Assembly (NCBI RefSeq): GCF_000155955.1
Contig: NZ_GG697142.2
Coordinates: 355,689-419,688 of the forward strand
Origin: Mitsuokella multacida DSM 20544
GTDB taxonomy: Bacteria; Bacillota; Negativicutes; Selenomonadales; Selenomonadaceae
DNA length: 64,000 nucleotides
Direction of reading: 5' to 3'
Every line of letters begins with the position of its first letter. Within the stretch, counting starts at the first letter, position 1. The notes below the pieces were generated by a model that saw only the letters and a list, made by a program, of their open reading frames with translations, ran no database searches and was not told where the DNA came from. Position numbers and translations under genes: made by a program. Positions 1-64,000 of this stretch are shown here, one piece after another.

Positions 1-24
1 CTTCCCCTTCCGGGAAGTTTTTTT
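1..24 (+). terminator. Rho-independent terminator of a gene left of the window
   Basis: A 6-bp stem (CTTCCC 1-6 with GGGAAG 12-17) around a 5-base loop is followed by seven T (18-24). The T-run orientation serves a plus-strand gene that ends before base 1. The stem may extend beyond the window edge. Confidence 0.7.
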
Positions 25-29
25 GTGCC

Positions 30-1292
30 TCATTCAGCTGTCTCTCTTGGGTAGGCATTCTTTTCGCCATTCTCGCGCTTGCGCGTGAGGTAGGCGTCCA
101 TGGCCTTGGCGACGTGCTTGGCGTCTTTGACGACTTCGACGACGTTGGCCGGGCCGAGGACGACGTCGCCGCCGGAGAAGACGCCTTCGCGCGTCGTGGC
201 GCCGTTCTCGTCGACTTCGACGAGGCCGCGGTTGTCGACCTCGAGGCCCGTCGTCGTGCGGACAATCTTGTCTTTCGGGGCCTGGCTGACGGCGATGATT
301 GTGCTGTCGGCCGGGTAGAGCTGTGGCTCGTCTTCACTGAGCAGATTGCCTTCCTTGTCGAAGTGGCGCTCGTAGAGCATCGGGCCGTCCTTCGTGATGG
401 CGGCAACGCCCTTGCAGAGATCGAATTCGACTCCGTCGGCCTGTGCGTATTCGTACTCGCGGATGCTCGCGCGGACTTCGTTGCGGCGCGCGTAGACGGT
501 GACGAAGCGGCTGCCCTTGCGGATGGCCGTGCGGGCGGCGTCCATTGCCGAATTGCCCGAGCCGATGACCGCGACGCGGTCGCCGAGGTGATAGACGTCC
601 GGATTCTGCAGGTAGTCGACGGCGTAATGGCAGTTGCCGAGGCTCTCGCCACGCACGCCGAGGCCGCGCGGACGCCAGACGCCGGAGCCGATGAAGACGG
701 CGTCATAGCCGTCTTGAAACAGGGTGTCGAGCGTCAGGATGCTGCCGATGGTCGTGTTCGGGCGGATATGGATGCCGAGCTCGACGAGCTTCTCCTGGTA
801 GCGGTCGAGGATCTCGAGCGGCAGGCGGAAGGACGGGATGCCATAGCGCATCATGCCGCCAAGCTTGCCCTTGCGCTCGAAGATGGTCACGTCGTAGCCG
901 AGTTGGGCAAGCTTGACACTGACCGTGATGCCGGCCGGCCCCGAACCGATGACGGCAACGTTCTGTCCCTTGGGCGGTTCATGCTCCATGATGACCTTGT
1001 CGAGGTAGATGTCGGAGATATAGTGCTCGATGCTCGAGATCTGGACGGGAGCACCCTTGCGGCCCTGGATGCAGTTGCCCTCGCATTGCTTTTCGTGGTC
1101 GCAGACGAGCGAGCAGACGATGCTCATCGGGTTATTGATGAAGAGCATTTCGCCCGCTTCGTTGATCTTGCCGTCGAGAAAGAGGCGAATCATCTCGGGA
1201 ATGTTCGTCTGAGCCGGGCAGCCTTTGAGACGGCACAGCGGCTTCTTGCACTGGAGGCAACGGCGTGCCTCATTGATGACATGGATAGCCAT
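30..1292 (-). CDS. GltD-like NAD(P)/FAD-dependent oxidoreductase (glutamate synthase small-subunit family)
   Basis: The 420-residue protein has the layout of the glutamate synthase beta subunit and related electron-transfer flavoproteins. N-terminal cysteines at about 12, 15, 20, 25 and again at 60, 64, 70, 74 should ligate Fe-S clusters. A FAD-binding GSGPAG lies at 116-121 and a NADPH-type GSGNSA at 244-249. Family members pass electrons from NAD(P)H to a partner such as the GltB large subunit. No large subunit lies in the visible neighbourhood, so the partner is unknown and the role may be that of a stand-alone GltD/PreT-like reductase. It is transcribed alone from the promoter at 1357-1385. 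Confidence 0.85.
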   Translation of the reverse strand: MAIHVINEARRCLQCKKPLCRLKGCPAQTNIPEMIRLFLDGKINEAGEMLFINNPMSIVCSLVCDHEKQCEGNCIQGRKGAPVQISSIEHYISDIYLDKVIMEHEPPKGQNVAVIGSGPAGITVSVKLAQLGYDVTIFERKGKLGGMMRYGIPSFRLPLEILDRYQEKLVELGIHIRPNTTIGSILTLDTLFQDGYDAVFIGSGVWRPRGLGVRGESLGNCHYAVDYLQNPDVYHLGDRVAVIGSGNSAMDAARTAIRKGSRFVTVYARRNEVRASIREYEYAQADGVEFDLCKGVAAITKDGPMLYERHFDKEGNLLSEDEPQLYPADSTIIAVSQAPKDKIVRTTTGLEVDNRGLVEVDENGATTREGVFSGGDVVLGPANVVEVVKDAKHVAKAMDAYLTRKRENGEKNAYPRETAE

Positions 1293-1356
1293 GTACGATC
1301 ACCTGTTCCTTCCCTTTGTTTCCCATAAATATTGGGAGAAAATATGTATTTCTTTC

Positions 1357-1385
1357 ATTGTAACCGAAAGTCTTCAGCGAGACAA
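1357..1385 (-). promoter_or_regulatory. Promoter of the GltD-like gene
   Basis: Read on the minus strand, TTGTCT (1380-1385) and TACAAT (1357-1362) are separated by 17 bases. They sit about 65 bases upstream of the start codon. Confidence 0.65.
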
Positions 1386-1439
1386 GTTTTAGCTAAATTC
1401 ATAAGATTACATTATTACAAAATATTAAATGGCGATGCA

Positions 1440-1468
1440 TTGACAATAAATGGGGGTAATGCTATGAT
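1440..1468 (+). promoter_or_regulatory. Promoter of the GntP-type permease
   Basis: TTGACA (1440-1445) and TATGAT (1463-1468) have a 17-base spacer. Transcription from here would give an untranslated leader of about 150 bases before the GTG at 1628. Confidence 0.75.
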
Positions 1469-1533
1469 AGACAAGGTAATGCGCATCATGCAAGATATCT
1501 GTTCCTATCGTGTATGACGCATGGCAAGACAAC

Positions 1534-1573
1534 GGAAGGGCAGCCGGGTCAGCCAACCGGCCGCCCTTCTTCC
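1534..1573 (+). promoter_or_regulatory. Stable hairpin in the permease leader
   Basis: GAAGGGC(A)GCCGG at 1535-1547 pairs with CCGGC(C)GCCCTTC at 1557-1569 around a 9-base loop. A pyrimidine-rich stretch follows, but no clean T-run. It lies between promoter and ribosome-binding site, so attenuation or mRNA stabilisation is possible. No known riboswitch motif was recognised in the 335-base gap 1293-1627; a 61-codon ORF there looks spurious. Confidence 0.45.
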
Positions 1574-1627
1574 ATGTTCCGCACCAGGGGGGTTGTCGGA
1601 GCATGAAAGAAAGGGGACGATCCATCT

Positions 1628-3052
1628 GTGTTAGAAGGAATCTGTATTGCGGTGGCCCTCGTCGGTCTCATGTATTTTGCTTACCGCGGCTGGTCGATCA
1701 TCCTGATCGCACCAATTTTTGCAGGTGTCGCAGCGCTTGCGAGTATCTTCGGTGTCCTGCCGACGTACAGTGAGCTCTATATGACACGCATGGCTGAATA
1801 TACGAAGTCGTATTATCCGATTTTCTTGTTCGGCGCCGTCTTTGCGCGCTTGATGGAGAAAGGCGGGCTTGCGTCTTCGGTCGCAGCGAAGATCGTCGAG
1901 GTGCTCGGCGAGAAACGCGCTGTGCTGGCGGTCCTGCTGGGCTGCGGCGCTCTGACGTATGGCGGTCTTTCCGTCTTCGTCGTCGCCTTTGTCATGTATC
2001 CGTTCGGCGCAGTCGTCTTCCGCAAGGCAGACATCCCGAAGCGCCTGCTGCCGGCGACGCTCTGGGTTGGTATCTTCTCCTTCGCGATGGTCGCTCTGCC
2101 TGGCACGCCGCAGATCCAGAACATCATCCCGTCCTCGTACTTCTCGACGAGCACGTGGTCGGCTCCTATCATCGGTCTCTTCGCCTCCTTCCTGTTCCTG
2201 CTGATCGGCTGGGGCTGGGTGACGCGCCGTGCGAAGATCCTCAAGGCACGCGGCGAGGGCTATGGCCGTCACTTCGAGGGCGGCCCGCACCACAAGCCGA
2301 GCCCGAAAATCCACATCCCGTGGTACTGGGCCTTGCTGCCGCTCGTCATGGTCATCGTAATCAACATCATCCTCTCGAACCCGTTCAAGTGGGAATGGGG
2401 CTTCCATTGGGATCCTGAAGCACTTTCGGCGTTCCTGCCGCTCAAGCTCAGCCTGCTGGCGGCGAATGTCGGCAAAGTATCGGCTATCTGGTCCATCACG
2501 GTCGCGCTGATTCTCAGCAGTTTTGCAGCCGCGTTCATCGGCCGCAAGCGTTTCATGGTCATGGATGGTTTCCTGGCACCGATCAACTATGCAGCCATCT
2601 CCTCGGCGACGGCCGTCCTGAATGTCGCTTCGGGCTATGCTTTCGGCTGCGTTATTACGAGCCTGCCGGGTTTCGTGCCGGTCACGCAGGCACTCATCGG
2701 TATTGCGGATTCGTTCGGCCCTCTGCTCTCGGCCGTCATCACGACGAACATCATGGCCGGCATCACGGGTTCGGCTTCGGGCGGTTTGACCATCGCTCTC
2801 TCGATGCTCGGCGATCAGTGGGGCGCCATGGCACAGGCTGCAGGCATCCCGCTCGAGGTCCTGCACCGCATCGTCGCCATCGCTTCGGTCGGCATCGACC
2901 CGGTCCCGCACTGCGGCGCGCTCGTCACGCTGCTCGCCATCTGCGGCCTCACGCATCACGATTCGTACTTCGATATCGCAGTCATCATGGGCCTCAAGTT
3001 CTTCGTCCCGTTCCTCTGCATCCTGTTCTACATGGTCACAGGGCTTGCCTGA
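1628..3052 (+). CDS. GntP-type permease (gluconate/organic acid:H+ symporter family)
   Basis: This is a 474-residue, very hydrophobic inner-membrane protein with about 12 predicted membrane segments. It has the glycine-rich half-repeats typical of the GntP/CitMHS ion transporter group: GALTYGGLSVFVVAF near residue 110, and a matching GITGSASGGLTIALSM near 380. Substrates in the family include gluconate, hydroxybutyrate and related acids; the actual substrate cannot be read from sequence. The GTG start at 1628 is chosen because GGGG at 1614-1617 is well spaced. It is a single-gene unit, bounded by its own promoter and the terminator at 3078-3106. Confidence 0.85.
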   Translation: MLEGICIAVALVGLMYFAYRGWSIILIAPIFAGVAALASIFGVLPTYSELYMTRMAEYTKSYYPIFLFGAVFARLMEKGGLASSVAAKIVEVLGEKRAVLAVLLGCGALTYGGLSVFVVAFVMYPFGAVVFRKADIPKRLLPATLWVGIFSFAMVALPGTPQIQNIIPSSYFSTSTWSAPIIGLFASFLFLLIGWGWVTRRAKILKARGEGYGRHFEGGPHHKPSPKIHIPWYWALLPLVMVIVINIILSNPFKWEWGFHWDPEALSAFLPLKLSLLAANVGKVSAIWSITVALILSSFAAAFIGRKRFMVMDGFLAPINYAAISSATAVLNVASGYAFGCVITSLPGFVPVTQALIGIADSFGPLLSAVITTNIMAGITGSASGGLTIALSMLGDQWGAMAQAAGIPLEVLHRIVAIASVGIDPVPHCGALVTLLAICGLTHHDSYFDIAVIMGLKFFVPFLCILFYMVTGLA

Positions 3053-3077
3053 GGCGGGGAAACAGCATACAATAGAG

Positions 3078-3106
3078 ACAGGCATGCGCATGCGTGCCTG
3101 TTTTTT
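3078..3106 (+). terminator. Terminator after the GntP-type permease
   Basis: ACAGGCA (3078-3084) pairs with TGCCTGT (3095-3101), with further internal pairing, and is followed by a T-run at 3101-3106. Confidence 0.85.
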
Positions 3107-3155
3107 CTCGCTTTTTTTGGCGATGGCATGACAGACGGATTGGAGGACTCTATTT

Positions 3156-4046
3156 ATGCATTTACGCGGGAATCTCATGCTCCTGCTGGCCGCGTTCATC
3201 TGGGGCACGACATTCGTGGCGCAGATGGTCGGCATGGACGGACTCGGCCCATTCACCTATGCCGCGGCGCGCTATCTCTTAGGCTTCCTGTTCCTCGTGG
3301 GGCTCTGGTACGCTTGGCGCGGGCAGCGCGAGGGGGCGAAGCGTGCGGGCACTTATCGCGCGGGCTGGAAGGCCGGACTCGGTGCGGGCTGCATCATGCT
3401 AGTGGCGACGTCACTGCAGCAGGTGGCCATGCTCTACACGACGGCCGGCAAGACGGCCTTCATCACGGCGCTCTACATTATCCTCGTGCCGCTCGGCGCC
3501 GTGCTGCTCGGCAAGCGCATCCATCTGGAGAACTGGATTGGTGCGTTGCTGGCGCTCGCGGGCCTCTACTTCCTGTCCATCCGCGGCGCGGTCTCTCTTA
3601 GCTTTGGCGATGGGCTTGTCTTCATCAGTGCTCTGTTCTGGACTGGCCACATCCTCTTCATCGACCGCTTCGCGAGCCTTGTCGACCCGATTGAGCTCTC
3701 GGTCACGCAGATCGGCGTCTGTGCGGCAGGCAGCCTCATCGCGGCGCTCGGCTTCGAGACGGTCGCCGTGCAGCCGATACTCGATGCTTGGTTTGCTATC
3801 TTCTACGGCGGCGTCATGTCGGCCGGTGTGGCCTTCACGCTGCAGATCTTGGGGCAGAAGTACGCGGAGCCGGGGCAGGCAGCTATCATCATGAGCTTCG
3901 AGGCCGTCTTCGGTGCGCTCTCGAGCTGGCTGCTGCTCGGTGAGCACATGTCTGCCGTCCAGGTCCTCGGCTGTGCTCTGATGCTCTCGGGCATGATCGT
4001 GACGCAGGTACGGCCGCTCTTAGAAGATAGACGGCATGCATCTTGA
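3156..4046 (+). CDS. DMT-superfamily (EamA) transporter
   Basis: The 296-residue protein has ten predicted transmembrane segments arranged as two EamA repeats. The first opens with LMLLLAAFIWGTTFVAQMVG. The C-terminal repeat carries EAVFGALSSWLLLGE, a hallmark of this drug/metabolite exporter family. Members export amino acids, nucleotides or xenobiotics; the substrate is not predictable here. GGAGGA at 3140-3145 supports the ATG at 3156. It is flanked by unrelated single-gene units. Confidence 0.9.
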   Translation: MHLRGNLMLLLAAFIWGTTFVAQMVGMDGLGPFTYAAARYLLGFLFLVGLWYAWRGQREGAKRAGTYRAGWKAGLGAGCIMLVATSLQQVAMLYTTAGKTAFITALYIILVPLGAVLLGKRIHLENWIGALLALAGLYFLSIRGAVSLSFGDGLVFISALFWTGHILFIDRFASLVDPIELSVTQIGVCAAGSLIAALGFETVAVQPILDAWFAIFYGGVMSAGVAFTLQILGQKYAEPGQAAIIMSFEAVFGALSSWLLLGEHMSAVQVLGCALMLSGMIVTQVRPLLEDRRHAS

Positions 4047-4071
4047 AAAACAGGATGCTTCATTGTATAAT
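4043..4071 (+). promoter_or_regulatory. Promoter of the small transcript ahead of ftsZ
   Basis: TTGAAA (4043-4048) and TATAAT (4066-4071) have a 17-base spacer. The -35 element overlaps the stop codon of the DMT transporter gene. Transcription would run through the tiny ORF at 4160 to the terminator at 4241-4272. Confidence 0.7.
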
Positions 4072-4159
4072 CGTATACATTAGCAGATATGCCTGCTTGG
4101 AATCATTATGTTGCAATTGAAGTATGATGAGAATTGACGATGATAAGGAAGTGTTTTAT

Positions 4160-4219
4160 TTGAAACTCGATAGCCTGAAGATTGTCCTGGCCTGCCTGGC
4201 CGTACTTCTCTTCCATTGA
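4160..4219 (+). CDS. Tiny ORF, 19-residue hydrophobic peptide (unrecognised)
   Basis: A TTG start at 4160 gives MKLDSLKIVLACLAVLLFH and a TGA stop at 4217-4219. AAGGAA at 4145-4150 is a plausible ribosome-binding site. An in-frame GTG at 4151 would add three residues but has no spacing to that site. The peptide looks like a single short membrane helix or a truncated signal sequence. It has its own promoter and is followed within 22 bases by a terminator hairpin, so it may be a small membrane peptide or a leader peptide controlling ftsZ transcription. No family was recognised and translation is unproven. Confidence 0.4.
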   Translation: MKLDSLKIVLACLAVLLFH

Positions 4220-4240
4220 TCCGCTATAGAGAACAGCAGG

Positions 4241-4272
4241 GAGCAGAGCCGCACGTGTGGCCCTGCTCTTTT
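4241..4272 (+). terminator. Terminator between the tiny ORF and ftsZ
   Basis: GAGCAG(A)GCC (4241-4250) pairs with GGC(C)CTGCTC (4259-4268), then TTTT. An upstream AGCAGGG (4235-4241) could compete for CCCTGCT (4261-4267), which is the geometry of an attenuator. The remaining 98 bases to ftsZ show no clear second promoter. Confidence 0.65.
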
Positions 4273-4370
4273 CGATGAGAACGCCCTATATTTTCGCGCT
4301 GGGGCAGGAAATCGTTTTTGATATGGCGAAATAATTCCCAGAGATTCTGATTCGAGAGGGGTAAGAGCGC

Positions 4371-5564
4371 ATGGCAGCAGAAGAAACGTTAATCATAAAG
4401 CCAAAAGTGAAGATCAAAGTATTCGGTGTGGGCGGCGGTGGCAACAGCGTCCTGATGCGCATGGGCCGTCATAAAGACCTCGACATCGATCTGATTGCCA
4501 TCAACACCGATGCCAAGCAGCTCTCGCGCGTGGCGGAAGAGGGCGTTGAGACGCTGCAGATCGGCGAGGACCTGACGAAGGGCCGCGGCACGGGCGGCAA
4601 CATCGCGCTCGGCGAGAAGGCGGCCCTCGATGCGGCGGACAAGATCCGCGAGTCGATGTCCGGTGCCGACCTCGTCTTTGTCACGGCCGGCCTTGGCGGT
4701 GGCACAGGCACGGGCGCGGCGCCTGTCGTCGCCAAGATCGCGCGCGACCTCGGGACGCTCTCGGTCGGCGTCGTCACGCTGCCGTTCAGCTTCGAGGGCA
4801 GCCGCAAGAAGCGTCTGGCCAATGAAGGCCTCGCCAAGATGCAGGCGCAGATGGATGCGCTGATCCTCGTGGCCAACGACAACCTCATGAAGCTGCCGGA
4901 GAACCGCCATATGACGCTCGTCAAGGCCTTCTCGTGTGCCGACGGCATCCTGCAGCAGGCCATCAACTGCGTGGCAGAGCTCATCCTCACGACGGGCGTC
5001 ATCAACGTTGACTTCGCGGATGTCACGACGATTTTCCGCCAGAGCGCTTCAAGCGATGCGCTGCTTGGCATCGGTCGCAGCTCGCGCAGCGCGGTGGAGG
5101 CCGTCAAGCAGGCGGTCGACAGCCCGCTGATCAGCAAGAGCCTCGAGGGGGCGCGTGGCATCATCCTGAACCTGACGGGCGACAAGACGCTGAGCCTCTA
5201 CGATGTCGATGAGGCGACGCGCTACATCTATGAACACACGGACCCCGAGGTCAACATCATCCTTGGCACGGTCATCGACAATTCGCTCGGCGGCGATGTG
5301 CGCGCGACGATCATCGCGACCGACTTCACGGACGGCGTCATGGTTAAGGATTCGCCAGCGCCGGCAAGGGGCGAGCAGGCTCCTCAGGCGAGCCAGCCGT
5401 CAGCGAAGCCGGCTGCAGCTGCGCCGAAGCGCGATGCGTTCACGCTTGAGCCGCCGCGCTTTATGCAGCAGCCCACGCGTCCGAGCCAGGCAAAGCCGAA
5501 GACCGAAGGCGCCTTCGCCTTCCCGGCCTTCCGCCTGACGCCTGATGACAAGGACCAGAAGTAA
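4371..5564 (+). CDS. ftsZ: Cell division GTPase FtsZ (divergent, outside a dcw cluster)
   Basis: The 397-residue tubulin homologue should polymerise into the cytokinetic ring. It carries the nucleotide-binding GVGGGGNS near 19-26, the signature GGGTGTG at 109-115, and the T7 synergy loop G209-x-x-N212-x-D214-x-x-D217, so GTP binding and hydrolysis look intact. A Pro/Ala/Gln-rich linker runs from about 330 to 370. The C-terminal peptide contains FPAFRL instead of the usual IPAFLR-type sequence that binds FtsA, SepF and ZipA-like partners. None of the mur/fts genes that normally adjoin ftsZ are nearby. It could be the only FtsZ or a paralogue. GAGAGGGG precedes the ATG. Confidence 0.9.
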   Translation: MAAEETLIIKPKVKIKVFGVGGGGNSVLMRMGRHKDLDIDLIAINTDAKQLSRVAEEGVETLQIGEDLTKGRGTGGNIALGEKAALDAADKIRESMSGADLVFVTAGLGGGTGTGAAPVVAKIARDLGTLSVGVVTLPFSFEGSRKKRLANEGLAKMQAQMDALILVANDNLMKLPENRHMTLVKAFSCADGILQQAINCVAELILTTGVINVDFADVTTIFRQSASSDALLGIGRSSRSAVEAVKQAVDSPLISKSLEGARGIILNLTGDKTLSLYDVDEATRYIYEHTDPEVNIILGTVIDNSLGGDVRATIIATDFTDGVMVKDSPAPARGEQAPQASQPSAKPAAAAPKRDAFTLEPPRFMQQPTRPSQAKPKTEGAFAFPAFRLTPDDKDQK

Positions 5565-5608
5565 TAGAGAAAACAGAAGGAATCGAGAAATAGAAAGGAA
5601 CAGATATC

Positions 5609-6379
5609 TTGAGTAAATTAGGTCGTTTTTCCCGCACAGAGCTGCTGCTCGGCGAGGCGGGTATGGAGAAGCTGGCAAAGAGCACGGTGGCCATCTTTGG
5701 CGTCGGCGGGGTCGGCTCCTTCGTAGCCGAAGGGCTTGCGCGCGCTGGTGTCGGCCATCTCGTCCTCATCGACAATGACCTCATCTGCCTGACGAACATC
5801 AACCGCCAGATTCATGCGACCTCGAAGACCGTCGGCAAGAAGAAGACGGAGACGATGAAAGAGCGCATTCTCGACATCAATCCGAAGGCAGTCGTCGACA
5901 CGATCGATGACTTCTACCTGCCCGACCAGGCGGACCGCTTCTTCGCGATGCACTACGATTATGTCGTAGACGCCATCGACACGGTGACGGGCAAGATTGA
6001 CCTCGTCTTGCAGTGCCGCGACCGCCATATCCCAATCATCTGCAGCATGGGCGCCGGCAACAAGCTGGACCCGACGAAGTTCGAGGTCACGGACATCTAC
6101 AAGACGAGCGTGGACCCCTTGGCCCGCGTCATGCGCAAGAAGCTCAAGGAGAACCGCGTCAAGAAGCTCAAGGTCGTCTATTCCAAGGAAAAGCCCCTGC
6201 GCGTCCGCCAGAGCGGCTGCGGCAAGAACTGCATCTGCCCGCCGGGCAGCGCGCGCAACTGCGATATGCGTCGCGCCGTGCCAGGCAGCATCTCTTTCGT
6301 GCCGTCGGTCGTCGGGCTCATCATCGCGGGTGAAGTCGTGCGCGACCTCACAGGGGCGAAAGTGGAGGTTTCGGCATGA
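5609..6379 (+). CDS. tcdA: tRNA threonylcarbamoyladenosine dehydratase TcdA (ThiF/HesA family)
   Basis: This 256-residue E1-like enzyme belongs to the family that cyclises t6A37 of tRNA to ct6A using ATP. The N-terminal ATP-binding loop GVGGVGSF lies at 31-38, and DNDLICLTNINRQ follows near 53, as expected for ThiF-fold adenylating enzymes. A Cys cluster (SGCGKNCICPPG) lies near 204-216. The TTG start at 5609 follows AAAGGA. Its stop overlaps the next gene by four bases (ATGA), so the two are translationally coupled. Confidence 0.88.
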   Translation: MSKLGRFSRTELLLGEAGMEKLAKSTVAIFGVGGVGSFVAEGLARAGVGHLVLIDNDLICLTNINRQIHATSKTVGKKKTETMKERILDINPKAVVDTIDDFYLPDQADRFFAMHYDYVVDAIDTVTGKIDLVLQCRDRHIPIICSMGAGNKLDPTKFEVTDIYKTSVDPLARVMRKKLKENRVKKLKVVYSKEKPLRVRQSGCGKNCICPPGSARNCDMRRAVPGSISFVPSVVGLIIAGEVVRDLTGAKVEVSA

Positions 6380-7338
6380 ACATTTCCGTACTTGGCTGTG
6401 GCCGCTGGGGCTCCTTCCATGCCTGGTATGCTGACCATATCGGCCACACGGTGACGCTCTGGGGCCGCAAGGGCTCCGGGCACCTCGCTGCTCTGATGGA
6501 GCAGCGCAAGAATGAATACCTGACCCTGCCGGAGTCCGTGAAGCTGACGGATGACCTCAGGGAAGCCGTCTCGGCGGCGGACATCGTCGTCATCTCGATC
6601 AGCTCACAGCAGCTGCGCGCCTTCTGTAGGGACCTCGCTGCGCTTGGGCTCGACCTTTCGGGCAAGCGCTTTGTGCTCTGCATGAAGGGGCTCGAGATTG
6701 GCACGGGCAAGCGCCTGACGACAGTCTTCTATGAGGAACTCGGCTCGGCGATGCGCGTGGCGGTCTGGGTCGGCCCGGGGCACGTGCAGGACTTCGTGCG
6801 CGGCATCCCGAACTGCATGGTCATCGCGGCGCGCGAGATGAAGCTCACGCGCGAGCTCGTCGATACGTTCTCGAGCCCCCTGATCCGCTTCTACTACGGA
6901 GAGGACCTGCTGGGCACGGAGATCGGCGCGGCCTCGAAGAACGTCATCGGCCTGGCCGCGGGCATGCTCGACGGCTTCGGCTACAGCAGCCTCAAGGGTG
7001 CGCTGATGGCCCGCGGCACGCACGAGCTCTCGCGCCTCATCGAGGCGATGGGCGGCGACCGCATGACGGTCTACGGCCTCTCGCATCTCGGTGACTATGA
7101 GGCGACGCTCTTCTCGCCGCACAGCAACAATCGCCGCTTTGGCGAAGACCTCATCACGGGCAAGCCGTTTGCAAAGCTTGCCGAGGGCGTCTACACGGTG
7201 GAGGCACTGATGGACCTCTCGCGCGAGTTCCACGTCGAATTGCCGATCTGCGCGACGGTCTACGCCATCATCCACGACCACAAGGATCCGAAGGAGCAGC
7301 TCACCCAGCTTTTCCTGCGCGCGACGAAGTCAGAATGA
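6376..7338 (+). CDS. gpsA: NAD(P)H-dependent glycerol-3-phosphate dehydrogenase
   Basis: This 320-residue enzyme family reduces dihydroxyacetone phosphate to sn-glycerol-3-phosphate for phospholipid synthesis. The dinucleotide-binding loop is LGCGRWGSF near residues 6-14, a variant of the usual GAGSWGT. The catalytic lysine is K188 in GAASKNVIGLAAG, and the substrate-phosphate loop SPHSNNRRFG is recognisable near 253-262. The loop differences make it a divergent GpsA, possibly one of two in the genome. It overlaps tcdA by four bases. Confidence 0.82.
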   Translation: MNISVLGCGRWGSFHAWYADHIGHTVTLWGRKGSGHLAALMEQRKNEYLTLPESVKLTDDLREAVSAADIVVISISSQQLRAFCRDLAALGLDLSGKRFVLCMKGLEIGTGKRLTTVFYEELGSAMRVAVWVGPGHVQDFVRGIPNCMVIAAREMKLTRELVDTFSSPLIRFYYGEDLLGTEIGAASKNVIGLAAGMLDGFGYSSLKGALMARGTHELSRLIEAMGGDRMTVYGLSHLGDYEATLFSPHSNNRRFGEDLITGKPFAKLAEGVYTVEALMDLSREFHVELPICATVYAIIHDHKDPKEQLTQLFLRATKSE

Positions 7339-7469
7339 TTGCAGGAGAAATAAAAATAGTTGACGTAGCATAATATTTTTATTTTCTTTGGGGAAATCTT
7401 AAGCTTGCGGGTGTATGCTCGCGGTATGAGATAAAAGAGCGTTCCGAGAGGAACAGAGGAGGAAGTAAG

Positions 7470-8426
7470 ATGAGAAGACATATTTCCAAGTTGTTCATGG
7501 CCTGCCTGATGGCCATGACGTTCATGGTCGTCTCAGCAGCCAGCGCCTTTGCGGCGGGCACGGGGATGGACTGGAGCGGTGACAGCAAGATCACGGTACA
7601 GGGTACGGGCGTGGCCCCGACGTATGCCGTCAATGCCGTACAGGCGCGCATGCTCGCCCGCCGCGCTGCCGTCGTGGACGCTTACCGTCAGCTCGCTGAG
7701 ATGGTCAAGGGCGTCAACGTCGACTCGGAGACGACGGTCGAGAACATGATGGTGACGAGTGATGTCACGAAGACGAAGGTCACGGCCCTCATCCAGGGTG
7801 CGCGCGTCGTCTCGGAGCAGGCAATCGATGGCGGCGGCTATGCGGTCACGATGGAGATGTCTGTCTTCGGCGCTTCGAATTCTCTCGCAACGGCTGTCCT
7901 GCCGACGAACACGGTGCCGACGAGTTTCCCGGCTCCGGATGCATCTGTCCCGGCCAGCACGCCGTCTTCCGTACAGGTCAATGTGCAGGTGACGCCGGGC
8001 ACGACGACGCAGCAGACGCCTGCAACGACGCTGCCGTCTGTCATGGTTCCGTCGCATCAGGGCTCTTCGGCAGCTGCTGCCCCTGCAGGCCAGGCCATCG
8101 GCGGCTATACGGGCCTGATCGTGGACTGCCGCGGCCTTGGCCTCAAGCCGGTCATGTCCCCAGTCATCAAGAACGCCAATGGCGAACCAATCTACGGCTA
8201 CAAGAACCTCGACTCCGCCACGGTCATCGCGAACGGCATGGCCAGCTACACGACAGATCTCTCGAAGGCAACCCGCGCAGGTTCGAATCCGCTTGTCGTC
8301 AAGGCTATCGGCCTCGACAATCACAACGGCAACCCGATCCTCTCGGTCGCTGACGCAAACCGCGTTCTCATCGAGAATGGTGCTACGGGCTTCCTCGACC
8401 GCACGAACGTCGTCTTTGTCCGCTGA
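7470..8426 (+). CDS. Exported LPP20-like protein of unknown role
   Basis: The 318-residue protein starts with a signal peptide ending near ASAFA-A (residues 27-28) and has no lipobox. Residues about 40-140 resemble the LPP20/FlgT N-terminal domain: a VNAVQARMLARRAAVVDAYR helix, then a strand-rich part ending YAVTMEMSVFG. A Pro/Thr/Ser-rich linker covers about 145-205. The C-terminal domain starts GYTGLIVDCRGLGLKPVMSP and is not one I can name. The protein is probably periplasmic or envelope-associated. It has a good AGAGGAGGAAG site and its own terminator. Confidence 0.7.
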   Translation: MRRHISKLFMACLMAMTFMVVSAASAFAAGTGMDWSGDSKITVQGTGVAPTYAVNAVQARMLARRAAVVDAYRQLAEMVKGVNVDSETTVENMMVTSDVTKTKVTALIQGARVVSEQAIDGGGYAVTMEMSVFGASNSLATAVLPTNTVPTSFPAPDASVPASTPSSVQVNVQVTPGTTTQQTPATTLPSVMVPSHQGSSAAAAPAGQAIGGYTGLIVDCRGLGLKPVMSPVIKNANGEPIYGYKNLDSATVIANGMASYTTDLSKATRAGSNPLVVKAIGLDNHNGNPILSVADANRVLIENGATGFLDRTNVVFVR

Positions 8427-8439
8427 GCAGTGCGATTCC

Positions 8440-8470
8440 ATCAGGTCTCATAATGAGACCTGATTTTTTT
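8440..8470 (+). terminator. Terminator after the LPP20-like gene
   Basis: ATCAGGTCTCA (8440-8450) pairs perfectly with TGAGACCTGAT (8454-8464) across a 3-base loop, followed by a T-run to 8470. Confidence 0.92.
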
Positions 8471-8481
8471 ATCTCTTGCTG

Positions 8482-8510
8482 TTGACGATATATGGTCATT
8501 GTGATAAAAT
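8482..8510 (+). promoter_or_regulatory. Promoter of the CarD-family gene
   Basis: TTGACG (8482-8487) and TAAAAT (8505-8510) have a 17-base spacer. A second -10-like TACAAT lies at 8540-8545. Confidence 0.65.
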
Positions 8511-8602
8511 AAAATATTTTACTTTTTTGAACGTTTATGGTACAATATTCTTGTAAATGCGTTGATGATGGTGGTTGGCTCGTGTGTAGAGGAGGGGTGC
8601 TC

Positions 8603-9097
8603 TTGTTACAGATAGGAGATAAGGTCGTCTATCCGATGCATGGTGCCGGTGTGATCTCTGGCATCGAGAATTGTGAGGTCCTCGGGGAGGGCAAGTCCTA
8701 CTATGTCCTCGAGATGCCGCTGGGTAATATGAAGGTCATGATCCCGACGGACAACGCCGACAATGTCGGCCTGCGTGATGTCATTCCGCAGCAGAAGGTC
8801 GATGAGGTGCGCGAGGTGCTCGAGGAGGAGCCAGAGAAGCCGAAGGGAAGCTGGAATAAGCGCTTCCATGCCAACCTCGACCGCATGAAGAGCGGTGACA
8901 TCTGCGATGTGGCCGCCGTAGCGCGCAACCTGATCCTGCAGGACCGCCGCCGTCATATCTCGTCGGGCGAACGTCGCCTGCTCGATCTCGCGAAGCAGAT
9001 CCTCGTGAGCGAGCTCGTCTATGCCTGCGATAAGACACCGAAGGAGGTCGAGAATTGGCTGACGTCAGTCCTCTCGGCGAATGCGTTTGCGCATTGA
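8603..9097 (+). CDS. CarD-family RNA polymerase-binding transcription regulator
   Basis: The 164-residue protein begins MLQIGDKVVYPMHGAGVISG, the classic start of the CarD/CdnL RNA-polymerase interaction domain also found in the TRCF repair factor. A basic helical C-terminal domain from about residue 70 should contact promoter DNA upstream of the -10 element. CarD proteins stabilise open complexes at rRNA and other promoters. The TTG at 8603 is chosen over upstream in-frame codons because GGAGG (8591-8595) is correctly spaced. The gene lies directly ahead of yacL-ispD-ispF, a frequent arrangement in Firmicutes. Confidence 0.88.
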   Translation: MLQIGDKVVYPMHGAGVISGIENCEVLGEGKSYYVLEMPLGNMKVMIPTDNADNVGLRDVIPQQKVDEVREVLEEEPEKPKGSWNKRFHANLDRMKSGDICDVAAVARNLILQDRRRHISSGERRLLDLAKQILVSELVYACDKTPKEVENWLTSVLSANAFAH

Positions 9098-9114
9098 GAA
9101 TAAGAACCCGGATT

Positions 9115-9144
9115 TTGACAAGTCCAAGCAGAGTAGAGTATACT
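9115..9144 (+). promoter_or_regulatory. Promoter of the yacL-ispD-ispF unit
   Basis: TTGACA (9115-9120) and TATACT (9139-9144) have an 18-base spacer. The region can also form an imperfect hairpin (AAGTCC 9120-9125 with GGACTT 9155-9160) followed by a T-rich stretch, which could end the CarD transcript. Confidence 0.65.
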
Positions 9145-9196
9145 GATTCTGTTCGGACTTTTCTTTTTGTTTTTATCTATTTAAGGAGGTGAACGT

Positions 9197-10363
9197 ATGC
9201 TTGATCGTGTCTTGCGTTTCTTTATCACATTATTCCTAGCGATTGCCGGTGGTGCATTGCTGGATCTTGCGAGCCCGGTGCTGACGATGTATGTCGGCAC
9301 GGAAATCCTCAAGATGGAGATGGGCATCGTCCGCATCACCATGGGCAGCCTGATCTGTATCCTCTTGGGTGCAGTCCTCGGCGGCCTCATCGGCTTTCTG
9401 GCTTCCCCGTACTTCATTCGCTGCCTCAAGCGGTTCTCCGCATGGGTGGAGCAGCAGCTCGGCAAGATGCCAATCCACGACGTCATCGCTGGTGCCATCG
9501 GTCTTGCCATCGGACTCATAATCGCCAATCTTCTCGGCTATTCATTTGCGAAGATCCCTATCGTTGGAGATTACATCCCCGTCATCTTCAGCATCGTCTT
9601 TGGTTATCTCGGCATCACCATCACGATCAAGAAGCGCCAGGAACTCACGGGGCTCTTTGACTTCGTGCCGCGCTTCATGAAGGATTTCGCGAAGATGAAG
9701 GAGATGCGCGCAGGCGCTTCGCAGGCGCCGGCAGAGACTGCCAAGGCAGTGGCGCCGAAAGCAGAGGATAAGGCCTACAAGCTGCTCGACACGAGCGTCA
9801 TCATCGATGGCCGCATCGCCGATATCTGCGATACGGGCTTTATCGAGGGGACGCTGCTCATACCGGTCTTCGTGCTCGAGGAACTCCAGCACATCGCGGA
9901 TTCTTCTGATGTGCTCAAGCGCACGCGCGGCCGCCGCGGGCTCGATATCCTGCAGCGCATCCGCCAGAGCACGAAGGTCAAGGTCGAGATCACGAATGTC
10001 GACTTCGACGACATCGCAGAGGTCGACTCGAAGCTCGTGCGCCTCGGCCAGCAGGTCGGCGGCAAGATCATCACGAATGACTACAACCTCAACAAGGTGG
10101 CACAGCTGCGCGGCGTGGAGGTGCTCAACATCAACGAGCTCTCGAACGCCGTCAAGCCTGTCGTCATCCCCGGGGAGACGATGCACGTGACAATCGTCAA
10201 GGCGGGCAAGGAGCCCGGACAGGGCGTCGCCTACCTCGATGACGGCACGATGATCGTCGTCGAGAACGGCTACCATCACATGAATGAATCCATCACCGTC
10301 GAGGTCACGTCTGCACTGCAGACGGCGGCCGGCCGCATGATCTTCGCGAAGCCGGCGCGCTGA
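9197..10363 (+). CDS. yacL: Membrane-anchored PIN/TRAM domain protein (YacL family)
   Basis: The 388-residue protein has four predicted N-terminal membrane segments up to about residue 145. A PIN nuclease-like domain then starts LLDTSVIIDGRIADI, with acidic residues D198 and D204, and a C-terminal TRAM RNA-binding domain covers about 325-388. PIN domains are usually metal-dependent RNases; the physiological substrate of YacL proteins is not settled. A strong AAGGAGGTGA precedes the ATG. As in Bacillus, it is followed immediately by ispD and ispF. Confidence 0.9.
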   Translation: MLDRVLRFFITLFLAIAGGALLDLASPVLTMYVGTEILKMEMGIVRITMGSLICILLGAVLGGLIGFLASPYFIRCLKRFSAWVEQQLGKMPIHDVIAGAIGLAIGLIIANLLGYSFAKIPIVGDYIPVIFSIVFGYLGITITIKKRQELTGLFDFVPRFMKDFAKMKEMRAGASQAPAETAKAVAPKAEDKAYKLLDTSVIIDGRIADICDTGFIEGTLLIPVFVLEELQHIADSSDVLKRTRGRRGLDILQRIRQSTKVKVEITNVDFDDIAEVDSKLVRLGQQVGGKIITNDYNLNKVAQLRGVEVLNINELSNAVKPVVIPGETMHVTIVKAGKEPGQGVAYLDDGTMIVVENGYHHMNESITVEVTSALQTAAGRMIFAKPAR

Positions 10364-10398
10364 AGCGTCGTCGCGTGAGAAGAGAAAGAGAGGCTAAC

Positions 10399-11118
10399 TT
10401 GGTCAGTGTCATCCTGCCCGCAGCAGGGCGCGGCAAGCGCATGAAGGCGGGCATCAACAAGGTATTCCTGGAGCTCTTGAGCGAGCCCATCCTGTGCCAC
10501 ACGCTGCGGGCGTTTGCCGCGCTGCCGGAGGTGCAGGAGCTCATCGTCGTGACGGGCAGAGACGAGGTCGAGCCGCTGCGCTGCCTCTTGGCCGATCGTA
10601 CTGTCCTTGGCCCAGCTGAGGCCAGTAAGTCCATCAAGGTGGTCGAGGGCGGCAGTGAACGCCAGTATTCCGTCTGGAACGGCCTCAAGGCGTCCTCAGA
10701 AGAGAGCGATGTCGTGCTCGTCCACGACGCGGCGCGGCCGCTCGTCTCGCGCGCGACGATTGAGGCCGTCATCGAGGCGGCCCGGCAGTACGGCGCGGCG
10801 ATTGCCGCCGTGCCGGAGAAGAACACGGTCAAGGTGGTTGAGGACGGCATCGTCACGGCGACGCCGGACCGCGCGAAACTCTGGGCCGTGCAGACGCCGC
10901 AGGGCTTTTCGAGGAGCCTGCTTGTGGCCGCCAATGAGAAGGCGGAGGCGGACGGCTTCCTCGGCACGGATGATGCGAGCCTCGTGGAGCGCTATGGCGC
11001 GAAGGTCCATGTCGTCATGGACTCGTATGAGAACATCAAGGTCACGACGCCGGAAGACCTCGTCGTGGCCGAGGCGCTGCTCCAGAAGCGCCAGGAGTGC
11101 AAGGAGTGCAAGGATTGA
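10399..11118 (+). CDS. ispD: 2-C-methyl-D-erythritol 4-phosphate cytidylyltransferase
   Basis: IspD joins CTP and MEP to give CDP-ME in the non-mevalonate isoprenoid pathway. The 239-residue product begins [15 protein letters not shown], the CTP-binding Gly/Arg/Lys loop of the family, and contains [10 protein letters not shown] near 111-120. The TTG start at 10399 is preferred because AGAGAGG ends six bases upstream and the translation then begins at the conserved strand; an in-frame GTG lies at 10375. ispF follows directly, as in many bacteria. Confidence 0.93.
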
Positions 11119-11147
11119 AGCGTTCAAGAGAGGATGGACTGATAGAT

Positions 11148-11624
11148 ATGACGCGTTTTGGCATGGGTTACGATGTGCATCGGCTGGTCGAGGGGCGCAA
11201 GCTCATCATCGGCGGTGTCGAGATACCGCATGCGCTCGGGCTGCTCGGCCATTCGGATGCGGATGTGCTGCTGCATGCCATCTCCGATGCGCTGCTCGGT
11301 GCAGCGGCGCTCGGCGACATCGGTCGCCATTTCCCCGATACCGACCCGCGCTATGAAGGGGCGGACAGCATGAAGCTGCTCGCAGAGGTGCGCCGCCTGC
11401 TTGCGGAGAAGGGCTACCGCATCGGCAATGTCGATGCGACGATTGTCGCCCAGAAGCCTAAGATGAAGGACTTCATCCCGAAGATGAACGAGAACATCGC
11501 GACTGTCTTGGGCGTCTCGCTCGATGACGTCAACGTCAAGGCGACGACGGAGGAGAAGCTCGGCTTCACGGGCGCAGAGCAGGGAATCTCGGCTTATGCG
11601 GTTGCAGGAATCGAGAAGCTGTGA
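11148..11624 (+). CDS. ispF: 2-C-methyl-D-erythritol 2,4-cyclodiphosphate synthase
   Basis: IspF cyclises CDP-ME 2-phosphate to MEcPP with release of CMP. The 158-residue chain shows GMGYDVHRL at the start (metal-binding Asp and His), the zinc-ligand region [20 protein letters not shown], and the late [11 protein letters not shown] motif. The ATG at 11148 matches the usual family start; an in-frame TTG at 11115 overlapping the ispD stop is an alternative. The promoter of the following T-box unit lies in its last codons. Confidence 0.93.
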
Positions 11625-11630
11625 TAGAAT
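11602..11630 (+). promoter_or_regulatory. Promoter of the cysE-cysS unit
   Basis: TTGCAG (11602-11607) and TAGAAT (11625-11630) are separated by 17 bases. They overlap the 3' end of ispF and lie directly before the T-box leader. Confidence 0.6.
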
Positions 11631-11635
11631 GAATC

Positions 11636-11867
11636 CCGTATACGAAAAGGCGTAGAGCGGGAGAAGTAAGGCGGCGCGCTTCATGCAGAGAGGCCCCCAG
11701 ATGCTGTGAGGGGGCTATGGAGACCCGACTGAAATGCACCTGGGAGCTGCAGGGCAGAAGACAGTAGGCCCTGACGCAGGAAGGCGTTATCTTCATGAGT
11801 GAAGGGCAGGAGCCCTTAACCAGAGTGGAACCACGGCCCCGCGTCTCTGAGGAGATGCGGGGCCTTT
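11636..11867 (+). promoter_or_regulatory. T-box leader, cysteine-specific
   Basis: The leader contains the T-box sequence AGAGTGGAACCACGG at 11822-11836, which pairs with the uncharged tRNA acceptor end. A terminator follows: GGCCCCGC 11835-11842 with GCGGGGCC 11857-11864, then TTT. In Stem I the segment GAAATGC (11731-11737) places TGC, a Cys codon, at the specifier position. The downstream genes cysE and cysS agree. Uncharged tRNA-Cys should favour antitermination and read-through into cysE-cysS and probably on to rlmB. Confidence 0.88.
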
Positions 11868-11901
11868 GATATAGGATGTGTATTGACTAGGAGGAAGGTC
11901 T

Positions 11902-12646
11902 ATGAGTTTTTTTTCGCGGCTTCGCAAGGATATCCGCGTCGTCTTTGAGCGAGACCCCGCTGCGCGCAGCGTGATCGAGGTTCTCTTCTGTTATTCCGGC
12001 CTCCATGCAATCTGGTTCCACCGCATCTCGCATGCGCTCTACAAGCGCGGCTGGGTGCTCATCCCGCGCATGATCTCGAACCTGGCCCGTTTCCTGACGG
12101 GCATCGAGATCCATCCTGGTGCGACGATCGGCGAGGGCCTGTTCATCGACCATGGCACGGGCATCGTCATCGGTGAGACGGCCGAGATCGGCAACAACGT
12201 CACGCTCTATCAGGGCGTAACGCTCGGCGGCACGGGCAAGGAGAAGGGGAAGCGCCATCCAACCATCGGCAACAACGTCGTCGTGGCGTCGGGCGCCAAG
12301 GTGCTCGGCTCCTTCACGGTCGGCGACCATGCCAAGATCGGCGCGGGCTCCGTCGTCCTGAAGCCGGTGCCGCCCTATGCGACGGTCGTCGGCATCCCAG
12401 GGCGCATCGTCGTCATGCGCGGCAAGCGTGTCCACACGGCGCAGGAGCTCCGCCAAGCCCTGCGCGCGACGCGCCTCGTCGAGTCAGATGACAACATCAC
12501 AGATATCGAGGAAGAGCTCGACGTCGATCTCGATCACGACATGCTGCCGGATCCGGACGAGGAGATGCGCGAGTGCATGATGCGCCAGATCCAGGCACTG
12601 GAGAAGAAAGTCGATGAGCTCGAGAAGAGATTGGAGGATAAAGAAC

Positions 12647-12654
<8 letters not shown>
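11902..12654 (+). CDS. cysE: Serine O-acetyltransferase
   Basis: CysE acetylates L-serine with acetyl-CoA, the first step of cysteine synthesis. The 250-residue protein has an N-terminal helical segment and a left-handed beta-helix of hexapeptide repeats at about 60-180 ([20 protein letters not shown], then [10 protein letters not shown]), with the catalytic His in DHGTG. An unusual acidic, predicted coiled-coil tail from about 190 to the end ([19 protein letters not shown]) extends the short Firmicute-type enzyme. GGAGGAAGG precedes the ATG. It overlaps cysS by eight bases. Confidence 0.93.
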
Positions 12655-14076
<1,422 letters not shown>

Positions 14077-14080
<4 letters not shown>

Positions 14081-14586
14081 AGTTCTCACAGTTCAAGCTG
14101 CTCGTCGACATGATGTTCACGCCGGATGAGCAGGGCGGCATCAAGAAGCGCTATGACGGCGTCGACGTCCGCCAGATGCATCCGCTCGTGCTCGCTTACA
14201 TCGGCGATGCCTTCTTCCACCTCTTCGTGCGCACGCGTCTGCTCTCGTATGAGCAGGCCAAGGTCCATGCGCTGCACGCCTTCAGCGCCCAGATCGTCTC
14301 GGCAGTCTGGCAGCACAAGGCGTACCTCGGCATCGAACCCATGCTGACCGATGAGGAGAAGGCCATCTACCGCCGTGGACGCAATGCCAAGAGCCATGCG
14401 CCGCGCAGTTCGAGCGTGGCCGAGTACCACTCGAGCACCGGCTTTGAGGCGCTCTTAGGTGCACTCTACCTGTCTGAGAAATTCGAACGCCTGCAGGAGA
14501 TATCCGAGGCGTCCTTCGATGTCATCAGCAGGGCCATGATGGCAGAGATCCACGGGAACACGACGGAGGGAACAGAAGAAAAATGA
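14077..14586 (+). CDS. mrnC: Mini-ribonuclease 3
   Basis: Mini-III is an RNase III domain without a dsRNA-binding domain and matures 23S rRNA in Firmicutes. The 169-residue protein has the catalytic-loop sequence [13 protein letters not shown] near 43-55 with the key Asp, the conserved [11 protein letters not shown], and [15 protein letters not shown] with the second acidic site. The residue after DAxF is His where relatives usually have Glu. The ATG at 14077 overlaps the cysS stop (ATGA). The position after cysS is conserved from Bacillus. Confidence 0.9.
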
Positions 14587-15275
14587 TTAAAGTCAAATTA
14601 CTCGACTACACGCCGGAGCCGGAGCGCGTCGTGGCCATGGCCGCGCGCCTCTGCTACTCTGCCGCTGGTGCGGAAGAGCTCGCGGAGCGCCTCAGCGAGG
14701 AGAAGGTCCGTGAGATGGTCCGCAAGATGGTCAAGATCGGCCATGGCTCCACGCTTGAGCACGCCTCCTTCACCTTCGGCATCGAGGGTGTGTCGCGCGT
14801 GCTGACGCATCAGCTCGTGCGCCATCGCATTGCCTCGTACGACCAGCAGTCGCAGCGCTACGTCGCGGCGCACGGCTTCCAGTACATCACGCCGCCGACG
14901 ATTGCCGAGCGGCCGGAGGCCAAGGCGAAGTATGAGGCGCTGATGGAGACCATCCGCGGCGTCTACGACGAGCTCACGGAGATGGGCGTGCCGAAGGAAG
15001 ATGCGCGCTACGTCCTCGCCAATGCGACGGAGACGAAGATCCTCGTGACGATGAACGCGCGCTCCCTGATGCACTTTTTCAACCTTCGCTGCTGCAACCG
15101 CGCGCAGTGGGAGATCCGCGAGATGGCCTACAAGATGCTCGCCGAGGTCAAGAAGGTTGCGCCGACGCTCTTCTTCAATGCTGGCGCGAGCTGCGTCAAC
15201 ACGGGCCATTGCCCCGAGGGAGAGATGACCTGCGGCAAGTTTGCTGAGATGATCAAACTCAGAGAAAAGGATTGA
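14583..15275 (+). CDS. thyX: Flavin-dependent thymidylate synthase
   Basis: ThyX makes dTMP from dUMP using FAD, NADPH and methylene-tetrahydrofolate. The 230-residue protein contains the signature [13 protein letters not shown] near 80-92 and the dUMP-binding region [21 protein letters not shown] near 160-180. The start codon overlaps the mrnC stop by four bases. Its insertion between mrnC and rlmB puts dTMP synthesis in the cysE-cysS transcription unit, which is not the Bacillus arrangement. Confidence 0.95.
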
Positions 15276-15276
15276 G

Positions 15277-16146
15277 ATGGAACAGAAGAGAAAGACGCGC
15301 CCGCAGGAGCGGCGCAGCAGGAAATTCGAGAAGGAAGCTCCGCGTCATAAGAGACCTCAGTCAGAGACAGAACCGAAGCGCCGCGAGGAGCCGCGCGAAC
15401 TGCCCGATGACGTGCTCGTCGGGCGCAATGCCGTGACAGAGGCGCTGAAGTCGGGCCGCGGCATCAACAAGCTCTGGATCGCGAGCGGCGACCGCGAGGG
15501 CTCCGTGGCAGAGATCGCGGCGCTCGCCAAAGAGCGCGGTATCGTCGTGCAGTACGTGGAGCGCGCGAAGATCGAGGCGCTCGCCGGCGGCCACCGCCAT
15601 CAGGGCGTGCTCGCCTACGTCGCGCCCGTCCCCTATGCCGAGCTCGAGGACATCCTCAAGGCGGCGGAGGCGAAGGGAGAGGCGCCGTTCCTCGTCCTGC
15701 TCGACGAGCTCGAGGACCCGCACAACCTCGGCGCACTCTTGCGCACGGCGGATGCGACCGGCGTGCACGGCATCCTGATCCCGAAGCGCCGCAGCGTCTC
15801 GCTCAATGCGACCGTTGCCAAGACGTCGGCGGGTGCCGTCGAGTACGTGCCCGTCGCCCGCATCGGCAACATCGCGCAGACGCTCAAGAAGCTCAAGGAG
15901 AAGGGGTTCTGGGTCGCCGGTGCCGACATGGACGGTGAGAAGGCCTACTACGAGGCCGACCTCACGGGCCCGCTCGTGCTCGTCGTCGGCAGCGAGGGCA
16001 AGGGCATGAGCCGCCTGACGAAGGAGGCATGCGACTTCATCGTCCGCATGCCGATGGTCGGCCGCATCAATTCGCTCAACGCCTCCGTGGCCGGCTCCAT
16101 CCTCATGTATGAGTCCATGCGCCAGCGCCTCCAGAAGAAGGGCTGA
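15277..16146 (+). CDS. rlmB: 23S rRNA 2'-O-ribose methyltransferase, TrmH/RlmB family
   Basis: This SpoU-family enzyme should methylate the 2'-OH of a guanosine in 23S rRNA (G2251 in E. coli RlmB). The 289-residue protein has a highly basic 45-residue N-terminal extension, then a substrate-binding domain starting VLVGRNAVTEALKSG. The knotted SPOUT domain carries EDPHNLGALLRTADATG, GSEGKGMSRL and NSLNASVAGSILMYE (motifs 1-3). It starts two bases after thyX. Confidence 0.92.
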   Translation: MEQKRKTRPQERRSRKFEKEAPRHKRPQSETEPKRREEPRELPDDVLVGRNAVTEALKSGRGINKLWIASGDREGSVAEIAALAKERGIVVQYVERAKIEALAGGHRHQGVLAYVAPVPYAELEDILKAAEAKGEAPFLVLLDELEDPHNLGALLRTADATGVHGILIPKRRSVSLNATVAKTSAGAVEYVPVARIGNIAQTLKKLKEKGFWVAGADMDGEKAYYEADLTGPLVLVVGSEGKGMSRLTKEACDFIVRMPMVGRINSLNASVAGSILMYESMRQRLQKKG

Positions 16147-16150
16147 TGCC

Positions 16151-16179
16151 TTGAGCTTTTTGGCGAAAGAGCGTATAAT
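16151..16179 (+). promoter_or_regulatory. Promoter of sigH
   Basis: TTGAGC (16151-16156) and a perfect TATAAT (16174-16179) are separated by 17 bases. Confidence 0.75.
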
Positions 16180-16227
16180 CTCACTATAAGGGCCACGTGT
16201 TTGTCACAGTAAAAGGAGAAAAGTGCG

Positions 16228-16974
16228 ATGGAAGAAGCAGCAGACACGGATATCATGGAGGACATGTACCGCGGATACGAGAATCTGACGGACGAAGAGA
16301 TCCTCCTGGATATCAAGGAACACAACAATAAGGTCGCACTGGATTATCTGATCAACAAGTACCGGAACTTCGTCCGTGCCAAGGCGCGTTCGTATTTCCT
16401 CATCGGTGCAGATCGCGAGGACATCGTCCAGGAAGGCATGATCGGCTTTTACAAGGCCATCCGCGACTTCCGCGACGACAAGCTCTCGTCGTTCCGCGCT
16501 TTTGCGGAGCTCTGCGTGACGCGTCAGATCATCACAGCAATCAAGACGGCGACCCGCCAGAAACACATCCCGCTCAATTCGTATGTCTCGCTCAACAAGC
16601 CGATCTACGATGAGGATTCCGATAGGACGCTCCTCGACATCATCTCAGGTGCCAAGGTGTCCGACCCGGAAGAGCTCGTCATCAGCCAGGAGGAATTCGT
16701 CGACATCGAGAAGAAGATGGAAGAGATCCTCTCGGACCTGGAGTGGAAGGTGCTCATGAGCTATCTCGACGGCAAGTCGTATCAGGAAATCGCTGAAGAC
16801 CTCGGCCGCCACGTCAAGTCGATCGATAACGCGCTGCAGCGCGTCAAGCGCAAGCTTGAGAAGTACATGGAGACGCGCAGCGATGACATCGACATCAACA
16901 CGATCTACAAGGGACTCTCGTCCATCAACCGCCGCCTGCGTTCCGCTGACGGCGGCAAGGACGTCGCGCCCTGA
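16228..16974 (+). CDS. sigH: RNA polymerase sigma factor SigH
   Basis: The 248-residue sigma-70-family factor has region 2 with AGADREDIVQEGMIGFYKAI-like sequence near 65-85 and the melting/-10 recognition helix FRAFAELCVTRQIITAIKTA near 95-115. Region 4 carries LSDLEWKVLMSYLDGKSYQE near 170-190. In sporulating Firmicutes SigH drives early sporulation and competence genes; whether this host sporulates cannot be told here. AAAAGGAGAAAAG precedes the ATG. The position after rlmB is conserved. Confidence 0.93.
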   Translation: MEEAADTDIMEDMYRGYENLTDEEILLDIKEHNNKVALDYLINKYRNFVRAKARSYFLIGADREDIVQEGMIGFYKAIRDFRDDKLSSFRAFAELCVTRQIITAIKTATRQKHIPLNSYVSLNKPIYDEDSDRTLLDIISGAKVSDPEELVISQEEFVDIEKKMEEILSDLEWKVLMSYLDGKSYQEIAEDLGRHVKSIDNALQRVKRKLEKYMETRSDDIDINTIYKGLSSINRRLRSADGGKDVAP

Positions 16975-16999
16975 CCCGCATCATGACAATTCCATAAAG

Positions 17000-17285
17000 A
17001 GGGAACAGGTGACGCCGTAAGGCGCTGAAAAGAGAAGCCGGTCAAAGCCGGCGCGGTCCCGCCGCTGTAAGGGGAGCGAATCTGCATAGATATGTCACTG
17101 GATGAACATCTGGGAAGGCGCAGAGGAGCGATGAACCGAGCCAGAAGAACTGCCTGTCCGAAAATCACCGTTATGACCTGCGAGAGATGGGAAGGCGATT
17201 GATGTACACTGCACCTGTACTCTGTAGAGGTGCAGTCCATCATGGCAGCAAAGCTCTTCCGCGGAAGCGGAAGGGCTTTTTTATT
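17000..17285 (+). promoter_or_regulatory. Cobalamin (B12) riboswitch with terminator
   Basis: The leader carries the conserved B12-box architecture: AAGCCGGTCAAAGCCGG, then CGCGGTCCCGCCGCTGTAA, then GAGCCAGAAGAACTGCC at about 17138-17154. The expression platform includes TGCACCT/AGGTGCA near 17209-17235 and a terminator (AAAGCTCTTCCGC 17250-17262 with GCGGAAGGGCTTT 17267-17279, T-run to 17282). Adenosylcobalamin should repress the downstream cobaltochelatase gene. The gap 16975-17309 is otherwise empty; an ORF starting at 17187 is only the in-frame extension of cbiK. Confidence 0.92.
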
Positions 17286-17309
17286 TGTTTTGTCAAGGGA
17301 GGAAATATC

Positions 17310-18302
17310 ATGAAGAATTGGAAGAAGATGCTGGCGGCAGGACTCGTCTGCGCGACGGCGGCGGCCTTCTGCCAGCCGGCAGAGGCGGCATATCAACTCA
17401 ACCCGGAAGTGAAGAACGCGACGATGGCTTTGAAGGCGGCCTCGGAGATCGGCGTGCTGAAAAACGAAAACAAGGACCTCGCAAACCTTGCCGACAAGGA
17501 TGCGATCGTCGTCATGACGTTCGGCACGACCTACAAGGATACGCGCGCCAAGACGATCGATGCGACGGTCAAGGCCATCGAGGCAGCGCACCCGGGTGTC
17601 AAGGTCGTGACGGCCTACACGTCGCACATCATCATCGACCGCGTGGCGAAGAACGAGGGCATCAAGTTCCCGACGCCTGAGGAGGCGCTTGATTCGCTCA
17701 AGGCCGAGGGCTACAGCCGCGTGGCGCTCGTCTCGCTCGACGTCATCCCTGGCATGGAGTACAACTACGACCTCGGTGTCTACCACAACTACAAGAACCA
17801 GTTCAAGAAGATGACGCTCGGCACCTCGCTGATGTACTGGCAGGGCCAGGAGAACCAGCCCGACGATGTGACGCAGACCATCAAGGCGCTCGCGACGCAG
17901 TTCCCGAAGCAGGGCAAGCACGACGCCATCCTCATCATGGCGCACGGCACGCCGCAGGTCTCAAATGCCTATTACTCCGTCATCCAGGCCAAGATCGATG
18001 AGCTCGGCTACAAGAATGTCTTCGTCTACACAGTCGAGGGCTGGCCATCTCTCGAGACGGTCCTGCCGAAGCTCAAGGCAAACGGCATCCGCCATGTCAC
18101 GCTGATGCCGATGATGATGGTGGCGGGCGATCACGCCAACAACGACATGGCGGGCGCTGAGCCGGATTCGCACAAGTCCATCCTCGAGGCCGCCGGCTAC
18201 AAGGTCGACGCTTACATCCACGGCATCGGCGAGAATCCGGCCATCCAGGCCGTCTACCTCGAGCGCGCCAACGACGCGTGGAATGCACTCGAGTCGAAGT
18301 GA
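17310..18302 (+). CDS. cbiK: Exported sirohydrochlorin cobaltochelatase CbiK
   Basis: CbiK inserts Co2+ into sirohydrochlorin in the anaerobic B12 pathway. The 330-residue protein begins with a signal peptide (MKNWKKMLAAGLVCATAAAF, cleavage near AEA-A), so it should act in the periplasm. The mature part has IVVMTFGTTYKDTRAKTIDA, the family metal/tetrapyrrole motif MAHGTPQ near 210, and MVAGDHANNDMAG near 270 with the second His. A periplasmic form is known from Desulfovibrio. GGGAGGAAATATC supports the ATG at 17310. No other cob/cbi genes lie in the window. Control is by the preceding B12 riboswitch. Confidence 0.92.
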   Translation: MKNWKKMLAAGLVCATAAAFCQPAEAAYQLNPEVKNATMALKAASEIGVLKNENKDLANLADKDAIVVMTFGTTYKDTRAKTIDATVKAIEAAHPGVKVVTAYTSHIIIDRVAKNEGIKFPTPEEALDSLKAEGYSRVALVSLDVIPGMEYNYDLGVYHNYKNQFKKMTLGTSLMYWQGQENQPDDVTQTIKALATQFPKQGKHDAILIMAHGTPQVSNAYYSVIQAKIDELGYKNVFVYTVEGWPSLETVLPKLKANGIRHVTLMPMMMVAGDHANNDMAGAEPDSHKSILEAAGYKVDAYIHGIGENPAIQAVYLERANDAWNALESK

Positions 18303-18400
18303 TGCAATCTGGACGGATATTTCCTGTTGTTTTGGCGTGATTCGACGGAAATCTATCGCGATGCGTGACTTTTCTCATGGCATACGGGTTTATTTTCCAC

Positions 18401-18406
18401 TATAAT
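18401..18406 (+). promoter_or_regulatory. Likely -10 element of the modABC unit
   Basis: A perfect TATAAT lies about 15 bases before the riboswitch. The -35 position at 17 bases (TGGCAT) is poor, so an activator may be needed. Confidence 0.45.
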
Positions 18407-18418
18407 GAGAAAATCGAT

Positions 18419-18520
18419 ACTCCGAGCGAAAGCACTCTAAGGATGTTCTTCTTCGCATCTATGAGGCTGAGCCTGGGTAAAACCCACAGGGAAGTGCTGG
18501 AAATGGCACTGCCTTCCGTT
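18419..18520 (+). promoter_or_regulatory. Moco-type riboswitch candidate
   Basis: The leader of modA contains the blocks expected of the molybdenum cofactor RNA motif: CTCCGAGC at the 5' side, GAGGCTGAGCC, CCTGGGTAAAACCCACAGGG, and the hairpin AAGTGCTGGAAATGGCACT leading into GCCTTCC. No long terminator follows, and AAAAGGAG for modA lies about 10 bases downstream, so translational control is likely. Its placement before a molybdate uptake operon agrees with known Moco RNA contexts. A covariance-model search would settle it. Confidence 0.72.
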
Positions 18521-18540
18521 TTTGAAAAGGAGCGTATACC

Positions 18541-19335
18541 ATGAAGAAATTATTTGCCCTGCTGGCAGCCGGCCTGCTCGCAGTCATGAGCGGCTGCGGC
18601 GGCCAGACGGCCAGCAACGAATCGAAGTCCTCTGCACAGGAGCCCGTGGAACTCCACGTCTCGGCAGCGGCGAGCCTGACCGATGTCATGAATGAGATCG
18701 GCAAGGACTACGAGGCTGAGCACCCGAACGTCAAGGTCGTGTTCAACTACGGTAGCTCGGGCGCGCTGCAGCAGGCCATCGAGAATGGCGGCGATGCGGA
18801 CCTGTTCTTCTCTGCTGCCCAGAAGCAGATGAATGCCCTCGAGAAGGCGGGCCTGCTCGCCGATGGCACGCGCAAGGACCTGCTGCAGAATGAGGTCGTG
18901 CTGATCGTCCCGAAAGAGGGCGGCAAGGACATCAGTTCCTTTGACCAGCTGACGAGCGACACCATCACGCACGTCGCACTCGGTGAGCCGAAGGGCGTGC
19001 CGGTCGGCCAGTACTCGGAGGAGATCCTGACGAAGCTCGGCATCCTCGACGCCGTCAAGGCAAAGGCTGTCTATGGCTCGGATGTGCGCCAGGTCCTCGC
19101 CTGGGTCGCATCGGGTGAAGCCGATGCTGGTCTCGTCTATGCGACGGATGCTGCCATCTCGTCGGACGTCCGCGTCGTCGCGAAAGCACCGGCTGGCACA
19201 CACAAGGATATCATCTATCCGGCTGCCATCCTGAAAGATTCGAAACATCTCGACACGGCAAAGGATTTCCTTGCCTTCGTCTCGAATGATAAGAACAAGG
19301 AACGCTTTGCGAAGTATGGCTTTGAGGTAAAATAA
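18541..19335 (+). CDS. modA: Molybdate ABC transporter substrate-binding protein
   Basis: The 264-residue periplasmic-type binding protein starts with a lipoprotein-like signal peptide ending MSGCGG (Cys near 19). LHVSAAASLTDVMNEIGK is the characteristic oxyanion-binding start of ModA, with FNYGSSGALQQAIENG next and GSDVRQVLAWVASGEADAGL near 180. It captures molybdate or tungstate and delivers it to ModB. AAAAGGAGCG precedes the ATG. Its stop codon overlaps the modB start by one base. Confidence 0.93.
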   Translation: MKKLFALLAAGLLAVMSGCGGQTASNESKSSAQEPVELHVSAAASLTDVMNEIGKDYEAEHPNVKVVFNYGSSGALQQAIENGGDADLFFSAAQKQMNALEKAGLLADGTRKDLLQNEVVLIVPKEGGKDISSFDQLTSDTITHVALGEPKGVPVGQYSEEILTKLGILDAVKAKAVYGSDVRQVLAWVASGEADAGLVYATDAAISSDVRVVAKAPAGTHKDIIYPAAILKDSKHLDTAKDFLAFVSNDKNKERFAKYGFEVK

Positions 19336-20006
19336 TGGAATATGCACCGCTTATCATCACGCTCAAGACGGCTGTGGTGGCAACGGTGGTCACGTTCTTT
19401 CTCGGCATCGGCCTTGCTCTGGTCGTCGTGCGCATGCGGCGTTTCCAGGGCTTGGCCGATGCCGTTATTACGTTACCGCTCGTCCTGCCGCCGACCGTCA
19501 TCGGCTTTTTCCTGCTGCTGGCCTTCGGCCGCCGCAGTCTCATCGGCAAGTTCCTCTTGCAGTTCGATGTGACCATCGTCTTTACCTGGAAGGCTGCTGT
19601 CATGGCGGCCATCGTCGTCTCGCTGCCGTTGATGTATCGCACGGCGCGCGGCGCGTTCGAGCAGATCGACCCGAACATCCTCGGGGCGGCGCGCACGCTC
19701 GGCGTCTCGGAATGGCGCATCTTCTGGCACATCCTCGTGCCGAATGCGCGCTCTGGCATCCTCGCGGGCCTTGTGCTCTCGTTCACGCGCGCACTCGGCG
19801 AGTTCGGCGCGACCATCATGTTTGCCGGCAACATCCCCGGCGTCACGCAGACGATGAGCACGGCCGTCTACGCGGCCGTACAGGCGAATGACTACGACCT
19901 GGCCTTCAACTGGGCCATCGTCATCATCGTCTTCTCGCTCGTCTTCGTCACCTTGATGAATGCCTTGATTGCACGGACGGGGGCGCCGCAGCGCCGGGAG
20001 GTTTGA
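19335..20006 (+). CDS. modB: Molybdate ABC transporter permease
   Basis: The 223-residue inner-membrane protein has five to six predicted membrane segments and the ABC-permease EAA loop (AARTLGVSEWRIFWHILVPN near 116-135), which docks on the ATPase. ALPLVLPPTV-like sequence (LPLVLPPTVIGFFLLLAFG near 48-66) is typical of ModB. The ATG overlaps the modA stop. Confidence 0.93.
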   Translation: MEYAPLIITLKTAVVATVVTFFLGIGLALVVVRMRRFQGLADAVITLPLVLPPTVIGFFLLLAFGRRSLIGKFLLQFDVTIVFTWKAAVMAAIVVSLPLMYRTARGAFEQIDPNILGAARTLGVSEWRIFWHILVPNARSGILAGLVLSFTRALGEFGATIMFAGNIPGVTQTMSTAVYAAVQANDYDLAFNWAIVIIVFSLVFVTLMNALIARTGAPQRREV

Positions 20007-20007
20007 G

Positions 20008-21060
20008 ATGGAATTAGATGTCAAGATTGAGAAAGAGTTGCGTAATTTCACCTTGCGGGCGGATTTCTCGCTGCGCGATGAGGTCTTTGCTCTGCTCGGC
20101 GCTTCCGGCTGTGGCAAGAGCATGACACTCAAGTGCATCGCGGGCCTCGAGCGGCCGGACCGCGGGCGCATCGTGCTCGACGGCGAAGTCCTCTTTGACA
20201 GTGAGCAGGGCATCGACCTGCCGCCGCAGAAGCGCCGCGTCGGCTACCTGTTCCAGAACTTTGCCCTGTTCCCGAACATGACGATTGCCGACAACATCCG
20301 CTTCGTCGCGCGCGGCACGCGGCAGCAGCGCGAGGAGCGCGTGCGCGAGAATCTCGCGCGCTTTGCGCTCGCAGAGCTCGGGAATGCGTACCCGACGGAG
20401 CTCTCGGGTGGCCAGCAGCAGCGCGCGGCGCTCGCGCGCATCCTCGCGTCGGACGCGAAGATCCTGCTGCTCGACGAGCCGTTCTCGGCGCTCGACCATT
20501 ACCTCAAGTGGAAACTGGAGCTCGAGCTCCGCGAAGTCCTGCGCGCCTACGACGGCGCGGCGCTGCTCGTCTCGCACGACCGCGGCGAGGTCTACCGCAT
20601 GGCCAGCCGCGCGGCCGTCATCGACCGCGGCCAGATGCAGGCGGTGCACACGCGCGATGAGCTCTTCGAGAACCCGCGCACGCTCGCGGCGACGCTGCTG
20701 ACAGGCTGCAAGAATGTCTCGAAGGCGGAGCGCCTCGACGCGCACCACATCCGCGCGGAGGACTGGCAGCTCACCCTGACTGTCACGGACGGCGAGCCGC
20801 AGCAGGTCGCCTATGCGGGCCTGCGCGCGCACTTCCTCAAGTACCGCGAGGGGACAGAGAATCCCGAAAAGAACATCTTCTCAATGGAAGTCACGGATGT
20901 CATCGAGGACACGTTCTCGTACCTCGTCATGATACGCCGCGCGGGGCATGAAGCCGCCAGTATCCGCTGGGAACTGCCGAAGGAAGAATGGCGTGCCATC
21001 GAGGCGCCTCGCCTCTCGGTCTACTTCCCACCGGAAAAGATCATGCTGATGGAGTCCTGA
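20008..21060 (+). CDS. modC: Molybdate ABC transporter ATP-binding protein
   Basis: The 350-residue ATPase energises ModAB. Walker A is GASGCGKSM near 31-39, the signature is LSGGQQQRAALAR near 132-144, and Walker B is ILLLDEPFSALD near 152-163. The C-terminal region from about 230 is shorter and more divergent than the usual regulatory TOBE/MOP module. The ATG at 20008 is chosen because GGGAGG (19996-20001) is well placed; it starts one base after the modB stop. Confidence 0.92.
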   Translation: MELDVKIEKELRNFTLRADFSLRDEVFALLGASGCGKSMTLKCIAGLERPDRGRIVLDGEVLFDSEQGIDLPPQKRRVGYLFQNFALFPNMTIADNIRFVARGTRQQREERVRENLARFALAELGNAYPTELSGGQQQRAALARILASDAKILLLDEPFSALDHYLKWKLELELREVLRAYDGAALLVSHDRGEVYRMASRAAVIDRGQMQAVHTRDELFENPRTLAATLLTGCKNVSKAERLDAHHIRAEDWQLTLTVTDGEPQQVAYAGLRAHFLKYREGTENPEKNIFSMEVTDVIEDTFSYLVMIRRAGHEAASIRWELPKEEWRAIEAPRLSVYFPPEKIMLMES

Positions 21061-21136
21061 ACCATGCCCCAGCATGGCTGGGAGAAAGTCTGCGCGTAGC
21101 GTGTCCGGCAAAGCGGCAAGGATAGGAGGGATCATC

Positions 21137-22138
21137 ATGAAAAGGAGACAGAAAGGAATCTTGGCAGTCGTTTTCGTGCTACTGGCCGGTCTGGGGCTCT
21201 TTGCTTATCAGCAGCACGAGGCGGCGGTAAAGAGGGCCGCGACCCAGGAACTCACGCTCTCCGGCAATGTCGACCTGCGCGAGGTGACGCTCTCGTTCCG
21301 CGAGAGCGACCGCATCAAGGAGATGCTGGTGGAGGAAGGAGACACGGTCGAAGAGGGTCAGGTGCTCGCGCGCCTCGATACGGATGAGCTCACAATCAAC
21401 CTGCGCAAGACGAAGGCACAGATCGCGGCGCAGCAGAGCACGGTCGAGAAGCTCCACAACGGCACGCGCACCGAGGAACTCCACCAGGCCGAACAGAAGC
21501 TCAGGGCGGCGGAGGCAGCAGCCTCCAATGCGCAGGGCGTCTATGAGCGCCGCCAGGCCGTCTACGACAGCGTGGAGGGCATCAGCGCGCAGGAGCTCGA
21601 CAATGCCCGTACAGATGCCGAGGCGAAGCAGGCTGCGGTAGAGGAGGCGCGCGAGGCGCTCCGCGAAGCGCAGAACGGCCCGCGTCAGGAGGATATCGCG
21701 GCGGCGGAGGCCAATCTGCAGGCACTAGAGGAGGAGCAGTCGCGCGAGGAGTACCTGCTCTCGCAGTACGAATTGCGCGCGCCGACGAACGGCGTCATCC
21801 GCTCCCGCCTGCTGGAAGTGGGCGACATGGCCTCGCCCTCGACGCCTGTCTTCAAGCTTTCGCTGCTCGACAAGAAGTGGGTGCGCGCCTATGTCAAGGA
21901 GAGCGACCTCGGTCGTATCTACGAGGGACAGTCGGCCAGAGTCTACATCGACAGCCAGAAGGACAAGCCCATCGCGGGTCAGGTCGGCTACATCGCTGAT
22001 ACGGCAGAATTCACGCCGAAGACCGTGCAGACGGATGAGCTGCGCACGGCGCTCGTCTATGAGGTGCGCGTCTACGTCGACGATGAAGAGAACGTCCTGC
22101 GCCTCGGCATGCCGGCAACGGTCAAGATCGATCTCTGA
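21137..22138 (+). CDS. HlyD/YbhG-family membrane fusion protein
   Basis: The 333-residue periplasmic adaptor has one N-terminal membrane anchor (ILAVVFVLLAGLGLFAY) and a lipoyl half with VEEGDTVEEGQVLARLDTDE near 70. A long coiled coil rich in Ala/Glu/Gln covers about 95-215, and a second lipoyl half ELRAPTNGVIRSRLLEVGD follows. It should link the inner-membrane exporter encoded next to an outer-membrane channel, consistent with a diderm host. GGAGGG at 21125-21130 supports the ATG at 21137. It leads a four-gene exporter unit. Confidence 0.9.
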   Translation: MKRRQKGILAVVFVLLAGLGLFAYQQHEAAVKRAATQELTLSGNVDLREVTLSFRESDRIKEMLVEEGDTVEEGQVLARLDTDELTINLRKTKAQIAAQQSTVEKLHNGTRTEELHQAEQKLRAAEAAASNAQGVYERRQAVYDSVEGISAQELDNARTDAEAKQAAVEEAREALREAQNGPRQEDIAAAEANLQALEEEQSREEYLLSQYELRAPTNGVIRSRLLEVGDMASPSTPVFKLSLLDKKWVRAYVKESDLGRIYEGQSARVYIDSQKDKPIAGQVGYIADTAEFTPKTVQTDELRTALVYEVRVYVDDEENVLRLGMPATVKIDL

Positions 22139-22155
22139 CGCGAGGGGGTAGTCAT

Positions 22156-23919
22156 ATGATGGTCATCGAGGCAAAGGGACTGACGAAGCACTTCCTGCAA
22201 AAGGATGGCGAGACGGTCGAGGCCCTGCGGGGCGTGGACATCTCAGTGCCAGAAGGCAGGCTTACGGCGCTCGTCGGGCCGGATGGCGCCGGCAAGACGA
22301 CGCTGATGCGGCTGATTTGCGGCCTGATGACGAAGACCGCAGGAGAGCTTTCCGTCGTCGGGTTGGATGTGACAGAGCATCCGCAGGCGGTGCAGGACCT
22401 CCTGAGCTACATGCCGCAGAAATTCGGCCTCTATGAGGACCTGACGGTGCAGGAGAACCTGGACCTCTATGCCGACCTGCACGGCGTGCCGCAGGAATTG
22501 CGCGCGAAGCGCTTCGCGCATCTCTTAGCGATGACGGAGCTCGCGCCCTTCACGGGGCGTCTTGCGGGCAAGCTCTCCGGCGGCATGAAGCAGAAGCTCG
22601 GCCTCGCCTGCACGCTCGTGCGCTCGCCGAAGCTCTTGCTGCTCGACGAGCCGACTGTCGGCGTCGACCCGCTGTCGCGACGCGAGCTCTGGCAGATTCT
22701 GCAGCAGCTCGTGCGCGAGGAGCACCTCTCGGTGTTCGTCAGCACGGCCTACATGGAGGAAGCAGCGCTCTGCGAGACGGTCTACGTGCTCAACCGCGGC
22801 CGTTTCCTAAAGGCCGGTACACCGGAAGAGCTCCGAAGTGTCGCGAAGGGGACATGCTATGCGGTCCGCCCGCCAGAGGGCATGCCACTGCGCTCCTTGC
22901 AGAGCCGTCTGCTCGCAGAGCCTGGCATCCTCGATGCCGTGCCGTCTGGCGGTGTCGTGCGCTTCATCCTGCGCGGCAATCCGCAGGAGCTTTCGACGCT
23001 CGCAACGCTGAATCTTCTGGCAAAACCGATTGCGCCGCGGCTCGAGGACGGCTTCATGACGTTGCTCAAAGAGGATGCCGCGAAGGGAAGCACCCTCCCG
23101 GAACCGGCGAAATTCGGCGCATTTGCGGCCGCTTCGCCTGAGGAGGCGCCCGTGGAGATCGAGGTGCAGGACCTCGTGCGGAAGTTCGGCGACTTCACAG
23201 CCGTCTCGCACACGTCATTTGCCGTGCACCGCGGCGAGGTCTTCGGGTTGCTCGGCCCGAACGGCGCGGGCAAGACGACGACGTTCCGCATGCTCTGCGG
23301 CCTCTTGCCCGCGACGAGCGGCAAGCTCTCGGTGGCCGGTGTCAATCTGCGCACGGCGCGCATCGAGGCGCGGGCTAATGTCGGCTACGTTGCGCAGAAG
23401 TTCTCGCTCTACAGCAGCCTGTCGGTCTACGAGAACCTGCGCTTCTTCGGCGGGGCATACGGCCTGACGGGCGCACATCTCTTCCAGCGCATCGAGGCGG
23501 TCATGGAGGAATTCCACCTGAGAGAAGTGGCTGACCATGCGGCGGGCAGCCTGCCGGGCGGCTACAAGCAGCGCCTCTCCATGGCTGCGGCGCTCATTCA
23601 CGAACCGAAGATCCTGTTCCTCGACGAGCCGACGAGCGGCATCGACCCGCTGGCGCGCCGGACGTTCTGGCGCGAGATCACGGCGCTCTCGGAGCGCGGC
23701 ATGACCATCATCATCACGACGCACTTCATGGAAGAGGCGGAGTACTGCGACCGCTTCATGATCCAGGACCACGGCAGGATGCTCGTGCTCGGCAGTCCGG
23801 AGGAGATCCGCCAGCGCATGGGCTTGCAGGATGCGACCATGGATGACATCTTCGTCGCGATTGTCGAGCAGTCGCGGCGCGAAGAAGAAGCGAACGAGAA
23901 AAAGGGGGCGGCAGTATGA
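22156..23919 (+). CDS. Fused double ABC ATPase (YbhF-like)
   Basis: The 587-residue protein carries two ABC domains in one chain. The first has Walker A GPDGAGKTT near 40 and signature LSGGMKQKLG near 140. The second, from about 332, has GPNGAGKTTTF and LPGGYKQRLS. The E. coli homologue YbhF works with YbhS/YbhR as an ABC-2 exporter of drugs and cations. It starts 17 bases after the adaptor gene and overlaps the permease gene by four bases. Confidence 0.9.
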   Translation: MMVIEAKGLTKHFLQKDGETVEALRGVDISVPEGRLTALVGPDGAGKTTLMRLICGLMTKTAGELSVVGLDVTEHPQAVQDLLSYMPQKFGLYEDLTVQENLDLYADLHGVPQELRAKRFAHLLAMTELAPFTGRLAGKLSGGMKQKLGLACTLVRSPKLLLLDEPTVGVDPLSRRELWQILQQLVREEHLSVFVSTAYMEEAALCETVYVLNRGRFLKAGTPEELRSVAKGTCYAVRPPEGMPLRSLQSRLLAEPGILDAVPSGGVVRFILRGNPQELSTLATLNLLAKPIAPRLEDGFMTLLKEDAAKGSTLPEPAKFGAFAAASPEEAPVEIEVQDLVRKFGDFTAVSHTSFAVHRGEVFGLLGPNGAGKTTTFRMLCGLLPATSGKLSVAGVNLRTARIEARANVGYVAQKFSLYSSLSVYENLRFFGGAYGLTGAHLFQRIEAVMEEFHLREVADHAAGSLPGGYKQRLSMAAALIHEPKILFLDEPTSGIDPLARRTFWREITALSERGMTIIITTHFMEEAEYCDRFMIQDHGRMLVLGSPEEIRQRMGLQDATMDDIFVAIVEQSRREEEANEKKGAAV

Positions 23920-25037
23920 CAAAGGGATTCTGGCGCAGGCTCATCGCCCTGACGCGCAAGGAGACGCGCGAGCTCCTGCGCGACAACAGCAGCCTGGCAC
24001 TCGGCGTCGTGCTGCCGCTCGTGCTCATCCTGATCATCGGCTACGGCATGAGCCTCGATGTCAAGGAAGTGCCGACGGCCGTCGTCCTCGAGGATAGCTC
24101 GCCTTTTGCGCGCGAGGCCGTGCGCTTCACGCAAGGCTCGGAGTATTTCGCGCCGGTCTACGTCACATCGCTTTCAGAGGGCGAGGCGATGTTGCGCCGC
24201 CATGAGGTCGACGCGATGCTCGTCGTGCCGCCGGACTTCTCGGCGCGCTTCGCGGAAGGGCGGGCCAAAATGCAGGTCATCCTCAACGGCACCGAGGCGA
24301 CGACGGCCATGAGCGCGCAGGGCTACTTCGAGGCCGGTGTCCTGACCTGGGCCACAGGAGAAGGAGCAAAGCGCGGCCTGTCCCCGGGCGGCATTGCCAT
24401 CGAGTCGCGTATCTGGTTCAACGATGCGAATACGAGCACGTGGTTCTACGTGCCGGGCATCCTCATGCTCGTGCTGACGATCAGCGGCGTATTCCTGACG
24501 TCGGTCGTCATGGCGCGCGAATGGGAGCGCGGCACCTTTGAGTCGCTGTTTGTCACGCCGATGAAGATTCTCGAGCTCATTCTCGCTAAGACAATCCCGT
24601 ACTTCGTCATCGCGATGCTCGGCATGGTCCTCTGCCTCGTCGTCGGTCGGGGGCTCTACGACCTGCCGATGCTCGGCTCGCTCGTGCTGATCCTCGGCGA
24701 GTCGATGCTCTACCTCGTCGTGGCGCTCGGCATCGGTCTCGTCATCTCGGGGCTGACGAAGAACCAGTTCCTCGCCTGCCACGTGTCACTGATGATCAGC
24801 TTCCTGCCGTCTGTCGTCCTCACGGGCTTCCTGTTCGACCTGCATGCCGAGCCTATGGCCATCCGCGTCGTCAGCAGCCTGATCCCGACGACGTACTACC
24901 TCGAGCTCATGAAGTCGCTGTTCCTGTCCGGCAACTACTGGCCGCTCATCGTGCGCGACACGGCCGTGCTCCTCGCCTTCGCCCTGTTCTTCCTTGGCTG
25001 GGCCTTCCGCATCACGCGAAAGAAGGTGGAACCATGA
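23916..25037 (+). CDS. ABC-2 type exporter permease (YbhS-like)
   Basis: The 373-residue membrane protein has one N-terminal helix (LALGVVLPLVLILIIGYGMS), a large extracytoplasmic domain at about 50-185, and five to six C-terminal helices including the ABC-2 region AREWERGTFESLFVTPMKIL. This topology is typical of YbhS/YhiI-type exporters. Start and stop overlap its neighbours by four bases each, so it is translationally coupled with the ATPase and the second permease. Confidence 0.9.
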   Translation: MTKGFWRRLIALTRKETRELLRDNSSLALGVVLPLVLILIIGYGMSLDVKEVPTAVVLEDSSPFAREAVRFTQGSEYFAPVYVTSLSEGEAMLRRHEVDAMLVVPPDFSARFAEGRAKMQVILNGTEATTAMSAQGYFEAGVLTWATGEGAKRGLSPGGIAIESRIWFNDANTSTWFYVPGILMLVLTISGVFLTSVVMAREWERGTFESLFVTPMKILELILAKTIPYFVIAMLGMVLCLVVGRGLYDLPMLGSLVLILGESMLYLVVALGIGLVISGLTKNQFLACHVSLMISFLPSVVLTGFLFDLHAEPMAIRVVSSLIPTTYYLELMKSLFLSGNYWPLIVRDTAVLLAFALFFLGWAFRITRKKVEP

Positions 25038-26149
25038 CTACCCTCAGCCGTTTTCTCCACCATCTCTACTTTCTCTGCCAGAAGGAACTCCTGACCCTGT
25101 TCAAGGACCCGCGCATGCGCATCCAGCTCATCATGCCGGTCATCATCGAGGGCTTCCTGTTCGGCTATGCGGCCAACTACAACATTGAAGAGGTTCCTTA
25201 TGCCGTCGTCGACACGTCGGGCACGTCTTCTTCGCGCGACTTCCTCGCGCACATCGCGCAATCGCCGACGTTCTCGTGTGTCGCCATCTGCGGCAATGCC
25301 ACAGAGATCGGCCCGCTGATCGATGCAGGGGACATCCTCGCAGCTGTCGTCATCCCGCAGGACTTCGAGAAGCAGCTGCTGCACGGCGGGCAGACGCCCG
25401 TCCAGGTCATCACCGATGGGCGCAACCCGATGATCGCCTCCATGGCCACGAACTACATCACGCACATCGCGGCCGACTGGAGTGCGAAAGAGGGCTTCGC
25501 GCAGCCGCCCGTGACGATCGAGACGCGCACCTGGTTCAACCCGAATCAGCTATCGCGCTGGACCTTCCTGCCATCGTTCCTCGCGATGATCGCCTTCGTG
25601 CAGGTCATGTTCCTCGCGGGGCTCTCGATTGCCAAGGAACGTGAGCAGGGGACGTTTGACCAGCTGCTCGTCACGCCGTTCTCACCGACGGAGATCCTCA
25701 TCGGCAAGGCGACGCCGCCCGTGCTCGTCGGCCTCTTTCAGGCGGCGATGGTCTTCCTGATCGCGCGCTACTGGTTCGAGGTCCCATTTGCAGGCAATCT
25801 CTTCACGCTGTTCCTGACGCTCCTGATCTTCATGGTCAGCACGACGGGGCTCGGTCTCTCCATCTCGTCGGTCGCCCGCAATATGCAGCAGGTGCTCGTC
25901 TACCTGCTCGTGCTCATGGTCCCGATGGTCCTGCTGTCGGGCCTCGTGACGCCGGTGGACAACATGCCGGCCTTCCTGCAGGCCGTGACGTATGCTGACC
26001 CGATGCGTTTCGTCATCGATGCCGTGCGCCGCATCTACCTCGAGGGCGCTTCTCTCGGAGAGATCGCCTGGGACTTCGTGCCGATGCTCGCCGTGGCGGC
26101 CGTGACGATGCCGCTAGCCGGCTGGCTCTTCCGCCATAAGACGACTTGA
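25034..26149 (+). CDS. ABC-2 type exporter permease (YbhR-like)
   Basis: The 371-residue protein is a paralogue of the preceding permease, with the same topology. Its ABC-2 motif is KEREQGTFDQLLVTPFSPTE, and VDNMPAFLQAVTYADPMRFV before the last helix is characteristic of YbhR. The two permeases probably form a heterodimer with the double ATPase. It is the last gene of the unit, followed by a bidirectional terminator. Confidence 0.9.
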   Translation: MTTLSRFLHHLYFLCQKELLTLFKDPRMRIQLIMPVIIEGFLFGYAANYNIEEVPYAVVDTSGTSSSRDFLAHIAQSPTFSCVAICGNATEIGPLIDAGDILAAVVIPQDFEKQLLHGGQTPVQVITDGRNPMIASMATNYITHIAADWSAKEGFAQPPVTIETRTWFNPNQLSRWTFLPSFLAMIAFVQVMFLAGLSIAKEREQGTFDQLLVTPFSPTEILIGKATPPVLVGLFQAAMVFLIARYWFEVPFAGNLFTLFLTLLIFMVSTTGLGLSISSVARNMQQVLVYLLVLMVPMVLLSGLVTPVDNMPAFLQAVTYADPMRFVIDAVRRIYLEGASLGEIAWDFVPMLAVAAVTMPLAGWLFRHKTT

Positions 26150-26163
26150 GATAAAAAGACGCG

Positions 26164-26199
26164 AAAAAGAGCTGTCCAATGCTTGGGCAGTTCTTTTTC
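26164..26199. terminator. Bidirectional terminator
   Basis: AAAAAGAGCTGTCC (26164-26177) pairs with GGGCAGTTCTTTTT (26185-26198) with G-T wobbles. It has T-runs for either strand and separates the plus-strand exporter unit from the minus-strand pit remnant. Confidence 0.8.
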
Positions 26200-26241
26200 T
26201 TGAGAGATATAAGAATGGGAAATTGAGAATGGGGGCTGAGG

Positions 26242-26507
26242 TTAGAAGAGATTGTGCACGACGAGGTACGCGAGGGCACCCATCAGGGCTGTGCAGGGGA
26301 TGGTCATGACCCAGGCCGTGACCATCTGGCGTGCGACATCCCAGTGGACTGCCTTGACGCGCTCAGCCGAGCCGACACCCATGATGGAGCCGGAGACGAC
26401 ATGCGTCGTCGAGACTGGCAGGTGCAGCAGCGTGGCGGAGAAGATGACCAGCGAAGAGTTGAGGTCCGCTGAGAATCCGTGAATCGGGTGCATCTTGAAG
26501 ATAATAA
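26242..26507 (-). pseudogene. C-terminal remnant of a PiT-family phosphate transporter
   Basis: The minus-strand reading frame encodes KMHPIHGFSADLNSSLVIFS followed by ATLLHLPVSTTHVVSGSIMG and two terminal helices, about 83-88 residues. This is the end of a low-affinity inorganic phosphate transporter of the PiT family (normally more than 300 residues), with the signature PVSTTHV intact. The N-terminal two thirds are missing: upstream the frame meets a TGA at 26509-26511, and the next sequence belongs to the HMA2-like gene. No start signal is convincing. A deletion or rearrangement has removed the 5' part. Confidence 0.8.
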
Positions 26508-26550
26508 TTCATTCATGTTAGTTTGTGCTGATACTCATTTGCACGGATGC

Positions 26551-27054
26551 TCAGTGTATCTTGGCGTGCTCGCGGATGAACGCTTCGACATTGGCGAGGT
26601 GCGGGTTCTTGCGCAGAGTTTCTGGCTCGTAGGTGATGAGCAGGCTGCCCGTGGGCAGGGATACCACGGCATCCTCGACGCCGTCGAACGAGCGGATGAA
26701 CGAGGTCACCTGTTCGGCGAGCTTTTCGTTGCCGGCAAGGGCGAGGTTGTAGACGCGCACGCGGCCTGGCAGGTAGCTGGCAATATCCGTGCCGGCGAGG
26801 AAGGCGTGCAGCGAGATGGACTCTGCAGTGCCTGCTGCCTTGCGCGCCGTGCGGCCGATGGCAGCTTCGGCATCGTGCTTGAGTTTTCCCGCATGCTGGA
26901 GGCCGTGCAGGATGGAGAGCACGCCCCAGACGGCGCCGCAGGCGGTGTGGATTTTCTTGCCGGCGAAGATCGTGGCGATGGTCGCGATGCCGCTGGCCGT
27001 CAGGGGCAGGCCGAGCGGCAGTTTCTGAAAGGATTGCTTGAATGATTGCTTCAT
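26551..27054 (-). CDS. HMA2-domain (heavy-metal-associated-like) membrane protein
   Basis: The 167-residue protein starts with two short hydrophobic segments (ASGIATIATIFAG and AVWGVLSILHGLQHAG), then a basic helix. From about 90 a ferredoxin-like HMA-type domain begins at SYLPGRVRVYNLAL and continues with FDGVEDAVVSLPTGSLLITY. The CxxC metal site of classic HMA domains is absent, as in HMA2 relatives. The role is unknown; metal handling is inferred from family and neighbourhood. AAGGAGG precedes the ATG. A Fur-box-like half palindrome lies at 27090-27102. Confidence 0.65.
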   Translation of the reverse strand: MKQSFKQSFQKLPLGLPLTASGIATIATIFAGKKIHTACGAVWGVLSILHGLQHAGKLKHDAEAAIGRTARKAAGTAESISLHAFLAGTDIASYLPGRVRVYNLALAGNEKLAEQVTSFIRSFDGVEDAVVSLPTGSLLITYEPETLRKNPHLANVEAFIREHAKIH

Positions 27055-27175
27055 GAAGATAACCTCCTTAGGTCATGTGTTCCGATATATGAGAATGATT
27101 CGCCGCCAAATAGAGAAATCCTCTCAGAAATACTTTCCATCTGCGAAATTTTATGAGAGAATAAGGAAGCATGCA

Positions 27176-27197
27176 GTCGATTAATACGTCGATTAAT
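27176..27197 (+). repeat. Tandem 10-base direct repeats before an ABC exporter
   Basis: GTCGATTAAT occurs at 27176-27185 and exactly again at 27188-27197, a 12-base period. It lies immediately upstream of the ribosome-binding site of the ABC ATPase gene at 27220 and is a candidate regulator-binding site. Confidence 0.6.
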
Positions 27198-27219
27198 GAT
27201 AGGAAGGATTTTTAGCGAT

Positions 27220-27984
27220 ATGATAGAAGTGCAGCATCTCTGCAAGCAGTTCCCGCATCGGACGAAAGACGGACGCCAGGGATTCAAGACGGCCGTCGAC
27301 GACCTGACGCTGAGCGTCGGGCGCGGTGAGATCTTCGGTCTGCTCGGCCCCAATGGCGCGGGCAAGACGACGACCATCCGCATGATGACGATGCAGACGA
27401 AGCCGACGGCGGGGACCATCTGCTACGACGGCCTCGACACGCGCCATGATGCACGGCGCATCAAGTCCCTGATCGGCGTCGTGCCGCAGCACATCAACTT
27501 CGACCAGGACCTCACGGTCGGGGAGAACCTGGAGCTTCACGCGCGCCTGCATCACATGGCGAGGGCAGAGCGGCGCGCGCGCATCGAGGAACTCCTGCGC
27601 TACGTCGAGCTCACGGATGTCGTCAACGATGGCGTCCGCAGGCTCTCGGGCGGCATGAAGCGGCGCCTGCTCATCGTGCGCGCCCTCTTGCATCGTCCGC
27701 GCATCCTGTTCCTCGACGAGCCGACGGTCGCACTCGATCCTCAGGTGCGCCGCCGCATCTGGTCGCTCGTGCAGGATATGGCGAGGAATGGCGTGACGGT
27801 CTTCTTGACGACACATTACATCGAGGAGGCCGAGGCGCTCTGCGACCGCGTCGCCATCCTCGCGAAGGGGCACCTCGTGGACCTCGACACGCCGCAGCGC
27901 CTGCGCCAGAAGATGGACCTGCCGAATCTCGAGGAGGTATTCCTCGCGCTGACGGCGGAGACACAGGCGAAGGAGGGACGGTAG
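27220..27984 (+). CDS. ABC exporter ATP-binding protein (ABC-2 type partner)
   Basis: The 254-residue ATPase has Walker A GPNGAGKTTTI near 42-52, the Q-loop PQHINFD, signature RLSGGMKRRL near 139, and ILFLDEPTVALDPQVR with Walker B. The family resembles NodI/DrrA-type ATPases that drive small two-component exporters. The start at 27220 (MIEVQHLCKQF) is chosen because AGGAAGG lies 12 bases upstream; a more upstream in-frame start has none. It is followed by its permease three bases later. Confidence 0.9.
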   Translation: MIEVQHLCKQFPHRTKDGRQGFKTAVDDLTLSVGRGEIFGLLGPNGAGKTTTIRMMTMQTKPTAGTICYDGLDTRHDARRIKSLIGVVPQHINFDQDLTVGENLELHARLHHMARAERRARIEELLRYVELTDVVNDGVRRLSGGMKRRLLIVRALLHRPRILFLDEPTVALDPQVRRRIWSLVQDMARNGVTVFLTTHYIEEAEALCDRVAILAKGHLVDLDTPQRLRQKMDLPNLEEVFLALTAETQAKEGR

Positions 27985-27987
27985 AAG

Positions 27988-28740
27988 ATGAACATCAGGG
28001 AAAATCTCATGGATATCGCGACGGTGTTCTGGCGCGACTGGGTCGTGCTCAAGCGCCGCCTCGCGAAGTTCATCCTCTCGCGCATGGTCGCGCCGATGCT
28101 CTACCTCGTCGCGTTTGGCTGGGGGCTCGGGCGCAGCATCGAGATCAGCTCCGGCACGTATCTCGACTTCCTCGTGCCGGGCATCCTCGCGCTCAACTCC
28201 ATGAACATCAGCTTCAACAGCATCACGCCGGTGCATGCGGAGCGCATCTACCACAAGAGCCTCGAGGAGTACACGATCGCGCCGATCTGGCCCGACGCCT
28301 TCCTGATCGGCAAGGTGGCGGCCGCCGTCGTGCGCGCGCTGATTTCGTCGGCCATCATCGTCGTGCTGGCCGTGCTCTTCGGCGCGCACTTCCAGATGAC
28401 GCCGCTCTTCCTGCTCGTGCTCGTGCTCAACTGCGTCGTCTTTGCCGAGATCGGCTTTCTCGCGGCGATGAAGATCCGCACCTACGAGGAGATGGCGCAG
28501 GTCAATACCTACATCCTCCTGCCGATGTCCTTCCTCTGCGGCACCTTCTTCTCGACGCAGGCGCTGCCGGCGGCCGTGCGTTATTTCATCGAGCTGCTGC
28601 CGCTCACGCACACGAGCTATCTCTTGCGCGGCATCGGCAGCGGCGCGGATGTCTCGTATCTCTCGCTGCTCGTGCTCGTCCTCTACGCCGTGGCGGGGTG
28701 GCTCTGGGGGAGCCGCGCCTTCCGCAGGCTGACGGAATAG
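27988..28740 (+). CDS. ABC-2 type exporter permease (NodJ/DrrB-like)
   Basis: The 250-residue protein has six predicted membrane segments, with a long loop after the second containing ISFNSITPVHAERIYHKSLE, and the family motif LPLTHTSYLLRGIG near the end. It pairs with the preceding ATPase to export an unidentified substrate. GGAGGGACGG precedes the ATG. The metal ABC genes follow after 31 bases, so all four may be co-transcribed. Confidence 0.88.
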   Translation: MNIRENLMDIATVFWRDWVVLKRRLAKFILSRMVAPMLYLVAFGWGLGRSIEISSGTYLDFLVPGILALNSMNISFNSITPVHAERIYHKSLEEYTIAPIWPDAFLIGKVAAAVVRALISSAIIVVLAVLFGAHFQMTPLFLLVLVLNCVVFAEIGFLAAMKIRTYEEMAQVNTYILLPMSFLCGTFFSTQALPAAVRYFIELLPLTHTSYLLRGIGSGADVSYLSLLVLVLYAVAGWLWGSRAFRRLTE

Positions 28741-28771
28741 ACTACCACTAACAATAGAAAGGAACAGTACC

Positions 28772-29629
28772 TTGTTCAAGACCATACTTCATCATCATGC
28801 CTCATCGTGCTCCGACTGCCAAAAGCTCTGCTGCACGAAGATCGAGGACTTCTCGGTCAAGATCGGCCGGCTGACCATCTTCGACCACGTCAACATCCAC
28901 ATCCATTGCGGCCAGCTCACGGCGCTCATCGGGCCGAACGGCGCTGGCAAGAGCACGCTTCTCAAAGCCATCCTCGGCGAGGTGCCGCATACAGGCAAGC
29001 TCCACTACGTCGATGCGAAGGGCAAGCACACGGGTCATCCCGTCATCGGCTATGTGCCGCAGTATCTGCGCTTCGACGTGAGCTCGCCGACGAGCGTCAT
29101 GGATATCTTCATGGCCTGCCTGACGCGGCGCCCCGTCTGGCTCTGCTCGGCGAAGTCCCTGCGGCCGCGCGTCCTGAAGAGCCTCGAGCGCGTGCGCGCC
29201 GCGCACCTCATCGACCGCCGGCTCGGCGCGCTGTCGGGCGGCGAACTCCAGCGCGTGCTCTTAGCGCTCGCGCTCGACCCGATGCCGGACCTCCTGCTGC
29301 TCGATGAGCCAGTCTCCGGCGTCGACCAGAACGGCCTCGAGCTCTTCTACGAGATCGTCGCGGACCTGCGCGAGAAGGAGGACATGGCCATCATCCTGAT
29401 CTCGCATGACCTCAACATGGTCGCGAAGCACGCCGACCAGGTCGTCCTGATGAACAAGGGCGTCGTCATGAGCGGTACGCCGGAGGAAGTCTTCGCCGAC
29501 CGGCGCACGAAGAAGATCTTCGGCATGCTGGCGGGCGAGTCGGCGCAGGAAGCGGCGACTCGCCCGCCAGCGGGTGCCTCGGATGGGGCAGAACGTGCAG
29601 ATGATGAAGAGAAGGGGGCGCATGCGTGA
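28772..29629 (+). CDS. Metal ABC transporter ATP-binding protein (ZnuC/MntB-like)
   Basis: The 285-residue ATPase carries Walker A GPNGAGKSTLL near 53-63, signature LSGGELQRVLLALAL near 154, and LLLLDEPVSGVDQNG. It belongs to the Mn/Zn/Fe uptake group. The first 22 residues form an unusual His/Cys-rich extension (HHHASSCSDCQKLCC) that could sense or bind metal. The C-terminal tail is acidic and low-complexity. TTG at 28772 follows AAAGGAACAG. It overlaps the permease gene by four bases. No binding protein gene is adjacent. Confidence 0.88.
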   Translation: MFKTILHHHASSCSDCQKLCCTKIEDFSVKIGRLTIFDHVNIHIHCGQLTALIGPNGAGKSTLLKAILGEVPHTGKLHYVDAKGKHTGHPVIGYVPQYLRFDVSSPTSVMDIFMACLTRRPVWLCSAKSLRPRVLKSLERVRAAHLIDRRLGALSGGELQRVLLALALDPMPDLLLLDEPVSGVDQNGLELFYEIVADLREKEDMAIILISHDLNMVAKHADQVVLMNKGVVMSGTPEEVFADRRTKKIFGMLAGESAQEAATRPPAGASDGAERADDEEKGAHA

Positions 29630-30471
29630 TGGATATGATCTACAGCTTGATGACGACACTCCTGCCATTTGACTGGCTCAGCAGCAACTTCATGAAGAAC
29701 GCCTTCCTGGCCGTGCTGCTCGTCACGCCGCTCTTCGGCCTCATCAGCACGATGGTCGTCTCGAACCGCATGGCGTTCTTCTCGGATTCACTCGGCCACG
29801 GCGCCTTCACGGGCATCGCCATCGGCGTGCTCTTGGGTTCTGTCTCGCCGCTCTTGTCTCTCGTCGTCTTCTCCGTCGTCTTTGCTCTCTTCATCACCTA
29901 CATCAAGAACAAGAGCACGGCTTCGACGGACACGATCATCGGCGTCTTTTCGGCGACGGCCATCGCGCTCGGCCTCATGATCATGAGCCACGGCGGCGGC
30001 TTCAACAAGTTCTCCTCGTTCCTCATCGGCGACATCTTGTCGATCACACCGGATGACCTCTCGGCGCTGGCCGTCGTCTTCGTGCTCGGCCTCATCGCCT
30101 GGGGCCTGCTCTTCAACCAGCTGCTCGTGCTCTCCATCAATTCGTCGTTCGCGCGCAGCCGCGGCATCCCCGCGTTCTGGATCGAGAGCGCCTTTGCCTC
30201 GCTGCTCGCCGTCGTCGTCTCCATCAGCATCCAGTGGGTCGGCATCCTGATCATCAACGCGATGCTCGTGCTGCCGGCGGCCGGCGCGCGCAACATCGCC
30301 AACAACGTCAAGCAGTATCATCTCTTCTCGATGCTCATCGCGATGTTCTCGGGCTTCCTCGGCCTGATGCTCGCCTATTACTTCGACATGGCCGCCGGCG
30401 CGACGATCGTCGTGATCTCTTCGGTGCTGTTCTTCCTGACGCTTCTGCTGAAGCCGTACTTCAGCCGCTGA
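29626..30471 (+). CDS. Metal ABC transporter permease (ZnuB/MntC-like)
   Basis: The 281-residue protein has eight to nine predicted membrane segments and the ABC-3 family features VVSNRMAFFSDSLGHGAFTG near 42-61 and NAMLVLPAAGARNIA near 207-221. It should import Zn2+, Mn2+ or Fe2+ with the preceding ATPase. The start is GTG at 29626 (overlapping the ATPase stop as GTGA) or the ATG three bases on. The substrate-binding lipoprotein expected of such importers is not in the window. Confidence 0.9.
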   Translation: MMDMIYSLMTTLLPFDWLSSNFMKNAFLAVLLVTPLFGLISTMVVSNRMAFFSDSLGHGAFTGIAIGVLLGSVSPLLSLVVFSVVFALFITYIKNKSTASTDTIIGVFSATAIALGLMIMSHGGGFNKFSSFLIGDILSITPDDLSALAVVFVLGLIAWGLLFNQLLVLSINSSFARSRGIPAFWIESAFASLLAVVVSISIQWVGILIINAMLVLPAAGARNIANNVKQYHLFSMLIAMFSGFLGLMLAYYFDMAAGATIVVISSVLFFLTLLLKPYFSR

Positions 30472-30568
30472 AGCTGGATATTATCCGTTCACTGGGGGCA
30501 GACAGGACGCGGGATATGTGGTAGGATAATAGGTAATGTTCATATGACACAGGAAGGGGATTCCAGAA

Positions 30569-31189
30569 TTGAAGACGACGATTATCGGCATTGCGGGCGG
30601 CACGGGCTCGGGCAAGTCCACATTCACGAACCGGCTCAAGGCGCATTTCGGGGACAGCGTCACGGTCATCTACCACGATGACTACTACAAGGCACACGAC
30701 GACATCCCGTTTGAGAAGCGCCAGTACATCAACTACGACCATCCGGACTCGCTCGAGACGGACCTGCTCGTCGAGCACCTCAAGGCACTGCGCGCGGGCA
30801 AGAGCATCGAGTGCCCTGTCTACGATTTCACGCGCCACACGCGCTCCTCGAAAACGAAGGTCATCGAGCCGAGCCATGTCATCATCGTCGAGGGCATCCT
30901 GATCTTCCAGGACGAGCGCCTGCGCGACCTCTTCGACATCAAGATCTTCGTCGAGGCCGACGCCGATGAGCGCATCCTGCGCCGCGTGCTGCGCGACATG
31001 AACGAGCGCGGCCGCGACCTCGAGAACATCATCAGCCAGTACCTGACGACGGTCAAGCCGATGCATTACCTCTACGTCGAGCCGACGAAGAACCTCGCCG
31101 ACATCGTCATCAACAGCGGCCTCAACGACGTGGCCTTCGACATCATGAAGACGAAGATACAGGACATCCTCGCAAACGCAGAGTCCTGA
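30569..31189 (+). CDS. udk: Uridine kinase
   Basis: Udk phosphorylates uridine and cytidine in pyrimidine salvage. The 206-residue protein begins MKTTIIGIAGGTGSGKSTFT with a P-loop near 10-17. It has the nucleoside-site IYHDDYYKAHDDIPFEKR near 34 and VIIVEGILIFQDERLR near 108. TTG at 30569 follows AGGAAGGGG with good spacing. It is a single-gene unit ending at a strong terminator. Confidence 0.95.
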   Translation: MKTTIIGIAGGTGSGKSTFTNRLKAHFGDSVTVIYHDDYYKAHDDIPFEKRQYINYDHPDSLETDLLVEHLKALRAGKSIECPVYDFTRHTRSSKTKVIEPSHVIIVEGILIFQDERLRDLFDIKIFVEADADERILRRVLRDMNERGRDLENIISQYLTTVKPMHYLYVEPTKNLADIVINSGLNDVAFDIMKTKIQDILANAES

Positions 31190-31201
31190 CATCTGGATAT
31201 G

Positions 31202-31239
31202 AGAAAAGCAGCCTGCCCGAAAGGGAAGGCTGCTTTTCT
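31202..31239. terminator. Terminator after udk
   Basis: AGAAAAGCAGCCT (31202-31214) pairs with AGGCTGCTTTTCT (31227-31239), with inner CCC/GGG pairing. It could act on both strands. Confidence 0.88.
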
Positions 31240-31267
31240 GCATCATGGGCAAATCGAATCTTGCCAA

Positions 31268-31293
31268 CAAAAAACCGCTGCAAGAGCAGCGGT
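31268..31293 (-). terminator. Terminator of the tRNA-Arg gene
   Basis: On the minus strand ACCGCTGC (31286-31293) pairs with GCAGCGGT (31274-31281) around TCTT and is followed by six T. Confidence 0.88.
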
Positions 31294-31305
31294 CAATCTT
31301 TCAGA

Positions 31306-31380
31306 TGGTGCGCTCGGGCAGAGTCGAACTGCCGCTTTCGGCTCCGGAGGCCAACGTCCTATCCACTGGACTACGAGCGC
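31306..31380 (-). tRNA. tRNA-Arg (anticodon CCG)
   Basis: The minus strand folds as a standard cloverleaf: acceptor GCGCTCG (31374-31380) with CGAGCGC (31310-31316), anticodon loop CTCCGGA giving CCG, T-loop TTCGACT, discriminator A and an encoded CCA (31306-31308). Length is 75 bases including CCA. It reads CGG arginine codons. Confidence 0.95.
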
Positions 31381-31451
31381 GATTCGTTCACTGGGAACAA
31401 AAAATAGTATATCATGAAACGCACTCGCTTGTCAATTTGAGATGCGCGGCG

Positions 31452-31688
31452 TCAGGGGTCCGTGCGCATGCCGCGGCCTCTGCTGCGGCCGTTCTCGATG
31501 AAGTCGCAGACGTGATCCGTCAGCGCGGCGAGCGCGAAGTAGAAGAGCACGCAGATGGCGAAGATTGCGAGCGGTGCGGCTGCGACCATGATAGCGATCT
31601 CAAGGATGTGGTAATCCACGCGCAGGCGGATGTACTCGCAGAGGAATGCGGCGAGTGTGATGAGCAGGTAGCCTTTTGCCCAGTCCAT
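31452..31688 (-). CDS. Small membrane protein, unknown function
   Basis: A 78-residue product starts at the ATG at 31688 after AAAGGAGAAC (the frame is open further upstream, but without start signals). It has two hydrophobic segments (GYLLITLAAFLCEYI and ILEIAIMVAAAPLAIFAICVLFYFALAALT) and a basic tail ending RSRGRGMRTDP. No family was recognised. Its promoter overlaps a perfect 14-base palindrome, so expression appears to be controlled. Confidence 0.65.
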   Translation of the reverse strand: MDWAKGYLLITLAAFLCEYIRLRVDYHILEIAIMVAAAPLAIFAICVLFYFALAALTDHVCDFIENGRSRGRGMRTDP

Positions 31689-31759
31689 TCTAGTTCTCCT
31701 TTCTGTTGGTATGCCGGTCCGTCGGCCGGCTACTTGCATGAAACGTCGAATCTGTCTTT

Positions 31760-31773
31760 TGAAAACGTTTTCA
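31760..31773. promoter_or_regulatory. Perfect palindromic operator (LacI/CcpA cre-like)
   Basis: TGAAAACGTTTTCA is a perfect 14-base palindrome with the central CG and flanks of catabolite-response (cre) and other LacI-family sites. It sits directly downstream of the -10 element of the small membrane protein gene, where a bound repressor would block initiation. Confidence 0.65.
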
Positions 31774-31800
31774 TTATAGCACGGAGTCCCTCGATGGCAA
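31773..31800 (-). promoter_or_regulatory. Promoter of the small membrane protein gene
   Basis: On the minus strand TTGCCA (31795-31800) and TATAAT (31773-31778) have a 16-base spacer. The operator palindrome begins at the end of the -10 element. Confidence 0.7.
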
Positions 31801-31849
31801 GGACAAAATGGCGATTTTTGAGCAGTGCGATGAAGAAAAAGCAAGTAAG

Positions 31850-31890
31850 AAAAAACCGCCCGGTCAGTACGCGCGATACGGACGGGCGGT
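31850..31890 (-). terminator. Terminator of the aminotransferase unit
   Basis: On the minus strand ACCGCCCG (31883-31890) pairs with CGGGCGGT (31855-31862) across a 20-base loop and is followed by a run of T, just after the aminotransferase stop. Confidence 0.8.
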
Positions 31891-31902
31891 CTTGTGGCAT
31901 TA

Positions 31903-33090
31903 TCACCGCTTGTGGTTCTTGAGGAAGTTCTCGATGCGCGCGAGCGCTTCGGAGATCTTATCGATGGACGTTGCGTATGAGCAGCGCACGTGGCCTTCGC
32001 CGCAGGCGCCGAAGGCGGAGCCCGGGATCAGGGCGACGTGCTCGGTTTTGAGGAGCTCTTCGGCGAACTCGTCGGAGGTGTAGCCCGTGCTCGTGATGTC
32101 CGGGAAGATGTAGAACGCGCCCTTCGGCTCGAAGCACGGCAGGCCCATCTTCGTGAAGCCGTCGTAGATCAGGTGGCGGCGGCGGTCGTACTCGGCGACC
32201 ATCTTTTTCATGTACTTCTCACCGTGGCGCAGCGCCTCGATGGCGGCAATCTGGGCCGTGATCGGCGCGCAGAGCATCGTGTACTGGTGAATCTTCGTCA
32301 TAGCGCTGATGAACGCCTTGTTGCCGAGCGCATAGCCGATGCGCCAGCCCGTCATCGCGTAGGCCTTCGAGAAGCCGTTGAGGAGGATCGTGCGCTCCTG
32401 CATGCCGGGCAGCGAGGAGAAGCAGACGTGCTTCTCGCCGCCGTACGTGAGGTCGCCGTAGATCTCGTCGGAGATGACGATGAGGTCGTGCTTCTCGGCG
32501 AAGGCGGCGATAGCGAGGAGGTCCTTGCGCGTCATGATGGCGCCCGTCGGGTTGTTCGGGTAGCCGATGAGCAGCACCTTCGTCTTAGGCGTCACGTGCT
32601 CCTCGAGCTCGTCTGGCGTGATGCGGAACTCGTTCTCAATCTTGGCCGGCACGGCGACGGGCTTGCCGCCCGCGAGGATCGTGCAGGCCTGATAGGAGAC
32701 GTAGCACGGCTCCGGGATGAGGACTTCGTCGCCCGGCGCGAGGATGGCGCGCATGACGAGGTCGAGCGCCTCGCTGACGCCGACCGTCACGAGGATGTCC
32801 GTGTCAGCATCGTAGGAGCAGTCGTACTCCTGCTGGTAGTGCTTGGCAATCTCCTCGCGCAGTTCGGGCAGGCCGCGGTTAGCCGTGTACGAGGTGTAGC
32901 CCTGCTCGAGGCCGTAGACGCAGCTCTCGCGGATGGACCACGGCGTGACGAAGTCCGGCTCGCCGACGCCTAACGAGATGACGTCTTCCATCTTGGCGGC
33001 GATGTCGAAGAACTTGCGGATGCCGGACGGGGCGATGGCGTTGACGCGCGGCGAGAGGCGCTCCTGCCAGTCAGTTCTCTTCTCGATCAT
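31903..33090 (-). CDS. PLP-dependent aminotransferase, class I/II
   Basis: The 395-residue fold-type I enzyme has the PLP lysine in NGFSKAYAMTGWRIGYALGN near 235-254, the cofactor Asp in VISDEIYGDLTYGG near 203, and GYPNNPTGA near 172. It should transfer amino groups between an amino acid and a 2-oxo acid, in the cytosol. The AsnC/Lrp neighbour suggests a branched-chain, aromatic or alanine substrate, which remains inference. Its start overlaps the regulator stop by four bases (ATGA). Confidence 0.9.
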   Translation of the reverse strand: MIEKRTDWQERLSPRVNAIAPSGIRKFFDIAAKMEDVISLGVGEPDFVTPWSIRESCVYGLEQGYTSYTANRGLPELREEIAKHYQQEYDCSYDADTDILVTVGVSEALDLVMRAILAPGDEVLIPEPCYVSYQACTILAGGKPVAVPAKIENEFRITPDELEEHVTPKTKVLLIGYPNNPTGAIMTRKDLLAIAAFAEKHDLIVISDEIYGDLTYGGEKHVCFSSLPGMQERTILLNGFSKAYAMTGWRIGYALGNKAFISAMTKIHQYTMLCAPITAQIAAIEALRHGEKYMKKMVAEYDRRRHLIYDGFTKMGLPCFEPKGAFYIFPDITSTGYTSDEFAEELLKTEHVALIPGSAFGACGEGHVRCSYATSIDKISEALARIENFLKNHKR

Positions 33091-33566
33091 GGTGTCACCA
33101 CCAGTCTGCGGTCGCGCTCTTCGTCGTTGATGATGACGCCGTCCTTCTTGTAGGGCTTGAGCATGAAGTGGCTGCGCGTCTGCGTGACGCCCTCGATCGT
33201 GGCGAGGCGCGTCGCGACGAAATTCGCGACATCCTTGAGGGATTTACCCTCGATGATGACGAGCAGGTCGAAGCTGCCGCTCATGAGGTAGACCGTGCGG
33301 ACCTCATCGAAGCGGTAGATGCGCTCCGCGATGGCGTCGAAGCCAACCTCGCGCTGTGGCGTCAGGTTGATCTCGATGACGGCCGTCACGGTGTCCGTGC
33401 CGAACTTCTCCCAGTTGATCAGCGTGTTGTACGACAGGATGATCTTGTCCTTCTCAAGCTTCTTGATGTCCTGCTCGACTTCATACTCGCTGCGGTGCAG
33501 CATCGAGGCCAGCTCGTTGACCGGCCGGCGTGCGTCGTGCTCGAGGAGCTCCAGCAATTCTTTCAT
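33087..33566 (-). CDS. Lrp/AsnC-family transcriptional regulator
   Basis: The 159-residue protein has an N-terminal winged helix (LLEHDARRPVNELASMLHRS near 6-25, then EYEVEQDIKKLEKDKIILSY). The C-terminal RAM ligand-binding domain includes VRTVYLMSGSFDLLVIIEGK. Lrp/AsnC proteins sense amino acids and usually regulate themselves and adjacent metabolic genes. The ATG at 33566 follows AAGGGGG. It is co-transcribed with the aminotransferase. Tandem repeats in its leader are candidate operators. Confidence 0.9.
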   Translation of the reverse strand: MKELLELLEHDARRPVNELASMLHRSEYEVEQDIKKLEKDKIILSYNTLINWEKFGTDTVTAVIEINLTPQREVGFDAIAERIYRFDEVRTVYLMSGSFDLLVIIEGKSLKDVANFVATRLATIEGVTQTRSHFMLKPYKKDGVIINDEERDRRLVVTP

Positions 33567-33594
33567 GTAAAATCCCCCTTGCTGTTCGGAATCT

Positions 33595-33614
33595 GTGTGA
33601 AACATCGTGTGAAA
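33595..33614 (-). repeat. Tandem repeats in the lrp leader
   Basis: GTGTGAAA occurs at 33595-33602 and 33607-33614 on the plus strand, with a 12-base period. They lie between the -10 element and the start codon of the Lrp gene, so autoregulation is plausible. Confidence 0.5.
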
Positions 33615-33636
33615 TCAATTCGTAGAAATCAGAATA

Positions 33637-33645
33637 ATTATATCA
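33637..33645 (-). promoter_or_regulatory. Extended -10 promoter of the lrp-aminotransferase unit
   Basis: The minus strand reads TGATATAAT, a perfect -10 with the TGn extension. The -35 (TTTTCC at 17 bases) is weak. Confidence 0.6.
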
Positions 33646-33764
33646 TATCTGTATCGTGAGGAAAAGCAAGAATGAATCCTGAGACAATCCGTTCCACTCG
33701 ATAGAGACAAATGGCGAATGGCATGTGGTCAGGCGTCTCTTTGCGAAAAGATTAGGAAGCCTTC

Positions 33765-33793
33765 TTGCATCTGCCAACCGTTTTGGGTACAAT
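33765..33793 (+). promoter_or_regulatory. Promoter of purL
   Basis: TTGCAT (33765-33770) and TACAAT (33788-33793) have a 17-base spacer, about 75 bases before the start codon. Confidence 0.7.
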
Positions 33794-33868
33794 AAATCTT
33801 GAAGAAGAGACAAGCTCTCTTAGACGAAGTGTTCCCGATCTGTTTTGCGTTTGGAGGAAAAAGCACTC

Positions 33869-36800
33869 ATGACGGTAAGAAGAATTTTCGTAGAAAAAAG
33901 ACAGGGATTCGATATCCCGGCTCAGCAGCTCTGCGACGATCTGAAAGAAACCTTCCATCTCGATGGCCTCGAGGCGGTCCGCATCATCAACCGCTACGAC
34001 ATCGAGGGCCTCAGCGATGAGGAGTACGAGAAGGTCAAGTTCGTCGTCTTTGCGGAGGCGCCTGTTGACAAAGTCTATGAAGAGACGCTGCCAGCATTTA
34101 AGGATTCCCGCATGTTTGCTGTCGAGTACCTGCCGGGCCAGTACGACCAGACGGCAGACTCCGCAGCGCAGTGCGTCCAGCTCGTCACGCAGAAGGAGCG
34201 CCCGCAGATCGCGACGGCACGCGTCATCGTCCTGACGGGAAAAGTCGACGATGAGACGCTGCAGAAAATCAAGGACTACTGCATCAATGCGGTCGAGAGC
34301 CGCGAGGCCTCGCTAGAGAAGCCGGAGTCTCTCGACATGGTCACGGAGGAGCCGGCTGACGTCGAGGTGCTGGATTCGTTCAATGCGATGAGCGAAGAGG
34401 AGCTGCATGCATTCATGGATGCGCGCGGCTTTGCGATGAGCTTCGAGGATCTCAAGTTCTGCCAGGAATATTTCCGCGATACGGAACACCGCGCGCCGAC
34501 TATCACGGAGCTGCGCGTCATCGACACGTACTGGTCGGACCACTGCCGCCACACGACGTTCACGACGGCCATCGACGACGTCACGATCGAGGACGGCTAC
34601 TTCTCCCCAGCGCTGACGGCTGCCTACCGCAAGTACAAGGAAGACCGCGATACGCTCTACGGCGAGGCGACGGACCGCGCGGTCACGCTGATGGACATCG
34701 CCGTCATCGGCGCCAAGGCACTGCGCAAGGAGGGCCTGCTCGATGACCTCGACAAGTCCGAGGAGATCAACGCCTGCAGCATCGTCGTCAAGGCGGACAT
34801 CGGCGGCAAGCAGGAAGACTGGCTCGTCATGTTCAAGAACGAGACGCACAACCATCCGACGGAGATCGAGCCGTTCGGCGGCGCGGCCACCTGCCTCGGC
34901 GGTGCCATCCGCGATCCGCTCTCGGGCCGCTCGTATGTCTACCAGGCCATGCGCGTGACGGGCGCCGCTGACCCGCGCCGTCCGTTCAGCGAGACGCTGC
35001 CGGGCAAGCTGCCGCAGAAGAAGATCACGCTCGGCGCTGCCGCTGGCTACAGCTCGTACGGCAACCAGATCGGCCTCGCGACGGGACAGGTCCGCGAGGT
35101 CTATCATGAGGGCTACATGGCGAAGCGCATGGAGATCGGTGCCGTCATCGCGGCTGCACCGAAGGAGAACGTCGTGCGCGAGCGCCCGGCAGCCGGTGAC
35201 ATCATCGTGCTCGTCGGCGGCCGCACGGGCCGCGACGGCTGCGGCGGTGCGACGGGCTCGTCGAAGGAGCACACGGAAGAGTCGCTGACGACCTGCGGCG
35301 CAGAGGTCCAGAAGGGCAACCCGCCGACGGAGCGCAAGATCCAGCGCCTGTTCCGCAACCCGAAGGTCTCCCGCATGATCAAGCGCTGCAACGACTTCGG
35401 TGCCGGCGGTGTCGCCGTCGCCATCGGTGAGCTCGCCGACGGCCTCGTCATCGACCTCGATGCAGTCAAGAAGAAGTACAAGGGCCTCGATGGCACGGAA
35501 CTTGCCATCTCCGAATCGCAGGAGCGCATGGCTGTCGTGCTCGACCCGAAGGATGTCGAGGCCTTCCAGAAGTTCTCGGATGATGAGAACCTCGAGGCGA
35601 CGCCGGTAGCCGTCGTCACGGAGCAGCCGCGCCTGATCATGAAGTGGCGCGGCAACGAGATCGTCCAGATGAACCGCGCGTTCCTCGACACGAACGGCGT
35701 GCGCCAGCATGTCACGGCTGTCATCGCCCAGCCGGATACGGCGAAACGCTACCTTGCAGAAATCTCGGCAGCCGTCAAGGCCTGCGGTGAGGACCTCCAG
35801 AAGGCATGGCTCACGAATCTCCAGGACCTCAATGTCTGCAGCCAGAAAGGTCTTGCCGAGCGCTTCGACTCGACGATTGGCGGCAACACGGTGCTCATGC
35901 CGTTCGGTGGCAAGACGCAGCTGACGCCGGCTGAGGGCATGGTCGCCAAGCTGCCGGTACTCGGCGCAGAGACGACGACGGCCACGGCCATGACGTTCGG
36001 CCTCAACCCGGCCTTCACGGAGTGGAGCCCGTTCCACGGCGCCCTCTACTCGGTCGTAGAGGCGGCGGCCAAGATGGTCGCACTCGGCGGCGATGCCGCG
36101 AAGATCCGCCTGACGTTCCAGGAGTACTTCGAGAGCCTCGGCAAAGACCCGGCGAAGTGGGGCAATCCGTTTGTCGCTCTCATCGGTGCGCTCTGGGCAC
36201 AGCATGAGCTCGGCATCCCGGCCATCGGCGGCAAGGATTCGATGTCCGGTACGTTCGAGCACATCCACGTACCGCCGACGCTCGCAGCATTCGCGGTCGA
36301 CGTCATGAAGGCCGATGCAGCCATCTCGCCGGAGTTCAAGCAGGCGGGCAGCCATGTCTACGCTGTGCCGGCCGAGAAGGACGCGCAGGACCTGCCGGTC
36401 TTCCCGAAACTGCGCGCAAACTTCGAGAAGATCCGCCAGCTCACGGCGGCGGGCAAGGTCCGCGCGGCGCAGAGCATCGGCGTCGGCGGCATCGCAGCTG
36501 CCGTCACGAAGATGACGCTGGGCAATGGCATCGGCTTCGCCTTTGCGAAGGCCATGACGGCAGAGGAACTCTTCTGCGCCGACTACGGCACGATCCTGCT
36601 CGAGCTCGCGGACGATGTCGATGTCGCAGCAGCGCTTGCGGACACGGGCGTCTATGAGCTCGGTCAGACGACGGCTGAGCAGGAGATCCGCGTGAACGGC
36701 GCTGTCATCCGCATTGCTGAGGTGGAGCAGGCCTACACGACGCCGCTCGAGAAGATCTTCCCGACGAAGACGAAGAAGGTCAGCGGCACGGCGACGTACG

Positions 36801-37645
36801 TTCCGTACACGAAGGGCAACGGTATCCAGCCGACGGTACACATTGCGCGCCCGCATGTCATCATCCCGGTCTTCCCAGGCACGAACTGCGAGTGCGATTC
36901 GGCGCGCGCTTGGGAGCGCGCCGGTGCGACGGCAGAGACGATCGTCGTGCGCAACCTGACGCCGACGGCTGTCGAGGAGACGGTAGACGCGCTCGTTGCT
37001 GGCATCAAGCGTTCGCAGATCATCATGCTGCCGGGCGGCTTCTCCGGCGGCGATGAGCCGGACGGCTCCGGCAAGTTCATCGCGGCGATGTTCCGCAACC
37101 CGCGTATCAAGGAGGAGGTCATGGAGCTCCTGCAGAAGCGCGACGGCCTGATGATCGGCATCTGCAACGGCTTCCAGGCGCTCATTAAGCTCGGACTCGT
37201 GCCGTACGGTGAGATCCGCGACCTCTCGGAGAACTCGCCGACGCTGACGCACAACACAATCGGCCGCCATGCCTCGTGCATGGTCGAGACGCGCGTCATC
37301 TCGAACCTCTCGCCGTGGTTCAACAACGTCAAGGTCGGCGACGTCCACACGATCGCCATCTCGCACGGCGAGGGCCGCTTCGTGGCGGATGCCGAGACGG
37401 TCAAGAAGCTCCAGCAGAACGGCCAGATCGCGACGCAGTATGTCGATGCAGCCGGCAACCCGTCGCTCGACATCGCCTTCAACCCGAACGGCTCGGTCGA
37501 CGCCATCGAGGGCATCACGAGCCCAGATGGCCGCGTCCTCGGCAAGATGGGCCACTCCGAGCGTATCGGCGCCTCGGTCGCGAAGAACGTCCCGGGCAAC
37601 AAGGACCAGCAGCTCTTCGAGGCCGGTGTCCGCTACTACAAATAA
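33869..37645 (+). CDS. purL: Phosphoribosylformylglycinamidine synthase, single-chain PurL
   Basis: This 1258-residue long-form enzyme converts FGAR, glutamine and ATP to FGAM in purine synthesis. The N-terminal PurS-like part covers about 1-170, and the two ATP-grasp-like synthetase halves include SDHCRHTTF near 220 and GGKDSMSGTF near 790. The C-terminal glutaminase has FPGTNCECDSARAWERAGA near 1005 and the catalytic Cys in GICNGFQALIKLG near 1099. Many Firmicutes split this into PurS, PurQ and PurL; the fused form is usual in Negativicutes and some Clostridia. GGAGGAAA supports ATG 33869. No other pur genes adjoin it. Confidence 0.96.
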   Translation: MTVRRIFVEKRQGFDIPAQQLCDDLKETFHLDGLEAVRIINRYDIEGLSDEEYEKVKFVVFAEAPVDKVYEETLPAFKDSRMFAVEYLPGQYDQTADSAAQCVQLVTQKERPQIATARVIVLTGKVDDETLQKIKDYCINAVESREASLEKPESLDMVTEEPADVEVLDSFNAMSEEELHAFMDARGFAMSFEDLKFCQEYFRDTEHRAPTITELRVIDTYWSDHCRHTTFTTAIDDVTIEDGYFSPALTAAYRKYKEDRDTLYGEATDRAVTLMDIAVIGAKALRKEGLLDDLDKSEEINACSIVVKADIGGKQEDWLVMFKNETHNHPTEIEPFGGAATCLGGAIRDPLSGRSYVYQAMRVTGAADPRRPFSETLPGKLPQKKITLGAAAGYSSYGNQIGLATGQVREVYHEGYMAKRMEIGAVIAAAPKENVVRERPAAGDIIVLVGGRTGRDGCGGATGSSKEHTEESLTTCGAEVQKGNPPTERKIQRLFRNPKVSRMIKRCNDFGAGGVAVAIGELADGLVIDLDAVKKKYKGLDGTELAISESQERMAVVLDPKDVEAFQKFSDDENLEATPVAVVTEQPRLIMKWRGNEIVQMNRAFLDTNGVRQHVTAVIAQPDTAKRYLAEISAAVKACGEDLQKAWLTNLQDLNVCSQKGLAERFDSTIGGNTVLMPFGGKTQLTPAEGMVAKLPVLGAETTTATAMTFGLNPAFTEWSPFHGALYSVVEAAAKMVALGGDAAKIRLTFQEYFESLGKDPAKWGNPFVALIGALWAQHELGIPAIGGKDSMSGTFEHIHVPPTLAAFAVDVMKADAAISPEFKQAGSHVYAVPAEKDAQDLPVFPKLRANFEKIRQLTAAGKVRAAQSIGVGGIAAAVTKMTLGNGIGFAFAKAMTAEELFCADYGTILLELADDVDVAAALADTGVYELGQTTAEQEIRVNGAVIRIAEVEQAYTTPLEKIFPTKTKKVSGTATYVPYTKGNGIQPTVHIARPHVIIPVFPGTNCECDSARAWERAGATAETIVVRNLTPTAVEETVDALVAGIKRSQIIMLPGGFSGGDEPDGSGKFIAAMFRNPRIKEEVMELLQKRDGLMIGICNGFQALIKLGLVPYGEIRDLSENSPTLTHNTIGRHASCMVETRVISNLSPWFNNVKVGDVHTIAISHGEGRFVADAETVKKLQQNGQIATQYVDAAGNPSLDIAFNPNGSVDAIEGITSPDGRVLGKMGHSERIGASVAKNVPGNKDQQLFEAGVRYYK

Positions 37646-37691
37646 GTAGACGATGCACCGCTGGCGTGATAAAATAAAAGAATAGTTGACA

Positions 37692-37719
37692 AATGCGGTC
37701 AGTGGCTACTGGCCGCATT
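37692..37719 (+). promoter_or_regulatory. 12-bp hairpin between purL and the dhaM-like gene
   Basis: AATGCGGTCAGT (37692-37703) pairs with ACTGGCCGCATT (37708-37719), with one G-T pair and loop GGCT, followed by CTTATATC instead of a true T-run. It overlaps a TTGACA at 37686-37691. It may be a weak terminator of purL or a leader structure of the next gene. Confidence 0.5.
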
Positions 37720-37741
37720 CTTATATCAGGGGGGTATCACT

Positions 37742-38140
37742 TTGGTTGGTATCGTAATCGTTTCACACAGCCAGAAGCTGGCCGAGGGCGTCAAGGAACT
37801 GGCGGAGATGATGGCGAACGACGTGCACATCGAAGCGGCAGGAGGCCTCGATGAGGGGCTGCTCGGCACGAGCTTCGAGCGCGTCAAGGTCGCAATCGAG
37901 GATGTCTGCGGCACAGACGGTGCCGTCGTGCTCATGGACATGGGCTCGGCCGTCATGACGGCCGAACTCGCCGTCGAGGAGTGCCGCGACGAGGCTGTGC
38001 GCCTCGTGGACTGCCCGATTGCCGAGGGCGCCGTGCTCGCGGCGCTCGCCGCGGCGAGTGGGGCAGGCCTTGACGAAGTCGCGCGCAGGGCAGAGTCCGC
38101 GCGCGACATGGAAAAGTTGGAAAAAAGTGGGGAGGCGTGA
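37742..38140 (+). CDS. dhaM: DhaM-like PTS phosphotransferase (EIIA-Man fold)
   Basis: The 132-residue protein begins MVGIVIVSHSQKLAEGVKEL, with the phosphorylatable His9 of the EIIA-mannose fold. It contains VVLMDMGSAVMTAELAVEE near 61-79, characteristic of the DhaM subunit that passes phosphate from HPr to dihydroxyacetone kinase DhaL-DhaK. It has only the EIIA domain, with no HPr or EI fusion. dhaK and dhaL are not in the window, so its target is unknown. TTG start after GGGGGG. Confidence 0.82.
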   Translation: MVGIVIVSHSQKLAEGVKELAEMMANDVHIEAAGGLDEGLLGTSFERVKVAIEDVCGTDGAVVLMDMGSAVMTAELAVEECRDEAVRLVDCPIAEGAVLAALAAASGAGLDEVARRAESARDMEKLEKSGEA

Positions 38141-38168
38141 GCCAGTCACAAACTTCCATTGACAAGGT

Positions 38169-38177
38169 TGCTATAAT
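38169..38177 (+). promoter_or_regulatory. Extended -10 promoter of the DUF2156 gene
   Basis: TGCTATAAT combines the TGn extension with a perfect -10. A TTGACA at 38158-38163 is too close to be its -35. A GACAGAC/GTCTGTC hairpin follows in the leader (38200-38229). Confidence 0.55.
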
Positions 38178-38263
38178 GTATAGCTGTAAGAGTATACGTG
38201 ACAGACACTTGGCGCGTCTGGCGTCTGTCTCGTGTGGGTCCCTGTAAGGCGCGTATCGGGAGG

Positions 38264-39169
38264 ATGAGAACCATCAATTTCCAGGATTTAAAGAAAGAAG
38301 ACAAGCCGGTGCTGGACCGTCATTTTTCCAGCGGCTACTACGAGAATTCCCATTTCAATTTCACGAACTTCTTCATGTGGCGCGAGCCGTACCATGTAAA
38401 GTGGGCAGAAGATGACGGTGTGCTCTACATGACGTGCGAGTGGGAAGGGGAGCTCATGGCCATCCAGCCATTCTGTGAAGAAGAGAAGTGGCCGGAGGCA
38501 ACGGCGGCCATCATCGCTTACTTCGAGCAGCAGGGCCGTCCGCTCGTCTTCACGGGCATCGAGAAGGCCTATGCGGAGTTCCTCGGGCAGTACGACGGTG
38601 CGGATTTCGAGATCGAAGACGATCGCGATAACTGGGACTACGTCTACGAGGCGGAGAAGCTCATCAGCCTCTCGGGCCGCAAGCTCCACTCCAAGAAGAA
38701 CCATCTCAATGCCTTCCGCAAGATGTACCCGCAGGCGGAGTACCTGCCCATCACCGAGGACATCATCACGGCCTGCAAGATCGAGCTCAACAACTGGTAC
38801 AAGCTGCGTATCCAGGATGAGCCGGACGACCCCTTCATCGGCTGGGAGCGCAAGGCCATCATGGAGATCTTCAACGACTTTGACTATTTCAAGCTCAAGG
38901 GCGGCGCCATCCGCCTCGACGACCGCATCATAGCCTTCACGTTCGGCGAGGCGCTCAATGCCGACACGGCCGTCATCCACGTCGAGAAGGCTGACCCGAA
39001 CATCCGCGGCGCTTACCCTGCCATCAACCAGGGCTTCGTCGAGCACGCCTGGAGTGCGATGACCTATATCAACCGCGAAGAGGACATGGGCCATGAGGGA
39101 CTGCGCAAGGCCAAGGAATCGTACAAGCCGTTCAAGATGATCGAGAAATTCAATGCGCGCCGCAAGTGA
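38264..39169 (+). CDS. DUF2156 (phosphatidylglycerol lysyltransferase-like) protein
   Basis: The 301-residue protein begins MRTINFQDLKKEDKPVLDRH and has two GNAT-like halves, with LHSKKNHLNAFRKMYPQAEY near 146-165 and HVEKADPNIRGAYPAINQGF near 245-264. This matches DUF2156 proteins related to the C-terminal domain of MprF/LPG synthase, which use aminoacyl-tRNA. The substrate of this soluble group is unknown. GGGAGG abuts the ATG at 38264 with no spacing, so the true start is uncertain. Confidence 0.82.
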   Translation: MRTINFQDLKKEDKPVLDRHFSSGYYENSHFNFTNFFMWREPYHVKWAEDDGVLYMTCEWEGELMAIQPFCEEEKWPEATAAIIAYFEQQGRPLVFTGIEKAYAEFLGQYDGADFEIEDDRDNWDYVYEAEKLISLSGRKLHSKKNHLNAFRKMYPQAEYLPITEDIITACKIELNNWYKLRIQDEPDDPFIGWERKAIMEIFNDFDYFKLKGGAIRLDDRIIAFTFGEALNADTAVIHVEKADPNIRGAYPAINQGFVEHAWSAMTYINREEDMGHEGLRKAKESYKPFKMIEKFNARRK

Positions 39170-39175
39170 TTGACC

Positions 39176-39204
39176 TTGCAACATGCGTTTGGATTCGCTA
39201 CAAT
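39176..39204 (+). promoter_or_regulatory. Promoter of the desulfoferrodoxin gene
   Basis: TTGCAA (39176-39181) and TACAAT (39199-39204) have a 17-base spacer. Confidence 0.7.
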
Positions 39205-39266
39205 GAAGATGCAAGACGTGAGTTGAATCTGTGTAAGATCGAATCATTATTAGGGGAGGTATTTTT

Positions 39267-39662
39267 ATGGCAAAGCGTTTTTTCAGATGTGAGAAATGTG
39301 GGAACATCGTCGGGCTCATCAAGGACGCTGGCGGCCCGCTGAGCTGCTGCGGCCAGCCGATGACGGAGCTCATCCCCAATACGGTCGATGCGGCTGCTGA
39401 GAAGCATGTGCCGGTCATCACGCTGGACCGCGAGGGCGGCGAAGTGACGGTCCAGGTCGGCACGGTCGCGCATCCGATGCTGCCGGAGCACTTTATCGAG
39501 TGGATTCACCTCGAGACAGAGAACGGCGCGCAGATCAAGCACCTCAAACCGGGCGATGCGCCGGAGGCCGTCTTCATGCTGGCGGGCAGCGATAAACCCG
39601 TCGCTGCGTTCGCTTACTGCAACCTCCATGGCCTCTGGAAAGCGGAATTCCACGAGGATTGA
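39267..39662 (+). CDS. dfx: Desulfoferrodoxin (two-iron superoxide reductase)
   Basis: Superoxide reductase reduces superoxide to peroxide without releasing oxygen, an oxidative-stress defence of anaerobes. The 131-residue protein has an N-terminal desulforedoxin Fe site (C8, C11, C27, C28). The C-terminal catalytic Fe(His)4Cys site has HPMLPEHFIEWIH near 70-82 and AYCNLHGLWK near 117-126. It is a single-gene unit with its own promoter and terminator; a strong AGGGGAGG precedes the ATG. Confidence 0.95.
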   Translation: MAKRFFRCEKCGNIVGLIKDAGGPLSCCGQPMTELIPNTVDAAAEKHVPVITLDREGGEVTVQVGTVAHPMLPEHFIEWIHLETENGAQIKHLKPGDAPEAVFMLAGSDKPVAAFAYCNLHGLWKAEFHED

Positions 39663-39682
39663 GTACATCAGAGTATAAAGAG

Positions 39683-39719
39683 AGAGGAAGGATTCCCGAG
39701 TGAATCCTTCCTCTTTTTT
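39683..39719 (+). terminator. Terminator after dfx
   Basis: AGAGGAAGGATTC (39683-39695) pairs perfectly with GAATCCTTCCTCT (39702-39714), followed by T to 39719. Confidence 0.93.
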
Positions 39720-39742
39720 CGTGCTGCTTTTATGCAATTGTA

Positions 39743-40753
39743 TCAGCGCGCGCCGCATGTCCCCGTGACGGCCTGGCAGTCTTCTGTGCGGTTCGTCAGG
39801 CCGAGCGCTGCGATCATCGCCATGTCCTCTTTGATGGTCGTGCCGGATGTCGTGAGCATGTTGCCCGTGATCGAGGCGGAGGCACCGGCCCGAAGCGCCG
39901 TGGCGCCGTTCTCGGGCAGCAGCTTGCGGCCCGCGGCCAAGCGGATGTTGGCTGTCGGATTGATGTAGCGGAAGAAGGCAATCGTGCGCAGGATGTCAGC
40001 GGCTGGCAGCTGCGGGCGTCCTTCCATGCCCGTGCCGGGGATCGGCATGAGCGCGTTGATCGGGATGGACTCGATGCCGAGCTCTGCGAGGGAGACGGCC
40101 ATGTCGAGGCGGTCCTCCCAGGTCTCGCCCATGCCGATGATGCCGCCCGAGCAGACGCAGAAGCCCTCTTCCTGCGCCATCTTGATGGTCCGGATGCGGT
40201 CGTCGTAGGTGTGCGACGTGCAGATCTGCGGGAAGAAGTGGCGGCTCGTCTCGATGTTGTGGTGGTAGCTCGTGACGCCGGCTGCGTGCAGGCGGCGCAG
40301 CTGCGCGCGCGTCAGCAGGCCGTGCGAGGCGCAGAGGTCGATGTGGCAGGTCGCGCGCATGGCCTCGTAGGCCTCGATGGCCCGGTCGAAGTCGCGGCCC
40401 GCAAGCGCGCGGCCCGAGGTCACGATGGCGAAGCGGTTGGCACCGGCCGCCTCGTTGGCGCGTGCGTGCGCGAGGATCGTCTCCTGGGGCAGGAAGCCGT
40501 ACTCCTCGATGCCCGTGTGGTGGCAGGCCGCCTGCGCGCAGTACTTGCAGTTCTCGCCGCAGTGGCCGCTGCGCCCGTTGATGATCGTGCAGAAGTCGAC
40601 GTGTTTGCCGCAGAAGTGGTCCTGCAGCAGGCGGGCGCCCTCCTGCAGCTCGGCGAGCGGCGCCTTGAGGAACAGCGAGAGGTCATCCCCGCGCTTGATG
40701 CGGTAGCCCGCAATGATTTTCTTGGCCAGTGACAGACAGCTTGTTTCCGACAT
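39743..40753 (-). CDS. bioB: Biotin synthase
   Basis: BioB inserts sulfur into dethiobiotin with radical SAM chemistry. The 336-residue protein carries the 4Fe-4S site C65-x3-C69-x2-C72 (CGENCKYCAQ). The conserved NIETSRHFFPQICTSHTYDD lies near 164-183, and GMGETWEDR near 208. The ATG at 40753 (MSETSCLSLAKK) is chosen because GAGG lies just upstream; the more upstream in-frame ATG would place the start inside the putative regulatory site. No other bio genes are near. Confidence 0.95.
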   Translation of the reverse strand: MSETSCLSLAKKIIAGYRIKRGDDLSLFLKAPLAELQEGARLLQDHFCGKHVDFCTIINGRSGHCGENCKYCAQAACHHTGIEEYGFLPQETILAHARANEAAGANRFAIVTSGRALAGRDFDRAIEAYEAMRATCHIDLCASHGLLTRAQLRRLHAAGVTSYHHNIETSRHFFPQICTSHTYDDRIRTIKMAQEEGFCVCSGGIIGMGETWEDRLDMAVSLAELGIESIPINALMPIPGTGMEGRPQLPAADILRTIAFFRYINPTANIRLAAGRKLLPENGATALRAGASASITGNMLTTSGTTIKEDMAMIAALGLTNRTEDCQAVTGTCGAR

Positions 40754-40801
40754 GATAAGACCTCGATTCGTATGATGCGTCAGGAGAGACTGGATGATTA
40801 T

Positions 40802-40832
40802 GGTCAACATTATACGTCTTTATTGGTTTACC
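40802..40832. promoter_or_regulatory. Candidate BirA operator over the bioB promoter
   Basis: GGTCAACA (40802-40809) and GGTTTACC (40825-40832) form an imperfect inverted repeat (6 of 8) with a 15-base centre that covers the -10 element. GGTAAACC on the minus strand matches the BirA half-site TGTAAACC at 7 of 8. Binding by biotinylated BirA would repress bioB. Confidence 0.45.
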
Positions 40833-40837
40833 GTCAA
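40809..40837 (-). promoter_or_regulatory. Promoter of bioB
   Basis: On the minus strand TTGACG (40832-40837) and TATAAT (40809-40814) are separated by 17 bases. Confidence 0.8.
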
Positions 40838-40876
40838 CCTGAAGCGCTGTAGAGATTTACGAAACGATGGATTTCA

Positions 40877-40904
40877 TTGACAAATCATCTAGGTGTTGTA
40901 CAAT
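40877..40904 (+). promoter_or_regulatory. Promoter of the phoH-recO unit
   Basis: TTGACA (40877-40882) and TACAAT (40899-40904) have a 16-base spacer. Confidence 0.7.
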
Positions 40905-40962
40905 GAAGCTATATCGGAAATTCTATCTCTATATAGTAGAAAGAAGCAGGTGAAGTATTTCT

Positions 40963-41955
40963 TTGCAGCAGGCATTGGAAAGACAGATTGTCTTTGAAGA
41001 CCATAAAGAAGCGTACGCGCTGCTCGGGGACCGGGACGAGTTCCTGCAGGTGCTGCGCGAGAATTTTGACTGCCAGTTCATCAGCCGCGGCGAGCAGCTC
41101 GAGATCCTCGGCGAGGCCGCTGAGGTCAAGATGGCGGCAACGCTCGTCGAGGAGCTCCAGTATCTCTACCGCCAGGGCACGACGATCACGATGCACGAGG
41201 TCCGCTACGGCATCGGGCTCGTGCGCGGCGGCAAGGGCGAGGCGTTGCATACGCTGTTCGGTGACACCATCCTCGTGACCTCTAGGGGCCGCCACGTGCG
41301 CCCGAAGACGCTCGGACAGCGCCTCTATCTCGACACGATCCGCCATAATTCCATCACGTTCGGCATCGGCCCGGCGGGCACGGGCAAGACGTACCTGGCC
41401 GTCGTCATGGCCGTCGCCGCCCTGCGCAACAAAGAGGTGCGCCGCATCATTCTGACGCGCCCTGCCGTCGAGGCGGGCGAGCGCCTCGGCTTCCTGCCGG
41501 GCGACCTGCAGGACAAGGTCGACCCCTATCTGCGCCCGCTCTACGATGCCTTGCAGGACATCCTCGGCCAGGACAGCTACCAGAAGCTCATGGCCAAGGG
41601 CATCATCGAGATCGCGCCGCTCGCCTACATGCGCGGCCGTACGCTCGAGGACGCCTTCGTCATCCTCGATGAGGCGCAGAACACGACGGACAAGCAGATG
41701 AAGATGTTCCTGACGCGCCTGGGCTTCGGCTCGCGCATGGTCGTCACCGGCGACCTCGGACAGGTCGACCTGCCGCGCGGCGTCGCTTCGGGCCTGCGCG
41801 AGGCCAGCCAGGTCCTCAAGGACGTCAAGGGCATCGGTATCGTGCGCATGGCGCCGGTCGACGTCATCCGCCATGATGTCGTCACGCGCATTGTCGAGGC
41901 GTACGGAGCCTGGGAAGAGAAAAAGAAGAAAGAGAAGGAGGCTCGCGCCAAGTGA
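40963..41955 (+). CDS. phoH: PhoH-family ATPase
   Basis: The 330-residue cytosolic protein has a small N-terminal KH-like part (about 1-90) and a P-loop NTPase domain with GPAGTGKTYLAVVMA near 131-145, RPAVEAGERLGFLPGDLQDK near 166-185, and Walker B VILDEAQNTT near 228. PhoH proteins are linked with RNA metabolism and ribosome maturation. It starts at TTG 40963 after AGCAGGTGAAG and leads the conserved phoH-ybeY-era-recO series. Its stop overlaps ybeY by four bases. Confidence 0.92.
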   Translation: MQQALERQIVFEDHKEAYALLGDRDEFLQVLRENFDCQFISRGEQLEILGEAAEVKMAATLVEELQYLYRQGTTITMHEVRYGIGLVRGGKGEALHTLFGDTILVTSRGRHVRPKTLGQRLYLDTIRHNSITFGIGPAGTGKTYLAVVMAVAALRNKEVRRIILTRPAVEAGERLGFLPGDLQDKVDPYLRPLYDALQDILGQDSYQKLMAKGIIEIAPLAYMRGRTLEDAFVILDEAQNTTDKQMKMFLTRLGFGSRMVVTGDLGQVDLPRGVASGLREASQVLKDVKGIGIVRMAPVDVIRHDVVTRIVEAYGAWEEKKKKEKEARAK

Positions 41956-42416
41956 ATGTCATCATCAGCAATTATCCAGAAGACCTTGAGGTGCCGCAGG
42001 AGTACGTCGCGAATGTGACGGCCGCGGCCCAGAAGGTCGGCGAGCTCTACGGCGTCGAGAACGGCGAGGTCAGCATCACGCTGACCAACAACGCCTACAT
42101 CCACGAGCTCAACCGCCAGTACCGCGGCATCGACCGCCCGACGGACGTCCTCTCCTTCGCGCTCAATGAGAGCGAGGAGCCGGAGGTCACGGGTGGCGCC
42201 GACATCAATGTGCTCGGCGACCTCGTCATCTCGGTGGAGCGCGCGGAGGAACAGGCCAAGGACTTCGGCCACAGCGTCAAGCGCGAGATGGCCTTTCTGA
42301 CCGTGCACGGCATGCTGCATCTCCTGGGCTACGACCACATGGAGGAAAAGGAGCGCCTCGAGATGGAGCAGGAGCAGCGCTTCGTCATGGAGAAGCTCGG
42401 AATCCCGCGCGAATGA
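41952..42416 (+). CDS. ybeY: Endoribonuclease YbeY
   Basis: YbeY is a zinc-dependent RNase in 16S rRNA 3'-end maturation and ribosome quality control. The 154-residue protein has YRGIDRPTDVLSFAL near 56-70 and the metal motif HGMLHLLGYDH near 119-129. The GTG start overlaps the phoH stop. It is coupled with phoH and era, as in most Firmicutes. Confidence 0.94.
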   Translation: MNVIISNYPEDLEVPQEYVANVTAAAQKVGELYGVENGEVSITLTNNAYIHELNRQYRGIDRPTDVLSFALNESEEPEVTGGADINVLGDLVISVERAEEQAKDFGHSVKREMAFLTVHGMLHLLGYDHMEEKERLEMEQEQRFVMEKLGIPRE

Positions 42417-42469
42417 CGCAAGACGGATACCACATACAAGAAAAGCAAGCTAGAAAGAGAAGTGAAGAT

Positions 42470-43384
42470 ATGGAACAGAACGCAAAGCAAGCAAAACATA
42501 AGTCGGGCTTCATCGCCGTCATCGGCCGCCCGAATGTCGGCAAGTCGACGCTCATCAACACGCTGATCGGCCAGAAGATCGCCATCATGAGCGACAAGCC
42601 GCAGACCACGCAGAACCGCATCCTCTGCATCCTGACGGAGCCGGATGCCCAGATCGTCTTCCTCGACACGCCGGGCATCCACAAGCCGAAGCACAAGCTC
42701 GGCGAGTACATGGTCAAGGCGGCAGAGGGCACCTTGAAGGAAGTCGACGCCATCCTCTTCGTCGTCGATGCGACCGAGAAGATGGGTCCGGGCGAGTACT
42801 ACATCCTCGAGCGCCTGCAGGCGACGAGCAAGCCGGTCATCCTCGTCGTCAACAAGCTCGACCTCATCGAGAAGGAGCAGGTGTTGCCAATCATCTCGCG
42901 CTATGCGGACAAGTACCCGTTCGTCGGCGTCGTGCCGATCTCGGCCAAGGCAGAGACGAATCTCGACTCCCTGCTGACGGAAGTCAAGAAGTATCTGCCA
43001 GAGGGACCGCAGTACTATCCGGAAGACATGGTCACGGACCAGCCGGAGCGCCTGATCGTCGCCGAGCTCATCCGCGAGAAGGTCCTGCAGCTCACGCGCG
43101 ACGAGGTGCCGCATGCGGTGGCTGTCGAGACGGATGAGATGACGACGCGCCCGAACGGCGATGTCTACATCCGCGCGACCATCTACGTCGAGCGCGACTC
43201 GCAGAAGGGCATCATCATCGGTGCCAAGGGCGCGATGCTCAAGGAAATCGGCGCCCTCGCGCGCAAGGATATCGAAGCCCTGCTCGGCTCGCGCGTCTTC
43301 CTCGACCTCTGGGTCAAGGTCAAGAAGGATTGGCGCAACCGTGAAGGCGTGCTCCACAATTTCGGCTTCGGGGTGGAATCGTAA
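42470..43384 (+). CDS. era: GTPase Era
   Basis: Era binds the 3' end of 16S rRNA and helps 30S assembly. With the start at 42470 it has 304 residues: G1 GRPNVGKSTL near 18-27, G3 DTPGIH near 66, G4 NKLD near 128, and a C-terminal KH domain with IIIGAKGAMLKEIG near 249. The frame is open back to an ATG at 42413 that overlaps the ybeY stop; the later ATG fits the usual family start better. The stop overlaps the next gene by one base. Confidence 0.93.
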   Translation: MEQNAKQAKHKSGFIAVIGRPNVGKSTLINTLIGQKIAIMSDKPQTTQNRILCILTEPDAQIVFLDTPGIHKPKHKLGEYMVKAAEGTLKEVDAILFVVDATEKMGPGEYYILERLQATSKPVILVVNKLDLIEKEQVLPIISRYADKYPFVGVVPISAKAETNLDSLLTEVKKYLPEGPQYYPEDMVTDQPERLIVAELIREKVLQLTRDEVPHAVAVETDEMTTRPNGDVYIRATIYVERDSQKGIIIGAKGAMLKEIGALARKDIEALLGSRVFLDLWVKVKKDWRNREGVLHNFGFGVES

Positions 43385-44049
43385 TGTCAGAGGAGCATAA
43401 GAGCCGCCTCTCTAAGCGCATCTCGCGCCGCTTCGTCAACGGCCTGATCCTGCTCGTGCCCATCGTCATCACGCTGCTCGTCGTCAGTGAGGTGCTGCAC
43501 TTCACGGAGGGCGTGCTCGGCAAGCATCTGCCGTTCTACTTCCCGGGGCTCGGTATCATCACGGTGGTGCTCGGCATCTACTTCGTCGGCTGGATCTCGT
43601 CGTATTGGATCATGCGGCGGATGATCCATTATGGCGAGGTCCTGCTCGGCAAGATTCCCGTCGTCAAGTTCATCTACAACAGCGTCAAGCACCTCTCGAC
43701 GGCTGTCTTCGAGTCGAACAACATGTTCGACCACGTCGTGCTCGTGCCGTTCCACCAGTCGAAAGCGCTGGGCTTCATCATGGCCGACGTGCCGCCGGTG
43801 CTCAAGGAGAAGCTCGGCGACGACTACGTCTGCGTCTTCGTGCCCTGGAGCCTCAACATGACCTCGGGCACGAATCTCTTCGTGCGCAAGCAGGATGTCA
43901 TCTATCTCGACATCAGCAGCGAGTCGGCCCTGCAGTACATGCTGACGGCAGGCGCCGTCATGCCGAGACGGCTGGCAAACGAGGCAGAGCCGCAGTCGAA
44001 TCTCTCGGCGGAGGCAGCGGCCGAGCTCGCCAAACAGAAGAAGGGCTGA
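43384..44049 (+). CDS. DUF502 membrane protein
   Basis: The 221-residue protein has two N-terminal membrane segments (GLILLVPIVITLLVVSEVL and GLGIITVVLGIYFVGWISSY) followed by a soluble domain. It contains the family sequence GKIPVVKFIYNSVKHLSTAV near 88-107. DUF502 proteins are widespread, and no function is established that can be read from sequence. It sits between era and recO, where Bacillus has cdd or dgkA nearby, and is coupled to both by tight spacing. Confidence 0.85.
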   Translation: MSEEHKSRLSKRISRRFVNGLILLVPIVITLLVVSEVLHFTEGVLGKHLPFYFPGLGIITVVLGIYFVGWISSYWIMRRMIHYGEVLLGKIPVVKFIYNSVKHLSTAVFESNNMFDHVVLVPFHQSKALGFIMADVPPVLKEKLGDDYVCVFVPWSLNMTSGTNLFVRKQDVIYLDISSESALQYMLTAGAVMPRRLANEAEPQSNLSAEAAAELAKQKKG

Positions 44050-44052
44050 CCG

Positions 44053-44793
44053 ATGGCACTCTATCAGACGGAAGCCGTCGTGCTCGGCTCGAAGAACTGG
44101 GGCGATGCCGACAAGATGATGACTTTCTTCACGAAGGAGCGCGGCCTCGTGCGAGCGGCTGCTTTCGGCTGCCGCAGGCCGAGGAGCCCGCTGGCCGGCG
44201 GCATGCAGATGTTCTCGTACCTCGACCTGCAGCTCTCAGAGGGCAGGCGCGTCGACACCGTGCGCCAGTGCCTGCTGCGCCGCCACTACAGGAAGCTCAG
44301 CGAAGACCTCACGGCGATGGCCTACGGCAGTTTCGTTGCCGAGTTCCTGCGCGAGTTCCTGCCGGAGGGCCAGCCGGAGCCGCGGATGTTTGCCGCACTC
44401 TTAGACATCCTCGATGCCTTCGAGCGCCGCAATCCGCGCGTCACGGCCGTGGCGGCCGTCTATCAGCTCATGGAGTTCACGGGCCTGCAGCTTCGCTATG
44501 AGAACTGCGTCCACTGCGGCAGGAAGATCGAAGGGGATGCCGCGTTCTCCATGCACGAGGGCGGCGTGCTCTGCAGGGACTGCGCGACGCCGGACGCCAA
44601 GGCATTCCCCGAGGAACTGCGCCATTTCATCGTCGGCCTGCGCGACTTTGACTGGCAGCGCGGAGAGCTGCGTCTTTCCTCGGCCAAGCTTATCGCAGCG
44701 GAGCAGCTGCTGCTTGCCTACCTGCAGGACCTCTTAGGCCGACCGCTCAAATCGTTGGCCTTCATCCAGCAGCTCAGCATGACGGGCTCATGA
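44053..44793 (+). CDS. recO: DNA repair protein RecO
   Basis: RecO binds ssDNA and, with RecR, loads RecA in the RecF pathway. The 246-residue protein has the N-terminal OB fold (EAVVLGSKNWGDADKMMTFF) and a helical C-terminal domain with a four-Cys zinc site (CVHCGRK near 153 and CRDC near 175). It starts three bases after the DUF502 gene and closes the phoH-recO unit. Confidence 0.93.
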   Translation: MALYQTEAVVLGSKNWGDADKMMTFFTKERGLVRAAAFGCRRPRSPLAGGMQMFSYLDLQLSEGRRVDTVRQCLLRRHYRKLSEDLTAMAYGSFVAEFLREFLPEGQPEPRMFAALLDILDAFERRNPRVTAVAAVYQLMEFTGLQLRYENCVHCGRKIEGDAAFSMHEGGVLCRDCATPDAKAFPEELRHFIVGLRDFDWQRGELRLSSAKLIAAEQLLLAYLQDLLGRPLKSLAFIQQLSMTGS

Positions 44794-44808
44794 ATCACTT
44801 GTATACAG

Positions 44809-44847
44809 AAAAAAACGCTCACATCTTTTGGGATGTGAGCGTTTTTT
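44809..44847. terminator. Bidirectional terminator between recO and ppk
   Basis: CGCTCACATC (44816-44825) pairs with GATGTGAGCG (44832-44841), with A-run and T-run flanks. It serves convergent recO and ppk. Confidence 0.93.
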
Positions 44848-44864
44848 GGTGGAGTCGTGGTAGC

Positions 44865-46922
44865 TCAGCCGAGCGTCTTGCCTGAGAGCGCCGTCTCCAT
44901 GAAGGTCTTCTGGGCGCCAATCGGCGTCATGCCCTTGCGGCACGAGGCGCGGACGTACGAGCCGTCGGAGCGCATGAGGTATGCCTTCGTGTTGTCCTTG
45001 AGGTACGTCTGCAGGATGGCGTGCAGGCGGTCCTTGTGGTCCTGCTCGCGGATCGGGATCATGAGCTCGACGCGGTTGTTGAGGTTGCGCGGCATCCAGT
45101 CGGCCGACGAGATGAAGACGTCTTCGCGGCCGCCGTTGTAGCAGTAGAGGATGCGGCTGTGCTCGAGGAAGCGGCCGACGATGCTGCGGACGTGGATGTT
45201 CTCGCTGATCTCCGGCAGGCCCGGGCGCAGGACGCAGATGCCGCGGACAATCAGGTCAATCTTGACGCCGGCTGCCGATGCCTCGTAGAGCTTGGCGATG
45301 ATCAGGCGGTCGAGCAGGGAGTTCATCTTGGCGGCGATGTAGGCGCGCTCGCCGCGCTTTGCGTGCTCGATTTCCTGATCGATCTCGGCCATGATCGTCT
45401 CGCGCAGGTTGAGCGGTGCGACGATGAGCTTGTTCCAAGCCGGCGGATCGGAGAAGCCGGAGAGGAAGTTGAAGAAGCGGGAGCCGTCGACGCCGATCTC
45501 GTTGTCGGCGGTCATCAGGCCGATATCGGTGTAGATCTTGGCCGTCGAGCCATTGTAGTTGCCCGTGGCGAGATGGCAGTAGCGGCGGATGCCGTCTTCC
45601 TCGCGGCGCACGACCATCGTGATCTTGGAGTGGGTCTTGAGGCCGAGGATGCCGTAGATGACGTGGCAGCCGGCTTCCTCGAGGCGGCGGGCCATGATGA
45701 TGTTGTTCTCCTCATCGAAGCGCGCCTTGACCTCCATGAGCACCGTGACCTGCTTGCCGTTGCGCGCGGCGTCGGCGAGGGCGGAGATGATCGGCGACTT
45801 GCTCGAGACGCGGTAGAGCGTCTGCTTGATGGCCAGCACGGCCTCGTCGTCGGCTGCCGTGCGGATGAAGTTCTCGACCGTCGCGAACGTCTCGTACGGA
45901 TGGTGGACGAGGATGTCCTTCTCGCGGATGGCCTTCCAGATGTCCTTCGTCTTGCGTGCGGCGAGTTCGATCGACGGCTGCGGCACGAAGGGCTCGTAGC
46001 GCAGTTCATCGTAGCCCTTGATGTTGGCGAACGAAGAGAAGAAGGCGGCGCCGAGCGGACCGTCGATCGTGTAGACGTCGAGGTCGTCGAGCTCGAGCTC
46101 CTTCTGGAGCGTCTTGCGCGTCTCCTTGGAGGCCGCTTTGGCGATCTCGAGGCGGACGGCAGCGCCTTTGCGGCGCTTTTCGAGGGATTTCTCGACCTCG
46201 AGGAGCAGGTCGTCGACGTCCTCGCGGATGTCGAGGTCGGCATCGCGCGTGACGCGGAACGGCGTCGTCTCGAGGATCTCGTAGCCCGTGAAGAAGCGCT
46301 CGGCGAAGTAGCTCAGGATGTCTTCGAGGTAGAGGTAGTGCTGGAGCTCTGGCACCTTGATGAGGCGGCCGAGAACGGAGACCGGCACCGGTAGGATGGC
46401 GAGGCGGACTTCCTTGTCCTCAGGGCGCTTGAGGTGGACGGCGAGGTTGAGGCTCTTGCTCGTCAGGAAGGGGAAGGGGTGCGAGGGATCGATGCCCATC
46501 GGCGTGACGACCGGGAAGATCTCGCGCTCGAAGAACTCGGTCAGCCAAAGCTCCTGCTTGGCGTCGAGGTCCGTCGGCTGGACGAAGCGGATGCCGTGTG
46601 CCGTGAGCTCTTTAAGCGTCGCCTTGAGGCAGCGGTCGATGTCGTGCATCTGGTCGTGCGCGATGCGGCTGACGGCGTCCATCTGTCCCTGCGGCGTCAG
46701 GCCGCTGATGTCGTGGTGCTTGACGCCGCTCTCGATGAGGTGCTTGAGGCCGGCGACGCGGATCATGAAGAACTCGTCGAGGTTGGAGCAGTTGATGGCG
46801 ATGAAGCGCAGGCGCTCGAGCAGGGGATTGTCCTCGCAGGTGGATTCGCGCAACACGCGCTGGTTGAAGCTCAGCCAGGTGCACTCGCGGTTTAGGTAGT
46901 ATTGACGGTCATTGAAGTCCAT
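44865..46922 (-). CDS. ppk1: Polyphosphate kinase Ppk1
   Basis: Ppk1 reversibly polymerises the ATP gamma-phosphate into polyphosphate at the inner membrane. The 685-residue protein has the N-terminal LSFNQRVLRESTCEDNPLLE and two PLD-like catalytic halves. The phosphorylated His region is RRYCHLATGNYNGSTAKIYT near 440-460, and the second His is in GLKTHSKITMV. ATG 46922 is favoured over the in-frame ATG at 46928 because AAGGAGG (46930-46936) then has normal spacing. It begins two bases after the Ppx-like gene. Confidence 0.95.
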   Translation of the reverse strand: MDFNDRQYYLNRECTWLSFNQRVLRESTCEDNPLLERLRFIAINCSNLDEFFMIRVAGLKHLIESGVKHHDISGLTPQGQMDAVSRIAHDQMHDIDRCLKATLKELTAHGIRFVQPTDLDAKQELWLTEFFEREIFPVVTPMGIDPSHPFPFLTSKSLNLAVHLKRPEDKEVRLAILPVPVSVLGRLIKVPELQHYLYLEDILSYFAERFFTGYEILETTPFRVTRDADLDIREDVDDLLLEVEKSLEKRRKGAAVRLEIAKAASKETRKTLQKELELDDLDVYTIDGPLGAAFFSSFANIKGYDELRYEPFVPQPSIELAARKTKDIWKAIREKDILVHHPYETFATVENFIRTAADDEAVLAIKQTLYRVSSKSPIISALADAARNGKQVTVLMEVKARFDEENNIIMARRLEEAGCHVIYGILGLKTHSKITMVVRREEDGIRRYCHLATGNYNGSTAKIYTDIGLMTADNEIGVDGSRFFNFLSGFSDPPAWNKLIVAPLNLRETIMAEIDQEIEHAKRGERAYIAAKMNSLLDRLIIAKLYEASAAGVKIDLIVRGICVLRPGLPEISENIHVRSIVGRFLEHSRILYCYNGGREDVFISSADWMPRNLNNRVELMIPIREQDHKDRLHAILQTYLKDNTKAYLMRSDGSYVRASCRKGMTPIGAQKTFMETALSGKTLG

Positions 46923-46924
46923 GT

Positions 46925-48460
46925 TCATTTCCTCCTTAAGACGGGCTCGATGCCGAAGATCTCGCGGAACAGCACTGAGGCTTGTGCGAAACTCCAGCGG
47001 ATCAGCGAGATATCGTATTCTGACGTGTAGTTGACGTAGAGTTTTTCCTTGACGAGGCGCACGGAAAGGTCCTGGATGCGGCCGCTGTGGCCCTGGTCAA
47101 GGGCGTCGGCAAGGCGCAGGATCGCGCAGCACTTGTCGGCGATGATCTTCTGGTCCTGCGTCAGGCGCTGGTAATGCACGTCCTTCTTGCCGGGGTTGTC
47201 GCGGTGGTAGTAGTAGCTGATGCAGGCGATGACTTCCTTCTCGGCGTCCGTGATGCCGAAGATGTCCGTGCCCATGATGATCTGCCAGGAGTGCAGCGGG
47301 TAGTTGCGCAGGTTGACGAACTTGCCCGTCTCATGCAGCAGTGCGCTCATGCGCAGCAGCAGGCGGTGGCGCGTCGAGAGGCCGTGCACGCGGCGCAGCC
47401 CGTCGAAGAGCTTCGTCGCGTACTCGTCGATGCGGCTGATGTGCGGCAGGTTGCAGTTGTAGCGCATGGCCGTGCTGCGCGCGAGGTCGAGCAGCAGGTC
47501 GGCCTGCTCGGAGATGGCGCTCGGGCTGATGCGCTGTGCGCCGCACCAGGCGGCGTAGCCGTAGAGGAAGGTCGTGTTCATGACGAGGATCGTGTCGATG
47601 TTGAGTGTGCGCACGACTTCCTCGTAGAGCAGCAGCGTCGGCAGCAAGAGCTGAGCCCGGCGCTCGCTGATGTCGAAGACCTGCATGAGCTTGTGCGCCG
47701 TCAGCGGCATCAGCGATTCCATGATCTGCAGGAATTCCTCCGGTGCGATGACAGCGGGGTACTCTGCCGCGCTGCCCAGCAGGTGCGAGACGAGGATGCG
47801 CGCCTCGAAGCCCGTGAGCACGAGTGTGTGGATGTCCGCATGCTCGATGCGGGGCCAGAGCGAGGAGAGCGAGGCGTGCAGGTAATCGCGCACGGCCGAC
47901 GGGAACATGACACTGACGCGCTCTTCCTCGGTGAAGTGCTCGAGGACGCTGAGGCGCCCCCCAGTGACGTTCGTCTGGAAGAGCAGCGTGCTGTCCTGCC
48001 AGCCCGTGAAGCCGAGGCCGCCCGATGTGACGTCGAGCAGCAGCGTCGGCTTCGTGCCGACCTGCTCATTCTTTTTGAGGAAGTGGTGCAGCGCGAAGAA
48101 CTTGTAGTAGACTTCCTCCGTCATGTCGGCGACGTGGAAGCGGAAGCCCGTGCGCATGTAGAGGAGGTCGAGGATGCCGAGGCGGTTCTCCGCCTCGCGC
48201 ACGACGGTCGTGGCAATCGGGTAGACCTCGGAGACGCGGTAGTCTAAGAGGAGCTGCCGGAAGCCCTGCAGGATGGTGCTGAGCGCATGGATGGACGCGA
48301 AGGAGAGGCGGTGCGTGCGGAAAACCTCCTCGCCGAGCGGCAGCTCTTTATTGGCGGAATCGATGACCTCGATCTGTGTCGGAGAATGATATTTCACAAT
48401 GGCCATGCTCGTGTGGATGGAGCCAATGTGGATGATGCCGAATGTCGATGTTTTCTTCAT
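46925..48460 (-). CDS. Degenerate Ppx/GppA-like protein with HD-type domain
   Basis: The 511-residue protein has the two-part layout of long exopolyphosphatases: an N-terminal ASKHA-fold domain and a C-terminal HD-type helical domain from about 315. Key motifs are altered. The usual DIGSNSxR is FGIIHIGSIHTSM near 6-18, the DxGGGS loop reads LLDVTSGGLGFTG near 150, and HD appears as LLHETGKF near 383. TTVVREAENR, with the catalytic-region Glu, is preserved near 96. It may bind polyphosphate or (p)ppGpp without hydrolysing it. ATG 48460 follows AAAGGATG. It is co-transcribed with ppk. Confidence 0.8.
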   Translation of the reverse strand: MKKTSTFGIIHIGSIHTSMAIVKYHSPTQIEVIDSANKELPLGEEVFRTHRLSFASIHALSTILQGFRQLLLDYRVSEVYPIATTVVREAENRLGILDLLYMRTGFRFHVADMTEEVYYKFFALHHFLKKNEQVGTKPTLLLDVTSGGLGFTGWQDSTLLFQTNVTGGRLSVLEHFTEEERVSVMFPSAVRDYLHASLSSLWPRIEHADIHTLVLTGFEARILVSHLLGSAAEYPAVIAPEEFLQIMESLMPLTAHKLMQVFDISERRAQLLLPTLLLYEEVVRTLNIDTILVMNTTFLYGYAAWCGAQRISPSAISEQADLLLDLARSTAMRYNCNLPHISRIDEYATKLFDGLRRVHGLSTRHRLLLRMSALLHETGKFVNLRNYPLHSWQIIMGTDIFGITDAEKEVIACISYYYHRDNPGKKDVHYQRLTQDQKIIADKCCAILRLADALDQGHSGRIQDLSVRLVKEKLYVNYTSEYDISLIRWSFAQASVLFREIFGIEPVLRRK

Positions 48461-48577
48461 GCCATAACATCCTTTCTGGAATGGGAGAGGCTCTGGGCAG
48501 ATGAGCCTGTTTCTTATTATAGGGAGCAAGCAGCAGGACTGCGTTGCTATTTCGTAAATTTTTTGTTAATACCCTAT

Positions 48578-48583
48578 ATTATA
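48578..48583 (-). promoter_or_regulatory. -10 element of the Ppx-like/ppk unit
   Basis: The minus strand carries TATAAT with a moderate -35 (TTCAAA at 18 bases). It lies back-to-back with the promoter of the canonical ppx gene. Confidence 0.5.
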
Positions 48584-48611
48584 CAGCATCTAACGGAAAT
48601 TTTGAATTGTC

Positions 48612-48640
48612 TTGAAGCATCGCGCCTGAATTGATATACT
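48612..48640 (+). promoter_or_regulatory. Promoter of the canonical ppx gene
   Basis: TTGAAG (48612-48617) and TATACT (48635-48640) have a 17-base spacer. Confidence 0.65.
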
Positions 48641-48705
48641 GGAAGAAAGTGCAGGAATCGCGAAAGAATGATAGACTGCAATACAGAGTAAGGGAGCGTT
48701 CGTTT

Positions 48706-50256
48706 ATGGAGAGAGTGGCAATCATTGATATGGGGTCGAATTCGATCCGCTTCATCGTCATACAGGTGGCCGACAATAAGTCCTACCGTCTCGAGTACCA
48801 GCAGAAGGAGGCCATCCGTCTCGGCCGCGGCATGTCGGAGACGGGCAGGCTCAATCCGGAGGGTGTGGAGCGCGCCATGGCCTGCCTCCATGTCTACAAG
48901 CACATGATGGAGGTCCTGCAGGTCACGAAGTGCATCGCGGTCGCGACGGCGGCGGCGCGCAATGCTGCGGATGGCGAGGCATTCATCGCGCGCATCAAGC
49001 AGGAGACGGGCATCGACATCGAGGTCATCTCGGGCGAGCGCGAGGCGTACCTCGGCTACCTCGGCGTCGTCAACACCATCGACGAGCGCAACTACCTGCA
49101 GTTCGACCTCGGCGGCGCTTCAATCGAGGTCTCGCTCGTGCGTGACCGCAAGATTGTCGAGTCGGTCTCCGTGCCGATCGGCGCCGTGACGGTGACGGAT
49201 GCCTTCAACCTCGCCGACAAGGTGACGGGCGCGGCCGTCGAGCGCTGCTGTGACTTCGTGCGCAAGAAGTACGAGGAGATGATCCCGTGGGCCGAGGGGC
49301 TCAATCTGCCCGTCATCGGCGTCGGCGGCACGGTCCGAAACCTCGCCAAGATGGACCAGGCCCAGACGAACTACCAGCTTTCACGCATCCACAACTACAT
49401 CATCCCGCGCCGCCGCTTCGAGGAGATGTACACGAGCATCGTCAAGTCGAACCTCTCGAGCCGCAAGCGCATGAAGGGGCTCTCGTCGGAGCGCGCCGAC
49501 CTCATCGTGGCGGGCGGCATCATCATCAACACACTCATGCAGTTCACGGGCGGCCAGAACATCATCGTCTCGGGCTGCGGCCTGCGCGACGGCGTCTTCT
49601 TCGAGTACTACGGCGAACAGTACGGCTACGGCGAGAAGGCCGAGAAGGGACCCATCGTGCCGAACGTGCTGCGGGAGAGCGTGCACAACTACCTCTTGAG
49701 CGCCGACCACCGCATGGAGCACCTCGAGCGCGTGCGCAACCTCGCGCTGAGCCTCTTTGACCAGCTCAAGCGCTCACATGGCGCGACGCGGCGCGACCGC
49801 AGCCTCCTGGAGGTCGCGGCCTGGCTGCACGACTCGGGCAAGGTCGTCAACTACTACGATCATGCGCGCCATTCGGCCTTCATCATCGCGCATGCGCCGC
49901 TCTACGGCATGCGCCAGCTCGAGCAGCTCAAGGCTGCGTTTATCGCGGGCTTCCACCACGGCATCAGCAACAAGATCATGCGCGCCTACCGCTATGCGAT
50001 GATGCTGACGCAGGCCGACTGGAAGAAGGTCCGCCAGCTCGCGCTGCTCCTGGCCCTCGCTGAGGCGGCCGATGTGACGTACGAGGGCGTCGTGCACAAG
50101 ATCGACGTCGCCGACGACGAGGAGGCCGTCGTGCTCTCGCTGCGCGGCAAGAAGGGCGAGGACCACAGCGCAGCTGAGTTCGAGATGAAGTCGTACTGCA
50201 AGCAGTTCAAGAAGGAGTACGGCAAGCCGCTGATCATCATGTGGCAGAAGAACTGA
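48706..50256 (+). CDS. ppx: Exopolyphosphatase, Ppx/GppA family
   Basis: The enzyme removes terminal phosphates from polyphosphate (or the pppGpp 5'-phosphate). The 516-residue protein has the canonical IIDMGSNSIRFIVIQV near 5-20, the TAAARNAADG catalytic region near 83, QFDLGGASIEVSLV near 133, and IGVGGTVRNL near 205. The C-terminal HD domain starts near 310 with WLHDSGKVVNYYDHARHSAF near 370-390. It is divergent from the ppk unit. AAGGGAG precedes the ATG at 48706. Confidence 0.92.
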   Translation: MERVAIIDMGSNSIRFIVIQVADNKSYRLEYQQKEAIRLGRGMSETGRLNPEGVERAMACLHVYKHMMEVLQVTKCIAVATAAARNAADGEAFIARIKQETGIDIEVISGEREAYLGYLGVVNTIDERNYLQFDLGGASIEVSLVRDRKIVESVSVPIGAVTVTDAFNLADKVTGAAVERCCDFVRKKYEEMIPWAEGLNLPVIGVGGTVRNLAKMDQAQTNYQLSRIHNYIIPRRRFEEMYTSIVKSNLSSRKRMKGLSSERADLIVAGGIIINTLMQFTGGQNIIVSGCGLRDGVFFEYYGEQYGYGEKAEKGPIVPNVLRESVHNYLLSADHRMEHLERVRNLALSLFDQLKRSHGATRRDRSLLEVAAWLHDSGKVVNYYDHARHSAFIIAHAPLYGMRQLEQLKAAFIAGFHHGISNKIMRAYRYAMMLTQADWKKVRQLALLLALAEAADVTYEGVVHKIDVADDEEAVVLSLRGKKGEDHSAAEFEMKSYCKQFKKEYGKPLIIMWQKN

Positions 50257-50269
50257 GGTGCGGACCTGG

Positions 50270-50298
50270 TTGACAAGTCACGTGACTTTTGCTAGACT
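50270..50298 (+). promoter_or_regulatory. Promoter of glyQS
   Basis: TTGACA (50270-50275) and TAGACT (50293-50298) have a 17-base spacer. Confidence 0.8.
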
Positions 50299-50302
50299 CG
50301 TA

Positions 50303-50526
50303 GGTAGCAATGAGGAAGAAGAGTAATCTCATCCTGCAGCGAGGCGGCGATGGTGCGAGGCCGCCCATGATCATGAATGTGAACATGAAATGAGATGAAA
50401 GGCGCTTCGGAGCATAATCCCATAATTTGAGCGGGCTTTCCTTTCGGAAGTCAATCAGGGTGGAACCGCGGTACTTGAAGACAAGTCTCGTCCCTGTAAC
50501 GTTACGTTGCAGGAACGAGATTTTTA
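50303..50526 (+). promoter_or_regulatory. T-box leader, glycine-specific
   Basis: The T-box AGGGTGGAACCGCGG lies at 50457-50471. A terminator follows (TCTCGTCCCTG 50486-50496 with CAGGAACGAGA 50510-50520, then TTTTT). In Stem I, AGTA on the 5' side faces GAAAGGC (50397-50403) on the 3' side, flanked by ATCTCAT/ATGAGAT pairing. This places GGC, a Gly codon, in the specifier position. glyQS directly follows. Confidence 0.9.
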
Positions 50527-50570
50527 TTTGTTCCTGTGGCAATAGACAATGGTGAAAAGGAGTTGTTCCC

Positions 50571-51449
50571 ATGAAATTTCAGGAAATCATCCTGGCCCTG
50601 CAGAAATTCTGGTCGGAACAGGGCTGCATCCTGGCAGAACCGTATGATGTCGAGAAGGGCGCGGGCACGATGAATCCGTCGACATTCCTGCGCGTGCTTG
50701 GCCCGGAGCCCTGGCACGTCGCCTATGTCGAGCCGTCGCGCCGCCCGGCCGATGGCCGCTACGGCGATAACCCGAACCGCCTCTACCAGCACCACCAGTT
50801 CCAGGTCATCATGAAGCCGTCGCCGGACAACATCCAGGAGCTCTACCTCGAGAGCCTTGAGCGCCTCGGCATCGACCCGAAGCAGCACGACATCCGCTTT
50901 GTCGAGGACAACTGGGAGTCGCCGACGCTCGGCGCCTGGGGCCTCGGCTGGGAAGTCTGGCTCGACGGCATGGAGATCACGCAGTTCACGTATTTCCAGC
51001 AGGTCGGCAGTCAGGACATCAAGCCGGTCGCCTCGGAGATCACGTATGGCCTCGAGCGCCTCGCGATGTACATCCAGGGCGTCGAGAACGTCTACGACAT
51101 CCAGTGGACGGACGATTACACGTACGGCGATGTTTTCCACCAGAATGAGTACGAGCAGTCGGTCTACGCCTTCGACCTCTCGGATGAGGCGCTGCTCTTC
51201 GACCTGTTCGACAAGTACGAGAAAGAGGCCGTGCGCGTCATCGACAAGGGCTATGTTCATCCGGCCTACGACTACGTGCTCAAGTGCTCGCATACGTTCA
51301 ACCTGCTCGATGCACGTGGCGCCATCTCGGTCTCGCAGCGCGCTGCCTTCATCGGCCGCGTGAGAAAGCTCGCGCGTCTCTGCGCCGAGTGTTATCTGAA
51401 ACAGCGTGAGGAGCTCGGCTATCCGATGCTCCACAGAGGGGAGAAGTGA
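50571..51449 (+). CDS. glyQ: Glycyl-tRNA synthetase alpha subunit
   Basis: GlyQ is the catalytic class II subunit of the bacterial alpha2-beta2 enzyme. The 292-residue protein shows [20 protein letters not shown] near 25-44, [20 protein letters not shown] near 54-73 (motif 2), and the motif 3 region [15 protein letters not shown] near 158. AAAAGGAG supports the ATG. It is coupled with glyS and governed by the Gly T-box. Confidence 0.97.
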
Positions 51450-51451
51450 GC

Positions 51452-53494
51452 ATGGCTAAGGATCTGTTATTTGAAATCGGCACGGAAGAAGTTCCGGCCC
51501 ACGTAATGCCGGGCACACTCGCCCAGCTCAAGGAGAATGCCGAGAAGGCATTCAAGGAGAACCGCATCGCCTTCAAGGCAGTCCGCACGCTCGGCACGCC
51601 GCGCCGCACGGCACTCATCGTCGAAGGCCTCGCGGAGAAGCAAGAAGATGTCGCGAGCGAGAACCGCGGCCCGTCCGTCAAGATCGCTTTCGACGCTGAG
51701 GGCAACCCGACGAAGGCGGCGCAGGGCTTTGCGCGCGGCCAGCACGTCGACCCGAAAGACCTCGTCGTCAAGGACGGCTACGTCTACGCTGAAGTCCACG
51801 AGGAAGGCCAGCCGACGGCCAAGATCCTCGAGACGCTGCTGCCGGAGCTCGTCTGCGGCCTCTCATTCCCGAACAACATGCGCTGGGGCAATCTCGACTT
51901 CAAGTTCATCCGCCCGATCCGCTGGTTCGTCGCGCTCTACGGAGCCGATGTCATCCCGTTCGAGCTCGCGAACGTCAAGTCGGGCCGCACGTCGCGCGGC
52001 CACCGCTTCCTCTCGCAGGGCGACTTTGAGATCGCCGATGCGAAGAGCTACGAGAAGGCCTGCGAGGAGAACTTCATCATCGTCGACCAGGACAAGCGCA
52101 AGCAGATGATCCGCGAGCAGATCGAGGCCGTCGCCAAGGCGAACGGCGGCCAGGCTGAGATCACGGAAGACCTCTTAGAAGAGGTCCTCTACCTCGTCGA
52201 GTACCCGACGGCGCTCTGCGGCAAGTTCGAGGAGAAGTACCTGCAGCTGCCGCCGGAGGCCGTCATCACGCCGATGCGCGACCATCAGCGCTACTTCCCG
52301 GTCAAGACGGCCGAGGGCAAGCTGCTGCCGCTCTTCATCACGGTTCGCAACGGCGGCAAGGAATACCTCGAGACGGTCCAGCACGGCAATGAGCGCGTCC
52401 TGCGCGCCCGTCTCGCCGATGCGCAGTTCTTCTTCGATGAAGACCGCAAGAAGACCCTCGAGGAGCACCGCGAGAAGCTCAAGACGGTCGTCTTCCAGCA
52501 GGGCCTCGGCACGATGTACGAGAAGACGGAGCGCCTTGAGAAGCTTGCCGATTTCATCGCCGATGCCATCGGCGCCGACGAGAAGGCCCACAAGCACGCG
52601 CGCCGCGCGGCCATCCTCTCGAAGGCTGACCTCGTCACGGGCATGGTCACGGAGTTCACGGAACTGCAGGGCATCATGGGCCGCGAGTACGCGAAGCTCG
52701 ATGGCGAGTGCGAGAAAGTCGCCATCGCCATCGACGAGCACTACAAGCCGCGCTTTGCCGGCGACAGCCAGCCGCAGACGACGGCAGGCCGCATCGTGAG
52801 CCTGGCCGACAAGATCGACACGATCGTCGGCACCTTCAGCCTCGGCAAGATCCCGACGGGCTCCCAGGACCCGTTTGCGCTGCGCCGCCAGGCACTCGGC
52901 CTCGTCAACATGATTATCGAGGCCAAGTACCACCTGAGCCTTTCCGCCATCGTCGCCAAGGCCATGGACCTCTATGGCATCGAGGATGAGAAGGCCCGCG
53001 CGAAGATGCAGCAGGATGTGGCCGACTTCATCCGTCTGCGCCTCAAGAACGTCCTCGAGTCCATCCGTTACGACGTCGTCGACGCGGTCCTTGCCGATGT
53101 CGATGACATCTACGCCGTCGCCCTGCGCGCCAAGGCCGTCGCGGACTACGTGGCTTCCACGGATGCAGCCGCTGGCATCCAGGCGTTCGTGCGCGTGGCC
53201 AACCTCGCCAAGAAGGCAGAGTCCGCTGAAGTTTCGGCGGACCTCTTCCAGACAGATGCCGAGCGCAATCTCTTCGCCGCTTACGAGAAGGCCTCCGCTG
53301 CCGTCGCTTCGGAGTCGTATGCAGAGGCCATCACGGCACTCGCTGCACTCGCTGCTCCAATCGACACGTTCTTCGACGATGTCATGGTCATGGACAAGGA
53401 TGAGAAGATCAAGAACAACCGCCTTGGCCTGCTCAAGAGCATCGACCAGCTCGTCAGCCGCATCGCCGACTTCACGAAGATTGTCCTCGCATAA
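51452..53494 (+). CDS. glyS: Glycyl-tRNA synthetase beta subunit
   Basis: GlyS binds tRNA-Gly and contains an HD-like core and a C-terminal anticodon-binding domain. The 680-residue protein starts MAKDLLFEIGTEEVPAHVMP, typical of the family, and contains FPNNMRWGNLDFKFIRPIRW near 138-157. GTG 51446 overlapping the glyQ stop is an alternative start, but the ATG at 51452 has the better-spaced GGGGAG. Confidence 0.96.
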   Translation: MAKDLLFEIGTEEVPAHVMPGTLAQLKENAEKAFKENRIAFKAVRTLGTPRRTALIVEGLAEKQEDVASENRGPSVKIAFDAEGNPTKAAQGFARGQHVDPKDLVVKDGYVYAEVHEEGQPTAKILETLLPELVCGLSFPNNMRWGNLDFKFIRPIRWFVALYGADVIPFELANVKSGRTSRGHRFLSQGDFEIADAKSYEKACEENFIIVDQDKRKQMIREQIEAVAKANGGQAEITEDLLEEVLYLVEYPTALCGKFEEKYLQLPPEAVITPMRDHQRYFPVKTAEGKLLPLFITVRNGGKEYLETVQHGNERVLRARLADAQFFFDEDRKKTLEEHREKLKTVVFQQGLGTMYEKTERLEKLADFIADAIGADEKAHKHARRAAILSKADLVTGMVTEFTELQGIMGREYAKLDGECEKVAIAIDEHYKPRFAGDSQPQTTAGRIVSLADKIDTIVGTFSLGKIPTGSQDPFALRRQALGLVNMIIEAKYHLSLSAIVAKAMDLYGIEDEKARAKMQQDVADFIRLRLKNVLESIRYDVVDAVLADVDDIYAVALRAKAVADYVASTDAAAGIQAFVRVANLAKKAESAEVSADLFQTDAERNLFAAYEKASAAVASESYAEAITALAALAAPIDTFFDDVMVMDKDEKIKNNRLGLLKSIDQLVSRIADFTKIVLA

Positions 53495-53530
53495 GCCGCA
53501 AGCGGCCGCGCGAGTGCATGGCAACAAATA

Positions 53531-53579
53531 AAGAAGGACCTGACAGCCAGTCGGTGCTGGCTGTCAGGCCCTTCTTTTT
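53531..53579. terminator. Long terminator between glyS and the LptA-like gene
   Basis: AAGAAGG(A)CCTGACAGCCAG (53531-53550) pairs with CTGGCTGTCAGG(C)CCTTCTT (53557-53576), followed by T. The two flanking genes converge on it. Confidence 0.92.
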
Positions 53580-53611
53580 GTTCTCTCGATGCGGCATCGG
53601 TGCGGTGCCGG

Positions 53612-54217
53612 TCAGACGATCTTGTTCTTACTGAAGTCGTACTCGACGTGGACGAAGACCTTCTCGCCGTCGCCGTCGATGTAGAGCACATGTCCGTCGA
53701 AGATGCCGAGTTTGTCCTGCCAGCGGTACTCGATGGAGTCGCTGTCGATGGCGAGACCGGGGCGCTTGAGCTTGCAGCGCGTGCCGAAGAAGAACGCCTG
53801 TCCTTCCAGGGGGCGCGCGTAGATGGCCTCGCTGCAGAACACGTTCTCGCCGTCGATGAGGCGGGCCGTGCCCTGCGTCCAGATGGTGCTGAGGTCGCTC
53901 GTGATCTGCGCTTCATCGGCCGTGATCAGGCGGTCGCCGAGGGTGATCCTCACCGTGCCGTGGCAGATGTAGCGGCCAGATTTCTCGTCGTACTGCACGG
54001 AGCGCGCCGATATGGCGGGGCGCTCGTCCTCCAGGAACGAGCTGACGGGATGCACCTCCGTGACATCCGTTACGGAAGTAGCAGATGTCGTGACGGGCTC
54101 TGTCACGGCCTTTGCTGCGGCGGGCGCTGTCGTGCTCGTCAGGAAAATCAGCAGGAGCGGCAGTGCTGCTCGGGGCAGGTCTTGCGTGATGTTTGCTAGT
54201 TGTCGAAATATAAGCAA
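53612..54217 (-). CDS. LptA/OstA-like lipopolysaccharide transport protein
   Basis: The 201-residue product has an N-terminal signal sequence (LPRAALPLLLIFLTSTTAPA) and a Thr/Val-rich spacer. Beta-jellyroll repeats of the OstA/LptA type follow: ISARSVQYDEKSGRYICHGT, ITLGDRLITADEAQITSDL and IDSDSIEYRWQDKLGIFDGH. Such proteins form the periplasmic bridge that moves LPS to the outer membrane, which fits a diderm Firmicute. The TTG at 54217 is preferred because GAGG lies eight bases upstream; the longer reading frame upstream antiparallels dgt and is not coding. The true start is uncertain. Confidence 0.72.
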   Translation of the reverse strand: MLIFRQLANITQDLPRAALPLLLIFLTSTTAPAAAKAVTEPVTTSATSVTDVTEVHPVSSFLEDERPAISARSVQYDEKSGRYICHGTVRITLGDRLITADEAQITSDLSTIWTQGTARLIDGENVFCSEAIYARPLEGQAFFFGTRCKLKRPGLAIDSDSIEYRWQDKLGIFDGHVLYIDGDGEKVFVHVEYDFSKNKIV

Positions 54218-54248
54218 CAGGATCACCTCATTAAGATTCGCTGATTCT

Positions 54249-54277
54249 ATTTTACTCCTGTCATGCCTATTTTGCAA
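54249..54277 (-). promoter_or_regulatory. Promoter of the LptA-like gene
   Basis: On the minus strand TTGCAA (54272-54277) and TAAAAT (54249-54254) have a 17-base spacer. Confidence 0.65.
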
Positions 54278-54433
54278 AATCACAAGAAAAGAGCGGCAGG
54301 CGGCAGGAAATTCCGCATTGTGCGCGTAATATATAATTATATGATAAAAGAGCGTTTTTGTCATCTCTTGCCCGCCCATCTCCAAGCGATAGGCGTGATT
54401 TTTGAGACAAGAAGAGAGGAAAGGAGAGGGGGA

Positions 54434-55447
54434 ATGGCTTTGAATATCCGGGAACGGACCGAGGCGCTTGAATATGAGTATCTTGCGCCCGAAGCAGCCA
54501 AGAGCCGCGAGGCCGGGCGCAAGCGGAAGGATGCGGAGTGCGCGCTGCGCACGAAGTTCCAGCGCGACAGGGACCGCATCCTGCACTCCAAATCCTTTCG
54601 GCGGCTCAAGCACAAGACGCAGGTCTACATCATGGCGGGCGACCACTACCGCACGCGCATGACACACAGCCTCGAGGTCGCGCAGATCTCGAGGACGATT
54701 GCGCGCGGCTTGCGCCTCAACGAGGACCTCGTCGAGGCGATCGCGCTCGGCCACGATGTCGGCCACACGCCGTTCGGGCATGCGGGCGAGTCCGTCATGG
54801 ATGAGCTCACGGGCCATTTCGCCCACAATGAGCAGAGCCTGCGCGTCGTGGAATTCCTCGAGAAGGGCGGCAAGGGGCTCAATCTCACGTATGAGGTCAA
54901 GGATGGCATCGTCAACCACACGGGACCGCATCTGCCGAAGACACTCGAAGGGCGCATCGTGCGCACGGCAGACCGCATCGCCTACCTCACGCATGACTAT
55001 GACGACAGCCTGCGCGCGGGCCTGCTGAAGGATGGCGACCTGCCCGCTGCGGTCTACGAGCGCTTCGGTCGGGACACCTCCTCGATGATCACGAGCATGG
55101 TGGCCGACATGATCGAGAGCTCGGCGGACCTTGCGGACATCCGCCAGTCGGACGAGGTGCGTGAGACCATGGACCTCTTCCGAAGCTTCATGTTCGAGCA
55201 CATCTACCTGTCAGATGCGCTAGCGCACGAGCGCCGTCAGGCCGGCTTCATGCTGCGCCAGCTCTACGCCCACTTCCTCGAGCATCCTGAGGAGTTGCCG
55301 CAGGAGTTCTGCCAGCGCGAGGAGCGCTGGGGACGCGAGCAGACCGTGACGGATTACGTCGCGGGTCTGACGGACAGCTACGCCGTGCAGCTCTTCTCCG
55401 AGATCTTCATCCCGCCCGTCGGGCGCGTCATCCGCTACAGCCGCTAA
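54434..55447 (+). CDS. dgt: Deoxyguanosinetriphosphate triphosphohydrolase-like protein
   Basis: The 337-residue HD-superfamily enzyme should hydrolyse dNTPs (dGTP in E. coli) to nucleoside plus triphosphate. It has FRRLKHKTQVYIMAGDHYRT near 56-75, the metal ligands in RMTHSLEVAQISR near 76, and GHDVGHTPFGHAGE near 107-120. The ATG at 54434 follows AAAGGAGAGGGG; upstream in-frame codons lack signals. It precedes dnaG and rpoD, an order common in Firmicutes. Confidence 0.93.
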   Translation: MALNIRERTEALEYEYLAPEAAKSREAGRKRKDAECALRTKFQRDRDRILHSKSFRRLKHKTQVYIMAGDHYRTRMTHSLEVAQISRTIARGLRLNEDLVEAIALGHDVGHTPFGHAGESVMDELTGHFAHNEQSLRVVEFLEKGGKGLNLTYEVKDGIVNHTGPHLPKTLEGRIVRTADRIAYLTHDYDDSLRAGLLKDGDLPAAVYERFGRDTSSMITSMVADMIESSADLADIRQSDEVRETMDLFRSFMFEHIYLSDALAHERRQAGFMLRQLYAHFLEHPEELPQEFCQREERWGREQTVTDYVAGLTDSYAVQLFSEIFIPPVGRVIRYSR

Positions 55448-55714
55448 GCGGCTGCTGTGCTGTCCTGTGCCCGCCGTGTGTGCGATGTGCGAGAAAATTT
55501 TCGGGATGAAAAAGGAAATCGGGAGTTTTTGCGGAATATATATCTGAAAAACCTGCGCAGAAGACGATCAAAGCGCTTTGTCAAGTGTCTCGAGACGTTT
55601 TTTTGAGTGCGCAGGAAGGTTTTTCGCAGATGGCAGCGAATATACTAAAGTACCCCTTTGATGCGCGCTTGGAGGCGGCATCGGGGGCCGGAAGTATGGA
55701 AGGATGGAATTCAA

Positions 55715-57502
55715 TTGGAACGAATGCGGAATGAGGCGATGGAGGCCTTCGTCGAGCGCGTGAGTGAGCAGACGGATATCCTGCGCATCGTGCAGGGCTA
55801 CGTGCCGCTCAAGCGCCGGGGCAATCGCTACTGGGGATGCTGCCCGTTCCATCAGGAGAAGACCGCATCCTTTTCTGTCCTACCCGACAAGGGCTTCTTC
55901 TACTGCTTCGGCTGTCATGCCGGCGGCAACGCGTTCAAGTTTCTTTCGCTTATCGAAAACATCTCGTATTTTGACGCGATCAAGCTGCAGGCAGAGAAGC
56001 TGGGCATCCCGCTGCCCGAGCGCAAGAGAAGCCCGCAGGAAGTCGCGCGGGACCGCGAGATACAGGACCTGCGCAAGGTCAATGAGCTCGCGCGCGACTT
56101 CTTCCACAACTGCCTGACGATGACGCGCATGGGCGAGCGGGGCAAGGCCTACTTCGCCGCGCGCGGCATCCGCCAGGAGACCATCGAGGAATTTCAGCTC
56201 GGCTACGCACCGCCTGCCTGGGATAAGTTGTCCACGGCTTTCCTCAAGCGTGGAATCAAGCAGGAGTTTTTGCTGGCAAGCGGTCTTTGTGCCGAGCGCA
56301 AGCAGGGAGGCGGCCTCTACGACCGCTTCCGCGGGCGCGTGATCATCCCGATTGCGGATGAGCGCGGGCGCGTCGTCGGCTTCGGCGGCCGCGTCCTCGA
56401 TGATTCGACACCGAAGTATCTCAACACACCGGAGACCGTCCTCTTCAATAAGAGGAAGCTGCTCTTCGGCCTCGACCGCTCGCACCGCGCCATCCAGCAG
56501 GAGGGCCGGGCCATCGTCGTCGAGGGTTACATGGATGCGATATCGGTGTTCGACGCCGGCGTGCACAATGTGGTCGCATCGCTCGGCACGGCGTTCACGC
56601 CGGAGCATGCGAAGAAGCTCTTGCACTACGCACCGGAGATCTGCTTCTGCTACGACAGCGACGAGGCGGGGCAAAAGGCAACGATACGCGCACTGTCCAT
56701 TGTGCGCGATACGGGGGCCCGCGTCCGCGTCATTGTCGTGCCAGACGGCAAGGACCCCGATGAGTTCATCCGCAAGCACGGGGCCGACGCCTTCCGGGCG
56801 CTCGTCGAGAAGGCACTGCCGCTCGTCGAGTACCGCCTGCGCTACGTCCTCTCGCATACGAATTACGACACGCTCGACGGCAAGGTCAAGGCACTCCATG
56901 AGATGATGCCGGTGCTCGCGGGCATCCGCGAGGCGGCCGTGCGCAGCGAGTATGAGCGGCGGCTCGCTCAGACGCTGATGCTCGACGAGGGCATCGTGCG
57001 TTCGGAGCTCCGCCACTACCGTCCCGAAGCGGAGGAAGCGGTGCGCCAGCCCATCCGCAAGGCCGTCGCGAAAGCGGATACGGCCCTCAGGAAGGCCGGC
57101 CGGCTCGTTATCCGCATGGCCTGGCAGGATGCCGCGGTGATCGCGCATCTTGAGACCATCGTGCCACTCGAGGGTATACGCGACCCCGCACAGCGCGAGA
57201 TCCTGACCTTCCTCAAGGCAGCCGCAGAGGAAGGGCGCCCCGTGGATGATATGAGCGCCGCAACGCTCAGCGATGAGGCAGCCGCCGAGCTCTCCCGGTC
57301 GCTCGTCGAAGACCTCGGCGGGCGCGATGAGACCGAAGCTTACGATGATTCTCTACGGGTGCTCCGCAAGGCATATCTCAATGCCCTCTACACGGAGCAC
57401 AGCCGCAAGGCGAATGAATATGCGCAGAACGGCCAGCATGAGGCCTGCCTGCAAGAATTGAATGAGGTAAATAAGATCAAACATGAAATGGATGAATGGT
57501 AA
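55715..57502 (+). CDS. dnaG: DNA primase
   Basis: DnaG makes RNA primers at the replication fork. The 595-residue protein has the CHC2 zinc ribbon (CPFH near 43-46, C64, C67 in [11 protein letters not shown]). The RNA polymerase core follows, then the TOPRIM domain with [12 protein letters not shown] near 270 and [11 protein letters not shown] near 313, and a C-terminal DnaB-interaction region. TTG 55715 fits AAGGATGG and the family start ([18 protein letters not shown]). The gap 55448-55714 has a -10-like TATACT at 55640-55645 but no clear -35. Confidence 0.95.
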
Positions 57503-57549
57503 CTCACTTGGTAAAAGATGGATGGAACGTGTGGAAAGGAGGCAGTCGA

Positions 57550-58671
<1,122 letters not shown>

Positions 58672-58681
58672 TTGCTGAAGA

Positions 58682-58713
58682 CCAGAGTGCCAGCCACTCT
58701 GGCTTTCTTTTTG
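58682..58713 (+). terminator. Terminator after rpoD
   Basis: CCAGAGTG (58682-58689) pairs with CACTCTGG (58695-58702), followed by CTTTCTTTTTG. Confidence 0.85.
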
Positions 58714-58754
58714 TCAGTCCGCAAAAAAAATTGCATCCGGATGAAAAAAAGGTG

Positions 58755-58783
58755 TTGACAAATGGAGCAGCACTCTCTATAAT
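58755..58783 (+). promoter_or_regulatory. Promoter of tRNA-Asn
   Basis: A perfect TTGACA (58755-58760) and perfect TATAAT (58778-58783) are separated by 17 bases, as expected for a stable-RNA gene. Confidence 0.9.
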
Positions 58784-58801
58784 AATATATGTTGTTGATA
58801 T

Positions 58802-58877
58802 TCCTCGATAGCTCAGCCGGTAGAGCACCTGACTGTTAATCAGGCTGTCGCAGGTTCGAATCCTGCTCGAGGAGCCA
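58802..58877 (+). tRNA. tRNA-Asn (anticodon GTT)
   Basis: This 76-base cloverleaf has acceptor TCCTCGA (58802-58808) with TCGAGGA (58867-58873), anticodon loop CTGTTAA giving GTT, T-loop GTTCGAATC, discriminator G and encoded CCA. Confidence 0.97.
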
Positions 58878-58889
58878 ATTGGACATCCA

Positions 58890-58916
58890 GGGTGTAACGC
58901 TTGTTACACCCTTTTT
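58890..58916 (+). terminator. Terminator after tRNA-Asn
   Basis: GGGTGTAAC (58890-58898) pairs with GTTACACCC (58903-58911) around GCTT, followed by TTTTTC. Confidence 0.93.
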
Positions 58917-58917
58917 C

Positions 58918-58945
58918 TTGTATTGTAATCAAAATGAGATAGAAT
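58918..58945 (+). promoter_or_regulatory. Possible promoter of trmK-nif3
   Basis: TTGTAT (58918-58923) and TAGAAT (58940-58945) have a 16-base spacer, directly after the tRNA terminator. Confidence 0.5.
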
Positions 58946-58982
58946 GTAGAAAGATGGATGGAATGACTGGGGAGGGATTTTC

Positions 58983-59672
58983 ATGAAGCTGGGAGACCGC
59001 TTGCAGGCACTGGCTGACTTCGTACCGCAGGGCAGCCGCGTGGCGGATATCGGCACGGACCACGGCTACCTCGCGGTGGAACTCGTGAAGTCGGGCAAGG
59101 CGAAGTTCGTCGTGGCGAGCGACAAGAACGCGGGCCCTTATGAGGCGGCCGTGCGCACCGTCCGCGAGAATGGCCTGACAGACGAGCGCATCTCCGTGCG
59201 CCTCGGCGACGGCCTGAAGAGCCTGAAGCCCGGGGAAGTCGACACGGTCTGCATTGCCGGCATGGGCGGCACGCTGATGGTCGAGATCCTCGAGGGCTCG
59301 CCTGAAGTCGTCGAGAAGCTCGAGACGCTTGTCCTGCAGCCGCAGAGCGCGGCGGCAGACCTGCGCCGCTGGCTCTACCGCAAGCGCTGGTACATCGAAG
59401 ATGAGTCGCTCGCGCTCGATGATGGCCGCATCTACGAGATCATCAAGGCCAAGCGCGGCCGGCGCAAGATGCCGGAGCCGCTGCTCCTGGAAATCGGACC
59501 CGTCCTCTGGCAGAAGAAGCCGCCTCTCCTGCGCCATCACATCGAGGCCCTGCTCTTCCAGGAGCGCCGCGTCGCGGCGGGCATGGAGAAGAGCGAGGCC
59601 GCGAAGAAGTCGAAGAAGTATCAGGCGGTCATCCGCCATATCAAGGAATTGGGGGAGCATCTGTCATGGTGA
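58983..59672 (+). CDS. trmK: tRNA (adenine(22)-N1)-methyltransferase
   Basis: TrmK makes m1A22 in tRNA. The 229-residue SAM-dependent enzyme begins MKLGDRLQALADFVPQGSRV and has the SAM-binding ADIGTDHGYLAVEL near 21-34 and VCIAGMGGTLMVEIL near 89-103. A helical C-terminal domain rich in Lys/Glu likely contacts tRNA. Its place between rpoD and the nif3-like gene is conserved in Firmicutes. It overlaps the next gene by seven bases. Confidence 0.93.
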   Translation: MKLGDRLQALADFVPQGSRVADIGTDHGYLAVELVKSGKAKFVVASDKNAGPYEAAVRTVRENGLTDERISVRLGDGLKSLKPGEVDTVCIAGMGGTLMVEILEGSPEVVEKLETLVLQPQSAAADLRRWLYRKRWYIEDESLALDDGRIYEIIKAKRGRRKMPEPLLLEIGPVLWQKKPPLLRHHIEALLFQERRVAAGMEKSEAAKKSKKYQAVIRHIKELGEHLSW

Positions 59673-60472
59673 AATGTCAAGTTGTCATGGATGCGCTGGA
59701 GCGCATCGCGCCACATCATCTCGCAGAGGATTGGGATAATCCGGGCCTGCTCGTCGGCAGCCCGGATAGGCAGGTCAGCCGCATCCTCGTCGCGCTCGAC
59801 GTCAGCGACACGGTCGTGCGCCAGGCGGTACACGAGGGAGCGGAGATGATCGTCGCGCACCACCCGCTGCTCTTCAAGCCCATCAAGAAGATCCGCACGG
59901 ATGAGCCGCTCGGCCACCGCCTGCAGGTTCTCTTGCAGCACGACATCGCCGTGGCCGCAGCTCACACGAATCTCGACATCGCCCGCGGCGGCGTCAACGA
60001 TGTGCTCGCCGAGGCCATCGGTCTCTCGAAGCTCTCGAGCTTCGTCATCACGCAGCAGGCGGAAAGCGGCCAGACCGAGAGCCTCGGCCGCATCGGCACG
60101 CTGCCGCAGCCGATGGCAATCCGCGACTTTGCCGAGCAGGTCCGCAAGGCCCTGCCGACGGAGCACGTGCGCTTCGTCGATGCCGGCAGCCGCCCCGTGC
60201 GCAAGGTCGCGCTCTGCAGCGGCGCCGGTGCGGAGTTCATCGCCAAGGCCGCCGCGATGGGGGCCGATGCCTACGTTACGGGCGATGTGCGCTACCACGA
60301 TGCGCAGCACGCGGCGGAGCTCGGCATGCACGTCATCGACGCCGGCCACTTCGGCACGGAGTTCCCCGTCGTCGCTTCGCTTGCGGAGCGCCTGCGCGAG
60401 GAGCTGCGCGGCGAGGGACACGTCGAGGTCATCGCCGACCGCGAGTCGAAGGACTTCTTCTCGCTGGCCTGA
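59666..60472 (+). CDS. Nif3-like dinuclear metal centre protein
   Basis: The 268-residue protein belongs to the NIF3/YqfO family, which has GTP cyclohydrolase I type 2-like folds and binds two metal ions. WDNPGLLVGSPDRQVSRILV near 24-43 and IVAHHPLLFKPIKKI near 62 carry metal ligands, with more in HTNLDIARGGVNDVLAE near 100 and DAGHFGTEFPVV near 229. The short version lacks the inserted PII-like domain of Bacillus YqfO. The biochemical role is unsettled. Confidence 0.9.
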   Translation: MVKCQVVMDALERIAPHHLAEDWDNPGLLVGSPDRQVSRILVALDVSDTVVRQAVHEGAEMIVAHHPLLFKPIKKIRTDEPLGHRLQVLLQHDIAVAAAHTNLDIARGGVNDVLAEAIGLSKLSSFVITQQAESGQTESLGRIGTLPQPMAIRDFAEQVRKALPTEHVRFVDAGSRPVRKVALCSGAGAEFIAKAAAMGADAYVTGDVRYHDAQHAAELGMHVIDAGHFGTEFPVVASLAERLREELRGEGHVEVIADRESKDFFSLA

Positions 60473-60523
60473 CCCTTTGACCGTAGCCCTGCATCTCTGC
60501 GCTCAAGCGCGAAAGGATACCCT

Positions 60524-61465
60524 ATGAATCAGAATCTCTGGCGCAAGCATGCCATGCGCTACCTCCAGATCACAATCGGCTGCCTGCTCGTCTGCCTCGG
60601 CTTCAACCTGTTCCTGATACCGGCACACCTCCTGACGGGCGGCATCAGCGGCGTGGCCCTGATCATCTACTACCTGACCGACCTGCCCGTCGGCATGCAG
60701 AACCTCGTCTACAACCTGCCGATCCTCTACCTCGCTTACCGCGTCTTCGGCCGGCTCTATGCCGTCGACACCATCTTCGGCACGGTCGCCCTGTCGGTCA
60801 TCCTCGATGCGACGCACTTCCTCGTCGACTGGTCCATCTGTGCCGACCCGATGCTCAACTCCATCTTCGGCGGTGTGCTCGCCGGTGTCGGCTTCGGCAT
60901 GGTCTTCCGCGCCAATGCCAATACGGGCGGACTCGACGTCATTGCGGCCGTAACCAAGAAGTACTACTCGCTCGACGTCGGCACAGTCGTCTTCATCCTG
61001 AACTTCCTGATCATCATGGGCTCGGTCGCCCTGTTTGGCATGGAGGTCGCGCTCTTCAGCATCGTCTCCATCTACGTGACGGCGGAGCTGACGAACCGCG
61101 TGGCCGCCGGCCTCAACCGCGAGAAGTCCATCTTCATCGTCTCACCGCAGGCCAAGGCCATCTGCAGCGACATCATGGAGAACGTGCACCGCGGCGCGAC
61201 GTTCATCGACGGCCGCGGCGGTTTCGCCGAGGAGCCGAAGAACATCCTGTTCGTCGTCGTGAGCCTCACGCAGGTCAGCCGCGTCAAGACCATCGTCGCC
61301 CATCACGACCCGCAGGCCTTCATGATCGTCTCCGACACGTCGGAGGTGTCGGGCAAGGGCTTCACGCTCGCCTGTGAGAGTTACGAGGACGCGCGCCGCA
61401 AGTGGCAGCAGACGCACGAGAAGCAGCTCGAGTTCGAGCAGCTGCACGGGAAGCGCGAGAAGTAG
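60524..61465 (+). CDS. YitT-family membrane protein
   Basis: The 313-residue protein has five to six predicted N-terminal membrane segments with GFNLFLIPAHLLTGGISGVA near 26-45 and FRANANTGGLDVIAAVTKKY near 127-146. A C-terminal soluble DUF2179 domain includes GATFIDGRGGFAEEPKNILF near 224-243. YitT proteins are common in Firmicutes and of unknown function. AAAGGATA precedes the ATG. Confidence 0.9.
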   Translation: MNQNLWRKHAMRYLQITIGCLLVCLGFNLFLIPAHLLTGGISGVALIIYYLTDLPVGMQNLVYNLPILYLAYRVFGRLYAVDTIFGTVALSVILDATHFLVDWSICADPMLNSIFGGVLAGVGFGMVFRANANTGGLDVIAAVTKKYYSLDVGTVVFILNFLIIMGSVALFGMEVALFSIVSIYVTAELTNRVAAGLNREKSIFIVSPQAKAICSDIMENVHRGATFIDGRGGFAEEPKNILFVVVSLTQVSRVKTIVAHHDPQAFMIVSDTSEVSGKGFTLACESYEDARRKWQQTHEKQLEFEQLHGKREK

Positions 61466-61494
61466 TTGACGATGCGCGAAATCCCCGCTATAAT
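61466..61494 (+). promoter_or_regulatory. Promoter of leuS
   Basis: TTGACG (61466-61471), a 17-base spacer and a perfect TATAAT (61489-61494). The -35 starts at the stop codon of the YitT gene. Confidence 0.85.
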
Positions 61495-61499
61495 AAGAC

Positions 61500-61746
61500 C
61501 ATATGTAAACACGTAAATCCGAGGATGCAGAGCATTAGGTGTGGAACGTCTCAAGAGAGCCGGCGGCAGCTGAGAGCCGGTGACGAGAAGCGCTGAACTC
61601 ACTGCGGAGGAGCGGCCGGGGCGCCTTCGGGCAAAACGGTCGACGCCTGCCACGTTACGGCACCGAGAGGATGCGCATGCATCAAGCAGGGTGGTACCGC
61701 GAATCATCGTCCCTGACCGTCAGCAATGACGGTCGGGGACTTTTTT
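61500..61746 (+). promoter_or_regulatory. T-box leader, leucine-specific
   Basis: The T-box AGGGTGGTACCGCG lies at 61688-61701. A strong terminator follows (GTCCCTGACCGTCA 61709-61722 with TGACGGTCGGGGAC 61727-61740, then TTTTTT). In Stem I, GAACTC (61595-61600) presents CTC, a Leu codon, at the specifier position. leuS starts 20 bases after the T-run. Confidence 0.92.
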
Positions 61747-61765
61747 AGTTTAGGAGGCAGTCAGC

Positions 61766-64000
61766 ATGGAAAGATATTCGCCGCAGGACATCGAGGCAAA
61801 ATGGCAGAAGAAGTGGGAAGAGGGCAAGGTCTACAAGACGGAAGCCGACCCGGACCGCCCGAAGTACTACGCGCTCGAGATGTTCCCGTATCCGTCGGGC
61901 AACCTGCACATGGGCCATGTGCGCAACTACGCCATCGGCGACGTCATGGCGCGCTACAAGACGATGGAGGGCTTCAACGTCCTGCATCCGATGGGTTTCG
62001 ACTCCTTCGGCATGCCGGCTGAGAACGCCGCCATCAAGCACGGCGTCAAGCCGGCCGACTGGACGTACAGCAACATCGAGAACATGGAGAAGCAGCAGAA
62101 GAAGCTCGGCCTCTCCTACGACTGGGACCGCGAGGTCAAGACGTGCGACCCCTCGTACTACAAGTGGACACAGTGGCTCTTCGAGCTCTTCTACAAGCGC
62201 GGCCTCGCCTACAAGAAGAAGGCGTCGGTCAACTGGTGCGACACCTGCGGCACGGTGCTTGCGAATGAGCAGGTCATCGACGGCAAGTGCTGGCGCTGCG
62301 ACCACGAGGTCCACAAGAAGGACCTCTCGCAGTGGTTCCTCAAGATCACGGACTACGCTGATGTGCTGCTGAAGGACCTCGACAAGCTCAAGGGCTGGCC
62401 GGAGCGCGTCAAGACGATGCAGGACAACTGGATCGGCCGCAGCGAAGGTCTTGAGTTCAACCTCGAGGCACCGGAGCTCGGCACAACGATTGCCGCCTAC
62501 ACGACGCGCCCCGATACGGTCTACGGCATCACGTTCCTCGCGCTCGCTGCCGAGCATCCGCTCGTCGACAAGATCTGCGAGAACAACCCAAAGGCTGAGG
62601 AGATCCAGGCGTTCGTCAAGCGCACGCGCAACCAGAGCGAGATCGAGCGCACGTCGAGCGAGTCCGAGAAGGAAGGCATCTTCACGGGCGCTTACTGCAT
62701 CAACCCGTTCAACGGCAAGAAGGTGCAGATCTGGGTCACGAACTACGTCCTCGCCGACTACGGCACAGGCGCCGTCATCGGTGTGCCGTCCGAGGATTCG
62801 CGTGACTGGATGTTCGCGACGAAGTACGACATCCCGAAGATCATCACGCTGCAGCCGCGCGACCATGAGCTCAAGCTCGAGGAGATGACGGAGGCCTACA
62901 CGGATAAGGACGGCGTGCTCGTCAACTCCGCGGAGTTCACGGGTATGGACATCAAGGCCGCGATGAAGGGCATCATGGACAAGGCCGAGAAGGAAGGCTT
63001 TGGCAAGCGCCGCGTCAACTTCCGCCTGCGTGACTGGCTGATCTCGCGCCAGCGCTACTGGGGCGCGCCGATCCCGGTCATCAACTGCCCGCACTGCGGC
63101 GAAGTGCTCGTGCCGGAGAAAGACCTGCCGGTCATGCTGCCGGAGGATGTCTCGTTTGACCAGGGCTCGCTCTCGCCGCTCGCATCGAGCGAGAGCTTCG
63201 TCCACTGCAAGTGCCCGAAGTGCGGCGCCGATGCGACGCGCGAGACGGACACGATGGATACCTTCATCTGCTCCTCGTGGTACTACCTGCGCTATACGGA
63301 TCCGCACAACGACAAGGAGCCGTTCGCCAAGGACAAGGTCAACTACTGGGCGCCTGTCGACCAGTACATCGGCGGCATCGAGCATGCCATCCTGCACCTC
63401 CTGTACTCGCGCTTCTTCACGAAGGTCCTGCATGACGCCGGCCTCGTTGACTTCGATGAGCCGTTCACGAACCTCCTGACGCAGGGCATGGTCCTCAAGG
63501 ACGGCTCGAAGATGTCGAAGTCGAAGGGCAACGTCGTCTCGCCAGAGGAGATCATCGCGAAGTACGGCGCCGACACGGCCCGCCTCTTCATCCTGTTCGC
63601 CGCACCGGTCGACCGTGACCTCGAGTGGAGCGACCAGGGCGTCGAGGGCTCCTACCGCTTCCTCAACCGCGTCTGGCGCATCCTCGGCCACTTCGAGGAG
63701 GCCATCAAGTCGGGCAAGGCAGATTATGATACTTCGAAGCTCACAAAGGAAGAGAAGGACCTGCGCCGCATCCTGCACGTGACGATCCGCAAGGTCACGG
63801 AAGACGTCCGCGACCGCTTCATGTTCAACACGGCCGTCTCGTCCATCATGGAGCTCGTCAACGCACTCTACGCCTTCCAGGACAAGGACCTCAAGGCCGG
63901 CCTCGCGCGCGAGGTCGCCGAGAACCTCATCAAGCTCCTCGCACCGTTTGCGCCGCACATCACGGAAGAGCTCTGGAGCCGCCTGTTTGCTGGCCAGGGC
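61766..64000 (+). CDS. leuS: Leucyl-tRNA synthetase (truncated by the window edge)
   Basis: The 745 visible residues of this class I synthetase begin [20 protein letters not shown]. They include the HIGH-type HMGH at 48-51, a zinc-binding [12 protein letters not shown] near 155, the CP1 editing domain with [15 protein letters not shown] near 242-256, and KMSKS near 583-587. AGGAGG supports the ATG. The frame is open to base 64000, so the C-terminal end of the anticodon-binding domain is missing. Confidence 0.97.

Follow-up and report, generated by a model that had tools for sequence, protein, structure and literature searches.

Why would a bacterium encode an exopolyphosphatase-like protein with a degenerate active site directly upstream of its polyphosphate kinase, when an intact exopolyphosphatase gene lies immediately opposite? 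The question is raised by a 64,000-nucleotide stretch of the Mitsuokella multacida DSM 20544 genome, referred to here as the window, in which the degenerate Ppx-like protein upstream of ppk1 is given our own label, PpxD. The locus comprises the following features:

46925-48460, minus strand: ppxD, encoding a catalytic-site-degenerate protein of 511 aa with a predicted four-domain Ppx/GppA fold, assigned below as an orthologue of Lactobacillaceae Ppx1.
44865-46922, minus strand: ppk1, encoding polyphosphate kinase 1 with intact active-site residues.
46920-46936, minus strand: junction of the ppxD stop with the ppk1 Shine-Dalgarno sequence and start (AGGAGGAAATGAACATG), read directly from the sequence.
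48461-48705, no strand assigned: intergenic region between the divergent genes, with putative back-to-back sigma-70-like promoters recognized by consensus matching alone.
48706-50256, plus strand: ppx, encoding a canonical exopolyphosphatase of 516 aa, divergent from ppxD-ppk1.

An earlier sequence-only reading of this DNA had given the same gene order, coordinates, two-base spacing and divergent canonical Ppx, all of which were borne out. The ppxD frame runs from an ATG at 48460 to a TGA at 46925 on the minus strand, and the likely ppk1 start is the ATG at 46922, leaving two bases between the genes. An AGGAGG sequence lies within the 3' end of ppxD, 8 nt from this ATG, and an alternative ppk1 ATG at 46928 would overlap the ppxD stop codon; this architecture suggests translational coupling. 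The putative promoters lie at 48606-48578 (minus) and 48612-48640 (plus), and the scanned region holds five sigma-70-like consensus matches compared with 1.3 expected. The window Ppk1 contains the equivalents of E. coli R375, R405, H435, H454, R564, H592 and R621. Three proteins of the genome match PF02541, namely PpxD, the adjacent Ppx and a 306-residue protein on another contig, and Mitsuokella jalaludinii, the nearest named genome, carries a PpxD copy that is 92% identical. Upstream of glyQ, at 50301-50498 on the plus strand, there is also a T-box-like leader whose 61.7 bits fall short of the Rfam gathering score of 93, although E is 3e-13, and elsewhere in the window (11644-11851, 61513-61717, 16990-17171 and 18408-18548) there are two T-box leaders, a cobalamin riboswitch and a Moco riboswitch.

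To describe the PpxD active site we took residue roles and numbering from the D. radiodurans PPX (PMC11234463) and mapped them on a 104-protein alignment. The proposed loss of both phosphate-binding loops is confirmed, and the losses are of one kind in all 16 Negativicutes PpxDs. Instead of a DxGSNS loop with its Mg2+ aspartate, residues 11-16 of the window PpxD read HIGSIH, and residues 143-150, where DxGGGSxE would be expected, read DVTSGGLG (GGGSxE to TSGGLG). The Mg2+ aspartate D7 is replaced by histidine in 16/16 sequences (H11 in the window), Asn and Ser of loop 1 (N11, S12) are gone, and in loop 2 G139 has become Ser, S141 Gly and E143 Gly or Ala, each in 16/16. Among the remaining positions, H14 is replaced by Ser, Thr, Gly or Cys, R302 is absent from all 16 sequences, the REG Arg is lost in the window protein, and R271 is variable, with Arg in four sequences including that of the window. 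The degeneration is nevertheless partial, as T82, R86, E114 and D136 are retained in 15-16 of the 16 sequences, and the window PpxD keeps R88, E116 (at the catalytic base position) and D143. It therefore retains the Arg/Glu pair of canonical exopolyphosphatases (D. radiodurans R86/E114) and shows only in part the loss of catalytic residues attributed to Cluster II proteins. In the adjacent Ppx every catalytic position is present (D8, R85, E113, D134, E141, R294), with an Ala at G140 as in 8/41 canonical Ppx. One clue offered by the sequence-only reading did not survive: the HE motif of PpxD domain III cannot mark degeneration, since E. coli Ppx also reads HE, as do 4/27 canonical full-length Ppx, and the Negativicutes PpxDs are split between HD (8/15) and HE (7/15).

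That the overall Ppx fold is kept, as also proposed earlier, is supported by both profile and structural evidence. Pfam matches to Ppx-GppA (PF02541, 53.5 bits) and Ppx-GppA domain III (PF21447, 61 bits) exceed their cut-offs, and an AlphaFold2 model computed from an alignment of 15 Negativicutes sequences (input 46925-48463, with one extra N-terminal Gly) reached a pLDDT of 89 and a pTM of 0.86. The nearest structures, matching over both halves, are H. pylori PPX/GppA, E. coli PPX and D. radiodurans PPX, so that the model confirms a predicted four-domain Ppx/GppA fold. Full-chain rmsd to some Ppx/GppA structures is large, which probably reflects a differing arrangement of the two halves of the model, a variation described for this family (PMC11234463). 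PpxD thus shares its fold, domain order and catalytic Arg/Glu pair with the canonical enzymes but lacks their Mg2+ Asp, both phosphate loops and the REG Arg. Fusion of PpxD to other domains was ruled out: the long frames L070, L090 and L091 hold only Ppx/GppA domains and weak HD-type Pfam matches, and their extra length is therefore probably open upstream sequence.

A plasmid search pointed to relatives of PpxD in Lactobacillus, where "exopolyphosphatase" genes are arranged as ppx1-ppk-(others)-ppx2. Trees of 104 and 46 proteins contain a 100/100 branch that separates PpxD, Lactobacillus Ppx1 (from L. intestinalis and L. amylolyticus, standing in for the Lc. paracasei sequence) and clostridial and verrucomicrobial homologues from canonical Ppx, Lactobacillus Ppx2 and E. 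coli Ppx; the Bacillota PpxDs form one group with support of 100/99. Pairwise scores agree with this division, with Lactobacillus Ppx1 giving 144 bits to PpxD over its length and 55 bits to the window Ppx, compared with 37 and 98 bits, respectively, for E. coli Ppx. By phylogeny and gene order, then, PpxD is a member of the Cluster II Ppx1 proteins and orthologous to Lactobacillaceae Ppx1, with which it shares a four-domain architecture, the loss of the phosphate loops and a position directly upstream of ppk1. The two are far from identical, however: identity is only about 24%, and R88, E116 and D143, kept in Mitsuokella-type and other Negativicutes PpxDs, are lost in Lactobacillus Ppx1. The active Ppx of the window is a four-domain protein encoded divergently from the operon, whereas that of Lactobacillaceae is a two-domain Ppx2 encoded downstream of ppk1. 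In the original Lc. paracasei study purified Ppx1 was reportedly devoid of phosphatase activity and raised Ppk activity. A review states that deletion of ppx1 abolishes polyphosphate accumulation in Lc. paracasei BL23 and that complementation restores it (Corrales et al. 2024, via PMC12248826), that Cluster II Ppx1 proteins, including those of Clostridia and Negativicutes, have changed catalytic residues, and that they may activate Ppk1 by an unspecified mechanism (PMC12248826).

Lactobacillus-type genes also occur close to home. Six genomes of the window's own family (G023, G004, G015, G005, G033 and G012; loci L023, L024 and L026-L029) carry a Lactobacillus-type ppx1-ppk1 pair whose Ppx1 is far more degenerate, reading IYMSTAKL and having none of the R/E/D catalytic residues. 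The ppk1 tree recovers largely the same groups as the PpxD/Ppx tree, and these six genomes fall with Lactobacillus in both, which suggests that ppx1 and ppk1 moved as a unit. In the polyphosphate operon of a Lactobacillus intestinalis plasmid, ppk and ppx2 are separated by two DUF2252 genes (L098:9721-12522).

The association of PpxD with Ppk1 was then followed across genomes; a contig search with PpxD alone had returned two relatives only. PpxD is found in 24 of 60 relatives (own genome counted), with ppk1 directly downstream in 23, and in the 24th the contig ends where ppk1 would be expected, so that the pair is conserved in 23/23 testable genomes with PpxD. Apart from the contig-end genome, PpxD is absent from every sampled genome without a ppk1 match, and the association of the two genes among the 60 relatives gives a Fisher p of 3e-5, relatedness ignored. 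The same pair occurs in three other Bacillota genomes (L039-L041) and in Lactobacillus. The PpxD profile matches 69/145 Verrucomicrobiota genomes (some of the weaker matches not being classed one by one), and 68 of the 69 also have ppk1, an association with an odds ratio of 49 and a p of 7e-10 if relatedness is ignored. In 58 of 70 Verrucomicrobiota places the matching gene immediately precedes a ppk1 of the same strand. Thus, we conclude that the pairing is not due to chance, and the homologues in other Bacillota and in Verrucomicrobiota rule out a family confined to Negativicutes.

PpxD was found in none of 13 genomes carrying a second, more distant ppk1 clade of the class; members of this clade (G007, G025, G026, G028, G042) often lie near a two-domain Ppx. 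In G041 (L032) and G059 (L030) a ppk1 nested within the PpxD-associated clade adjoins only a canonical Ppx; PpxD was probably lost in these genomes, and Ppk1 can evidently do without it at least there, because a ppk1 of the PpxD-associated clade is present and PpxD is not. Nor was any excess coevolution of PpxD with Ppk1 seen, their distance correlation of 0.954 being hardly higher than the 0.930 for Ppk1-Ppx.

The favored explanation of these observations, which we regard as likely, is that PpxD is a Ppx1-type pseudo-exopolyphosphatase in an operon with Ppk1, most likely assisting polyphosphate synthesis. Having lost the Mg2+ ligand and both phosphate loops, PpxD is most likely unable to hydrolyse polyphosphate in the way that Ppx does, despite its four-domain fold. 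Co-transcribed with ppk1, as the gene arrangement predicts, it would most likely bind or otherwise assist Ppk1 as an activator or accessory subunit, presumably through direct contact, so that polyphosphate is made, and the divergent intact Ppx would be the hydrolase. The requirement for polyphosphate accumulation is drawn from literature on a relative, and in M. multacida the function would follow by analogy. The helper idea has already been published for Cluster II proteins (PMC12248826), the likely direction being support of synthesis. The sequence-only reading had proposed a sensor or regulator of Ppk1 that binds polyphosphate or alarmone; a non-catalytic Ppx paralogue working with Ppk1 is indeed the best-supported reading, and the closest studied relatives are so described (PMC12248826, citing Corrales et al. 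2024), but the ligand-binding part of the proposal finds no support. Polyphosphate or alarmone sensing is not favored because the basic polyphosphate ligands H14, R302 and, in most sequences, R271 are lost, and the phenotype described for the relative is a need for Ppx1 in synthesis rather than ligand sensing (PMC12248826).

Could PpxD instead still act as a phosphatase, but on another substrate or with a different use of metal, R88, E116 and D143 being catalytic and H11 standing in for the Mg2+ Asp? Retention of the corresponding residues in nearly all Negativicutes PpxDs would fit such activity, and the invariance of the histidine at the Mg site there resembles maintenance more than decay. 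We consider this reading unlikely, however, as loss or variation affects loop 2, the Asn/Ser of loop 1, the REG Arg and the polyphosphate ligands H14 and R271, the Lactobacillus relatives have lost the R86/E114/D136 set too, and a canonical Ppx adjoins PpxD. A quite unlikely alternative makes the HD-like domain III the working part, which would bind (or hydrolyse) a metal, nucleotide or alarmone and signal to Ppk1. Domain III is indeed the best conserved part across the PpxD clade as a whole (mean pairwise identity of 0.38 versus 0.26 for domains I/II; 0.48 versus 0.35 in Verrucomicrobiota), unlike canonical Ppx, where the two regions are about equally conserved, and most PpxDs conserve H340, H376, D452/D455, R449 and H458, three of which (R449, D452 and H458) are for the most part not conserved among canonical Ppx. 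Within Negativicutes, though, the two regions show equal conservation (0.42 and 0.44), the HD dyad of the H...HD...D metal site of HD phosphohydrolases is HE in the window PpxD, the dyad His is missing in the Lactobacillus type, and the Pfam HD score (PF01966) is below cut-off (14.8 versus 22 bits). A role for ppxD solely in the expression of ppk1, as a leader or partner gene that acts by translational coupling with no protein-level role, would agree with the two-base spacing and the ribosome-binding site inside ppxD; it is highly improbable given that conservation of the protein sequence spans two phyla and that polyphosphate is restored in Lc. paracasei when ppx1 is provided in trans (PMC12248826), which is incompatible with a cis-only role.

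The Verrucomicrobiota homologues bear on when catalysis was lost. The Mg2+ Asp is kept in 30/31 of their sequences and E143 in about half, and the glycine loop is largely preserved, but N11 and R271 are missing in 31/31 and Glu replaces D136 in 22. Since these proteins, mostly with the Mg2+ Asp, are also encoded upstream of ppk1, the partnership with Ppk1 is probably older than the loss of catalysis, on trees that do not infer the root. One Akkermansiaceae PpxD-like gene (L005:5986-7497) does not adjoin ppk1 and shows an Asp-to-His change of its own at the Mg2+ position. A broader proposal, which we advance tentatively and with slightly less than even confidence, is that PpxD/Ppx1 serves generally as an accessory subunit in one large Ppk1 lineage and is found in at least two phyla, Bacillota and Verrucomicrobiota; it would have originated as an operonic exopolyphosphatase and kept its Ppk1 partnership while catalysis was lost stepwise in Bacillota and selection shifted to the HD-like domain III. 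The reach of the clade and operon into Verrucomicrobiota and the graded active-site loss seem to be new; titles and abstracts contained nothing specific on pseudo-Ppx or Verrucomicrobiota ppx-ppk operons, within an incomplete coverage of the literature that leaves room for a prior description.

With more of the active site kept, the Verrucomicrobiota homologues are natural intermediates for timing the switch from hydrolase to helper. Polyphosphate synthesis may depend on a pseudo-exopolyphosphatase in many anaerobic bacteria of the gut and the environment, and database annotation of such genes as exopolyphosphatase misleads inferences about phosphorus cycling.
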